From Branchiostoma floridae (lineage: Eukaryota > Chordata > Leptocardii > Amphioxiformes > Branchiostomatidae): 64,000 bases of DNA. Positions 1-64,000 of this stretch are shown here, one piece after another (position 1 is the first letter of the stretch; each line of letters starts with the position of its first letter). The notes below the pieces were generated by a model. It was not told the DNA's origin, ran no database searches, and worked only from the letters and a program-made list of their open reading frames with translations. Made by a program: the position numbers and the translations under genes. The stretch covers positions 22,553,976-22,617,975 of the forward strand of contig NC_049986.1 of assembly GCF_000003815.2 (NCBI RefSeq), read 5' to 3'.

Positions 1-3000
1 ACTGGAAGGGACCCCCCACAAAGTGGTGCGTGACCACATACCGAACTCTGCAGAGGAGCTGGAGGTGCATGTGGGGAACATGGTGTTTGTAGCTGCACAG
101 GAGGAGGGATGGTGCAGTGTGTCGTTCAACAACAAGGTTTGTTTGTTTGTTTGTTTGTGCATGGAGGTGCATGTTGGGAACATGGTGTTTGTAGCTGCAC
201 AAGAGGAGGGATGGTGCAGTGTGTCGTTCAACAACAAGGTTTGTTTGTTTGTTTGTTTGTTTGTTTGTGTATGGAGGTCCATGTTGGGAACATGGTTTTT
301 GTAGCCGCTCAGAAGGAGGGCTGGTGCAGTGTGTCGTTCAACAACAAGGTTTGCTTGTTTGTTTCTTTGTTTGTTTGTGTATGGAGGTGCATGTTGGGAA
401 CATGGTGTTTGTAGCTGCACAGGAAGAAGGCTGGTGCAGTGTGTCGTTCAACAACAAGGTTTGTTTGTTTGTTTGTTTGTTTGTTGTGTATGGAGGTGCA
501 TGTTGGGAACATGGTGTTTGTAGCCGCTTGAAAGGAGGCTTGGTGCAGCATGTCTAATTTTCAACCTTTTGTTTTGCACTCTGTTTCTGTATCATTTGAT
601 TATTGGTTGGGCTCACAACAGAGTATCTTTGCAGCCATTAGGACTGTGTGGAGATGCAAAACGGAAAAATAGTGCAACTGCTTGCAATTAAGTATATAAT
701 ATGAAAATTTGAGGCCACATCTGCTTTATCAATGACACCTGACACTGTTTTCATAACAGTTGATTTTGTCTTAAACTTGTCTCCATTTTTATATCTTAAA
801 CTTGCATTTATAAATTCCAGGACTAAGAAATTTGTTTGGTGACTTGACGTCCAAAGTTGTTTTGAATCATCAGATGTGTGCAGGGGAAAATGTCTAAAAT
901 ATACAGTAGATTAAAGTTGAAGGAAACATTTGCTCATCAATATGTACAAATAACATTGTAGCAAACATGTAGCACCTGGTAATTAATATGCAAAGCTCTT
1001 TTCTAGGAAGTAATGCCAAACATATCTTTGACTAGCTTTCGTGAATATGGATGAGTGTGTTCTAGGAAGTAATGTCAATAATTTTACCAGGAAATGTTGA
1101 ATTACATGACTGTTAACATGGAAAGGTAAAGGTCAGGTTTTAGTCTCTGGGCCATGTCTGGGCGTGATGGGCGTTAGATTTTCGTGAAGATATGCTCAAA
1201 CCTCGTTTTAACCTGCTGACCTCATGATGATCAACAATGACCTTAAGGCCTGGGAAAAGAGATGTTGTGTTTGTTATTTGTGTCCTGAAAAAAATAGGGT
1301 CGGTAGGTTTCATAAAATTATAGGGATTATCTTTTTGTTAAATTTTTAAAGACTTTAATTTGGCCCAAACATAAATACAGTTCAACAGAGTAAAACTGAA
1401 TAGTATGTGGACAATAATGCTGTTATATTTTCAATGGTAAACTTAAATTTTTGCATAATGGTTACAATTTTTTTCAGGAATAAAACAGGAAACAAATTTT
1501 TTCCCTAGGCCTTCTGTATCTGTATCTGTATCTATATAGCCGGTATAACCGCCGTTCGGCGTAACACACCAGCTTCGCAGGCACGCGGCGTGGCAGCAGC
1601 TGGTTATATTACACCGAACAACCTGTCACACCTAACTTTAGCACATCTATCTGCAAGCGTTCTTTAAAGCTATCCAGAGAAGAGGCCCCTACTGTGCTTG
1701 GTGATAACAAATTCCACTCTATGATAGTTCTGGGAAAATACGAATTTTTGAACACATCAAACCTTAGGGGCAAAGGTTGTTGACACTGCAGGCCTTAGAA
1801 AGTGTGCCATTGTTTGAGATGTTTGTTTAAGATGATATAATTTCCCACAGATCGGGCTGGGCCTTAGAAAGTGCGCCATTGTCTGAGATGTTTACTTTAA
1901 TAAGATGATGTAATTTCCCACAGATCGGGCTGGTGCCTTAGAAAGTGTGCCATTGTCTGAGATGTTTGTTTAAGATGATATAATTTCCCACAGATCGGGC
2001 TGGGCCTTAGAAAGTGCGCCATTGTCTGAGATGTTTACTTTAATAAGATGATGTAATTTCCCACAGATCGGGCTGGTGCCTTAGAAAGTGTGCCATTGTT
2101 TGAGATGTTTGTTTAAGATGATGTAATTTCCCACAGATCGGGCTGGTGCCTTAGAAAGTGTGCCATTGTCTGAGATGTTTGTTTAAGATGATGTAATTTC
2201 CTACAGATCGGGCTGGGCCTTAGAAAGTGTGCCATTGTCTGAGATGTTTGTTTAAGATGATGTTATTTCCCACAGATCGGGCTGGGCCTTAGAAAGTGTG
2301 CCATTGTTTGAGATGTTTGTTTAAGATGATGTAATTTCCCACAGATCGGGCTGGGCCTTAGAAAGTGTGCCATTGTTTGAGATGTTTGTTTAAGATGATG
2401 TAATTTCCCACAGATCGGGCTGGGCCTTAGAAAGTGTACCATTGTTTGAGATGTTTGTTTAAGATGATGTAATTTCCTACAGATCGGGCTGGGCCTTAGA
2501 AATGGCACCATTGTTTGAGATGTTTGTTTAAGATGATGTAATTTCCCACAGATCGGGCTGGGCCTTAGAAAGTGTGCCATTGTTTGAGATGTTTGTTTAA
2601 GATGATATAATTTCCCACAGATCGGGCTGGTGCCTAGAAAGTGTGCCATTGTTTGAGATGTTTGTTTAAGATGATGTAATTTCTCACAGATCGGCTGGGC
2701 CTTAGAAAGTGTGCCATTGTCTGAGATGTTTGTCTAAGTTACTAGATGATGTAATTTACCACAGATCGGGCTGGTGCCTTAGAAAGTGTGCCATTGTCTG
2801 AGATGTTTGTTTAAGATGATGTAATTTCCCACAGATTGGGCTGGTGCCTTAGAAAGTGTGCCATTGTTTGAGATGTTTGTTTAAGATGATGTAATTTCCC
2901 ACAGATCGGGCGGGCCTTAGAAAGTGTGCTTTTGTTTGAGATGTTTGTTTAAGATGATGTAATGGTCTTGTATTTTCAATGTTAAACTTAAGTTTACTTT

Positions 3001-6000
3001 TTGCATGATAATAGTTACAAATCTTTTCAGGACTGAAACATGGAACAATTTTTCTCCCTAGGCCTTAAGGCCCTAGCGTGATGACTCACTGTGTGAAGCT
3101 GCACTTTAAGAAGTGCACCATTGTCTGAGATGTTTGTTTAAGATGATGTAATTCCCCACAGATCGGGCTGGGCCTTAGAAAGTGTGCCATTGTCTGAGAT
3201 GTTTGGTTAAGATGATGTAATTCCCCACAGATCGGGCTAGTGCCTAGAAAGTGTGCCATTGTTTGAGATGTTTGTTTAAGATGATGTAATTCCCCACAGA
3301 TCGGGCTGGTGCCAGCTGTCTGTCTGGAGGAGATGGAAGACAAGAGAGGGAAGGGGGTAGGTTCCGTCTGTAACCATACATTTTTGGCAAAGCTACCGTA
3401 ACACATGGTATTGTTGGATTCTGATGCAACTAATATTTTAGTCTCAATATGACACTATTTGTAGATACTGTAAATGCATTAATTTAAGTTAGCGGTGATT
3501 GAATTTTGCGTTAGCAGAATAAGGACTTTTTGCGATGGTTTTAAGTTTCCGGTTAAGCAGCCATCGCGAAAACCGCGAACAATAACCACCATGAAAGTTT
3601 CTACATTTACAGTATAACGATGTAAAGCTACTTCACCACTATTGTTAAACATTGTAGTATGATATTCAATTCATCTATATTCTGTGCATAGCCATCTCAC
3701 CAGCTGGAATTACCACAGCCCTACTCAAGACTGCCTCTCTGGCTGGAATTCCAGCTGCCCTATCCAACACTGATTTCCTGTCTATAAGTATAACATAGGT
3801 CATGGTTTGGGCAAAATTACAGCTATTGTAGAAAATCACCAGGAATGTTGCTGCAAGTTGTTTACCTCAGGGATAAGAGTCACACATTCGACATATCAAA
3901 GAACTTGCAGTGCTCTGTATGTATTACTATCTGGAGAACTGACAAAGATATAAATTTGCTGCAGCTATACATAATAATAATAATGTGATTATGGTAGAAA
4001 ATCAGACAGCACTCAGGTAATTCTAATTATATATAGTTACGTAGTATGAAGTAATAATTGGGGGACATAAGTCTTTTGTAGTAAATTTCATTTGGCTGTT
4101 ACTGCACCTTTTTCTACATATTAAGAACTATGAAAGTCTTTCCAATTTTCTGTCTGATACTATCAATCGCCTTTTATCCTTCTCCAGATCTGTGTTTTTT
4201 TTCTTTGTCTTTGCCTCTCTCAGTCTTTCCCTCACTCTCTATCTTTTGTTCTTGCTCTTCTCTTCTGCTCTGATTTCATCACTGTGCAGTTTTGGGGCAG
4301 ACTTGGGGATTTGTTCCACTGGTCTGGTAGAAAGGCAGGTTGAAAGTCATTCAAGTCACTGTTTCAGTAATATTGACTATGATTATCTGATGTGAATCTC
4401 AACACTTTTTCCTTAGTGTTTCCTTTCCTTGAAATTACAGTCTTCTGTTGAGTCAGACATTTAATCTCCTATAGTGCATTTTACAAGCCATTACACAGAT
4501 TTGAATTTCATGCTGTCCATTATTTAAAATAAACCAGAGATACCAGTCACTCAAACAACTGGATTAAATATCTAAATGGCCAGAAATTTTAGGTCTGTCT
4601 TTTTTCTGTTATTGGGATGATAACAAAAGACAGAAGTTTAATCCAGTTACTTGAGTAACTCAGACACCTGTTGTATCATGATATATATTACCTGGATGCC
4701 TAAACTTCGTTAACAAATCCTGTAATTATCAAATCAAACCAGTGCAACAATGATAATTTCCCCTTCCTACATTTTCAGGAAGAAGGCAGGATAAGAGACA
4801 GTAAGGTGCCGGAGCCCCCCCGGAGTAAACCCCCCCAGCCGCCCGTCCGCCCCGACCCCCCTGCCAGGCTACCCCCTCTGCTCATGCCCCCTAAGAAGGC
4901 GCTGCCGACACCCCCTGACGAGGATGCAGCTTTCCTACCCCCCTCTGCACCTCCGAAAAGGGCACCTCCACCTCTGCTCAGGGGGGTAGGTCATGTTTGT
5001 GCTACTAAATTGAGTAAAGTTTATAGTAACAGTTACAGTTTTACAGCTATTATGAAAATTATAGTATGATAATATAAATTTCTTAAGGTGTGAAACTGGT
5101 ATTTGACAGGCTGTTAAGGCTACACCAAATTAAGTTATTGGTTCTTAAACATTTTTATGTTAAATATTATAGCAAGAGAACATCATGATAACAAATTGCT
5201 GGGATGAAAACGTTTTCTAATTCTGTTCCCAGAATCTATGTGCACCAAAGGATTGTGAAAATGTACAATAATTTATTGAACATTTTGTACAGGTTTGAAT
5301 TATAAAGATAATGCTAGTACATTGGAATATCAGAATGAAAGCACAGTCTGAGAGGGAAGACTGTCCTTTGGTGCACATATATTTAGGGAACAGAATTAGA
5401 AAAAGTTTTCTTCCCAGTCATTTGTTTTCATTCATCTCCCCTTCTTGCCTGTGCTGTAGAATGACAACGGATTAATGTTGTACGAGACTGAGGAAGCTCC
5501 CATCTCTCCACCCGCTCGACCTCCGCCCCCAAGACCCCCTAGCCTGTCTGCGGACATGCCTGTCGTAGTGAAGGTTCACCACACGGACAGCTACACCGTC
5601 GCCATCAGGTCCAAGACAGGCGCGTCCTTACGCGACCTCACCGTCATGGTCGCCAACAAGTTTGAGATGTCTGAGGATGTTGTCACGCTATGGTAAGCAT
5701 CTTGTCCTGACTTTTGTAGCCTTTTTTCTGTGTTTTTCTTGAAATCTTACCTTAAATTTAGTGCTTTTAAATCTCCCAGTGTGTTTGGTGACATTGAGTA
5801 GCCAATTGGCTGTGCTATTTAGCTGATACAAGGTCTTAAAGACATTAGGCTTTGATTCCTGGCTAGATTTGTGTCCTTAATTGGGAAAGGCATTTTACAC
5901 GACTTTCCTAACTCCTACCAGGTGTAAAAATGGGTACCTGACTTTGGTTGGGGAGATAAGAGGTGGTGGAAGGAGAGAGATTGATTCCGCCTGCCAATAC

Positions 6001-7654
6001 CATGCCCTATAGCTAGACACAGCCCTAAAAAGGCACTATACCATTACCCCCTGTGCTCCCCAGGTACAAGAAGGAAGGAGATGAGGACATGACAGAGATA
6101 ACAAAAGATGATGACATGAGAGAGGCATGGTCCACGGTGAGGGAGGGGCAGCTGACTCTGTGGCTCAAGGACAGAAAGGTGGGGCAGTCATTAATCAGTA
6201 AATATCTTGAAGTTTGTAATTGTTTCACACATTGAGAATGCATGAAAAAAAGCTTAGTAATGGTCTTCTGTGATGGAAGGGCTTTGATTCTGTTGTTCAA
6301 GAAAGTGAAGGTTTAAAGTCATAGTCAAAGGTGTAGATATCATTTGGGTCATTTATCAATATTAGATTTTGAAGTGTCACCAACGACACCAACTACGCAC
6401 AATGCATCAAAAAGCAGTTACTCAAGCAACTGGAAATGAGTTTGGAAACGGTCAGACATTTCAAACAACATCCATTGTTTTTCGTCAGAGACACTGGAGG
6501 AATCTTGTTGGAGAGGGGTTTTATATCCTATATGTACATTGCTGTTCTTCAAATAGATCTCTCACTGTGTGAGGATGCAAATTGCTACACTTTTGAAGAC
6601 CTAAAATATAGGGAAGGGTGGAGGAGGATCATGGACATTCTTCAAACCTTTTTAACAGATGATGATTGATGAATATTAAGGTATTATAATTTCTGTTTGT
6701 AGGAGGATAAGGAGGGTGTGAGCCCGATGCAGTTCAGTAAAGTGGTGGCCCTGCATGACTACGAGGCCAGCGAGCCGGGCAATCTGTAAAGCACTAACAT
6801 TATTATCATTATTACTAATACCTAGTATGGTTTTCTATTGCTAGGATGATAAGGAAGGTGTGAGCCCGATGCAGTTCAGTAAGGTGGTGGCCCTGCATGA
6901 CTACGAGGCCAGCGAGCCGGGTGATCTGTATTATAATCACTGACATTATTATCATAATTACTAATACCTAGTATGTTTTTCTATCATTAGGATGATAAGG
7001 AAGGTGTGAGCCCAATGCAGTTCAGTAAGGTGGTGGCCCTGCATGACTACGAGGCCAGCGAGCCGGGCGATCTGGGCTTCATGGAGGGGGACGTCATCAC
7101 CATCATGTCACAAGGTGGGGAGGGATTTAGTTTTTTTTCTTACAATTTTTTGTTAGCTTTGGCCATACCAGTATGAATCTTTGTTTCTCGAATCAAATTT
7201 AAAGAGATATTATTAAGTTAATGCTATATTGAAAATTATCAACATGAAAACAGAGAGGAGGGGAAAGTCTAGCCTGGTATCCAGCCGCAATGTAGCTCCC
7301 GAGTCTCTTCTCTCCTCTTCGCAATTATTACTTTTCTCCAATCTGCTTTAGAGAATGTTTTGTTGCTCAATTGCAAAAAATGTCAAGAACAAAAAAAAAG
7401 AATTGGTGTGGTCTACACTAATGTTTTTGGTAAAATGTGTGTGCGTGTTTCTCTACCTCAGAATACAATAATGCAAGAATGGCTTGTGTTGATATTTGTG
7501 ACTATTAATGTGTCTTTTCTTTATGACGATTGAGATAAGTTAAACGTTAATTTATTTTCTGTCCCCCCCAGTAAATGAGGACTGGTTGGAAGGCCGCTCC
7601 AGGGGCAACGTGGGTATTTTCCCAGCAAGCTATGTGAAGCCTTGGGACAAGTGA
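1..7654 (+). CDS. NCF2: NCF2 (p67phox)-like NADPH oxidase activator, 3' part of gene
   Basis: Cytosolic activator of the phagocyte-type NADPH oxidase. Seven exons join in phase: 1-136 (enters from outside the window, codons start at base 2), 3300-3356, 4779-4985, 5460-5692, 6064-6178, 6991-7114, 7572-7654. Exons 1-2 give the first SH3 domain (ending FNNK then IGLVP, as in p67phox FNGQKGLVP). Exon 3 is a proline-rich linker. Exons 4-5 give a PB1 domain with the conserved lysine in strand 1 (VVVKVHH), the residue that in p67phox pairs with the acidic PB1 of p40phox; this argues for NCF2 over NOXA1. Exons 6-7 give the second SH3 (VVALHDYEASEPGDLGF, then VNEDWLEG, GIFPASYV). The N-terminal TPR/Rac-binding part lies upstream, outside the window. 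Stop TGA at 7652-7654; an overlapping GTGAGT could instead be a donor to a further exon. Family assignment is firm, the exact 3' end less so. Confidence 0.88.
137..557 (+). repeat. Tandem copies of the donor half of the NCF2 SH3-1 exon
   Basis: The last 76 bases of the exon ending at 136, plus its GT donor and a (GTTT)n stretch, are repeated with a period of about 110 bp. Copies lie at 163-238, 273-348, 383-458 and a degenerate one at 492-555. The coding sequence (GNMVFVAAQ, WCSVSFNNK) and the donor AAG-gtttg are kept in the first three. No copy is preceded by an AG acceptor, so none is a complete exon. Confidence 0.85.
1510..1775 (-). mobile_element. 3' end of a non-LTR retrotransposon (CR1/L2-like)
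   Basis: On the minus strand, roughly 1768-1604 reads as the extreme C-terminus typical of LINE reverse-transcriptase polyproteins (FPRTIIEWNLL, then SLDSFKERL), ending in TAA near 1604. It is followed by a GC-rich hairpin-like 3' UTR and a short (ACAGAT)n tail near 1515-1535. Everything upstream of the C-terminus is missing, as expected for a 5'-truncated insertion. The clade is a guess. Confidence 0.75.
1793..3299 (+). repeat. About 69-bp minisatellite containing the splice acceptor of an NCF2 exon
   Basis: Unit GCCTTAGAAAGTGTGCCATT...GATGATGTAATTTCCCACAG followed by ATCGGGCTGG. About 16 units run from 1793 to 2960 and further units from 3110 to 3299, interrupted by about 150 bp of other sequence. 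Each unit carries the pyrimidine tract, CAG acceptor and first 9-10 coding bases of the true exon that starts at 3300. I count 18 decoy acceptors before the real one. A decoy reads on into the repeat and reaches TGA after about a dozen codons. The long minus-strand open frames here only reflect the period being a multiple of three. Confidence 0.9.
3466..3614. mobile_element. MITE with TACTGTAAATGCA-type inverted ends
   Basis: The left end TACTGTAAATGCA is matched by the complement of its right end (CATTTACAGTA). The interior has GCG-rich repeats. A second, longer member is at 11329-11540. No coding capacity; a non-autonomous DNA element. Confidence 0.7.
4537..4668. mobile_element. Small palindromic element with CAACTGGATTAAA arms
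   Basis: Left arm CCAGTCACTCAAACAACTGG is an imperfect inverted match to the right arm around 4640-4665 (TTTAATCCAGTTACTTGAG). Related single arms occur near 6414 and 32350, so this is a dispersed family. No coding capacity. Confidence 0.5.
6703..6990 (+). pseudogene. Two partial copies of the NCF2 SH3-2 exon
   Basis: Upstream of the genuine exon at 6991-7114 lie two copies of its acceptor and first 28-29 codons. Copy 1 is at 6703-6786 after acceptor AG 6701-6702. Copy 2 is at 6845-6929 after AG 6843-6844. Both encode the EGVSPMQFSKVVALHDYEAS segment. Copy 1 ends in TAA directly after the repeat border; copy 2 ends in TGA a few codons on. Neither has a donor. If spliced in, each would remove the second SH3 domain, giving a shorter protein ending after PB1. 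Period about 143 bp. Confidence 0.85.
7161..7413. mobile_element. MITE of the GGCCACACCAAT-end family
   Basis: The left end reads GGCCATACCAGTATGAATC followed by TTTGTTTCTCG. The right end is AAGAATTGGTGTGGTC, an imperfect inverted match. Same family as the elements at 9239, 17090, 22802 and 23737. It sits in the last NCF2 intron. Confidence 0.55.
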
Positions 7655-9238
7655 GTGCACCTATCCCATCATGCAACAGCACCAAGAAGGCCTTTTCACC
7701 AACATCACTTGCCATACGACATAAAAACAGAATGGTATTAGATAGAACTGGTATTTTAAAACGAAATCATACTTTCAACAACTTTGTAGAGCAACACAAA
7801 TTGATATAGTAATAAAATACTAAAAAAAAAAGAAAAATAAGGAGCTGAACAATCAAGGCAGAGTACAGTCTGAATTTTTTTTAGCACTAATTTAATTGTA
7901 TATTGAGTTTTGGGTTTAGGAGGTAGTGGCAAGGGCTGTTCCCAGCTTTCGTTTGTTTTCTGGCCCAGTCTTTGTTTACTACCCCATGTTGGTAGTGGCA
8001 TATCTAGTTGGAGAAACTAGAGAAACCAGGGTTGGACAAGTCCACTAGTCCAGGGCAAGTGAAAGTGCTTATCGGGCAAGTGCATGTCCTTCCCTACTTG
8101 TCACAAGTAAGATTTTCCATAGAGAAATTTTTTTTATGCTTGTTACCTTTGTCAGTCACAGCATCAAGCAACACAGAAAAATAGAGCCAACAAAAAAAGA
8201 ATTCCATCGAAGGAATTGAAAATATTCATTGAAATGTCTGGAGGAAGTGAATAGTTCGTTCGGGCACGTAAATGTTCTTGCCCAATAGGACTTCTAGTGA
8301 ATTTCAGAACTGTCCAACCCTGGAAACGAAGCACTTCTCATCCCGATGTTCATGTTCACTTCTCAGGCCGCTACCAAAGGAAGGAATTTCCTGTGCCTGA
8401 TGTTCGTTTGCAACTGGCCCTTTCCTTCAAATGCTAACCCAAATCTTGAGTTTTGGAATGATGTGAACGCTTTTTCGCCTTTATCCATGGGGTAACTTTC
8501 AGACTGAGTGTATTTGAAAAACAAGGCAATGGACAGTGATTTAATTTTGAAAACATTGCAATTTAAACCAAGTGTTCAGTTTTATAAACAACGGATGTAC
8601 AATGTCATGTACATTGTAGGTTACCCTGCAGATAAAGCCTAAGACTTAGTCTAGCGTTATTGCTGTAACGTATTTGAGAAAGAATATGGAAAGATGTCAT
8701 GTATAAAGAGGAACGCTGCAAGCAGTATGTATATTTTATATAAACTGGTCCATAGAAAATATATATTATTTATGGCTATGGAGGATGTTTATATTTTGCA
8801 TATAGAGAATATTAGACAAGGTTGCACTACTTTCGATGTAGAATTCATGGTGTCAGAACTGTAAGTTATAACTTAAATGTTTAGAGTTACTGTTGTTGAA
8901 CAAAGTAAAGAATGGAGTCAGGTTGTTTAAGATGTGGTATTAAGATTAAGTATAATTATTATCTTTTATAAAGTAATCAATACTTGGAATTTTGATATTC
9001 AGATATTTGAAAGATGGGAAAGGCAATCATGTCAGACAAGGAGTAAGTAATGCATGTTAGTAAGCTATAATTGTGCAACCCAACCCATGCCCAATTATTA
9101 ATATCATCCATGTATGTTCTTACATGTACTGGTGCCGCAATTCATTATTTTTTGTATGAGATGGAAATTGAGCAAACTGGACATCAAAAAGAACCTTTAA
9201 TGGGACTTGATACTAGTAATAAAACCCTAAACAACTTA
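7655..9238. other. NCF2 3' flank, probable 3' UTR
   Basis: AT-rich sequence after the NCF2 stop with no gene I can support. AATAAA-type hexamers occur near 7811, but I cannot place the cleavage site. Confidence 0.4.
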
Positions 9239-9377
9239 GGCCACACCAGTTTCATTTGTTGCTTCCCTGACATATATAAAATTTTAACGAGAGAACGTCA
9301 TATGGATGTTTTCCTCCCAGCTTTCACTAAATTTTTTCCTTCAAATGTTCGAGAACTAAGGAAATAATGATGTGGCC
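9239..9377. mobile_element. MITE of the GGCCACACCAAT-end family
   Basis: GGCCACACCAGTTTCATTTG at the left end and an inverted, degenerate match ending TGATGTGGCC at the right. Lies between the convergent NCF2 and ODF2 genes. The rest of 9378-10590 is AT-rich and holds nothing else I recognise; it may contain the ODF2 3' UTR. Confidence 0.55.
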
Positions 9378-10596
9378 TAATATTGCATTTTTCTTTAGAA
9401 TCTAATATACAAAGAGACTACCACTGACATGGAAAGTTGCAAAAATAAACAGCAGAAACGCACACATAAGCCTGCAGTACTATATAACATATACATGTGA
9501 CAACATATTTATTTTGTAATGCACTGTCGTATACAACATCGGAACAGATCTTACTAAACATGCAAGAAGTATGCTCAAACTATGTCCAAATTTTTGTATA
9601 ACATGAAATACAAATAGCAAAGAAACAGTACAATGTCAACTGGCACACTGTAGATCTGATGATGTCACTATGTTTGCACAAACTTTGATACAATTCTTAA
9701 GAATATGAATAAATACATCATTCTACAAATATGTACATTGTTCCCTCTTTAATACCGAACTACTAGCTGCCTATTGGTCCTAGACACATAGAAAAACCTC
9801 CCTTAACTTCACTTGTTTAAGTTATATTTGGCATTGAGTGCAATATATTTGGCTTCGTGCAACGTTTTATGGACTGTGCAGAAGTGCCCCCTGTCTGTGG
9901 GTGAACAAACTGCACCAAGAACACCCTGCACATTTTTATGTCACTTGGAAGAACGACTCTATTTACAATAACAAAATGGTACGAAAAATGTGAAAACATT
10001 TCTTGTATCTAGATCTAATAAGAATTCATCTTTCATGAAAAAATGAAAAAAAGATGAGTTAGAAATGTCCTGTTTTGGGAGTAAATACATTTGGCCTGTC
10101 GCTTTACATGTATCTGACATTGACATACTCAGCAACATATTACTGTAAATGCTTTTCAATCTGAGTCTTTGACATCCCTTACTGACTGGCTAACTACTAA
10201 CAATAATCAGTGACCAAATGTTGACTTAGTTTGGAATATCAAATCAGTACAAAGTATTGACGTTTCGCTACGGTAAATAACTGTTGATGTCATATGTTAT
10301 GAATGACTTATGATGAATGAACTCTTCCATGTTGAAAAACTACACCAGTCACTTGATCCTTGTACTGTATGACATACAAATAATAGGTATAGTCTGAGTC
10401 AAGGAAAGAAAATTGATACAAGACAATTTGGCTGAACAGTCGGCCAAAGGTCTGTGCAAAAAAAATCTCTTGCTGAGTGTACATGTGCACACAACCAATT
10501 GCCATTTTCTTATGGAAGAGCACCGATTTGCGAAGTGATTAGAATTTCACACCATCAAGACAAACAGTTCTTAAGATGTCAGGAACTAAGAATTCA

Positions 10597-10690
10597 AGGC
10601 GTGCATCAAGAGATGGCTGTGCTGTAGGAGATCTGTAAGGTGAACTGGTAACAATAGAGTCTCCGAAGACATTGGCGTACAGTGACTCGA
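10597..10690 (-). repeat. Second copy of the ODF2 C-terminal tail, downstream of the stop
   Basis: On the minus strand 10683-10610 repeats the end of the last ODF2 exon (YANVFGDSIVTSSPYRSPTA versus YANVFGDTVLTSSPYRSPTA). The copy lacks the in-frame stop found in the real exon and stays open for about 28 more codons, to a TAA near 10548. It lies about 140 bp downstream of the true tail. It could be an alternative 3' end or a decayed duplicate; no acceptor is obvious. Confidence 0.7.
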
Positions 10691-10742
10691 GGGAGAAATC
10701 AAAGTTAAGACATAAGACGTGTGGAAGACTTCAAGGCATGCG

Positions 10743-13700
10743 TCAAGAAATGGCTGTGGGGGATCTGTAAGGAGAGCTGGTGAGGACGGTGTCTCCGAAG
10801 ACGTTAGCGTAGGAAGACTTGAGGAACGAGACGTAGTTCTGCATGCTGCGGTTGGTGGTGTTGGCCTGCTCCAGCCGGTCCGTCAGGTCCTGTAGCTTAC
10901 TGTGGTGCTTTCGCTCGTGCTGGGGCGAAAAGGATAAAGAATTCTTGTAAGAAAGGTAAGACAAACACTTGAACATCCTTTGAAGTAGTTTTCTCAACAC
11001 AAATCCAACATGTTCATTCATCTTTCATACAAATGTGAGATTACGGTCAGGTCCTGTAGCTTACTGTGGTGCTTTCACTCGTGCTGAGGGAACACAAGAC
11101 AGAGAATTCTGGTATGAGAGGTAAGACAAACACTGGAACATCCTTTGAAATAGTTTTCTTAGCACAAAGTTTACCCTAACATATTCATTCATCTTTCATA
11201 CAAATATGAGATTACGGTCAGGTCCTGTAGCTTACTGTGGTGCTTTCGCTCATGCTGAGGGGCAACAAAGGACAGAGAATTCTGGTAAGAGAGGTAAGAC
11301 AAACACTTGAACATCATTAACACACACCTACTGTAAATGCATTTAAGTTCGCGGGGATTTAATTTTGCGGTAGCAGGAAAAAGGACTTTTCGCGGTGGTT
11401 TTAATTTCGCGGTAGCACCATGCACTGCAGTCTCTTACTGTTATGGAAAAATGTTCGCGGTGGTTTTAAATTCGCGGTGAAGCGGCCGCCGCGAAAACCG
11501 CGAACATTAATCCACCTCGAATATTTCTGCATTTACAGTATCATAACCATATTCATCTTTCATACAAATATGAGAAAACTGTCAGGTCCTGCAGCTTACT
11601 GTGGTGCTTTCGCTTGTGCTGAGGGGACGAAGGACAGAGAATTCTGGTATGAGAGGTAAGACAAACACTGGAACATCCTTTGAAATAGTTTTCTTAGCAC
11701 AAAGTTTACCCTAACATATCCATTCATCTTTCATACAAATATGAGATTACGGTCAGGTCCTGCAGCTTACTGTGGTGCTTTTGCTCAGGCTGGGGGGATT
11801 GGGAAGCAGAAGGCTAACATTTGTGCCATCAAATTGCTGCATTGCTAGGCTAGCAGACAAGATATCAAGAGGCTATGGGCTCTACTCCTGGCCAGGCAAT
11901 TTGCATCCTTGGGAATGGGACTTTTACTTTTCTCACTTGACTCTGGTAGAAAATGGATTCCTGACTTCAGTTGGGGAGGTGAAAAGTGGTAGAAGGTGAG
12001 CATCTGGCATTGTCTTCCAATACCATGTCCTAGACGTAGTGAATAACAACCCAGTGTTCCTACAGCTTTAGAAAGCTATGGGACTACTTTATAGAATTTC
12101 CTGAGGGGCACAGTTACAAAGACTTTAAGACCTTACAAATGAAACTCTTCTCCTTCTTACAAAATATTACAGTGCTAATATAATCAAAACCGCAATTATA
12201 ATAAGATATCCCAACTTTGTAATTATGTCAAATGTGTAGTTTCTCACCTCTTCCCGTTGTCTCTTGATCGCGGCCAGCTCGGATCGTACACGGCTCAGCT
12301 GTGCCTCAAGGTCCAGGATACGGTTCTGTGCTGAACGCTCCTGGGGACAAGGACAAGAGAAAATGTCATTGACTGCAGCTGACTAATATACTAGTAATTT
12401 AATATAGTACTCCAGTTTCCATCAGCCAACAACACTGTTTACCTGTAGCTGTGGGAATAGCGATGAATGATCATTTGGCATCCTATTAAAAAAAAAAATG
12501 CATGGTTTTACCGAATACAGAATACAACACAACTACAGTGAACTGACTGAGTAAGATGATGATCCCAAATTTTGAAAGATACAATTTAGGTCAAAATTTA
12601 GTCATCATCCTTAGTACATTCGCTAAGTGACAGACTGTGCAGTTTTACCTTGCTGGATGCCTTGTCCCGAGCCTCCTGTCTGCCTCCGCATGTCTTGTAC
12701 AGTACAGAACAGTCTTACCTTGTTGCTAGACTAATGTTTAAGATGTCTTGAGATCTCACCTTGCTGGATGCCTTGTCCCGAGTCTCCTCTGCCTGCCGCC
12801 TCATGTCCTGTATCGATGCCTCCAGTTGCCGGCTCAGGCTGGAGTTTTCCCGAGCTAGTTCGTCACACCGTGCCTGCGTCTCGTGGATCGTGTCCTCTCG
12901 CTTGGCAATCACCGACACCAGGTCACGGTTCTGTGCATCAGACTCTTCTAGCTTCCTTTGTAGAGCATCCACTTTAGTCTGCAGAGCTCGAATCTCATCC
13001 TCTGCAGCGTGGGACTTACTCCTGTTGCTCTCCAGCTGGCCGGACTGGTCCTCCACCTGAGGGAACAAATGACAGGAGTCAAGACTATGAATCAATGCAT
13101 CAATTGTTCTCAAGATGTCTGGAACTGACAGAAAGCAGGCACAATAATATGACAAAAATGTACTTGACCATGTACTTTTCTTTGTTAACAAAATAGGAAA
13201 ATTAATGGTTCAAAATAGTATCTTGTTGAGTCCCTTGGCAAGTCATACAAATTACATTGTACCACAGTACTCCACATGTATTAAATCTAGAGATACTGTT
13301 GCAAGAAAGCCATGCAGATATCATGACTGTAAGTAACATGCTTAGAAATATATTATCATATCAGCAAGTATAAACCTGATACAAACCTTCACAGTAAGCT
13401 CAGTGATAAGCTTGGTGTGCTCCAGGGCCCGTTTCTCGTAGGCGTTGATCCTGTCCGTCATGTCTTGGATCTTAATCTCCGACTCCCTCAGCAGCTCGGG
13501 TAGGGGCTCCAGTTCTGCTAGCCTCTGCTGGAGACGGGTGCGAACCTGGGAGGGAGGCAAATAGTCAAACCGACTTACCAATTATTCCAAGGATCCGTCT
13601 ACCTGTCTTGTGAAACATACATGTAACTGTCCACAGACAGACAAGCAGACAAAAAGTACAGAAACTGTAACTTTTTGTTTGCAAAGGTATTAACACCATC

Positions 13701-16700
13701 ACCAAACTAAAAAGTGTCAGGCAACAGGGGTCGTGGTAGACTGAGAAAAACTTGGATGGAGTGTGTTAGGAGGGAGTCATCAAGGAGTGCTGTCTAACAG
13801 GGGTCGACTCACTGGACAGAGCCACATGGAAGCGTGGTGTGAAGACTATCTGACTGCTGCCTACCCCTGCGTCAGGGATCCCAGCAGCAGTATAATCTGA
13901 ACATGGATAGTGAGTGAGTGTGCATGAGTGTATATACATTTATGGCCTTTCCAGCAAAAGTCGAAAATCCACCCACCCTCTCGAGTTCCCCAGTGCTCTC
14001 CTCCTGCAGCCGTGTTCTCTCCAGCTCGGTCCTCTCCAGTCTGACATGTGCGGCTTCTGCCTCACGCTGAGACGCGTTCATCTGGAACAAGGGTTTAAAG
14101 AAAACAGATATTAAAAACAACCCTGCATTGTTTCTATCACTCACTGTTTGCCACAGCCTTGGTTCTAGGATATCTTAATCAAAGAGAGTAGGGAGGAAAA
14201 TTTTACTATGCCTGTATTCATTCCCAGGCACTTCTGTTTTCATTAACTTCCAGTTGAGTATTTTCCAAATTTGTATTTTCTAAAATTATACTTCTAGAAC
14301 AAACAAATAAAATTGGTGTGGCCTAAACTAAGTTTTGAACAGACATCACATCACAATCCATTGATGATACAGAAAAGCCAGATACAGAAAATATTTTACA
14401 CAATACCCTGTAAATGTCATGCAGTACACACGTTTTGCAACCTTAGTTCCTTGCACGTTGCCTGCACATAGTTTTCATGCAAGCAATGTCTACTTCTAGG
14501 CCAAATCAATCTATTTCATTGGTTTTTAGGCACAACATTCAGCAAAGTAGAATCAAAGAAAAACTTCCATCCGATTACATGTCTTTCCTGACACAGAACT
14601 GGTCACTTGGACACATAACTTCCGCTCAACTGTTTTCAAGTTGATCTTCAAATTCTATTCCTTTTTACAAATTTGAGAACCAGTGAATTAGATTGAAGGG
14701 CCATACCACGTAAACCTTGTCTCATAAATGTGTACATGCTACACAACACTACACTACACACTTAAATATGCTCCATAAAATACTATGTAGAATGCTAAGT
14801 ATGCATGCTCTATGGAGGGGCGTGCCAGAACTGTAAACTGCACTCATGCTACAGGCTGCAAGGAGGCGCTGTGACACTACAGAGAGACTGTGAGTTGTGA
14901 GTGAGACTTGAGCTGTTACTAAGAGGTTACTGGTGCAATGGTGCAGCAGGCATTGGTAGAAAACTTAAGGAATGGATCAAGGAAGGGCAACAAAATTTCA
15001 CTTCCATAGCTGATGACCTTAAATTTCAGCTTTCAAGATTTAAGATAAAAATCTGACTGATTCCTTTTCTTGTACTACATTTCTTCTTCAGAGCACGGTA
15101 AAATAGCTTGCATTCTTTGCTTCAAAAGGGGTATTTAAAAAAAAACTTTTATGGCTTTCGATGCTACATGTAAAATTATTGCATGGACATGACTGATTTC
15201 TTTGTACAGGTTTCCAATCCTAAAATAAAATCAAACTTTGTTTGGTTTACTTTACATTGTAGATCTGTGTGTTCCAATGTTCAATTGTTTCAGCGTATTA
15301 TATCAATTTTACAAAATCAACTAGGCTGCCAAAGTTTGCTTTAGGCCTTTCTCTGATCCTTCCCTCCTAAAATAAAGATAAAACAAAACCACCGGTTAGT
15401 GTCCTCACTACACAAACACGTGTTTAATAAGGCAAGCAGGTAGAAATCGGGGGTGGAGAAGTCAGAAAGAGAGAGAGGTGCGTCGCGTACTTGTAGACGC
15501 TGGCGGTGAAAGTCGTACATACCACGTGAAGAGCGTAACAGTGCGGACCGTGAACTTTCACCATCTGAGAGAACGAGAGAAGGAGAGACACGAGTGGAGA
15601 GGGCAGAACGTGTTACACGAGAGAACCCACGTTAGCCAGGGTTACAACCCCCTCACATTAGACGAAAATCGATCGGACGACGAGTCTGCGAGCTCTNNNN
15701 NNNNNNNNNNNNNNNNNNNNNNNNNNNNNNNNNNNNNNNNNNNNNNNNNNNNNNNNNNNNNNNNNNNNNNNNNNNNNNNNNNNNNNNNNNNNNNNNTCGG
15801 CATCAGGGTCATGCCTCCTCGTAATTTAGAGCTCGCAGACACGTCGTCCGATCGATTTTCACCTAATGTGAGGGAGGTATTACAATCATTCAGAGGGTGG
15901 TCATTGATAAGAAAAGTGTAAGGTGAGTGTAAGGGTGAAAGCAAGATACAGGGAGGAATAGTCATGTAGTTACAAACTGTTGCCTTGTTATGAAAGAGCA
16001 CCACTTATTAACAGTCACAGACTTCTGTAGACCCACAACAACATACTTGATACATAGAAATCTTGGTCACCCGAAACAGGAAAAATTTGCAATCAAATTT
16101 GCTATAAGGTACCTAAATTAATACCAGTAATATCAGTTTACTAACTGACCATTTTTAAATATTGTCAAAACAAAATTGAGCCAGATTTATGTGTAATGGA
16201 AAAATGTACCCAAAAAATTTAAAGAAGCCAATTTAGCACATTTAATCTACTTGAAAAACCATGATTTTCTTCCGGTTCAAATGAGCAAGACTGGACACAA
16301 CATTTGACAGACTCCACGACATATGTACTGCCCCTGATCCTCAAACAACAAACCTTCCTCTGAGATCCACGTGGCTGTTGGTGCCAGGTAGAGAAGGAAC
16401 AAGTATGAAATCAAAAAAAGGATGAATATTGAAAAAAAAAAGAATAATGTACATGTATGCTTCCAGATGCTAATTCAAGAAAGACACTTTAAAGCAAGGT
16501 CAGCACATAACATACACAGCTGGATATAAGTAAAACTAAATTCTACATGAGAAACAAAACTAGATCAAAACCAGAGCATTGAACATAGCATGCACACAAT
16601 GTGACATTATCAAAACGTTCTACATAGAATCATTTTTGGTACACATAATACTATGATCATACAATAATGACATCATAAAAATTCAGCCATGATGTTGATC

Positions 16701-19700
16701 TGAAAGATAGACTTGCTTGTGTTTTGACAATGCCCCTAAAGCTTGCAACTATACCCGAACATGCTGGCACGAGGGCAGACTATAGTTCAGTCTAAAAGAT
16801 GCAGCAGAAGAGTTAGACACCAGAGGTTTATGATACCTGCACATGTTGTTTGTACTCCGTATAGAGACAAGACTAGCTACAAAAAGAGCAGATGAAGATA
16901 CAGATAGTTTCACTGTAAGACAGTCTAAAAACCCAGAGCTGCAGCAGAGGTGTTAGACACCAGATGTTTGTCATACCTGTTGTTTGTACTCCTTAGAGAC
17001 AAGACTACCGGTAGCTTGGGTGTGCTACAAATTTTAAAGCAGCAGTTATACTGGCTATATATGAAGATACAGATATTTTCTCTATATAAGGCCACACCAA
17101 TTTAATTCGTTGGTTCTCGGAATCGCCGCTTCTAATTTTCCCAATTTCAAAAAAAAAAAAAAAATTCCATTCAGTAATCGTGCTGCAAAACTTTGGTTCC
17201 GTTAGAGAAACAGAACGTCTGGAAAGTACCAGTGCATTTACTTTTTCTCACCCCCAAGTCCTTTGCTACCAATTGATTCATATCTTTTTTGTTGCAAAGT
17301 ATATTTAGGAACAAATAAATCATCGTAAATGAGATACACATGGGCATAACATAACGTAGCAGAACCAGAAGTTCGGCTGAGCATGTGCTCTCTCTCACAC
17401 ACACTTTCACATGCAAATTTTCAATTGAAACACAGAAATCGGCACCCAAACAAACAACTCAATAAATCACCAATACTTTTTCACTCTTGTACCTCCATAG
17501 CCAACATGTTTTGATATGCCTGAAATGCTCAAAGTCTTCCAAATGGAGATGAAAATGAAGTCGGAAAATCTCGAGCGGCCATCTTTCTTCTTCTGTAAGT
17601 CAAAAAAGCGCCCCCACGCTGTTTTTAGTGGAACTGCAGGTTTGGCTGGATAGTACATGGTGTACCATTTCAGTGCTGATTTCAGTGATTTGCATGTAAC
17701 ATTAGGTTTTTCTAAGGAAGTTTAATCAAACTGCATCTTAATTTTTTGTCAACAAATAATTGTACATGTAACAAAAAGAGAGAATAAACCTATGGTTTTA
17801 TGCAACATGTAGTTCAGTACTTTGGCTTGTTCATGTATTTTGGGGGGAGTGGAAGTATTTGTAATTTTTTTTCCAATTTGCACCAGTTGACCATGAAATG
17901 TAATTAGAGCCTTGGATAGACAGATTCTTATCAACTCAGAGAGCAAATAAGTCTTCCAGCGATGGTATTTTATTTCTAGAGGCAAACTTAAATAATGTTT
18001 GTTGTTGTCGTTGCATCTTTGTAAAAATACTATATTGGTCTATTTGAGATGTTTTGTGAACATTTCTGTTTACTGTAGCAACTGTACATAATTTAATGTA
18101 TATTGTACAAATTTATGCCAACATGCAATTTTGCATGTAATTTTAACTGATTAACTATTTCTATCACACGTATACCATGAGTTCAGGTCTGGACTAACCA
18201 GCCTGGACCTGAACCCAGACTTGTTGCAAGTTTTTTTTTTTTTTTTTTTTTTCGCCCTGTCGCTTCAATTTTTTTAAGAAAAAATCCGAGAACCAACAAA
18301 TTAAATTGGTATGGCCTAAGTTAAAATAAAAAGAACTGAATCAGAGGTGTTAGACACCAGCAGTTGGTCATACCTGTTGTTTGTACTCCTTAGACTAGTT
18401 AGAGACAAGGCTTAGCTTAGGTGTGCTACAAAAAGAGCAGTTATACTGGCAATGCAGATACAGATAGTTTCCCTATATACATCTAAAAACAAGGAGCTGA
18501 ATTAGAGGAGTTAGACACCACCAGTTGGTCATACCTGTTGTTTGTACTCCTTAGAGACAAGACATAGCTCAGGTGTGCTAAGAAAATACAGATAGTTTCA
18601 CTAAGTCTAAGAACCCAGAGCTGAATCAGAGGAGTGGATTGTCGTACCTGTTGTTTGTACTCGGTGACCAGGTTTTCGTACTGCCTGACGCTGGACTTCA
18701 GCTGTGTGACATCCGTCTGGGATGTGATCAGTTTATCCTCCATCGTCGACACTTGGTTCTTGGGGAAACCAAACAACAAAAATATAAAGCAACAGAATAA
18801 CTTACTGTTACTTGCAAAATATACAAAAGCAATGAAACAATGATATTGCTAACATAATTGCCATAACTTGTATAATAACTTCCTTCATACTACACAAATT
18901 CAATGTAGGCTGCAAGAGCTTGTAAGACTTGGGAGCTGTAATTGCCATTAATTCAGTATGGTATTAAATTGTAGGGCTTTCCAGATTTATAATATAAGGT
19001 TAAACAAACGTTATTTTTGTTTACATACATATGTTGCTTATTACATATGTTTTAGTCCATAGTCTCAGCCCAGATGGACTGACTGCCAGTGACTGCGGAC
19101 AGGAGCAGACTATGAAACACCTTCTTGTCTGCCCCCTCCTGCCCGAACCATGCACCAAAGAAGATCTGGAAGCTCTGACCCCCAGAGGAAGGGAGTGTGT
19201 GGATTTCTGGACAAGGAAAGTGTAGTGATGACACGAAGAAGAAGAAGTCCATACCTGCAGTCTCTCATTGTCTATCTTCAGGGAAGCCACTTCATTGGCC
19301 TGCCTCTGCACACGCTCCGTGAGCGTGTCTGTGTTTGCTCTCAGTCTGTCTTCGGTGTCGCGCAACTGACGATCCAGGTCTTTGTTACGTCTGGAAACAA
19401 CATGGAATATGGCTTGACGAAAAGGTTTGACTTGCAAGAGATAAAGACAGCAACAGCTATTTCTTCAGCAAACAACTACAAATGTATTTCTTCAGACAGA
19501 AAGCTTTTTTTTTCTATTTCAGGTCTATTTCTTATGAAAGTCACACATTTCAAAGTCTTTAGAGTGGCAAGGGAACGGAAAGCAAAAGTTTGTACCATAG
19601 AACAGCTGAAGCATGTAACTATTTCCATGAGATATACATTTTCCATGCATAGAATACAGAAATTCACAACAGTTCTGTGCAGGAATGCAAGCTATTAGCT

Positions 19701-22700
19701 TAAAACTTTTCCACATTGTGAAAATAGCAAAGGTCTTAAAGTTTATGACATCTCTTAGCTTTTTGCCCAATACTTAAGTTTGGAGAAATGCAGTGACCCT
19801 TGACCTACCCATGAAGTACTGCGTTCTCTGACTCGACCTGTGACCTCTGCTGAGTCAGCCGGTTGTTTTGAGCCTTCAGCTCACCGATGGAGGCGTGGAG
19901 GTCAGCGATCTGGGCTTCCTGAGAGGACATACAGAAAACAAGAATAAAGAGACCACTCTATTCCTTTACTGTAAGTCTAACAGATAATATGGTGGGACAC
20001 ACTGATGCCATGAAGAACGTACATTTGCTGATGCTATGAAGAACGTACATTTGCTGATGCTATGAAGAACGTACATTTGCTGATGCCATGAAGAACGTAC
20101 ATTTGCTGATGCCATGAAGAACGTACATTTGCTGATGGCATGAAGAACGTACATTCTGATGTTACAGTTATGTGTATAAGGATTTGATATTTAGGACATT
20201 GCACATTTGTGGGGTCCAGTATTTCTTTAAATCACTCCAGGGTCCAGGGTTCTAGTCAGGATTTCATTTTAGCGTAGTGGGAATGTCATGGTAGCGAAGC
20301 GACCAATCAGGAGATTGATGAGATTTTGACAATGTCGAGTTAAAAGTTGGCACTCTATTAACATCACATGTAATTTGAAGGATTTTTGGTCAGTTTTGAA
20401 TGGCATATCATCATTTTTCATTGTTCAGACATTGATTAGACATTGCTGAACAAGAAAATGATAGCAAAGCACCACTTCACTTGTTAAAAATTAGCGTAGT
20501 GGCCCTTATTTTAGCGTACTGGTCACAAATTTTAGCGTAGTGGCCCACTACGCTAAAATGCACTAGCTAGAACCCTGGGATCTCTGTGACACAAGTGGGA
20601 AGCAGTTAGTCTTCACACTGCATTTGAAGGTATCTCTGTCCAGCGGGTCCATGCTTACATGTATGAAGCTACACACTTTACTTATATACTGCATATCAAT
20701 AACTCAACTCAACTCATGAAAGTCATGGTGCTGATCTTGAAGCTAGGCAAAGATTGTGGAAAGCATCATTATGATGCTATCCACAAACTTTGGCTAGCTT
20801 ACTGGTAAATGATGGTCTGTCAGATTGACACAGATCATGCTCCAAACTCCAGACACTCTGATTAACGATAGCTTATTTAAGGTATCGGACCGGAGTTTCT
20901 TTTACGATTTCGGAGGTTGGCGGACAGCCTCAGGCCGAAGGGCTACAATTCCGCTAGTAAACGTAGGACGCGAAACTTAATCAATATGGTGGAAAGCCGT
21001 TTACTGCCTCTTTCCGACAAACCTATTGGTATCGTCTGTTGCCTCTTTATTTTGGGTAGAATATGTAGTAAAATTTTAATTTGGGACCCGAAAACTATAA
21101 ATTTTTGACACTTTTTTGATCGAAGGTGCTTGGAAAAAACGAATTTTCCCAGGATAACGGCCTACGTGGTAGAGAAGCTAAATTCTTCATGTTTGTGTAA
21201 AATGAAAATAAAAAAATTCCATGTGATAACTTTTTTGCAATCTCCGATGACGTCATTTCTTCGAAATCGCGTGAAAAACGATGCTATTTGGGTCATCAGG
21301 CGAAAAAACCGCATCACCGTTGCAGCGGACTAATACAAAAATGGTTTCGCTGGCCGACCAACTACTCCTCGCACAAAATCAATACAACCCACGGGCTTTT
21401 CAGGAAATACGATTTGAACTCCGACCCGGAACCTTAACATATTTACAGGTTTGTATGAGGAAGAATAATCAAAGTAACCTTCTCCATGATGGTGGCGTTC
21501 AGTCTCTCCACTGTGTTCTCGCTCTGTTCCGCTCGCTGTTTCTGCACGCGGGTCGCCTTCTTCAGCGCATCCTTGTCCCGTTCTGCCTTATCCTGGGGGA
21601 AAAACAACACAAAAATATACAATGATTCTTAAACCAAGGTGGAAGCTTTCATTTATGTTTTGTGTCAAATGGTACAAGTCCTTTCAAACTAATAAGAAAA
21701 AGCTTCAACACTCTTCACTCTCACAGCATAACATGTAACATAACCTAGAATAGATAATTATTTTTACATGTGCACAATTTCTTTTACGTACATGTACTAT
21801 TGACTTGATCTGATTGACCACAGGAACAAAATTTAATGTAACACTTGAAATACAGACTGCCGGTAGTCGGAGGCATAGGAATAAACTGATCTGAACAAAC
21901 CTTTGCTCCCATGAGCAGTTCTGATGTGTGTTCTCGCTCTATTCTCTCTTGTTGTAGCTGTTTTTCTAAACCCTGGGGAAAAAATAACACAGAGGCTGTA
22001 ATAAGACAGGGCACCAGCCATTGAAGTCTATCTGAATTACATCTTGAGAAATTGATACAGGCTAGCAATAGGTTGAGGACTGAGCAACATACAAATGTAC
22101 TCCAACAAAGCTCTTACTTCTGTTTACAACCCTTATTTAATGTTTGTTTGAACAATTATTTATTCACTATGTATTGAGTAAACTTATAAGTTATGTTCCG
22201 TACCCTGATTTGCACAGCCATCCTGTTGTTATCAGCCTCCTTAGTGCGTAGCTCCTTCTGTAAGTGAGCCCTCGTCGTCTCAAGTGACGTCTGTACATTC
22301 CCCATCTGGCGTGCATTACCCTGAAGGCAAAACCAACTTTTTAAACTTGGAAAAGCAGCTAAAAACCTAATCTGAAACAAGGCTATACCAACTGTTCACA
22401 GATTTGTGACAAAAGAATGATGCTGAATCATTTAGCCAACGAAAAAAAACTTGGTTTCCGATGTTAAACTGTATGATCACAGCAAATACATTTTCAGCAC
22501 CAAGGAGAGATATGGATCTCCTAGAGTTTGGGTGCATTCATACTGTCACAAAACAGTACATACATTATATAGTACATACATCATATAGTACATACATCAT
22601 ATAGTACAGCCTGCCAAAGCAGTTCATTGTGTCTTGAGGCATCTTCAATTTATTTCCTACTTCCAACACATTTTGAGGTATAGCTAAGGCATAAAAGCAA

Positions 22701-25700
22701 GATGAGTCCACCTCTGGAAGGAAAACATAAATCTAACTTTGTTCACATTGCCCATGTTTCCATGTTGGACTTCCAGTTCAGTATTACTTCTCTTGAAGAA
22801 AGGCAACACTAATTTAATTTGTTGGTTCTCTGATATTAAAAAAAGTCAAAATATGCTTAACTGGAAAACATAATGAAAACCAAGTTTATGCCTTACTGCT
22901 CTACCTTTTAAGTATTTTCACCTTAAAGAATCCAAGAGCCAACAAATTAAGTTTGTGTGGCCTGAGGAGCAGAAATATTAATCGCTTTGCCTAATCAGTG
23001 CAGAACTGACCCGCTCTGCCTCTAGCATCACCAGGGACTCCTCAAGCTTCCGTTCCTTCATCAGAAGATCGTCCCGTAACCGCTGCAAAAGCAAGAGAAA
23101 CAGAGGCAAGCTGACAGGGCGCCCAACAACCAGCATTAACTACTGACCATGCATGAAAACAGTTATCTTCTGTGTTCTGCAACAGTTGACTGATTCATGA
23201 CAATAATTTATGTGTTAATGACTGTATGATTCACTGCAAGTGCATCCCAAATATACATGTATGGTCAGTGCTGCAAGTTATAGTCACCCCATATACATTT
23301 TTTTGTACTTTAAAGCAAGCAGTGCAAGACATTGCAATAAGCTAAGTGAAGGCACTATGTATTTGTTTTATTATTCAAATGGTAAAAAATACTGTGCAAA
23401 CAAAATAGCCCAGTCTGAAATTGAGAACTTCTACAACAAACATTATGATGAACGATACCCACTGAATGTTACACATGACTATAATAGGCTCCATGTAGCT
23501 AAAGTGACAGATTGTGCAACACAGACATTAAGCTTTATGCAGGAGCTGTTAGTAATCTTTATGGACTCTTATACTGACCACGTTGTCGGCCTCCACGTCT
23601 GTTAGTCTCCTCATGAGAACATCCTTCTGTTCCACAATACGGGAGGCATCCGCCTGTGGGGCACAACAGGGGACAAACAAACACAAGGGTTAAACTCAGC
23701 TATTTCTACACTGTCTACATTCATTTTCTATCATTGGGTCCACACCATCTCAATTCCCAGGTTCTTGGATAAACAAATTGTACTTGAGACAAATATCATC
23801 ATGGAGACAAAGTAAGATGAAAAAGTCCTTGAATTGGTACACAAAGTTTTTGGGAGTTAATATAATCAGATTTATGTTTTCTTGCTACATGTTGTGCAGC
23901 TCTCTTGTTGAAGTTTTGCTAAAACAAATATCCAAGAAGCAAGAAAATATATTGGTGTGGCCTTGTGCTGTAAACATTGCCCACAAGAGGCCTGACACCT
24001 TCCCACAAGCATATCACCAATACAGTTACAGCTGTTAGAGGGGTCCATACACGGTAAGTCACATACACGCACGCATGTATCCATGCACACATGCATGCAC
24101 ATAACACACATACACACACACACATACATACATGTGCAGTGCAAACACCTACACCTACATATACACACACACTTACAACTACAGTAAAGCAAAGTTGCTT
24201 GTATTGAGGGAATATGAATACAGTCAAACCTGCCCATTTTGAAGACCACTCCAGAGTCTAATAAAATCTGGCCTAATATAGGCAGGTGGCCACTACTAGT
24301 ATACAACTATAGAGTCTGACAGGATTTCTGTCAAGGGAAAGACTATCTGACAACCACCAAAAAGTGGTCATATTGTCCAGGCCTGCTTTGGCTGCATGTC
24401 AATAGCCAGGAGGTCCTTATAACTTTATAATAACTTACAGGGGGCCAAGACAGGTTTGACTGTACTCTCAAAGTTTAACCCTAGTGCATGGACCCTGTGA
24501 CACCTTGCGAGCGAGAACAGACCAGTGTAACACATACCCCACTTCCCTCCCGTGCATGCAGGATGCACGGCCCCTGGCATATCACGCACCAGGGGATGTA
24601 TGGCTGCACCAGGAAGGTGAGAGAGTTACATGTGTTAGACAGGAAATTTCACACATTAACAGTCTGGAAAACCGATAGATTATAGGCATGGTGATGAAAG
24701 TTATGACGTACATGTAAACTTAGTCTTAGAGTGTCGGAAGGATAGTAAGACAAAAATAGAGTTCAGTGCTAAGAAATCTTCCTAGTGCAGACATGTACTT
24801 AATAAAATGTCATGAATGAGTGCCATCCTACCCTGTGATTACCTGTAGCTGCATCACTTACATGTAGTCTACATCACATAAATTCATAATCTTGAACTGC
24901 CATGTACCGACTACATACATGCACATCTCACTTTTTGTCAGTCTAACATGCATCTGTTACAGTAGAGATTGGAATTTAGGACAATCACAGATTGTTCCAT
25001 GACATATTGGAATCTCATCATCCTGAGTTCCAATCTCTACTGTGACAGAACTATGTACATTAGTCTTGGAGAAGTCAGTATTTTATGGTTACCTCTTTCC
25101 TATACTGGTCCTGTAGAAGTGTCCTCAGGGTTCGGTTTGTGGACTCAAACTCTACTGTACATACATGTACAAGTCTATGTTGTGGTTACCTCTTTCCTGT
25201 ACTGGTCCTGTAGAAGAGTCCTCAGGGTTCTATTGGTGGACTCAAATTCGTCCAGACGCTGCATCAGAAGGTCCTTCTGTCTGGCCAGGGCGATGGAGTC
25301 TTCAGATGACATCCTCTTGTCCTGCATAACAGATGCAAAAGTTTTACAACTACAGTTCAACATTGTATCTTGATGACAGCAGCTAATTTTTAAAGCATCC
25401 AAAAAATTTTTAAAAATCGAAGAGAAAATTTGTGGACTAAAACTTTTTAATCAGACTTAAAGAAAGAGAAGATAAACATTTCCCTGTCTTTTAGACAACA
25501 GCTTTCTTCTGAGTGAAGAGAAATGAAGTGAATTTTACCAACAAAGGTGTAATCCAAAGTGTAATACAGCTCCATGGATTGAATTCACCTCTGTACATGA
25601 AACTAACACTTCACTCTCAATTTCTTTTACACTTACAATACTTTTGACTCTTATGGAGAACCTAGACTATGGTATCTAGAGCAACAGTTTGTTCTGTTTA

Positions 25701-28700
25701 AACGAGCGATCTAGAACTCATTCCTTAATTCAATCATTTACTGCCATCACCACCAAAAGGTTTTGCAAACAGTTCCCCAAATGGGTAATAGAAGCGAACA
25801 TAGGAGCAAACTGCTACATTTACATTAGTCTATGAGAGAAGTGAACTACAATGTCCTGTGTAAGCGTGCCATAGATAGAAAAAGGATTCTCACATCTCGG
25901 AGCCTGCGGATGGTGGAGCGTAGTTCCTCCAACTGCTGAGATGCGGCTGACCCGTCCATCTCTGCCTGAGTCAGCTTCCGCAACAACAAGTCCCTTTCTG
26001 CACTCATACGTGACTTCTCTGAGCTGTCGGGAACAGAACAGAACATATTAACTTTTTTTAAATTCAAAAATTGGGGTGCATGCAGGACATCAAACAGAGC
26101 AAGATGTCAGCAAAACCTGACTACATTATCTTCTTCCCTGTCTTTAGGACTTAAATTTGAGGATTTGTGATCATATTTCAACACTAAATGTCAATAATTG
26201 TGCCAGTGTACAATTACATGTACATGCAGTATAGTCTAAACATTCCTAAAATATGTGTACAGGCAGCCATACACAGGTATCTCTGTGCAACTCTCTCTAA
26301 ATATACACATGTATAATTATGTATGACATTCTTTTGAAAAATTTGATTTTCGATCCAAAAATCACTGAACAAAGTAGAAATGTAGAGTGGTCACTGGTCC
26401 GACATTAAGCAATTTAGCTCTACGAAGTCATGTCTACCTGGTGAGGGTAACAGAATCCTTCAGCCTCTCGACGCTGCGGCGCAGACGCTCGTTTTCGCGC
26501 TCTGTCACTGTCAGGTCTGTCTTCGCTTCCCTCAGCTCGCTTTCCTGCCGCATCAGGGCATGCTGGGATAGGTCCAGCTTGTCCTTCGTCCTGTCCAGCT
26601 CCCTTTCCTTACGGACAAGATCAGCCTGGGGAAAAAAATCAAAAGTATATTCATTGGCACCTTCCTAACTCCTGTTTTAGCTTATCAAAATAATCAAGCC
26701 AGAGGATCTCAAGTTATACTGACCACAAAGACCCAGGCAAGAATCACACACAGTACCTCCATGAAAAATTGAGGTCTTGCTTTTGCTGTGTCTTTGAGTT
26801 GTGCAGCTAAAATTTGTCTGGTGCAGGTAATTAATGTTACCTGCACAAGTATTTCGAACCCTGAGACATAATCTACAGTTACCTCGTTCCTGAGCGTGCC
26901 CATCTCTGTCATGAGACTGTCGATGCGTTTCTCGTACTGCCGGGCGTCGGCGTTCCTCACGTCGTCAGGGTCAGCCTCCAGGTCAGACCTCCGCAGGGCA
27001 GACCTGTCGGCTGGGTTGATCTCAAGACGAGCGGAATCACCCTGCAACACAGGTGGGAAACACTTAGAGATAACAAGAGCAGAGTCCCCGTGAAACATAG
27101 GTGGGAATTACTTAGAATTTACTGGGTTATGGTGTCAATGTTGGCGTAATGGCCTAGTGTTTGGCACAGAGCCCAGAGGTGGCTTAAAATCCAGCATGCC
27201 ACCGCTGTTGTGCCCTTGGGAAAAGCATGAGCACAGTCCCCCTACAGCACAGGTGGGGAAAACTTAGAGATAAGCATGTATGGTGGTGTCGATGTTGTCA
27301 TAACAGTTAGGGCGTTTGGCACAGAGCCCTGAGATCCCTTAGAAGTTAGAGCATGCCACTGATGTTGTACCCTTGGGAAAAGCACTTGACACGACTTTTC
27401 TCACTCAACCCAGATGTAATTGGGTAACTGACTTCGGTTGAGGTAGGGTAAAAGACAGTGGAAGAAGGCTAGGCTTCGCCTTCCAAATAAATCATATCGA
27501 GTCTTAATAAGACACAGTGGATAATATTGAACCACAGTAGTCCCTACAGCCTCTTCCTTAAAAAGCCTTTAGCTATACTCAGTAACAGTATTATTACACG
27601 AGAATAAGGAATACAAAATGAAGTTATGGGGAGAAAAAAAAATTTAAAAAACAAACAAACACAATAATGATTTGAGATATAGCGGAAGCCTTTTCCCAAC
27701 ATTAGCAATCATAAAATGTACTCAGGAAGCCTTAACTTGTTAGTTCCCCAGCTTATACACAAGTTTATCACTAATTTGCGCTGAAGAAGTTTTCAGCTTT
27801 CTCCCTGGAGAGGAGCTGACAGAGGAAGTGACAAATTACTTCGGATGGAAGATGGATTCGGCAAAATCCCGCAGATGGCACCTTCATAAATCACAAGCCT
27901 GTCATCCGATATCACACTGTGGATAGCAGAGCTCAAAGCTAGATACAGGATGACAAATTACTTCCATCCATGCATCACATCGTAAAAACCCCAGGGCGCT
28001 ACAGTTGACTGCAGGCAGTAAAACCTGTTACACCATCATCACAGTAGGAGAGGGAATAATGGTGGATCTTCTATCGCTGCACATTAGGACAAGTTGAAGG
28101 TTGTCTCGCACTACATGTATACCAGGGTTGTAGCCAGCACCCGTCCCTCCGTTCTTTGACTGAATTCTGCAGCTTGTGACAGAAAAAAAATTCTGCCCAT
28201 TCCGTCCTGTGACAGACAACAATCATTATGCAAAGATGGAGTAAAGCAGTCTCCCTTGTGTAATTTTTCACCAAAACAGGTGCTGTTGAACAGCTTAGTC
28301 TACCTGCAATATATACACCTCAAAATGCAGGAAATAGTGTGTCAGAGAGTCTAGATTTAAACATTTTCTGGGGAAAAATGCCCCCTGACCCCCTAGAAAC
28401 GTTGCGCCAATCAAAAATTGAGGGATAGGAAAATGATTACAGGCTGGCTACAAGCCTGATGTATACTGCCCTAATGGCACCAACTGATATGTGAAATTGC
28501 CAGGAGCAGAAATTCAGAATGAATTAGTAGCAATAATTATTGCAAACCTTTGCAGACATTTGAATCACTATCTTTAACTCAGTCTTAATGCATGCTAAAG
28601 GCAAATGTTGTATATCATTGTCAGACATAACCATTTTCCTACAACGTGGTATCATTGATTGATTGAATAATGCCATTCAAGATGTTCACGTTACTCAAAA

Positions 28701-31700
28701 TATTGAGGAGTATCCGAGTAATGTTTTTTGACAGTCTGTGATGAATGATAGTCAATTTAGATCTGTATGTGAAGATGAGAAGAGATTGCAAATAATTCTA
28801 AGATGTGAAGTATTTATCAAAACCCGTACTAGTAGTAGTAGTCATTTTTTCCCCTGGATGATTTTTATTACACTACATGTACATGTACATGTATATCATT
28901 GCCACCAGTTATGGCTTGAGTTTGAGTATAGTCGATGACTCTAACAGCCCAGGTAAATTGTACAGTATGAGTCTATGTTGTCATGACATATATATGCAAG
29001 ATTAACTGCATCACTACATGCATGTGAGTAACAACCAGCCTGGTCCAAGAATAACTTATATGAGGTTTACTACAAATTCTAATAGATTATACATTTTGGC
29101 ACACTATAGTATATAGTCATTACAGAAGTTTCTGTTAATCTAAAACTTGCTAAACATCCCAGCTGTGCGCGCAGTTGATACTATTTTATATTGTGGTGCT
29201 TTGAGACTCATACAGACTAAACAAATTAAACTTCAACATGCATAATATTTTTGCTGTAGCTTATAAAGTTTATTTGTTAAAACATATAAAAGTTAGGTGT
29301 GACTTCTTATTCATAACCAAGAACTTGAAAAAGGCTTTTAATTTTAAACCGATTAACTCCCTTCTTTTGAACCAAATAAGTCACCATGCAGCTGTGAATT
29401 TTTCGTCACACAAATTAAAACTCAATGTGCATTATCTTCTGCTGTATGTACACTATAAGTTTATTGCTAAAAGTTAGATGTGATTTCTTTTAAGCAAATT
29501 CATAATGTTTAACTCCCTTGAACCCAACAAGCCACCAGCTGTGCGTTTTTGTTGCCACCAAGTTTCGCGACCCTCTCACCTCCAGACCGTACCCCTTTCT
29601 CTTCATCCAGGACAACCACAAGTCGTCCAGGCTCTCTCGAGGCTTTTTCTTCAAACTCCTGATCTTCCTACGGGTTCGCGGGGTGAGCCAGGGGTACTGG
29701 AAGGTACGCATGTGCAGCAGCGGAAAGGAGTTGTTAGAATTTGAATTCGAACTTGGGTTTCTAATGTGAAATTTAGTATATTCCCAGTATCACTCACTTC
29801 AATACCCAGTCTCAGCGCAAGTTAACAGATTCAAAGCTGGTAAACTGAAAGGACAGCAAAATAATGCACCATAACATAAGGTAATCCAAAGTGCAACTTT
29901 CTTATTCTATATTTCTGTTTTCTGCAAGAATATTTGCAATACAATCAAACCAGTCCTGAATTCTTTGAGGCAGACGCTGTACTACTGGCTATCTCTGCGT
30001 CTGTCATGATTAATAGTATGCAACTTGCATACACGAATAGTTTTATGAGAAGAATCAAAGAAACCAATTTTATGTGGCATAAGCTTCTAGCATGATTTCC
30101 AATCATCCAGAGAACCAGTAGACCGTGAGATAGCATGTCATCAAATTCCGGTTGTACCGGCTCAGTAGCGATGAAGCTACGCGGTTTAATTCCCGTGGGA
30201 ATAACCCATAATGAGCGATTCGTATCGTTCAAAGCCACGGTGCCATTTTCTCTCTCATTGTCAAGACTAATGGTTTGAGATAAATGCACTATCTTGTCGC
30301 AACATCAACCCTAAATGGCTCAACGCGACAAAGCCTCAAAGGATGATTTAGTTACATTCCCAGTCTCACTCAGCTGTCATGTAATACTGCATGTTATAAT
30401 ACAGACATTTGTACCAAATTAGAATCAAATCATCAGCATAGAATTATTTCAAGATTGATTTAATTTACATGTAATTACTAGTAGGGAGGATGCCATTACT
30501 GTTATCGCTATGAGCCGCTCTTCATCTAGAAAATTACTTTAATAATGCAGAAATAACTTATAAGATTTCATCGTCATTGAATTTGCAATGAAATTGATGA
30601 AAATTTCCTTCCAACAATTTATATTCAGCTTATAATGACAGATCTTACACAACTGAACTAACACGGGCTCTTATTTAATAAAAAGTGTGAAAAAAATATC
30701 AATGCTGGAGATAGCCGTGGTACTGAAAGTCTGATGACTGTCTGTCAAGTGTTCTAATGAAGAAAGGGGCCTTACTAGAGCCGTATGTGACTCTGGCATT
30801 CAAATCCGCATCCCTCCATCACTTGCTTCTACCAGAATGAGCCATAAATGTTGCCTTTACACAGGAAAGCCAATAGATACAAATGGCCTGCCTTAAATTC
30901 CACATAAGTCAAGATACCCTAAGAGACACTAATGCTGCCTTGAATTCCACATTCTAAAACAATGAGTGGGATTGAGAAAACATATCAACACTGGAGATAG
31001 CCGTGGTGCTGAAAACCTGGAATGATAACTTTGAAGATGACTGTCTGTCACTCTGGGTTCTTATGTGACTGTGGCATTCAGATCCACAGTCCCTCTATCA
31101 CTCTGTCACTGCTATCAGGCTCACAAAGCCACAAATGCTGCCTTGACACAGAATAGCCAAGAGATACAAACAACGGCCTGCCTTCAAGTTCAATTACACA
31201 GAAAATCCTGAAGAGATACAAAGTTACACAGAATACCCCATGAGCCCCAGGGTTTCATTTCCATGGTCTAAAGCCACAATTGATCCCCACATCTATCTCT
31301 CAGTCACATGTAGCATACAGCCATTACGCACACTGCCTTACATAAGTTATAGCCTGCCCTGGACCTGACCTAAGGTAAGGAGATATAGCTGGTGACTTAT
31401 ATAAAAGCTGGGGTGCAGAAAGGGCAAAATGCAGTTTCTGAGGTTTATGGTTGTGCATCATGGGTTCATTAAATATGAATCTCCAATAAAGATGTTGGTA
31501 GGCTGGGTGGATCATTTAGATGTAAAATAAAATCATTCCTATGCAGGCTTGCTTTTAGCCAGACATGCGTCAAGACATCATTTGGACACGCTTTTCTTAA
31601 AATGACAAGAAGAAATTTGATGTGCTACTTGTAGACACCCGTACACTGGGGAGCAGATCCTCTAACAAGCATGAAATTCTGATTGACCAGAGATCCCACT

Positions 31701-34700
31701 AGGTCAATTGCGGTCACAGTCTTCCAATGCACCTCTCTGACAGTAATTTTGCCCCTCAAAATACCTTGGAATGAATGCATGCACCACGTACTAAAATTCT
31801 GGAAAACTCTGCACCATGGAATTGGAAGGTGGATTGCCCCCGGACCCCCTGCGATAGTCACGCCTATATTAATACAGCAACGTTAACCCTTCAAGAAATT
31901 TGGACCCCCATAATAAAATCCTAGCTAAAAGCCTGTTTGTTGGAACTGCTGTGTAATACATATACTGTTGCCCATCTGGTACACACATTCAAATGGAAAA
32001 CATCCCAGAGAATAGGACCATTACTCAGAGACAGCGGCTGCGTCTGAACTTGGGTTGAGCCGAGGAGGTGATATAACCTCTTTGGCTTGAGCTGATCATG
32101 AGTACTAGATATACATCAGATGACTTGGATACATGCTGGGGCGCCGAGAGGGCAGGATACAGTTTCCGAGCTAAATCTTTCAACCTTTTAGTTTTACAGT
32201 GCATCGTGGGTTTATTGAAAATGAGTCTCCAATAAAGACATGTCAAGAGCCCCTTAGTTAGAAGTAAAATTAAATCATTTGTTTATTGAACTATACTATT
32301 ACTTTTAAAGCCATACCAAAATAATCTGGAACTGGAGATCATAACTTCAAATAGCAATTACTTCAGCAACTGGATATGGTTCAGTGAAACATTAAAAAAA
32401 AATAGGTTAGGCCAGTGTTAAATATGTATGCACATGTATGTGGGCATGTGTGCCTGGGTGTAAGTCTTAAGTACTATAATGCTAACTGTGAGACTGTCTG
32501 GTTTACATGTAGATATTCCACCTTCAACACCCTGCGTGCCTTGAAGTTGAATTGCTTCCCTTCCCTATGTCTAGACAGGGCTGAGGCTGAAATGAACAGA
32601 CTGTACATGTGGTGCTCTTCAAATGAGCTCAAAGCATAAACTTGAGCCTTTGATCTAAGTGCTGTCTGGGCAGCAAAAGAAACTGTCAGACAGCTAAGAA
32701 AAAGCAACTGCAGAGAATTTATTTAACTACTCAGGCTAGCTACATGTAACTTATTGTAAGTCCCTCTTTGCTAGAGGTCTGAATTCTTACCACGAAAACA
32801 CACACAAATGAACCACAACACGGACGAACAACACGAGCAACTCAAAGAATGATTTAGAACTGAACGAAAAGCAGTGTGTTTTGCTTAGGTTGTACCTCCC
32901 ATGCAAACATGCAAAGCCGTCTTTTCTAAGAGGTTTACACTCTGCCATACTACAACGTAGTACAAGCAACTCAAAGATTTTGAGCTGAACAAAAATCAGT
33001 GCTGCATTTTGCTAGCCATCACCACCACATATTCCTACTGACCAAAATGATTGAGCCTGGGCGGTTGCTACAGATTCTTCATAAACAAATCTTTCTTTGC
33101 TGCTCATAGAGGTTTGCACAGTCTGCTATCTACAAGCAACTCAAAGATTTAGAGCTGAACAAAAAGCAGTGCGTTTTTCTGGCCACCACCACATCTACCC
33201 CACAGTAAGGTCAGTCGTACCTCCCATGCAAACTTCCCTCCGCGGGTAGACTTCCCGGGAGCCGGGACCCAGGGCTCCTTCGCGGGCGGACTCTGGCTAC
33301 GCGCGAGAGATGAGGGTGGGGGAGGGCTACGTACTCGTGATGACGTCCGGCGTACGTTCCCGGGACCGCCGAAGGTGCTGCCTCGGGCGAACCGCGTCCT
33401 CTTCATCCGGCCCTGGAAGAAGAAAACGAAGGGCAAAAATGTCTGTTACTTTGTACTAAATTGTACATATCAATTGTGATGCAATAAAGTTGAAACTGTA
33501 TACTGAGTTGAAACATACATGAGAAAACTCAAAGAAAGTACAGAATTTTTGGTTCTAAACTATATTCATCATAGGACACTAGTAAGAGTTGCCAATTGAA
33601 GTTCTTACCCTATACTATATAGCAATAAGTTTAACATTTATCTATTTTCATGCATATTTCCTTACTTTCCTAAACTACATATGCAAGTGTTCCTTTGGGT
33701 TTTCTGGCTAATTTGAAAAGTACATACTTTAGTCGACAAAATACAATACTACGTGCACCAATACCCAAAATGAATTTTGAGTCCAGCCCTAAGCAAACAC
33801 ACTGCATGACCTTGGTATGTATTGACCTGACCATTACCATGTAAAGTCAAAACCTCACAGCAATCAATATCAGTGGGTAATATCCCTCTCATCACCTCTA
33901 TCTCTGTAACATAATATTACACCACAGACCATCAGTCAAACTGTCAACAACACTGGAACCTGAATAGTGTGAGCTGGGATATGGGCAAGACTGTACGGTC
34001 AAACCTGCCTAAAGAGACTGGGTTATGGGCAAGACTGAACAAGACTGTAGGTCAAACCTGCAGAAGAAGACCACTCATATTCATGATGAGATAATTAGTG
34101 AACAGGTTGGTTCTTAATGCTTGTGGTGATTGGAAAAATTATTTACTTTACAATATAAGGGACCACCAAAAACTTAAAAGTGGTCATATTGAACAAGTGG
34201 TCCTCATCACATGTAACTTGTATGTCAAGGTCACTTGAATGAGTTGAACGGTAGGATGTTTTTGCCTAAAATTCAGAATGAACAACTAAATGACCTTGCC
34301 TTTTACTATTTTAGTTTAAAACTAAAAGTCTACACTCTGCAGAAAATGATAAATTTGCTAGCCTTCTCATTTCAACTTCTCTACAAATTTTTGTCATTTA
34401 TGACCCTAATGGCCTCTCTGCTCTAGTCTAGCCATCATGATGTTCCTTTGAAAGCAGAAAGAACATTATAAGTAGCTAGACTAAGTATAGCTACTCTCTA
34501 GGGCTAGTATGACATATTATCCATCAGATTCCTTCAAAGTCCCATTACGATCTGAGCCATCTTTTTTTCACCACCCTTTGACTCCGGAGATTGAGGTGTT
34601 GAGCCCAAAAGTAAAATGCTCTTGTCAGCACATTACGGCGAGCCACAATTGCCAAGGGAATACCACCAGGGTAAGACCGTACATGTTACTAGTAGTAGTA

Positions 34701-35658
34701 CTAGATGTGCTGAATGGGTATTTCCACAGCTAGCCTAAGGGAACTGCACAGTCTGTTTGCATCAATTCTTAATGTCTTCTTTTTTGCCTTCGACTTGACT
34801 TGCTGTCTGACTAAAATTTTGGACAAAAGCCTTATCTCCAAGAAGATGTTAGGGTGGAAAATTGATACATTTTCTGGCCATAGGTGAGCCATTACGATCT
34901 GAGCCATTTTTTTTTCACCACCTTTGACTCTGAGATTGAGGTGTTAAGCCTAAGAGTAAAATGCTCTTATCTGCACATTACAGTGAGCCAAATGCCAAGG
35001 GAATAACACCAGACTCAGGCCGTAATATGTTTTTACTAGATGTGCTCAGTGGGTATTTCCACAGCTAGCCTAAGGGACTGCTCCGTCTGTTTTCATCAAT
35101 TTTCATGCTATCTTTTCCCTTTGACTTTTTGGATATTAGGTGGGTGGGCTGACTGCTCTCTCTTCACCATTAGGGGATGACTTGCGAGGAGCTTACAACA
35201 GGTAAGGCCAAATCGCAAGGGTCGGGAGTGGCTGCTATTCAGCGCTAACTCAGGTGACCTCAATGATACAACAAAAAATGCCCGAGGAACTGTAAGCAGC
35301 CATAGGACTGTGGTTTACAGTGTTTTGATCCACTCACACCGAGAAGGCTACTGTAGAGTAGAGAAACCAAAGAACTTCAAGTCAGATTGAAAACAACTGT
35401 TGACAATGGTCCACACAAACACCTGCTTGGAGATCAGGATTTTGTTTTCAAACTTCTCAAAGTTTGATCAGCTAAAAGAAAACCTGGTATCTGCACTATA
35501 ACATTCAGCTCAACAAGGTCCCTGTACACAGAAATACTTACATCTACAGCCTTTGCGGTGGCAGATTTCTTCCCCTTCTTGACGTGCACATGAACAGGTG
35601 TCTCCTCATCAACGTGCAGGTGGATCGGTGAGGTGCGCCCGTCATCCCTGGACATCAT
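10743..35658 (-). CDS. ODF2: ODF2 / cenexin, coiled-coil protein of centriole distal appendage region and sperm tail
   Basis: In vertebrates ODF2 is a subdistal-appendage and sperm outer-dense-fibre protein. Coding exons, in transcript order: 35542-35658, 33221-33412, 29580-29696, 26883-27041, 26438-26625, 25894-26023, 25190-25321, 23579-23653, 23011-23082, 22204-22320, 21901-21972, 21479-21592, 19809-19918, 19255-19390, 18648-18758, 13977-14081, 13387-13545, 12760-13056, 12248-12340, 10743-10919. They sum to 2673 nt (890 aa) with all phases consistent. The start ATGATG immediately follows an acceptor, so the 5' UTR is in an upstream exon. The N-terminus (IHLHVDEETPVHVHVKK) matches the long cenexin form (LHVHVDENTPVHVHIKK). 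EPWVPAPGKS matches the cenexin exon with VPWMPPGKS. Coiled-coil blocks follow vertebrate order (YEKRIDSLM, LTQAEMDG, RLDEFESTNRTLR, VIAKRED). The tail NRSMQNYVSFLKSSYANVFGD is nearly identical. The third exon (39 aa) has no vertebrate counterpart that I recall. Several introns hold copies of neighbouring exon borders. Confidence 0.93.
10884..11800 (-). repeat. Tandem copies of the acceptor half of the last ODF2 exon
   Basis: The acceptor and first about 13 codons of the last exon (HERKHHSKLQDLT; real border at 10919/10920) recur upstream in the intron near 11046-11090, 11217-11262, 11582-11624 and 11753-11795. The unit is about 170 bp (the third interval is lengthened by the MITE at 11329-11540). 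Each copy keeps the CAG acceptor. The coding part soon runs into non-homologous sequence and a stop. That gives four decoy acceptors upstream of the real one. Confidence 0.85.
11329..11540. mobile_element. MITE with TACTGTAAATGCA-type inverted ends
   Basis: Ends TACTGTAAATGCA and TGCATTTACAGTA are perfectly inverted. The interior carries repeated TTCGCGGTGGTTTTAA boxes and GCGGCCGCCGCG. It has inserted within the tandem array of ODF2 last-exon copies, so it is younger than that array. Confidence 0.8.
12648..12705 (-). repeat. Copy of the donor half of ODF2 coding exon 18
   Basis: Minus-strand sequence repeats the end of the exon at 12760-13056 (ARDKASSK then a GT donor at the copy's end), about 100 bp downstream of it. 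The donor is kept (AAG-gtaaaac), with point differences in the codons. A partial exon without its own acceptor. Confidence 0.8.
13690..13880 (+). mobile_element. Decayed C-terminal fragment of a LINE
   Basis: Plus-strand GRGRLRKTWMECVRRESS resembles the conserved end of many LINE polyproteins (GRPRKTW..CV...L). It is followed by stops and by HWTEPHGS-type residue. Embedded in an ODF2 intron and clearly non-functional. Confidence 0.6.
15640..15880. mobile_element. Element with long inverted repeats around an assembly gap
   Basis: The sequence left of the gap (about 15640-15696, including GAAAATCGATCGGACGACG) is the inverted complement of the sequence right of it (about 15830-15880, CGTCGTCCGATCGATTTTC), with 45-60 bp arms. 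This is a terminal-inverted-repeat element or hairpin whose centre was not assembled. Sits in the large ODF2 intron 14082-18647. Confidence 0.75.
15697..15796. other. Assembly gap of exactly 100 N
   Basis: One hundred consecutive N. The round number suggests a gap of unknown true length. Any feature read across it, such as the two open frames containing X, is meaningless. Confidence 0.99.
16820..18580 (-). repeat. Dispersed copies of the donor end of ODF2 coding exon 15
   Basis: The exon end EYKQQ plus donor (real at 18648-18672; plus-strand CATACCTGTTGTTTGTACTC) recurs near 18527-18557, 18366-18392, 16970-17004 and, degenerate, 16831-16869. The flanking intron sequence (GAGACAAGACT, GGTGTGCTACAAAAAGAGCA, AGTTAGACACCAG) is repeated with it. 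The copies were later separated by the insertion at 17090-18316. Confidence 0.75.
17090..18316. mobile_element. 1.2-kb non-autonomous DNA element, GGCCACACCAAT-end family
   Basis: The left end runs GGCCACACCAATTTAATTCG, then TTGGTTCTCGG. The right end reads CCGAGAACCAACAAATTAAA and ends TTGGTATGGCC. Together they form inverted repeats of about 30 bp. The interior has long A and T runs (17149-17163, 18231-18252) and no convincing gene. It is the largest copy of the family in this window and splits the array of exon-15 border copies. Confidence 0.7.
19040..19250 (+). mobile_element. 3' terminal LINE fragment next to an ODF2 splice donor
   Basis: Plus-strand frame: DGLTASDCGQEQTMKHLLVC, then PLLPEPCT, then a stop near 19225 and a (GAA)n tail at 19235-19248. 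Cys-x-Cys-x...HLL-x-C is the usual C-terminal zinc-knuckle signature of several LINE clades. It lies antisense to ODF2 and ends about 5 bases short of the donor GT (19254-19253) of coding exon 14. Confidence 0.75.
20003..20160. repeat. 26-bp tandem repeat, about 5.5 copies
   Basis: Unit GATGCTATGAAGAACGTACA followed by TTTGCT, with alternating CTAT/CCAT variants. Simple satellite in an ODF2 intron; no coding meaning. Confidence 0.9.
20244..20579. mobile_element. MITE with CCAGGGTTCTAG ends and TTTTAGCGTAGTGG boxes
   Basis: Left end CCAGGGTTCTAGTCAGG followed by ATTTTAGCGTAGTGG is inverted at the right (CCACTACGCTAAAAT ... CTAGAACCCTGG). Two extra direct TTAGCGTAGTGG boxes lie near 20495 and 20531. 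Non-coding DNA element. The GC-richer stretch at 20880-21420 that follows in the same intron is unexplained. Confidence 0.75.
22802..22962. mobile_element. MITE of the GGCCACACCAAT-end family
   Basis: Ends GGCAACACTAATTTAATTTG (left) and CAACAAATTAAGTTTGTGTG (right) are imperfect inverted repeats of about 30 bp. Confidence 0.75.
23737..23962. mobile_element. MITE of the GGCCACACCAAT-end family
   Basis: Left end GGTCCACACCATCTCAATTC, right end AAAATATTGGTGTGGCC. More diverged than the copy at 22802. Confidence 0.55.
24058..24180. repeat. CA-rich microsatellite
   Basis: Mixed ACAC, ACAT and GCATGCAC runs. The overlapping cysteine/valine-rich open frames are translations of this repeat. Confidence 0.85.
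25092..25152 (-). repeat. Copy of the donor half of ODF2 coding exon 7
   Basis: Minus-strand 25152-25093 repeats FESTNRTLRTLLQDQYRKE and its GTAACC donor, 100 bp downstream of the real exon end at 25190. Codon differences are mainly synonymous. No acceptor precedes the copy. Confidence 0.88.
27042..29579. other. ODF2 intron between coding exons 3 and 4
   Basis: Near its 3' end are two degenerate copies of the exon-4 acceptor border (real border 27041/27042; copies about 27081-27106 and 27232-27262, each with a GTCCCC-type box and CATAGGTGGGA or CACAGGTGGGG). The rest is AT-rich with short repeats (CATGTACATGTACATG near 28877) and no gene I can support. Confidence 0.55.
30701..31195. repeat. 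Diverged duplication of about 205 bp
   Basis: 30701-30905 and 30989-31195 share GGAGATAGCCGTGGT, GATGACTGTCTGTCA, GTGACTCTGGCATTCA and AAATGCTGCCTT blocks in order. A further dispersed pair (about 31380-31510 and 32115-32250, sharing GAATCTCCAATAAAGA) lies in the same ODF2 intron (29697-33220). Confidence 0.6.
32885..32925 (-). repeat. Copy of the donor end of ODF2 coding exon 2
   Basis: Plus-strand GTACCTCCCATGCAAAC at about 32893 equals the real exon-2 end at 33217-33233 (FAWE plus GTAC donor). The surrounding intron (GAACAAAAAGCAGTGCGTTT, CTACAAGCAACTCAAAGA) is also repeated near 32850, 32960 and 33130. Confidence 0.65.
34540..35090. repeat. Direct duplication of about 200 bp, 350 bp apart
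   Basis: 34543-34740 and 34890-35085 share CATTACGATCTGAGCCAT, TTGAGGTGTT, AAAATGCTCTTGTCAGCACA and CCACAGCTAGCCTAAGGGA. Intron of ODF2; no coding evidence. Nothing else is recognised in 33413-35541. Confidence 0.75.
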
Positions 35659-36754
35659 CTGATGGGAGGGAAAACATGCTGAATTGATAAATTGAGTCTA
35701 CAGAGAGATTGCAAGGACACAACTTTGTATGTATGTAGTTATATGACTGACTGTGAAGAATCTCAAGTTTTTTTTTTGTAAACCTATCAAAGTTGTCAAA
35801 CACTTGGGAAGATGACATTTTAAAACTTCCAGATTTTGTAGAAACCTTAAGCTTCATACCAAATTTTATCTGATCAGAAGCTGATGTTGTTATTCAACTT
35901 ATTGGCTTACAAATTTACATGCTGCAAAATGCTAAATGGCTTACATGTAGATTAATCGATCTACATATTTTATACAAAAATCTCAAATGGAATCCAAGAG
36001 AGTTTAGGAGTAGGACTGAAATAAGTTTTCCCCCCATTTCTTTCCTTTTCTGAGAGAATGCACACGTGCACAGAATATCAACTACAGACATCATGTGTGA
36101 TCAAATTCCATCACCCCACATGGCGCTTCCCAGATCAATGACAACTCTTCTGTTCAGCATCCATCTTAATTCCCAAACGGCCAGCGGACAAGGCTTCCTC
36201 CAGACCTCTACATAAATACAATGTCATGATGTATGTAGGCTGAAAGCTGCAGCTTGTAGCACATGGACTCAAATCCGGCCTCCCACGACGTCGGTAATGG
36301 AAGGATTTTCGTTCATCCCAGCTTTTCCTCCCTGCGACTTAAAATATCGTCAACCTTGTGGCATCAAACGGCCATGGATATCGTTTATGAGTCAGTGTAT
36401 CATTCAGCATCATTACATAGCCTTCCTAGATAGAAATAATTAGACCATCTACTGCCCATGTAGCCAATTTACTTAAGTAATAGTAGTAGTGGTTATACAT
36501 CATGCTGACAGGTTTAAGCATTACCATTTTGGTGAACATGGAATTGTCCTTTGGGAATATATTATTAACTTTTTTTCAGAACCTTTCATTTGTATGTGAC
36601 CTGTATACTGCTACTAGTGGCAATAGCAAATATGCACCTATAATTTTCATGTCTGACAACACTTAGGTAGAGTTAGAACATACTAGCAATCTGATCCAGA
36701 TGACATTAGATTAGACACCTTTATGTTATCCAATATTATTTTGGATATCATAGC

Positions 36755-37189
36755 CCATGCAGCCTTGTCACAAACTTTTAGAGTAGGGGGCTAATATATG
36801 AAGGTAGCAGGCAAGGCGCGTAGCGGCTTGCGGCGAGCCACGAAGTGGCGAGCTGGGGGTAGGTACGGGAATTTTTAAATTCAGACCCCTAAATATGGTT
36901 TGGGGGTGTATTTTGGGTAACTTTTATTGTTATCTTTAAACTTTGAATTGACAAAAAAATCCTGAATTTCAAAAAAATTCGGCATAGGTTGCCCGCTATG
37001 ACCCCTAACCGGGGGCCAACTATCAGAAAACTGCCAGAGGTTTATCAAAACAAATTGCTGGGGGATTTTGTAACGGGGAGCACTGGACTTTTATTTTTTG
37101 AAATTCTACCCCAAAGTAGCCGGCTGGAAAAATGTAAGTAGGCGGCTAAAATCGCCGCCTGCCGCCTTGTTTTGACAAGGCTGCCATGT
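36755..37189. mobile_element. TIR element with CATGCAGCCTTGTCA ends
   Basis: CATGCAGCCTTGTCACAAAC at the left is inverted at the right (TTTTGACAAGGCTGCCATG). The interior is GC-rich near both ends (TAGCGGCTTGCGGCG; ATCGCCGCCTGCCGCC), unlike the surrounding AT-rich intron. Confidence 0.65.
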
Positions 37190-37877
37190 TGATTACACGT
37201 TTCAAGATATTTGCAATCAACTACTGGTACCAGGACTAATTTTCAGGTAATTAATAATGTATGTTGGTATATATACTAGTAATACTTTTAATCAAAATGA
37301 TACATATGGTCTCATTAATACTGTAACGTGCTGGAATTTGTCAGTTTTATTACCTGAGCATTTGCCTTGATTATGATTACACTTATGATTGATGCCATAT
37401 GTTAGGGTACCTGCTCAGACTATGTACAAGTGCACTTGCATTTGGGCCTAGGAGGGGGTTTTCTGTGTGCTAAAATAAATTGTAAATTTGTGTGAAAATA
37501 TGTTAATTCATTTGGCAATTCCTAATCAAAGTTGAGTCTGTACATGAAGACATTGTAATAAGGTTATAATGATACTTGGAAAAACTAAATGGGTTGTTAA
37601 CTTGCAAAAATTCAAAGTTTTATTTAATTTCTAAACTTTTCTTACACTATACAGGCAAGTGATTTTCAGGATTCAAAAAACTTGCATAATTTTTAAAACG
37701 GATTTTTGATTCTTTTTTGGGGGAGGGGGTATCCTTGTCCTAAAGCAAAGCAAAAAAAAAGGCTGTCACTTAGTAGGACACTGATAATGTCTGGTATCAC
37801 TATTAGAACCAAAATTGAATTTCATATACTAGTAGTAGTAGGCAGCTTCAATAAGTAGTTGTATATTATTATACCTC

Positions 37878-38221
37878 CCCCAACAGCGCCCCACCAAGCA
37901 TATTCCACACATGACCTTGCCCAAACGAAGACAGAATGCCCACTGCCCAGCGTATGACAGGTGCGACAGGTATGCCTGACAGACAGGGGTGTGTTTAACA
38001 TCTGTTGGGAGTCCTGGATATATTCTTCTGGAGGAGACCATTGTCATCCCCAACAGCACCCCACCTGGTGAAGCATATTCCACACATGACCTTGGCAAAA
38101 CGAAGATGAACTGCCCACTGCCCAGCGTATGTCAGGTGCGACAGGTATGCCTGACAGACAGGGGTGTGTTTAACATCTGTTGTGGGACCTGTATTCTTCT
38201 GGAGGAGACCATTGTCATCTG
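37878..38221. repeat. Two-copy tandem duplication of about 170 bp
   Basis: Both copies contain GCATATTCCACACATGACCT, GACAGACAGGGGTGTGTTTA and TTCTTCTGGAGGAGACCATT. Open frames exist on both strands only because the copies are similar. In the first ODF2 intron. Confidence 0.85.
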
Positions 38222-38632
38222 AATTATTTAACAATGGCCTGGGGCTAGTAGAGGTACATTAGTAATAGTATATGTGCTTTGTAAATTATAAGATTCATAA
38301 GCCCAGGCCCCTGTTTTGTTTTGTTTTGCAGTTGTTTTTTGTAACTTGTATAATAGTAATTAATTCTTTATCAAGAACAGACAAATTTAAGATATCTACG
38401 GAAAACAGATCATCCAAAACTTGCAAAGTAATAAAATCATTTTTGTAATACTGTACCAGTATGGACATCCAACACAAGATTTGGTGTAAATATATACTGG
38501 TACATACTTTAAGTAATTTTAGATATCATTGTTGATGCTCTATGGAAGGTATCTGTAATTACCCTAAGATAAAATATTTTTTAGTCAGGAGCAATGCAAT
38601 GCAAGGTGAATAAAAATAATTTGTCAGGGGTT

Positions 38633-39213
38633 GGGGTTTTGTGCGCGTGAAAAACTTGCGCGTGAAAAATCTGCGCGTGAAAATATGCAAATTAGCTGAT
38701 TCCCAAGGGATTCAAAAAGTTTTTGCAGTTTTATACTTAAATGCTCAAACAAGATGGCACAAAATGGAATCAAGTATGGTATTGTTGCATTCTAGAGTAC
38801 AGAATCTTGATCTGAGTGCTTTTCAAGTGATTTTTAAATGTTAAGTTTCCACGCGCAAAAAAGTTTGAAATTTGCGCGTGAAACAATCTGCTTCAAAAAA
38901 GATGAAATTAAGCTTCTATAATGGAGAAAAGCCTCAAATTGTTACATCATACAATATAAAACATAGTATGTGTAATTTTTCCATGTATTTCTGTCAAATT
39001 TACTTGATTTTGAAATGTTCAAAATATGCAAATCAACCTATTCCCAAGGGATCTAAAATTTAAGTTTTCTTTAAACCAACAGATGGGAAATTATATATTA
39101 GGTTCACATTTTTATGCCTTGCTACACATTTTCTGACATATTTCAGGAACTTTATTTTTTCACGCGCAGATTTTTCACGCGCACGCGCAAATTCTCCACG
39201 CGCAGAAAACCCG
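38633..39213. mobile_element. TIR element rich in GCGCGTGAAA boxes
   Basis: GGGTTTTGTGCGCGTGAAA at the left is inverted at the right (CACGCGCAGAAAACCC). Multiple TGCGCGTGAAAA boxes sit at both ends and in the centre (38851-38885). The interior is AT-rich and repeats AATATGCAAAT...TTCCCAAGGGAT near both arms. Non-autonomous DNA element in the first ODF2 intron. Confidence 0.7.
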
Positions 39214-39928
39214 TTCCCTTTGTCAGCACCAAATTTAAAATTTACAAATACATTAAAGTGGATTCTGCGGAATTTCTGCCAACATCAGACTGTGACCAAT
39301 TGACGTTAAAAAAACTCCTTGCTATGACGTGCTGGAATTCGGATTACCGCTGAAACATTAAGAAAACATTAGGGTCGTTTAGATTGCAACAAAAACAAGC
39401 ACGTTGTTTGTCTTTGGTAGTAGTGTTATTGTTTGATTGGTTACAAATTATTTATTGTCCTTTCATTTGGGCTGTGCAATAATTTATTTACAAAAGATTT
39501 CAAGGCTAAATTGATACATAAACCCATCATATTTTTTCCAAATTCTTATTTTTTTTATTTGCTAAGCTAGAAAGTGAACTAGATATTATCATGCCAGCAC
39601 AAATTTAACGATTTTACTGTCGACGACGCTAACAGCAGACAACGCCAACGCACAGAATCACGAGCGAGAATGGGTGTGTCTTCTGGTCGACGCAAAACCA
39701 TACGCCAAGTGCATCCAGACATAATATCCTTCAAGATCAAGGTCAGAATGATATTCTGGAGACCCTAATCTTGATCAAATAGCGCTCGATAACGTAGAAA
39801 TATTGCCATGGAAACGGAGCGATGTCCAAGTTATCGGAAGGTGACCCCCTGTCGGCGGGTACTTTGATCGATCACTTTCACCCTTGAGAATACATGGTTA
39901 GGAGCGCCGCAAAGGTCATTCAACTCAC

Positions 39929-40040
39929 CTTGGGTGTGTTCGGACTCTTCTAAACACCTGATAGTCTTCTTGGCGATGTCAGCTGCAGTAAAAATGCGCC
40001 AAAGACACCCCAAACTGGCCGGTTTTGGCCCCAAACACCA
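39929..40040 (-). other. Probable non-coding first exon of ODF2
   Basis: On the minus strand a GC-richer block ends in CACCCAAG followed by a consensus GTGAGT donor (39928-39923). Joined to the acceptor at 35659-35660 it would supply the 5' UTR that the ATG-initial coding exon needs. Its frame would not continue into ODF2 and it has no ATG in that frame. The 5' end is not defined; transcript data are needed to confirm it. Confidence 0.5.
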
Positions 40041-40330
40041 CCCGACGCCCTCCTACACACCTCCTGAGGTTGTTCTTTACCGCTACAGCTGGGACGCCCC
40101 AGGACACGCGCTGATTGGTCGATTTTGCCCTGACGTCATCATCCCAAAATTTGAATTCCGGATTTCAACTTCTTTCATGGGGATATACCAAAATAGAACC
40201 CAACGTCACATGAATATGCAGAAATTATTCAAATTTCAGATGCACTGGTGGGGTATGATGCATAATGATCGTTTGGGACATTAAAAATGCGAGAGAGTGT
40301 TTAGCCTTCCCGTCAGCCAGTGCGAAAAAC
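40041..40330. promoter_or_regulatory. Candidate bidirectional ODF2-TRUB2 promoter
   Basis: Interval of about 300 bp between the probable ODF2 first exon (-) and the TRUB2 start codon (+). It contains an inverted CCAAT box (ATTGG, 40114-40118), a perfect CRE (TGACGTCA, 40131-40138) and a YY1-like AACATGGCGGC overlapping the TRUB2 start codon (40329-40339). No TATA box is apparent. These motifs are typical of TATA-less divergent housekeeping promoters. Confidence 0.55.
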
Positions 40331-43300
40331 ATGGCGGCGCCCAGTGAGTCGTAAACATTTGTTTTGGAAGGGAAAACACACTTTTACGAGGTATTCTTTC
40401 CGTTTATTCACACATTGTTTCGTTCGTCAGTATCATAAGTCCTGGTGCGTTATATTCTACAACTTAACAGTCATTTCTGTGCCAAAAACGCACATTTCAT
40501 GCCAATAATGCTAGATTTTATAGAGTGCCCCCCTCCCCTTCCAATTTCATCAGGACTGTGAGTGTAACCCACCAACTTTCTTTTGTAGCAGTTTATTCGA
40601 ATCAAAAGCTCAAGTTATGAAAGTATGATTATAGCAAGGTCCATAAATTTGGGGGTTGATATTTGGGGCAGCCAGCAATTCAATCAATTTGGACAAATCA
40701 TGGCAGTTCTCTTCTTAATTTAAATTTTAAAATGCTTCTTTGTAACATCAGGGTTAGCGGGCCAGGAAGCTACTCAACTCAATGTTAACGTTCTGTCAAC
40801 AAGTTGTTTATAAGTAACATAGTGCAGATTGGTTCTGTGTGTGTAGTCTTTCTTTCACTGATGTGTCGGAATACACATCTAATGTACAAAAAGAAATTCA
40901 TGTCCCTATTGTTCCCATGACAATATTTCTGCGTTTGTGTGCCAGTCTGTTATTTCACGCCGTTAGTTTATTGTTATTGACACCTATACCAAATGAGCAT
41001 TTCGGGGTCCATTTCTTAGAATCAATTGATCAAGTACAATAAATCAAGATAAATAAAATTACTTATTTATATCAACAAAGCATTAGATATGCTGCAGACC
41101 ACCAAGTCAGCAGCGGAGGTTGCGTCCCGGCTGAGCGGGGTGTTCGCTGTGTACAAACCTCCCGGGCTCAACAGCAGCAAGATGATCGCTTCCATCAAGG
41201 AAAACCTGGGGAAAGGTTTGGAGATGAGAACTTAGTTATCTTGATCTTCATTAAGGAGGGTCTGCATGGGGGGTGTTGACAACGCTTTACGCTAAATTCG
41301 GGAGGGCCGCCAACGCTTTACGTTAAATTAAGAGGGCCGCCAACGCTTTACGCTAAATTCAGGGAAGCCGCCAACGATTTACGCGAAATTCTGGAAGCTG
41401 GTAACGCTCTAGGATGCATTGTGCAACCCATAACAATATAATCAGCCGTTGTTGGCTGGTGAAATAATCGCCGACAATGTTGCAAACGGGGGTTGCTAAG
41501 TAAACCTTGTAGTAAAACACGCATGCAGGGTATTAGGTAATATCGGAAACGTTTGGCTCACCAACCTGTGTCTAGAACATGAGATATCCCTGAAGGCGAC
41601 GGTTGGCTGCCACCAGTCGTCCTGATCTTGTGACGAGAGATCTGGTACGCCAGGTGTTCTCGCACCGTGCCCGTTCCGAACTACTCTCCGTATCACTGTC
41701 GCTGCTGTCCCCGGCACTTTGCACCTCCTGATCGGCGTACGGCTCGTCTTCGCTGTCGTCAGAGTCGTACTCGGACTCATCAGTATCATCCGCTTCGAGG
41801 GAGAGGGGCAACTGAGGTCGAGGGAGTGGGGCAACTTCTTGTGGTGGATTTGGAACCGGCGCGTTGTTAACAAGTGGCTCGGCAACAGGCATTTGTTGTA
41901 CGTACAAGTTCAGTGGCAACGTGCCGGCTTTGTACATCGTCGTCTCCTGTCGCACAGTTCTTTGGCGGACGACTTTGCCATACTCTGTCGCCCAGTGCCT
42001 CATTGTTGTCTCATCCCGTTTTGCCATCTTCTTCGGCTTCAAGGGCCTTAACATAGGAAACTGCGACAGATGCATCTTGGTGTTGGGGACGGGGTAATAC
42101 GACTTGGGGTGTGTATGGTAGTAGACAGACCAGAACGCCATGCGTTTTAAGCTCTCATTCATGGTGTTGCTGAATTCTTGAGAGTAGTCCAGGACAGTCA
42201 CTGTTGGGTGCTTGAGGTGATGTGTGGCGTGTATATTTTCTGTAGCTAATGTGAGTAAGGATGAGAGATCTGGTTTGTAGTCATTGTTGAGTGTGAGCAT
42301 GTTTGTATGGAAGTCCTGCATTCCTTTCAATAGCAGCTGGACGCTTTCCTGTGTCTTGTGGGATACCGTTCCGTCCTTTCCGTTCGTGGCGCCAGTCTTT
42401 TGCCTCGCTTCATTCACATCATTCGTACATGTCTTCAAAAAGATATTAAGGTCATTGAGCGTTTCACAAGCCTCCGCAACTGTCTTACGTGGAGATTCTT
42501 CACGAGGAACCCGAATCCCAAATGCCCTGTACAGTCCACCGGTCTTCTCCAGGAACAATGCAGCTGCGTCAGTGTTCGTGATCAGTCGGATGGCTCCGGT
42601 GGCTGCATCAGTTACCAGCAGACAGGAGAGCTCCTTACATATACCCCTTGGCTGATAGAACTCAGCATACTGAGCTGTGCCATCCTGTAAACCTGGGCTA
42701 CCGCTTCCGGCTACCACCTGTATTGTGCCAACACGTGTGAGTGCTTTTACCTGGTGGCTTCCGGTGTCAGTGAATGCAAGGATGGAATCGCCTACGTCGT
42801 AAGGTATCACGGTATGGACCTCCTTACATAAAGCGGTCCCGTTGGGTACTAGTGTTTGCCACAGTGCCTGTTCCTGTACAAACTTGTACAGGCCACCCTG
42901 ACCTCCACCAAATGTAGCATACACTACCCCACCTGTATCGCTACAGACGGATAAAACCTTCATACAGCCCGTCGGGTAGTCTGCAAACTTGTCCATGGTA
43001 CCGATCAGCCCAATGCCATCTCGTGTAACCTGTACTCTGATTACTGTTTTGCTGGCGTCGTCTCCGACGATCAGGTCTCCGTTGGCTTTTGCCCAAATAG
43101 CTTCTGGGCAAATGTTGTCACCTTCCACGATGTTGAGTTTTGACCTCTGATTCGCTTTCGTTGGGCCATAGGTCCTCTCCACGGCGTTTAGGTGGTCCTG
43201 CAGCCTTGCTCGGAGTTGCTTCATAGTTCCGTCAGTAGGGAGGCCTTTACTCTCCAGTTCTGTCCTTATGTCTGCCAGTTTCTTGAAAGAGGAGACTTTT

Positions 43301-46300
43301 GGGGACACCGTTCCCTCCACTTCAATTACGGTGATCTTTGAATGTTCACAAACAAAAGCTACCCCCTGATGATATGCCAAGGAGTGGGCACACGCCAGGT
43401 CTGTCTTCAGCACTGTTGTGTCTACAGGGTTGTGCGTTCTCACCTTCACTAGTCTTGAGGTACCTTTCAAAGGGTTGAAGTCCAGAGCCAGGTAAAAACC
43501 GAAAGGGCCCAGAGTTATTGCAACGAGATGTGGATACATGCCAGGCTTGTTAGTTTCTGGATTTTTCATCAAGTCTGGAACAACTGTGCACACTACCCAG
43601 CCAGCACTTCGCAGAGCCTGCACAACTTGCGGTTGTGTCAGCCTAGTTACAGAGTCTACGGACATACGGTCTCTGTTCCGGATGTCATCCTCTCGCAGCA
43701 ACTGTTTGAAAAGTCTCCTGAGGGGTGGGTCACCTCTTTTCCGTAGCATAGCCACTAACGCCAAACAGGTACGAACACCCTGGACGACCAGAAACCAATT
43801 TGAAAATCCGCCCTTAAGTGTTTTTCCTACATGAACAGCATCCGGAATGTGCACCAACAACTTTAAATAAGGATCTAATGACCCATCGGCTATCGACTCG
43901 CGAAGCAGTTTCATTGCTGCTTTGTTACCCTCTTCGCAGTCCGTGCTGAGGACCATAACTACGATTCTCTGGCATTGTAGACCCTTTGCAATACATCTCG
44001 TACAGGCCCTGACGCTGGGATAAATGCTTGTATGTCCTACTGCAATGCAGGCATCACATACATAGCCATTTGACAGACAATTGTCGCAATGACTCACGCA
44101 GTGCTCTACGCCCTCTACGTCTACGACCAGGTCGCGGGCAGGTGCAGTGCGTAAGCAACTTCTACAGCACTGTGTTGTTCGAATCCTGCTGTGGAACAAG
44201 TCCGTCATATTTTGGCCTGTCTTGCCTTGTTTGGACATATAGTCCACAGCGACTGGCATGGACAGGTTGCCATCTAGTGTGTACAGCAGCATTATGTGAG
44301 CCTCAGTCACGATGTTTTTTGACAGCTCCTCGACATTTGCTTCAGCATTTTCTCTCACATACTGGATATCTACAGGAAATGTGAGGCCCACGTTGTTTTT
44401 GGACACAGGGTCGAACTGGATTGATGGCTTCAGTGCTGTTCCATCCCCCTGCATCACCACCGGGATGACCTTCACGGTGTCGTTATGTACGAGAGGTTGA
44501 ACGTCGGTTGGATCTTCACAGGCCAATGCGTAAAAACCTTGCAACAGGGCATGTAAGACTCCACTCTTGGTTGTATACCCAGCATTTTTCTTGGCGACAG
44601 TGAATCTTGAAGGTCCACCAAGGTTCATTTTTGCTGAAGCGGGATCTTTTATACCGCCTCGTCCCTGGCCGAGGTGCATCGGTCCTCTTAATAAGTTGAC
44701 TGTCTTTTCACCTCCATGAAACTTAATGGATCGATAGTATTCAATGACCTCCTCATCCCACTGAAAAGACTGTGATTTGTCATGTAGCATGTAGTCCAGA
44801 TTATTAGAGAGCCACTTGTACATTATTCTGTTATCTGGCATTAGTCCTGCTTGTCGTGCCTCGTGCAGTTTCAACGCTAGTGGGTCAATCCTCTGCAAGC
44901 AGACAGGTATCTCCACACTTGTCGTGATATCTTGTGTCTCGACTACGTCTTCACCAGAGTCACTGTCTGTATGGGCATCACTGGTGTCAGCGAAACTGTC
45001 CGACGTCGAAAACTGATTATCGCGGGGAAATGTGTCATCTTCACACGGAGGGGACCCATCGTCAATACTGGGGTACATGTAGGTGTCATCTTCACACGGG
45101 AAGGACTCATTATCAACACAGTCACCGGGGTAGGTGTCATCCGTATACGGGGGAGATTCATCGTCAACACCAGGGTAGGTATCCTTATACGTGTCGTTTA
45201 ATTCAACCTCACTATGGAGAAAGAACAAGAGACAATAGTTTAACAGCAGTCTTGTGTTTAATAGTCCTTCGGCAGGCTTCGGGAATGCAAACAAAATAAT
45301 TGTTTCACAGTGTATAGTTTCACTAACATTTAGTGGTCGCAAATGTTACAGGATAGTACTTGAGCTAGCTCGACATGGACGACAAAAAACTAAAGATAAC
45401 CAAGTTGATTAGTTTTCTTCTTATCATAGCTTTCTATCTAGTTGTTATACTCTTCGTAACGGTACCGGTGAAGAATACAGTACCCGGTTTGCTAATGCGT
45501 AACTTGATACTTTTAGTTCTTGCAAAACTCAAAGATCCTGAAATACTCAACTGCAGAGACTGTCTTTTGCACAATACTGATTTCATTTAAAAGTAAGTTA
45601 ATCAGCAATCAGAAATACGCAGACTTAAATTTAAGACTTAAGATTACTAATATGGTGTAACGTACATGTGATCCATGAAAGCACTAAGATAAAACTTTTT
45701 CAAGCACAACATACATGCGTGTATACTATACAATATCTTACATAGTGGTATCCACTGGTGGAAAATCCCCTGAGCTGTTGATGTCAGGGAACACCTCCTC
45801 TCCAACTGCATCGAGACTTGAAGTAGCACTGCCACTCGACTGCAACCAGGAGGCCATGGCGCCCTTGGATTTCTCCATGAGCTGCCGCTCTCTTTCCCTG
45901 GCGGGCATCTTGGTCGAGCACTTATCGTAGTGAGCTGAATCAAAACAATATTGACAGTCAGTATACATATACCACAATTTTTGTGATGCATTTGTCTTCT
46001 TCAGAGCCGTCTATAAATTTACTTATACATTCCATCACATCAGGATGATATTACCGGTGTCACAACGATACGCGGGATTCCTTACTCGCATATGCTATGA
46101 AAATTTTCGTTACAATCCTAAATCGCTTCATGTAATGTCGCTAAATAAGCTTGAAGAGAAGATAAGACACGGAAATAAAATTCATGAGCACTTTGCCGAT
46201 ATGAAAAGTCCCCATGCAGATGCATGGCTTCGGCGTGTTTGCGCTTCTTCTGCGACCTTTTGTTACGCGGCATGCATGTTTTCACAAGATGCAATAGCCT

Positions 46301-49300
46301 CACAACTGCTGGTAACTCTGAGGATGAGGGACAAATCTAGTCTCCAAAGCAAGCGCGACGTGTTAGAACCCATTTACGTTCTGTTATCTGTTTGCCATCC
46401 GGTATGACGTTGGCTGTTATTTGTTGATGAAAACGCGGCAAGAGCACCCGCAGCGGTGCACGTGCCTGCTATTGAGGCTACAACAGAGTGATGTCCCACC
46501 CTACTCATTACGTCTTTTTTATGGGGGGGAAGATGAGCAAAAGCCGGGGATGTGTTCACCGAAGCGAACTTCCCTAATCCGCGAGATGATTTTGTGCTGT
46601 CGGGCCTCGTTCTGTCATCACAAACAATAACAAAGAGCCATATCAACAGAAATAATCAACTGTACAAGTGGACACCTTTAAAGTGTAACTTGGAATAAGA
46701 TAATCTAAGATTAATGATCTCCTCGTGGCCGGCTAATTTGTCATACCAGTCACAACGTCAACCTGCGTAAATGGCAGAACATATCCGCCCCATACAGCGG
46801 TCGTACTTCACACTACACTGAAAATTATTGTTACGTGTTAAAGCGATTAGCAAGCTCCGATTACATATTGTCAACGGTCGCGGTTACCCGCAAAATAAAC
46901 ACAGCTCACTCTGAGTCTGAACAAAAAGTCGTGCACAAGTTCAAGGCACGCGCCTGCTCGGTGTGGCAATGGCAAAGCATAGCAACATGTTTAAAGAAAA
47001 CAAAAGTTGACACTCACTCTTCTTGAAGAACTTTACTCTTCCCTCCCATGCCCTTCTTGTGGGAGCTTGATGGCTTTGTGGCACATGCCACAGCGGGCAC
47101 TCAGCTCGTCGGAACAAGAAGTGCCACTCATATCAGCTAATCCTGCATGAATTTGAAGAAATAAGACATGTAACTTCTGATCTAAAACACGCCAATATAT
47201 CATTTATTATATCACATGACTTTATTATCAGACAAGCAAGCCAGGAGAAGGTATGTAGAAACTTGGTAACGTGTCTGCAAGGGGGATAAATGATATGTCC
47301 CTGTCACATTCATTGCCATAGTTACAGACATTCCTCAGTCTGATTGCAGTGTGTAAATGAAAAGGATCATAAAGTTAATTTAGACTTACCATCCTTCATC
47401 TTTTGAAGATTCTCTTCTTGCCTCTTTGTTCTTTCAATGGCGTCTCCTTTCTTCAGCTTGACGAAAAGAGCTTCATCCTCCTCCGTCGTCGCTTTACGTT
47501 TCCTTCCCCTTCGTTTCTTTGATGACACTGCGTGTTTAAAGACACCAGACCGTAAGTTCCCTTCGTATGATTTTTATCTTATGGTGAACTTATGGGTGAA
47601 ATACAAGTAACAAGGAAATGAATCGATCGGTTTTGTATGACACTTAGATGATATTAGATGTAGAACATTTCATTAATATTACCTTTCATAGTCTGCTGTG
47701 ACCCGGCATGCTTCACGACAATCTGCGGGTTTTCGCTTGTGCCGCCAGCGCTCAGCACAACCTTCCGCTCCTTGACCGTGACTGAGGATACCAAACAGAT
47801 CGAATAACTGAATAAAAGTTGAAAAAAGTCGAGACAAATAAGCGAACAGACTACCCTTATCTATCTTAGATTTCTTTGCGTTATTGCGAAGTGCTTTTCA
47901 TTTATATGTCTACTATTATATACGCTACTAGGCCATTGTGCTATGTGCACTTTGCAGTGCGTACACCACAATAATCTTTAATATTTTTTGTTCTGTAAAA
48001 CATTTTTTCGGGACTTATACGTTTCAACTTATGTGTTACACATGGACAAATTGATAAGCCTAAATATTTTTGCGCGCTTAACAAAATACTTAGAGAAACG
48101 GAGGAAAAGTGATTTGAATTGATGCGCCATATGGAGTCAATATGGCCTTATTTGGAAACTGGCGCCTAGCAGACTGGTGTACAAGGGTCTGCAAGGAAGG
48201 GGAGGGGGGCTTTCTTGGTTTGTCGTCACATACAGGGTCAATGAAATAGATCAAACAACTGACAACTTAGCCAACTTACCAATAAGTTCGCTTCTCTTAT
48301 CGAACAGCTGTCGCTCTATCCTCAGCCCGGCCACAGTGTTGATGGTGAACGTGGTCTTACCATCGTACCGTGCCAGGCTGATGTCGACGGTCTGTAGACC
48401 GTTCTTGCTGGCTGCCTCCTTCAGCCCGAGGTGTTCATCAAAAATGTCCATCAGCTGGCGCAGATCGCTCACGACGCTGTCCTCGAAAACGGAGGACTCG
48501 ACATTGCAACGGTACTGGGTCAGAACTGACCCAGAATGCGTTAAAATGCGCACGACCACTGGGGTCGCGTGGGCCATATTTGTCGACGTGTCGAGATCGT
48601 GCTCGCGTGGACCAGATGGGTCACACCGGAAGACGATGGAGAGTAGGGAGATGAAGATGGGACTAAAATTGACTCCAGATGCGATCCCGCCATCCTGCTA
48701 TACGCAGCCAAGACTGACCAATAGCGATCTAGAATCCCTCTGATGTCATTGTTCTCTCGTGCCCAGGTTAAGTATCAGAAATCCTGGGTACGAGCATGAC
48801 CCAACAGGTCATTGCGTGCCTCCGCTACGACTTACGGAAAATTGGCCAGACTACGACTTACGGAAAATTGGGAGATCAGACTACGATTTACGGGAAATTT
48901 TTAGGTTCGATTACGCTTTACGTAAAATGCATAGGCTACGCTTTACGTGAATTTATCGCGCTCCACTACGAATTACGTGAAATAAAATAGTTTCCCTACG
49001 AATTACGGGAAATTAAAAAGGCCGCCTACGCCTTACGGAAAAGAGCATGCAGACCCTCATTAAGATTCGTAGGGATGTTTTGTTTGTGTTTGTGTTGGTC
49101 ATTTATATGGAACGTCTGTCCGTTTTCAATATCCAGATGCCTGAGTTTTTGGCGTATCTTATTACCTAGATGTCTTAACTTTGTTGATGTAATTATACTG
49201 TATTACTATGTTGATTGTTATGTTTGTTCATTTTTTAAGATGGCAGAGTGATGATAATGGTTTTAAGTCTGTCAAGGGAGAGTGTTGAATTCATTACGAC

Positions 49301-52300
49301 CATTCCAACCTGTAATGCAGATAGATCTAAGAGACAAGCGTAAGTGGATTTGTACCACAAAGCCTAATGGTTTTTGTAAGACTTAATAGGGAGAGGAGCT
49401 TTCCTTTCTGCACATTCTGCAGTTGAGCAATACTCCAATAGAGAGCGCTTTTGTATAACCTGTTTGACTGATTATAAAGATTGGGTCTATTACTAGTAGT
49501 ATAAAAGAACCTCTGAGTCTGACTCCAGGCTTTATATAGACTGTTTCTTCCCTGTTGTTGTTTAGGGATCACTAATGGAGATTCCTTAATAAACAAACAA
49601 TTTAACGCAACGCCCTTCCCTGTTGTTGTCCAGAGATCACGGCCACGTTCCCCTGGGAGCCCCACAGACACGACTACAGACTGCTGCCCTCTCCTGACGA
49701 CCCCACCCAGCTGACCAGAGTGGACATCCCATCACTCTTCAAACACCCACTAGGTTAGTACATGTAGCTTACTAATACATCGTCCCACATTTTCAGGGAT
49801 ATGTTGTTCTTTAAAATGTTATTTTTCAGTTTTGAAATTAAACTTTTTATTTTAAACAATCTTCATTTTTTTAAAATAATGGGCTATTTACACATTTACA
49901 AATCAAAGCACACCATTGTCAGGTGACACCTTCACATACACGTATGTAACATGATAGCAACTAGCATTAAACCAAAAAGGTTGATCTTTAGAATAGCTGT
50001 GCTTTAGAAGAACTGTTTAATTGTGCCGTTTCAGTGAAAGGTCATGAAAAAGTGCCCATGTACTGTCAGTTTCCGCTGGACACCCTTTCTTCTGGTGTTG
50101 TGGGTAAGATTTTCTTCATTTTACTGAGTGCCATAGATACGCTTGCATGCTTTTGTGATATAAAGTGATTTATGTCAATTTTCATGTGCAATGTAACACC
50201 AGTCAAGTAAATGATTTAAAATCATGTGGATTCAACCTTGAATGGCTGATTGAATGATTGTTGTTTCAGTTTTAGGTATCAGAGATGGTATAAAGAAGGT
50301 CCGTGCCATGTTCGACGCTCACTACTCTAGGGTAAGCCTTCTTTTTTTGACGTAAGAAAGACAAGTGATATAATCTGTAACTACATTTGGTTGTTGAGGC
50401 ATTTTTGGCAATAGACATTTTAAGATGCTCGTGCATATTTTCCAGGTTGCAGTGCACTTGATAGAAAAGTTGATACCCATAGGTTAGATAAAGCGTAAAA
50501 TGAGGAAAGTCATGTTAAGTAACTGTATGTTTTCAGCAATACATAGTTGAGGGGAAGTTTGGCCTGGCTACAGACAACCATGATGCCTCAGGGAAGGTGG
50601 TGGAGAGAACTACATATGGTGAGTCATTCTCATCATCTCTTTTCCTTTGGGGACAAAGTTGCCATAATCCCAAGTTCTTGTCAGCTCATGATCATTTCTT
50701 CCCTTTTAGTTGATTTTTGAATTTTTCCTTGCTGGGGTAGCCCCTAGGCATCTGCTTTACATTGGTCACAGGCCTGTCTCTAGTTTACTTGTTGGGACGG
50801 AAAATTCTTTTACGCCATCCGTTTGCAAAATGACATGAAAGTGTTGAAAATGTACTTTCATAAGCTTAGAGTTAGAATGACCAGGAAAATCAACAAAATG
50901 GGCTCCCAAATTATGAGTAGGACAGATAAAATTTTTAGCTGGCGACAGCCCTGATTGGTCATGTGGATGATAGTGTCATAATATCATGTTCTGTGCATCT
51001 CTGATTCGCCAGACCACATCAGTGGAGAGAAGCTGGCCAGGGTCGTGTCCTTCCTACAGAGGAACCACCAGAACCTCACCACAGAGTAAGGAAACTGTGT
51101 GTCTTTGTTTAAGTGGAAGAGTAAGGACAGGCACAGTCTGTACTTACAGATAGCAATCTTACTACAGTAGTAACATGTTAGAGTTGTTCTTTGAAAAAAT
51201 CCAGACAAAATCTGACAAGCTAGTTTCAAGGGCACCGTGTCACATGTAGATTCCCTTCATTTTCAATTTTTTTTTCAAAAAGGGGCTAAGCCTATAGATT
51301 ATGACAGCCATATCATTTCTGTACTATGACATAATTTAAACCTTAAAACAACATAGTTGGAGAGATATGTCAGTAACTTGAAAATCTTATTGAAGATTAA
51401 ATGTTTCTAGTGTTTTATTTTCTAAAGCGTGTCTGATGTTGTCCTGATACAGTACATGTACCTAACTACCTACCAACCTAGCCCCTTGACCTCCTGGTCG
51501 TTGGGGGGACAAGATAGACATGAAGATGGAGAGATGTCTCCACTGCCCATCTCTGTCTCTTGCTACAATCAGCCTTTCCTGCAGGTTGATGGATGTTCAT
51601 TCTGATACATTAAATTTTGTGAATAGGTATGCAGGAGTGGACATCCAGAGCCAGGAGGCGTACGAGCTAGCCTCCCAGGGCCTGCTGCGACCTCGGATGA
51701 CCTCCCCTCCCCTGGTGCTGGCCATGAGATGTCTGGAGTACAGGCCTCCAAACTTTACACTGGGTAAGTAAGGGCAATGTGTTGGATTTCATGTACAGTC
51801 TAGCTATTGCATTACAGGCTGCATGATATACTAATGAACTAAAACACTGCTGAGAAGGAGCATTCAATATCATGACGCGTACTGCATGTAACTTGCTTTT
51901 ATGTTAATTAAGCTATTTACTTGGAAATCCATGCCCGTAGGCTGATTGCAAGGGTACAGACAGTAAAAAGTAACAAGTGTCTATTCTATACAGCTATCTT
52001 ACGATTCTACATACTTTACTGGGAGGTTTGACTTCTTTGGAGGCAGTGGCTGATGAAAAGTCCCACATTTTTAATGATTAGTGGGTTCTGTGATTATAAC
52101 AGGAATGTATTTTTATGGAGGCATCATGACAAATAATGTACTGTATTAGTATTAGAATAATATGTTGCACAGATCAGCAAAAGATGGTTCTTACTTTTCA
52201 TACAATCATACACTTGTGTTCTGCTCTGATCTGTAAATTTAAGTCATATTTGTTCTATTGACACAGAGGTCCAGTGTGTCCACGAGACCCCCCAGTGGCT

Positions 52301-52553
52301 GAGAAAGCTGGTCCATGACATCGGTCTGGAGCTGAGGTCCACGGCAGTGTCTACCAAAGTCCGCCGGACGCGGGACGGGTACTTCACGTCAGACGACGCC
52401 CTTCTCATCAAACACTGTAAATATGAGTTCGTCGCAGAAGCCATCGAGAGATCCAGACATTTGGTGTCGTGGAAGAAGCTGAAACCTGGAAGCAACTTTG
52501 CCAGGAAGGACAGTGAACTGAAAAGTGAAGAACTTCATGAAGAAGACAGATAA
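40331..52553 (+). CDS. TRUB2: TRUB2, mitochondrial TruB-family tRNA/mRNA pseudouridine synthase
   Basis: Exons 40331-40343, 41087-41215, 49634-49753, 50035-50103, 50270-50331, 50537-50618, 51013-51085, 51627-51763 and 52267-52553 sum to 972 nt: 323 aa, close to the about 331 of human TRUB2, with every phase consistent. Recognisable blocks: GVFAVYKPPGL near the N-terminus; the TruB catalytic region FPLDTLSSGVVVLG (about residues 105-118, Asp in LD); SQEAYELASQGLLRP; and ETPQWLRKLVHDIGLELRST followed by VRRTRDGYFTSDDALL. The 13-nt first exon gives MAAP; an internal Met at 41089 is an alternative start. The family converts uridine to pseudouridine, and human TRUB2 acts in mitochondria on mt-mRNA. 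Odd points: intron 2 (8.4 kb) is almost entirely one inserted transposon, and the last exon is followed by an array of its own degenerate copies. The C-terminal SWKKLKPG...EEDR tail differs from vertebrates. Confidence 0.92.
41281..41415 (+). repeat. Left subterminal repeats of the transposon
   Basis: Four units of about 30 bp: AACGCTTTACGCTAAATT, AACGCTTTACGTTAAATT, AACGCTTTACGCTAAATT and AACGATTTACGCGAAATT, plus a partial TAACGCTCTAGG. Most are preceded by GCCGCC. Candidate transposase-binding sites. Confidence 0.85.
41572..48577 (-). CDS. Transposon-encoded protein: transposase-like core with SAP-like and NHL-like regions
   Basis: Exons in order 48280-48577, 47683-47781, 47390-47527, 47018-47142, 45742-45934, 41572-45211; about 1,496 aa. 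All junction phases agree except exon 4, which needs two frame shifts. ATG at 48577, stop TAG at 41572. Exon 3 holds a basic cluster (KKRRGRKRK), a likely nuclear signal. Exons 4-5 look like a CxxC...HxxxC zinc finger (CGMC; HYDKC), perhaps BED-like. The large exon begins with acidic DDTYPG-type repeats. It continues with GDGTALKPSIQFD (about 44447), a Cys-rich cluster (CCRSC, CDNC, CDAC, CTRC; about 44174-43991), STDCEEGNK (about 43947) and HIPDAVHVGK (about 43848), which fit an RNase-H-type DDE core. Then come a SAP-like helix pair (about 43285-43190), an NHL-like stretch (VAGSGSPGLQDGTAQYAEFY, about 42720-42660) and an acidic tail. Transposase function is inference from these motifs plus the TIR context. 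Confidence 0.8.
48826..49040 (+). repeat. Right subterminal repeats of the transposon
   Basis: Eight units of about 25-30 bp: TACGACTTACGGAAAATT (twice), TACGATTTACGGGAAATT, TACGCTTTACGTAAAATG, TACGCTTTACGTGAATTT, TACGAATTACGTGAAATA, TACGAATTACGGGAAATT, TACGCCTTACGGAAAAGA. They have the same orientation as the left units, not inverted, unlike the termini. Confidence 0.85.
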
Positions 52554-52599
52554 CAAGAATTTAGATGCGCTGTCAGATACAATTATATATTACCAACTT

Positions 52600-54670
52600 G
52601 AAGGGATATAGATGAATAAATGAATAAATACATTTGTACCAAGGGATAGAAATGGATACACAATCTCTCGCTGTCAGCTCATTGGGCCTCCTAGCTGCCT
52701 GCCCAGTGGAAGAGCTGCTAGAAGCATGATTTAGTCAGGCTAAAGATGTGTTTATCATCAAACACTGCAAGTATGATTATGTCGCCGAAGCCATTGAGAG
52801 ATCCAGACATTTGGTGTCGTGGAAGAAGCTGAAACCTGGGAGCAACTTTGCTAGAAAGGACAGTGAAATTAGAAGTGAAGAAGAACTACATGAAGATGAC
52901 AGATGACAAACAATGGAGATGCAGTTGCTGTCAGATATCATATTACGAAGGGACAGAATTTGCTTCACAATTTCTTGCTGTCAAGGGGCTGACCGGGCCT
53001 CCTTTTAGGGTCCTGCCCAGTGGAAGGACTGCTAGAAGCATGATTTAGTCAGGCTAGAGATGCACATCTCATCAAACACCGCAAATATATGAGTTTGTGG
53101 CTGAAGCCATCGAGAGATCCAGACATCTGGTGTCATGGAAGAAACTGAAACCTGGGGACAACTTTGCCAGCAAGGACAATGAAGTTAAAAGTGAAGATGT
53201 ACTGCCTGAAGAAGACAGATGACAAACAATGTAGAGATACACAACCTCTTGCTGTCAGGTGGCTCATTGGGCCTCCTTCTAGGGTCCTGCCCAGTGGAAG
53301 GACTGCTAGAAGCATGATTTAGTCAGGCTAGAGATGCGTTTCTAATAAAACACTGCAGATACAAGTACATTGCAGAAGCCATCGAGAGATCCAGACATCT
53401 CGTGTCATGGAAGAAGCTGAAACCTGGGGACAACTTTGCCAGGAAGGACAGTGAACTTAAAAGTGAAGATGTACTGCATGAAGAAGACAGATGACAAACA
53501 ATGTAGATACCATATTACCAAGGGATAGAATCAGATACACAACCTCTTGCTGTCAGGCATCTCATTGGGCTTCCTTCTAGGATCCTGCCCAGTGAAAGAG
53601 CTGCTAGAAGCTGATTTAGTCAGGCTAGAGATGCATTCTCATTAAGCACTGCAGATATGAGTACGTTGCTGAGGCCATTGAGAGATCCAGACATCTAGTG
53701 GATGAAGCTGAAACCTGGGGACAACTGTCTTTGCTAGGAAGGACAGTGAACTGAAAAGTGAAGATGAACTGCATGAAGATAACAGATGACAAACAATGTA
53801 GATACCATATTACCAATTAAGGGACAGAATTGGTTACACAATTTCTCGCTGTCAGGAAGCTCATTGGACCTTCTTCTAGGGGCCGGCCCAGTGGAAGGGT
53901 TGCTATAAGCATGATTTAGTCAGGCTTGAGATTTGTTTATCATCAAACACTGCAAATACGAGTACATCGCAGAAGCCATTGAGAGATCCAGACATCTTGT
54001 GTCATGGAAGAAGCTGAAACCTGGGGACAACTTTGCCAGGAAAGACAGTGAACTGAAAAGTGAAGAAGAACTACATGAAGATGACAGATGACAAGAATGT
54101 AAATGCGCTGTCAGATACAATTATTACCAACTTGAAAGGATATAAGTGAATAAATAAATAAATACATTTGTACCAAGGTCCAAGGGATAGAAATGGATAC
54201 AATCTCTCACTGTCTGGCTCTTTGGGCCTCCTTCTAGGGTCCTGCCCAGTGGAAGGGCTGCTATAAGCTCAATTTAGTCAGGCTTGAGATGTGTTTATCA
54301 TCAAACACTACAAATACGAGTGTGTGGCTGAGGCCGTGGAGAGATGCAGACATCTGGTGTCATGGAAGAAACTGAAACCTGGGGATAACTTTGTCAGGAA
54401 GGACAGTGTAGTTAAAAGTGAAGGAGAACTTCATAAAGAAAACAAATGACAAACAAATGTATAAAGGTATTGTTGCTATGAGATACCATATTTGTTTGTC
54501 CATTATCATATTTTAATGTACAATAGTTACCAAATCCAGATTAAAACACCAAGCCATTGAGAGATCCAGACATCTAGTATCAGGGAATGAGCTAAAAGCT
54601 GAGGACAATTTTTTACTAGGAAGGACAGTGAACTTAAATGTGAAGATAAAGAAGACAGATGACAATTTAG
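52600..54670 (+). repeat. Tandem array of degenerate TRUB2 last-exon copies
   Basis: After the TRUB2 stop, the last about 150 coding bases (KHCKYEFVAEAIERSRHLVS, then WKKLKPG...SELKSEE) and 3' UTR recur with a period of about 300 bp. Copies lie at about 52745-52905, 53065-53222, 53335-53492, 53635-53790, 53937-54092, 54295-54450 and a strongly decayed one at 54550-54665. Each carries a stop after the DDR/EDR-like tail. The copies have missense and indel changes and no acceptor of their own. AATAAA motifs occur at 52616 and near 54150. Confidence 0.9.
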
Positions 54671-54699
54671 ATGTTTTTGCTTAGGTACCAATATTTTTG

Positions 54700-57600
54700 A
54701 CACTATAGACATCCAGTGGTCCTAGCAACCGCCACGTAATATTATCCATATACATTCAGTACTACATTTGAAAGACTTAACATAATAATATTATAGAACT
54801 TCTGTTCTTTGGAACATGCCCACATTAGCTTTTGGATGGATGTTTTCCATAAGATTGAATTTTTCTAGCCCTATGTACACTGCGTTTAGTGGCTGTATGT
54901 TAGATTTTTTCCAAGTAAATATTCTTGCCTTGAAACAGTCAACAATCGCTTCTTGTGTAGATGTCATCCATAAGATTACTTTGACATGGCCTAATATGTA
55001 CCCAGTGTTTAATGAGCACTATGCGGTAATGGCTGTGTGTTTTCAGCCGTCACGGCCCATTTGCTTTGTTACTGTAGCTTTGCGCGGGACGACGCCCAAC
55101 AATGGAGGCTACTTGGAGCAACTCCTTATCTCGACACCTAATAAAACACAAGAACGATTAAGACGTCTTGTTCCTATGGCTGTGAAGTACTTGAAAATAG
55201 AACTGTATAAGACTTGATCCTTTAGTTTTCGTATCACAAATATGTATGTCATAGCATACAGTGTTCTTTTTATATCCATTGTAGCTACAGTCTGCCCCCC
55301 ACGAAAGGTAAATACAGAGAATTGACAAGGAGGCAGCTGGAATTGTATGTGGGGGTTGTTGTCAACTTTTCAAACGTCTTTGAAAAAAGATGTGTTTTTT
55401 TATTTCAATAAGAAGTGATGAAAAAAACATACGATAGATCAAAAGAATGAAGATACATATAAAAAATACACAATTCTATTGTTAAGCTTTCATATATTCT
55501 AAGACAAACGTCTTTCTTTCCAAGCGGAGGTTGGATGCGAAGACCTTATGTCTTATGATTTGCCCCCATTTTCTTACAGCCAGCCTATTTGGGCCTTAAA
55601 AAGCGGTCAGATGTCCTGTCCAGTCAGAATACGTCTCGATTTTGCCCCTGAACATCTACTTTTTCTATGTGTATACATGTGTATTAAGTCACGTACAACA
55701 GAGCAAAACAAAGGCTTAACTTGCTCTAGCCCACCGCAGTACACAAAAGGTTCGACCAAGCAGCGGTTTACCCTGAGCTAAAGATAACTCCGCTCGCCAC
55801 GTTTAAATGATACTTTTTCACTCGAGTCGTCAATTAGCCCCGACCTAGAGTCAACACAGAGCTGTGGCACGCCGTGAAACGTTCGTGACATGACCCGTCA
55901 GTCTTAGCGTAGAGACAAGGCGATAACCTGGGGGTGTGCTCCGTGTGGTGCACATGTCTGTGGACTTGTGTTCTCGGTCAAACCTCAAGTGCTCGTACTT
56001 TGCTCGGCCCAAGGAGGTTAAAAAAAACCTAACAACGACGTTGAATAATAGAGTAGGACGTGCGCCGGCAGAACTTCGTCACTTTCTTTGTTAGAGGGAT
56101 TCATGTTAGGTGTGTCGGATAATTCAGAAAGGTGAGTAGTACTATATATTCTGCTTTTGTGAAGGGTGTGGACATATTTCGTCGCCATACGGTTTTTATA
56201 TCGCATTATTTTCAAGCAAGCTTTGATACAGCCAACCACCAACTTGGATGTCTGGATGTAAGGCACCTTTTTTTTTAACAAAACGGCTGAAATTTAATTA
56301 GCAAGAAATATGCATTGCTATACCAAGAATGCTATCATCAGTGTGCGATCGCACGATTTCACATGTATGTCACCTGGCCCTAAGGCACGGACGCTATTAA
56401 TTGTCGTAGGCTATTTTTTGCTACGATTTTCAACCAGTTTATGCCAGAACTTACTTTAAGCAACTGGGTAAGCAACGTTACAATTACAAGGGGACTGGCT
56501 TTGCTACGTCAAAAAATAACGACATATAGCCACGACAGTCGCTAGAACATCCTACGTATGCCGCCATATCGTAGAACGAATATCATGAACGGGGGCCGTG
56601 CAGGTGGTTGCCTTCAGTTTAACCACCTGTCTCTCTTTATTACAATTACACATTTTTATCGAGTTGATAAATGATACTGGGTTGGATACAGAACAATTGG
56701 GAATAGCAAATGTACAATACCACATCAGATCTACTGTACTCGTTTTCTTGTGACTGTGCCTACATTTGTAGTAGCGTTCAATATATGTAAGAGCTGATAT
56801 GCTATCAGAAAAAAAAAACTCAAGAAGATTATGGTCTGTGTTCCTGTGAGAACACATTCTCCAAGCAGAGGTTTTTGTCGCAAGCTAGTTGTGATCTCGA
56901 TTACGTATTTTTACCTACGCTCAAGAAATCGCGGCCATTTCTAGCTCCCGACGAAGAATAGCGAGTAAGAACAGCCGTTTTTGTGCGCCCACGCAAGTTG
57001 CTTTGTTCTTGAGCGGTTTAGAAATAGTTTCCTGAAAAGGCTCCTGAAATCTCTTCACGAGATCTAGATGAATTGTGATTGTAGCCTGTATAGAACCTTT
57101 AAAAGTTAACTACAACGTAACAGATTAGAACTGAGAGAGTGTTAACAGCCATTGAAGTGAGGGAGTATTAACAACTCCTTTCAATGTTCAACCGAAGCTA
57201 AAGTATCGTGACTAAACTTCAAATACAATTTCTAAGACGTATGCAGTTTGAGATAGAATTATTTCTACAAAATTGATTGACGTTAAGTTAAGAAGACAAA
57301 TTGAAACCCTAGAAAGTAAAATTGCTTTTTACGAGTTAGGAAGTACCGAATTTGTTCGTACACCGTACAGCCTACATAAGAGGTTTGCGTTCTTTGGTCA
57401 CCAAGGGTACTCTACGCGTGGGGTTCCCCATAAGGACGTATGTTGTTCGGGCTTTTCTGCATACGTGACCGAACTTAAAAATGTAGAACCAAATTGTATT
57501 TTGCACACAAGCACGTGTAATGCTACCTCAAGATATTTGTGTCTTCCGTATGGCGCGAGAATGGTTGCTAGGGAAGATGTTTCCCAAGTCGTGCGGTACC

Positions 57601-59930
57601 CAAGCAACCCAGGTATGTCGCTCAGGTGTGTGCTTTCATGTGCCGCCTTGCCGGGTTTCTTAAATCTCTGGGATTGACCTTTTTGTTTAGATTTAGATCA
57701 TATTGTCTTGTTGTAATGTTATACATTGCGGGAGAAATACGTATGGTCTGTATTTTGTTAATATAATTCCATATGTCTTGATAATAGTGCATTAAGCTTC
57801 CTTGTTGATTTGCTTTTTGACTTAGAACATTAGAAAACCTTTGTGTAACTTTTGTGACCAAACTCCCGGGGCAAATCTTCTCCGTACAACACGTGGACTC
57901 ATCAAACTTGCAGGAGTAAGTACATGTATGTGAAGGCCGCTATGTTATTTAGTACTCGTCCTAATGGTTTTTAGATAGGTGCTAACGACGTAGAAAGGAC
58001 AATAAAGTAACCACGTACGGTCGCCATGTTTGGGAACTTTTTGTAATGCCCGACCGACTATGGACACTTGTTTGAGGATCGTCAACTTTTTTATTCAGAC
58101 GACGTGACAGCGGAGTGTCTTAGACATCCTATGGCGAATCTTTCCCAGCGTGCTAGCAAGAATACATGCATGTAGAATACATGAATGTCGCAATGCTCTT
58201 TAGGACTCCACCTAATGGTTTTTAAATAGGTGCTAACGACGTAGAAAGGACAATAATGTAACCACATACGGTCGCCATGTTTGTGAACTATTTGTAATGC
58301 CGCTCTATGACACTTGTTTGAGGATCGTCAGCTCCTCATTCAGACGACAGGCGAGTGTTTTTAGACATCCACGCACTTGCCTCTGAATGCCGGGCTGTCC
58401 AAACGCGGGGATTCACGATCAGGTAGCGAGACGACTGGCCCGATTCTGTCCGGTCTAAAGAACCGAGACCGCTTCCACTGCCTTAATATGTTTGCTCTGT
58501 AAACCAGTCATATAAAGATATGGTGTTACTGTATGTGGGCCGATTCAAAGGTGTGGCCTAACATTTGACCAACAAAAGAATAGAAAGATCAAAGTTAGAC
58601 ATAGATAGAATAAGTTTTCTTTTTAAATTGGGACAAACACAGAGAGCGCTTTCACTACCGTAATTTGTTTGCTCTGTAAACCAGTCATATAAAGATATAC
58701 TAGTAGTACTAGTGTTACTATATTTGGGCCGATTCAAAGGAGTGGCCTAACACTTGGCAAAGAAAAAAAAAGAAGAACTAAAATTTTGGGATAAAAATAC
58801 TCAGGAAAACATGAAGCACACAGTGTTCTGATTATCATGCTGACCCCCACAAAAGGGAAACATATTGTTTTATTCCTCTTCTTCTTTCCCTTCTCCAAAC
58901 TAATTAAGTCAATTACCGACTGAACTAGACGGCTGTCACCATGGTTACTGGCGAAGTAGCAGACACCCTGTGACTTCATTATGTAGCAAGTGGTAGGACA
59001 GAGCTGAAGGGGCTGGTCACCATACAATGTATATGTATGTGTTTGTGTAAGAACAAACCAAGCAGCAGTTTTTGACTTCATGAAAATCTAACTGCAAGTG
59101 CAATTGTCACCTCTCGAGTCCAACAAACAAACGAACTCTTTATTTTTTTATTTAATCTATTCATCTCAAACATGTGGGTAGCCCCTTCAACTTGTTTGAA
59201 GTAATTTCCAAGGGGGGCCACTACATAAATAACAAAAACGAAACGTGTTACATTCAGTAAGACAACCAGAGGACAACAAACAATAAATACAAATAAACCG
59301 AAGCGTCTTTACCAAGAACAGTTGTCGAGGTCAACAAAAAACGTCACTCCAGCCTCTTATCCTATAATTGGACAGAGTTTTTCTTGTATGACCCAATTTA
59401 GATTGTGCAAATCAAACATAACCTCGACCTACTGTCTGGACAACATGCTCCTATTCAGCTCCAGACCGTGGTTTGTATAGCAGGTACTGCTGCAGGAAGT
59501 GACCGCAAACATGTACTGTCGCTTGTAACTAAAAACAGAAACGTCAAATAGACCGAGCAGGACAAGACAAATATTATCACAGTGTGCTGTCGCTTCAGCA
59601 TCTTACCCTTGTCGTTCTCTTTTATCAATATTTATTGATGTCCATTGAAAGGGAAGGGGTATTTTATTGTTTCCAAAATTTTGCTTGTCATTGGATGTAC
59701 AACCGTATGTTATACACAGTTGATTGTAAAAATGTCTTTGTCCCATACTTTGACATATAGTTATGAAATCATGACTTGTATTAATTATCCATATTATATG
59801 AAGTTGAACATTTTGTTTTGATCTTCATTCTGTATGTTTTAATTCAAAGTGACTAACGGGGTTAATATCTTTTGTAATGCTAGAATAATATTTCTAGCTT
59901 GTCGATCCAAAGTGACTAACAGTTGCTAGA
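54700..59930. other. Intergenic region without a supported gene
   Basis: Open frames at 54816-55217 and 57273-57677 show no recognisable domain, splice context or family match, so I do not call them. Two internal direct duplications are visible: about 57945-58150 versus 58195-58370 (sharing TAGGTGCTAACGACGTAGAA and CACTTGTTTGAGGATCGTCA), and about 58487-58560 versus 58665-58752 (TTTGCTCTGTAAACCAGTCA). Confidence 0.5.
57930..58375. repeat. Direct duplication of about 250 bp
   Basis: Copies begin near 57945 and 58195. Shared blocks include CTAATGGTTTTTA, GGTGCTAACGACGTAGAAAG, ACGGTCGCCATGTTTG and TTAGACATCC. No coding signal. Confidence 0.8.
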
Positions 59931-60712
59931 TTTTTTTTTTTTTAATTTTTTTTTTATTGCATTTCACAGAAAAGCACAGATTTACAGAAATCAAAAGAAA
60001 TTACAAAAGTTGAAAGAAAAGTACAAAACACAGACCACGGATCCAAAATAATATATCATAAAGGTGGAAATAAACGAAAGAAAGCTACAGTGAAAAAACA
60101 TTTACAACAACTGGTATTCAATCATCTGAACATAGTTAAGGATAACAACGAAGATGGATACTACATGACAGGTAATATGGACAAGTGGAGAAGAAAGTAG
60201 AACAATGCCAATGGAAGATAACAATGGACCAATTAATTAGCAAGGTTAAATGGGAAAGACTCCCATTTACTAAAATGGATATCTAATTTGTTCCTTCTCT
60301 CTGCTATCATATATTCTGTCTTGTAATATCTCTTTACATACGAAATGTAATGATTTACAACTAGTTTTTTGTCTCTCTGTATGAAAATATAATGTTTGGC
60401 CACTAGAATTAACAAATTCTCGATTACATTACAATTTTCAGATATGTCACCTAAAATAACTGTCTGAAAGTCCAGATGTAAGGTTTTATTTACTGTTGTT
60501 TTAAACCATATTTCTAAATCTGTCCAAAAAGTAACAACTGTAGGGCAGTCCCAGAATAAGTGTCTAATGGTCTCTACTTCCTCACAATGTGCACAGTTCG
60601 GGCTATTTAGAATTTTCCAGATGTGTAACATTTTCTTTGTGGCTAACAATCTGTGCAACATTTTATATTGAAAAATTCTTAGTTTCGGGCATATAGTCAC
60701 AGCATAAACTAA
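59930..60712 (-). mobile_element. 5'-truncated L1/Tx1-like LINE with poly(A) tail
   Basis: Minus-strand frame 60700-60233 encodes the C-terminal part of an L1-type ORF2: FQYKMLHRLLATKK, then C-x2-C...ETIRHLFWDCP...FW, the conserved post-RT cysteine/histidine motif. After the stop at 60233 come a 3' UTR, an AATAAA signal (plus-strand TTTATT, 59953-59958) and a poly(A) tail seen as T runs at 59932-59955. The upstream RT and endonuclease domains are absent, as expected from incomplete reverse transcription. Confidence 0.85.
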
Positions 60713-60840
60713 TCTAAAAACCCATTTCCACGGGATCTTTTTTTTTTAATGTTAAATGTTTTAATGTTAAAACGGATCGAGAATGATTTCAATGTCATTG
60801 TAAATGTCAATGTTTTGTTGTCCGAATCAGCTCCATGCGA

Positions 60841-61851
60841 ATGTCGGGCTACACCTGTTGCTACTGTCACCACGTCAGCCTCACTCTGGGTCAGGCCCTG
60901 GAGCATCATGGGACACATGCGCCGCCGGACCCGGACAAACCCAGCAGCTACAGCAGGTGCTTCATCTGTCTGGGCAGGATACAGTACAGGTGAGTTATAC
61001 CTGTGTAGTGTACAGGTGTGAGAACACAGGTGTCTTATACAGTACAGGTGATGTTCCAGGTGTGTTACCTTACAAACCCAGCAGCTACAGCAGGTGTTTC
61101 ATCTGTCTGGGCTGGATACAGTACAGGTAAGATTGCAGGTGTACAGGTACAGGTGTGTTACCTGTGTACAGTACGGATGAGTTATCATACAAACCGAGCA
61201 GCTACAGCAGGTGTTTCATCTGTCTGGTGAGGATTCAGTACAGGTGAGTTATACCTGTGTAGTGTACAGGTGTGTTACCTGTGTACAGTACAGGTGAGCT
61301 TACAGGTGATTTACCTGTGTACCGTACAGGTGAGCTTACAGGTGTGTTACCTGTGTACAGTACAGGTGTGTTACCTGTGTACAGTACAGGTGAGGTTCCA
61401 GGTGTGTTACCTTACAAACCCAGCAGCTACAGCAGGTGTTTCATCTGTCTGGGCAGGATACAATACAGGTGAGCTTACAGGTGTGTTACTGTGCAGTACA
61501 GGTGTGTTACCTTACAAACCCTGCAGTAGGTGTTTCATCTGTATGGGGAGGTTACAGGACAGGTAAGGTTACAAGTGTGGTACCTGTGTAGGTACAGTAC
61601 AGGTGAGACAAACCCAGTACATGCAGGTGAGTTATACTTGTGTGTAGTATATGTGAGTTTACAGGTGTGTTACCTGTCTGATAAGTACAGGTGAGCTTAC
61701 AATATAGATGTGTTAAATAACAATGTTTCCATCTACTAGTATCCTTTCATTTAAGGATACTTGACTTGGTCTATTGCTTCTTTCCAGAAAACTGCGGCGG
61801 CACATCAGAAAGACCCATCCGGACCACATGCGGCCTGTCAGCGCTATGTGA
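60841..61851 (+). CDS. Small protein with two C2H2-type zinc fingers
   Basis: Exon 60841-60989 (donor GTGAG) joins in phase to 61788-61851 (acceptor TTTCCAG, stop TGA) for about 70 aa. Finger 1: C-x2-C-x12-H-x3-H (YTCCYCHH ... EHHGTH). Finger 2 spans the intron: C-x2-C-x11-H-x4-H (RCFICLGRIQYR, then KLRRHIRKTH). ATG at 60835 or 60841; an acceptor-like CAG at 60828-60830 leaves open that this is the end of a longer gene whose 5' part I do not see. The function is unknown: it could be a DNA- or RNA-binding factor or a mobile-element remnant. The intron is filled by copies of the first exon's donor half. Confidence 0.55.
61060..61570 (+). repeat. Copies of the zinc-finger exon's donor half, within a CAGGTGTGTTACCTGTGTACA satellite
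   Basis: The segment encoding KPSSYSRCFICLGRIQYR, with its GT donor, recurs at about 61073-61128, 61189-61241, 61416-61468 and, degenerate, 61519-61562. The copies are separated by short repeats of CAGGTGTGTTACCTGTGTAC/AGTACAGGTGAG from 60990 to 61700. Frame and donor are largely kept in the copies. Confidence 0.85.
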
Positions 61852-62532
61852 AAACTCTGGGAACATGGACTTACATTGTAATATGATAACGTTTTGTACA
61901 GCATCGCCAAGCAGCTGCGATGACATTGATTCGAAATGTAATAGAAAAGACAACTCTATCAAATTGCTTTAGTAACTGTTATCTTTTGTACCTTTTTACC
62001 TAGATGTCTAAACGTTATTTTAACGTATTCAAGGGCGACAATGGAATCTTTTTTTACACGTTACTAAACGACCGCCTGGTTATAAAGAGCATTTCATATC
62101 ATATTTCCATAGTCTTCCCATTTTTCTTTAAATAGGAATTTACACAAGGGCGAATATTGATTGCTGTTGTAGTGAGCATTTATTGCTGTGCAATGAATGT
62201 CTATTGAATAAATTATTAATCACATGCCCCCAGTGTCGGGTCTCCTGTTATGTTAACCAATTACCAAGGATCTAGAGTTAGCTTTTACTAGTTTTAGACT
62301 AAAGTAGACACTTGTGATATTGTTTTTACATTGTTTGAATCTCTCATGTTACCTGCATTAGCCCACGGGCAAAACTTTACAATAAACTTAACTATCAAAA
62401 CCCTTGGCTTGCTGAGAATGCTTTCTAATCTAACCCTCCTAAGCTGGATTATAAATAAGATCAGTAAAACTTGACCTATTCTGTGCTGCTGCAGATTTAC
62501 CCCACAGATCAGTTACCACTAATACAAATCTA

Positions 62533-62775
62533 CATAATAATAATAATCATAATAATAATCATTTGGTGTATTTTGCCAGCCAGTAGGTACTCCTCGAGCA
62601 CGGGACCCCCGTTTTACGTCCCTCCCGGAAGACGATTTCGTGGAAAACTTCGTGAGGCTGCAGCAATCCGGACGTCCTTGGTTGGTCCCCCATCCAAGCA
62701 CTGTCCGGACCGTCGCGTTGCTTAACTTCCGAGATCGAGAGATCGGGTGTACCAACGCGCCACGCGGCCGTAGCC
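62533..62775 (-). mobile_element. 5S-rRNA-headed SINE with AAT-rich tail
   Basis: The minus strand from 62775 reads like 5S rRNA: GGCTACGGCC, CCCGATCTC..GATCTCGGAAG, TTAAGCAACG, AGTGCTTGGATGGGGGACC. It continues into an unrelated body with GGGAGGGACGTAAAAC, then ends in a (ATT)n-like tail (plus-strand AATAATAAT at 62535-62562). The head corresponds to the internal pol III promoter region. The composition matches the 5S-derived (SINE3) class; a plain 5S pseudogene would lack the body and tail. Confidence 0.8.
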
Positions 62776-64000
62776 ATAGGCGATAATGTTAAAATTAGCA
62801 AGTTCAGGGTGTCATAATCTCATCCGTGAACATTCCAGGTCATAAGAACTCACCCCACACAGCAGCTCGCTATCTTAAGTGTCCAAAAGTCTAATCTTGA
62901 AACTTTCTGGCCAGCGCAACTATTCCAGCGGTCAAACCTTGTCGGCATCTTGCTTTTTATGACGTCATTTTTGGGACTCAGCACTTCAAAATAGGGGTCA
63001 GCACAGGCCAAAAAGATGGACCAAAACCTAGTTTTTTGGCCGAATCTGAACATCTGCAACCTACACTGTCTCGCTAATATGAAATGTTACTTACATTTTC
63101 CTGCTAAAAGTCGAAAATAGGCTAAAATACTGGACTCGTTTGGGGCCTTCTGCGCCTGCGTCAATTAGGGTCATTGCCCCCCAGTAGATGCGGTTGGTTG
63201 TAGTATGTCACAATGACATTTATGTGAGAAATGCCCCAAACCCGTAAAGATACTAGACTCACATACAGGTATCATATATGTGTAACCTGCATACTAGTAG
63301 ACTTTTAGTATACGGGCTAAGCAGGACGAGGGTTTTAATGGATATTGCGTTATGTACATGTGTGTATGTATGAATGGCTCCGCTTGTTTAGGTATATATT
63401 ACACCAATTTGTGGCGGATAATAGTTGACTGGTAAAATATGTTGGTATATTTCTGCTACAGAAGGGCTTGTTTTGCCAGGAAACCCCCCTGGTTTTGTAA
63501 CACGCTAGACGGCTGTAAGCAAAGCTCAGCCCACGGGGATTTCCGTCTTTCTCTGACGCTGTGAATCATGGGTAAGTCGGTTGGTTACCTGGGCGATGAC
63601 GTCATGGGGATTCCCCTGTAGCTACCTGTTCAAAATGCACGTACCGTAACTTAACCTGCGGGGGTTCCCACCTCTCCCGGGACGCGACTTGTGCAATCAT
63701 GAGAAGGTTCTCGAAGCCAGGAATAACGTACCTGGGACTTTCCAGGCGGCGGCTTGATACATATACCGTTAGAACACCGCCCCAGCAGGAAACGACGTGA
63801 AGGTAGACGCGGTTTGTAACGGTTTTCTGGATCGCAGACTGAAGGTTTCAACAGGTAAGACTGACAGATGCTGTTGTTCACATACCGTTTTCCGTGCGGT
63901 TGCTTAATTACTTCATGACTTCAGAAATGATGCTGCGAAAGTATGCCATTGTAACTGCTACTGCCAGTTGCATGGGATTGAAATAGCCACATCGGCCGTT
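62776..64000. other. Flanking sequence without a supported gene
   Basis: A CRE-like TGACGTCATGG at 63597-63607 and several GC-rich patches (63480-63620) might mark a promoter, but no exon can be supported. The open frame at 63651-63881 on the minus strand has no recognisable domain. Confidence 0.35.

Follow-up and report, generated by a model that had tools for sequence, protein, structure and literature searches.

In Repbase, the eukaryotic DNA transposons that use a DDD/E transposase are divided among 20 recognised superfamilies (PMC9587614), so that a further lineage would be noteworthy. The published account of Dada describes 6-7 bp target duplications, a DxxH motif, elements of 4.7-11 kb and introns in every family except those from Perkinsus, and it reports members in Branchiostoma floridae (PMC3706591). 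According to the same account, no terminal inverted repeats (TIRs) were found, insertion is into small-RNA genes where the ends are known, and the 1,402-aa Dada-U6_DR protein has spacings of 68 residues between the first and second catalytic aspartates (D1-D2) and 176 residues between D2 and the catalytic glutamate (D2-E) (PMC3706591). Kolobok is described with 5'-RR..YY-3' termini, a C/DxxH motif, a finger after the first D in some lineages, and a 4-bp TTAA duplication, which is 3-5 bp in KolobokP (PMC9587614). In the P-element transposase, a GTP-binding insertion domain is placed between DxxH and E, and the insertion domains of Hermes and RAG1 occupy this position too (PMC8230255, PMC7776569).

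A 6-bp duplication has been described for hAT6 and for IS3EU/GingerRoot, the latter with TA..TA termini and occasionally, in GingerRoot, TG..CA, and an 8-bp duplication has been described for Zisupton and one Dileera family. hAT transposases usually carry a CxxH motif and a helical insertion domain, and the hAT target consensus is nTnnnnAn. The KDZ group (Zisupton and relatives) has a very large transposase with Cys-rich segments. In RAG1/RAG2 and ProtoRAG, the RNase H transposase has a beta-propeller as its partner, which is a separate protein of the Kelch type.

Here we describe a transposon in a 64-kb stretch of the B. floridae genome (the window). It is probably a full-length, likely disabled copy of a cut-and-paste family that has been active, with a six-exon gene that would encode a DDE transposase.

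Ends, copies and mobility of the family

Window positions 41256-49058 form an element of 7,803 bp, lying antisense within a TRUB2-like gene and flanked by a 6-bp ATTAAG duplication (Table 1). The perfect 13-bp inverted termini and ATTAAG flanks reported in the first-pass annotation were confirmed by reading the sequence and by searching the window with the terminal 13-mer, which matches exactly at just two sites, in inverted orientation, namely the element's own ends. The termini read GAGGG..CCCTC, that is, GA..TC. The host had been named as TRUB2, and this holds to the extent that the exon at 52230 matches TruB_C_2 (E 1.3e-4); two host-gene pieces match TruB_N at E 0.1-0.2 only, and the host first exon (41089-41214) had no hit in the domain search.

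The 18-bp left-end pattern GAGGGTCTGCATGSGGGG from 41256 has 632 exact matches genome-wide, including the window copy (control, 0). Exact 6-bp duplications flank 28 of 30 end-paired short copies, all 28 differing in sequence, with an AT-rich NTNNAN target bias, and duplications of 7 or 8 bp were seen in none of the 28; a cross-copy control gave 0/1,260. In addition, a search with the joined flanks of 13 copies found empty sites elsewhere in the genome for two, one of them matching over 108/108 bp in three places. The 28 examined copies have both ends and a duplication but share only end stretches with the window element; they are short derivatives keeping mainly the two end arrays. Collectively, these data show that the family inserts with fixed 13-bp ends, duplicates 6 bp of target and has been active in the B. 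floridae genome, and the same ends with different 6-bp flanks are what the earlier annotation had proposed as a test of mobility. The inverted termini, fixed-length duplication, many copies and empty sites are those of a cut-and-paste (TIR) DNA transposon. The earlier full-length cut-and-paste reading is thus supported by the copies with different duplications and the empty sites, with a caveat concerning exon 4 (below). A joined-flank search for an empty TRUB2 allele listed nothing beyond the filled site itself, in two halves, and some short matches to repeats, as would be expected of one haploid assembly.

The subterminal repeats noticed earlier are real: exact CGTANNNCGT occurs eight times in 330 bp at the gene 5' end, four times at the gene 3' end and never in the body, whereas the averages over 300 letter shuffles are 0.003 and 0.02. 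If one mismatch is permitted, five sense and six antisense matches appear in the body as well. Both arrays show phasing of about 30 bp and nearly uniform orientation, and they fall inside the approximately 155 bp and 240 bp retained at the left and right ends of short copies, respectively.

Table 1. Features of the element in window coordinates; residue numbers refer to the frame at window 41575-45045, minus strand
Feature	Position	Strand	Basis
Left target-site duplication, ATTAAG	41250..41255	.	Read from sequence
Left 13-bp TIR, GAGGGTCTGCATG (gene 3' side)	41256..41268	+	Sequence read, genome-wide pattern
Subterminal array, 4 CGTANNNCGT copies (gene orientation), spacing 30-31 bp	41282..41383	.	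Motif count
Exon 6, main transposase exon (putative), 1,212 codons + stop, open	41572..45211	-	Stop TAG 41574-41572
Putative catalytic E (ATENIHATHH, residue 936)	42238..42240	-	Protein alignment; function inferred
NHL-type beta-propeller repeat match (residues 752-823)	42577..42792	-	PDB profile search
SAP domain (residues 589-619)	43189..43281	-	Pfam PF02037, E 7.8e-6
DxxH motif DAVH (residues 402-405), 33 residues past D2	43831..43842	-	Alignment
Putative catalytic D2 (STDCEEGN, residue 369)	43939..43941	-	Alignment; function inferred
Cys-rich insert between D1 and D2, probably zinc-binding	43972..44169	-	Alignment; zinc binding inferred
Putative catalytic D1 (GDGT, residue 201)	44443..44445	-	Alignment; function inferred
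Exon 5, second half of CxxC..HxxxC finger	45742..45934	-	Splice comparison
Exon 4, first half of finger, out of frame in window copy	47018..47142	-	Splice comparison
Exon 3, basic KRRGRKRK stretch	47390..47527	-	Splice comparison
Exon 2	47683..47781	-	Splice comparison
Exon 1, proposed start codon at 48577	48280..48577	-	Frame reading, splice comparison
Subterminal array, 8 CGTANNNCGT copies, spacing 25-30 bp, mostly 30	48827..49037	.	Motif count
Right 13-bp TIR, CATGCAGACCCTC (gene 5' side)	49046..49058	-	Sequence read
Right target-site duplication, ATTAAG	49059..49064	.	Read from sequence

The gene and its predicted protein

The six-exon gene has GT..AG introns and a predicted protein of about 1,500 aa. 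Two relatives, C3 and C199, encode proteins 60% identical to the window protein at the amino acid level, and the splice phases are common to the window copy, C199 and, from frame reading, C3. C3 has the TIR GAGGGCCCCAAAG and its own 6-bp duplication, TTAGAA; no 6-bp duplication is present at the assigned ends of C199. Exon 4 is 125 nt long in the window copy versus 120 nt in C199, and because it is out of frame, the window copy is probably disabled despite its full length. The complete element with a six-exon gene proposed in the first-pass annotation therefore stands as to length and exons, whereas its intactness is uncertain. Exon 6 is open in two coding lineages, the window copy and the C3/C199 pair. 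The values of pS 0.83 and pN 0.26 between the window copy and C3, and a dN/dS of 0.33 between C3 and C199, are counted in favour of a protein under selection. In searches of viral, genome and phage contig collections, no relatives were confirmed.

The NHL repeats match NHLRC2 (6g7w) at E 2.3e-9 in the PDB profile search, and SAP (PF02037) exceeds the cut-off in the window protein only. The putative catalytic residues are spaced by 168 (D1-D2) and 567 (D2-E) residues. E936 is invariant in the protein alignment and kept in all four distinct decayed relatives that cover it, and D1 is likewise kept in 5/5. The D of D2 is kept in two of four decayed relatives and lost in the rest; for DxxH, D is kept in 3/3 and H in 1/3, with Y in the other two. 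The N-terminal half of the P-type RNase H (PF21787) weakly matches C3 (E 0.17 with the whole protein, 0.027 when a segment of 400 residues is used), the match starting at the D1 motif. It matches neither the window protein, whole or in the matching part, nor C199, and no GTP-binding or RNase H C-terminal model is among the matches listed. No transposase model exceeded the cut-off in Pfam, NCBIfam gave no hit at all for two proteins, and there is no transposase among the PDB matches listed. A profile comparison with the genome's own P-like proteins, using alignments of 3 and 2 sequences only, gave nothing. Ungapped comparison of D1 windows was dropped as evidence because its scores, 20-25, lie below the mean best shuffle window of 27, and a single-sequence AlphaFold model of residues 1-965 was useless (mean pLDDT 34.6) and not used for fold search. 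The weak P-type match together with the D, D, DxxH and E motifs suggests, short of proof, that the protein is a DDE transposase whose insertion domain is of NHL/SAP type.

In the mechanism we propose, binding to the phased subterminal repeats would fall to the N-terminal finger and the basic stretches, SAP perhaps taking part. Cutting of the element ends, and their joining to the target strands at a distance of 6 bp, would be the work of an RNase H fold (D201, D369, DxxH 402-405 and E936), and the NHL beta-propeller and SAP would form an insertion domain between DxxH and E.

Known superfamilies and rival explanations

P, hAT, Dada, IS3EU, Kolobok and KDZ, as compared by their descriptions and Pfam models, each differ from the window family in at least one tested feature. 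The resemblance to P (P element and THAP9) lies in the weak PF21787 match of C3, in the order D..D..DxxH..E and in a large domain between DxxH and E; the DxxH offset after D2 is given as 36 residues in the P element and 40 in THAP9 (PMC8230255), compared with 33 here, and the zebrafish THAP9 element is likewise reported with 13-bp TIRs (PMC7776569). The duplication is 6 rather than 8 bp, however, there is a Cys-rich insert between D1 and D2, and the domains found are NHL and SAP, with no THAP or GTP-binding match; for THAP, the search took in the N-terminal stretch of spliced C199 (285 residues) and two window frames. Kolobok shares the 5'-RR..YY-3' termini, the C/DxxH-type motif and, in some of its lineages, a finger after the first D, and differs in its TTAA duplication from the 6 bp of varied sequence found here. 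The duplication length of IS3EU/GingerRoot fits, whereas the TA..TA termini do not, and no integrase-type match is among those listed. With KDZ the window family has in common Cys-rich segments in a very large protein; Zisupton and one Dileera family have an 8-bp duplication, and the Pfam KDZ model is listed for none of the three proteins, though it has 12 matches elsewhere in the genome. The likeness to RAG1/RAG2 and ProtoRAG concerns the architecture, the propeller stretch here being of the NHL type and inside the same polypeptide.

It is a real possibility, if a rather doubtful one, that the family belongs, as an aberrant member, to a superfamily with a name, Dada or a hAT6/P-like group being the likeliest, and that Repbase has it under that heading. 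The Dada families listed for B. floridae include Dada-1_BF, with a representative of 9,234 bp, and the 6-bp duplication with DxxH, the multi-exon gene and a protein of comparable length (~1,400 aa) all recall the description of Dada (PMC3706591). Against Dada stand the perfect TIRs and 28 different targets in 28 copies, rather than TIR-less ends and one kind of small-RNA gene as the target, and the wider catalytic spacing (168/567 vs 68/176). Moreover, Dada has a CCCC finger before D1 and a CCHC finger at the C-terminus, whereas by eye the Cys cluster here lies between D1 and D2, the upstream finger is CxxC..HxxxC, and there is no C-terminal CCHC. hAT6 would account for the duplication length, and the T at position 2 and the A at the last-but-one position of NTNNAN resemble the hAT consensus; the DxxH motif and the putative beta-propeller insertion domain differ from hAT, and no hAT dimerisation or BED match was found in Pfam up to E 10, where filters drop most weak matches. 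The weak C3 match to PF21787 would favour P. No hAT, P or KDZ model exceeds the cut-off, while the PF21787 and KDZ models do find members in this genome.

That the long protein is a passenger, the element's ends being moved by another transposase, appears unlikely. NHL and SAP are undiagnostic of transposases, no transposase domain is recognisable above the cut-off, and the hundreds of left ends, with 28 short copies sharing only end stretches, would suit such a passenger. However, no other frame within the element exceeds 206 codons. C3 and C199 carry this gene too, with its exon structure unchanged, but their ends are related to those of the window copy without being the same, indicating that the protein has moved and diverged along with its ends; the combination of a zinc finger and repeat arrays at both ends would also suit a self-mobilising element. 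A further reading, in which the window copy has been domesticated as a host gene and is not a transposon in decay, is very improbable: exon 6 is open and the window ends show no more than 80-87% likeness to the ends of short copies, which speak for domestication, but the perfect TIRs and duplication are retained and exon 4 is out of frame.

The family is best read as a lineage that has diverged within the C/DxxH assemblage (P/hAT/Kolobok/Dada), and it is perhaps a new superfamily. More specifically, a new superfamily-level C/DxxH lineage, with an RNase H split by a zinc cluster and an NHL/SAP insertion domain, largely unidirectional 30-bp repeats and a 6-bp NTNNAN target, is a tentative proposal that we hold at slightly below an even chance. 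The first-pass annotation had found no superfamily to name, which agrees with the lack of any transposase model above the cut-off and with the mismatch of every candidate, yet is unproven; of the traits that it combined, a 6-bp duplication is known from IS3EU/GingerRoot, Dada and hAT6. It is possible that the family already has a Repbase entry. Title and abstract searches found no literature on an NHL- or SAP-bearing transposase or on this family, most subscription papers being outside their scope.

Implications for transposon biology

We know of no earlier case of a beta-propeller as an insertion domain inside a transposase. If the proposed arrangement is true, the propeller would represent a novel type of insertion domain, one that might be compared with RAG2, the propeller protein accompanying RAG1. 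The family accounts for hundreds of repeats in the B. floridae genome, and its putative mobility protein has no clear match to any transposase family tested, so that the lineage may be undescribed.

Borders, Dispersal, and Target Sites

The window element, 7,803 bp long without its duplications, is bounded by ATTAAG and GAGGGTCTGCATG on the left and by CATGCAGACCCTC and ATTAAG on the right, and in the 64-kb window the 13-mer terminus occurs free of mismatches only at these two ends. The perfect 13-bp inverted termini within ATTAAG flanks described in the first-pass annotation were thus read at both borders, and its placement of the element antisense to TRUB2 is supported by a TruB_C_2 match (E 1.3e-4) in an exon of the TRUB2-like gene, two other pieces of which match TruB_N at E 0.1-0.2 only. 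Diverged copies of the last exon of this gene, five to six in number, follow it in tandem. The repeat unit is 152 nt, and its five further copies, spaced at 272-597 bp, share 74-84% identity with the first; a 62-nt core has six further copies, and some copies contain short open frames.

The B. floridae genome (513,431,437 bases, 431 contigs) was searched with a 301-bp left-end and a 285-bp right-end query, which gave 799 and 965 candidates, 40 of each being scored. An 18-base left-end pattern has 338 + 294 exact matches, the window copy included, compared to 0 for the reversed control; not all are separate elements, because at least three form a row with 100-bp spacing. Every one of the 36 non-self loci retrieved with the two end queries was examined, with up to two mismatches tolerated per end. 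Both ends are present in 30 of them, and one end is missing in six (L006, L052, L053, L066, L067, and L069). An exact 6-bp duplication flanks 28 of the 30 end-paired loci, in 28 different sequences, which is the pattern of shared ends and differing flanks that the first-pass annotation had named as a check of mobility. The duplication agrees at 5/6 bases in L059 and at 4/6 in L005, the latter probably reflecting a mispaired end. A 7-bp or 8-bp duplication was found in none of the 28, and in 1,260 control comparisons between copies no left flank matched a right flank. The duplications are rich in A and T (76% of bases) and carry T at position 2 (19/28) and A at position 5 (22/28), giving NTNNAN, to which the duplications of the window element and of C3, a coding relative (TTAGAA), also conform.

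For 13 of the 28 short copies, the flanks were joined and used to look for empty sites. The L050 join was matched at 108/108 bases in three places, with many more at lower identity, and the L047 join at up to 95%, both target sites lying in repeated DNA. The remaining 11 joins were uninformative, since neither a match nor their own filled sites appeared among the 40 of 120 candidates scored. The L050 target site recurs as inverted pairs a few kb apart (C9:1403071/C9:1405929, 2.9 kb; C1:26978157/C1:26983025, 4.9 kb); most likely, then, L050 is nested in the terminal repeat of a different transposon.

The short copies range from 905 to 1,480 bp, and 361 of their 378 pairs align over >600 bp at a median identity of 81.6%; some must be recent, as nearest neighbours reach 99.2%. 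Compared with the outer 450 bp at each end of the window element, they are 82-87% identical to its first ~155 bp and 80-86% identical to its last ~240 bp, the left match being shorter in a few. The best identity of any other copy to the window element is 87% at the left end and 86% at the right among 40 scored per end, so that neither the window copy nor a near twin of it is the direct source of any scored copy. The window feature is real, has been mobile, and is full length; the label 'cut-and-paste' rests on the class of element.

Gene Structure and Subterminal Repeats

Six minus-strand exons were found, as had been proposed, and their splice phases equal those of the coding relative C199 and of C3 as read from its frames. 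The spliced C199 gene is open across 1,219 joined codons, with all five introns GT..AG. Exon 4 measures 125 nt in the window copy and 120 nt in C199, and is out of frame in the former, so the window copy is probably disabled, unless the assembly is in error there. The element is thus full length, as described earlier, but its gene is probably not intact. Judging from the phases, skipping of exon 4 would leave exons 3 and 5 in phase, but half of the finger would be lost.

Features of the window element and the host gene (window positions)
Feature	Position	Strand	Remark
Host-gene exon	41089		no hit in domain search
Left border	41250-41268
Conserved C-terminal tail	~41575-41630	-
Exon 6	45211-41572	-
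Exon 5	45934-45742	-
Exon 4	47142-47018	-	out of frame
Exon 3	47527-47390	-
Exon 2	47781-47683	-
Exon 1	48577-48280	-
Right border	49046-49064
TRUB2-like exon	52230		TruB_C_2 match
Tandem exon copies	52395-54612

The subterminal repeats noticed earlier are borne out by exact copies of CGTANNNCGT in gene orientation, eight in the outer 330 bp at one end and four in the outer 330 bp at the other, compared to 1 at most in letter shuffles. All point in one direction, with none in the body and none reversed, and successive starts are separated by 25-31 bp, most often by 30, which corresponds to roughly three helical turns. In C3 the two ends carry 6 and 2 copies plus 2 reversed, and in C199 5 and 3 with none reversed; CGTANNNCGT is therefore common to families with differing terminal repeats (GAGGGTCTGCATG and GAGGGCCCCAAAG). 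The repeats fall in the end stretches shared by the short copies and the window element, and CGTANNNCGT is a putative transposase binding site.

The Exon-6 Protein and Its Relatives

The exon-6 protein has 36 genome matches (37 of 45 candidates scored): itself, C3, C199, and 33 short ones, of which 31 lie on contig C6 at 19.5-28.1 Mb and 2 on C10. Internal stops occur in 24 of the 33, and several are pieces of one place. The C3 protein as query gave the same picture. The same C6 stretch also holds some MULE and KDZ matches, and one might guess at a graveyard where recombination is low, in a region that is perhaps pericentromeric or sex-linked. The C3 element spans 9,354 bp, with the terminal repeat GAGGGCCCCAAAG and its duplication on either side; C199 has similar ends, with no duplication at its assigned borders. 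Both exon-6 proteins are open, 60% identical to the window protein and 93% to each other. The dN/dS of 0.33 between C3 and C199, together with a pS of 0.83 (synonymous sites saturated) and a pN of 0.26 between the window copy and C3, indicates that selection kept the protein through most of the divergence.

In a Pfam search of the three proteins, SAP alone exceeded the cut-off, in the window protein only, and a profile search of PDB matched NHL-repeat proteins (best E 2.3e-9). PF21787, the N-terminal half of the P-type RNase H, matches C3 weakly (E 0.17; 0.027 on a chosen 400-residue part) from the D1 motif to just short of the Cys-rich block, with no match in the window protein, its corresponding part, or C199. 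All three proteins keep QGDGT, STDCEEGN, IPDAVHVGK, and LATEN[IV]HATHH. The conserved motifs run in the order D, D, DxxH, E, as in P, hAT, Kolobok, MuDR, and Dada (PMC9587614). Among decayed relatives, counted per distinct place, D1 is kept in 5/5, E936 in 4/4, D2 in 2/4, and the D and H of DxxH in 3/3 and 1/3. DxxH lies 33 residues past D2 (P transposase, 36; THAP9, 40), and in both of those proteins the stretch from DxxH to E is an insertion domain (PMC8230255, PMC7776569); its counterpart here, of 534 residues, contains the SAP and NHL matches. Motif order, spacing, and this positional likeness suggest, short of proof, that the protein is a DDE transposase with a propeller/SAP insertion domain. 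Several results speak against this model. No transposase model exceeded the cut-off, profile comparison with the genome's own P-like proteins (alignments of 3 and 2 sequences) gave no match, and ungapped comparison of D1 windows was no better than shuffles. A single-sequence AlphaFold prediction (mean pLDDT 34.6) was not usable for the fold, and the N-terminal part has no recognised DNA-binding domain (best hit E 0.04).

The three proteins end in a conserved tail, TRSGR[LM]VAANRRLQGY, which is reminiscent of the tails at the C-terminus of certain retroelement and Ginger proteins. Also present in the genome are P-element-like genes, at least two of them with an open RNase H frame (C19:10.31 Mb and C11:17.08 Mb; L073, L074, L079, and L080).

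Placement and Proposed Mechanism

That the element matches no nameable superfamily, as first suggested, agrees with the comparisons: each tested superfamily fails at least one tested feature, Dada being compared by description only. Dada, with Dada-1_BF listed for B. floridae, comes closest in its size, its introns, the length of its duplication, and DxxH (PMC3706591). However, Dada is described as lacking TIRs and as target-specific where its ends are known, whereas here TIRs are present and the 28 short copies have varied targets; the published Dada-U6_DR protein also differs from the window protein in catalytic spacing and in the positions of its fingers (PMC3706591). By published description the element may thus be distinct from Dada, and its novelty would fall chiefly through likeness to Dada in sequence. 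No account of the element or of an NHL/SAP transposase was found in the literature searched, mostly outside subscription journals.

A DNA transposon with TIRs is a well-known kind of element; the transposase architecture is not matched to the tested families. The 6-bp duplication on insertion, the conserved ends, and the short derivatives keeping both repeat arrays were observed directly. In the most likely mechanism, the protein would bind the phased CGTANNNCGT arrays through its N-terminal finger and basic segments, then pair the two ends and cut them with the DDE active site, and the cut ends would be joined to the two strands of an AT-rich NTNNAN target at positions 6 bp apart. Lying in the insertion-domain position, the propeller and SAP may hold the ends or the target DNA.
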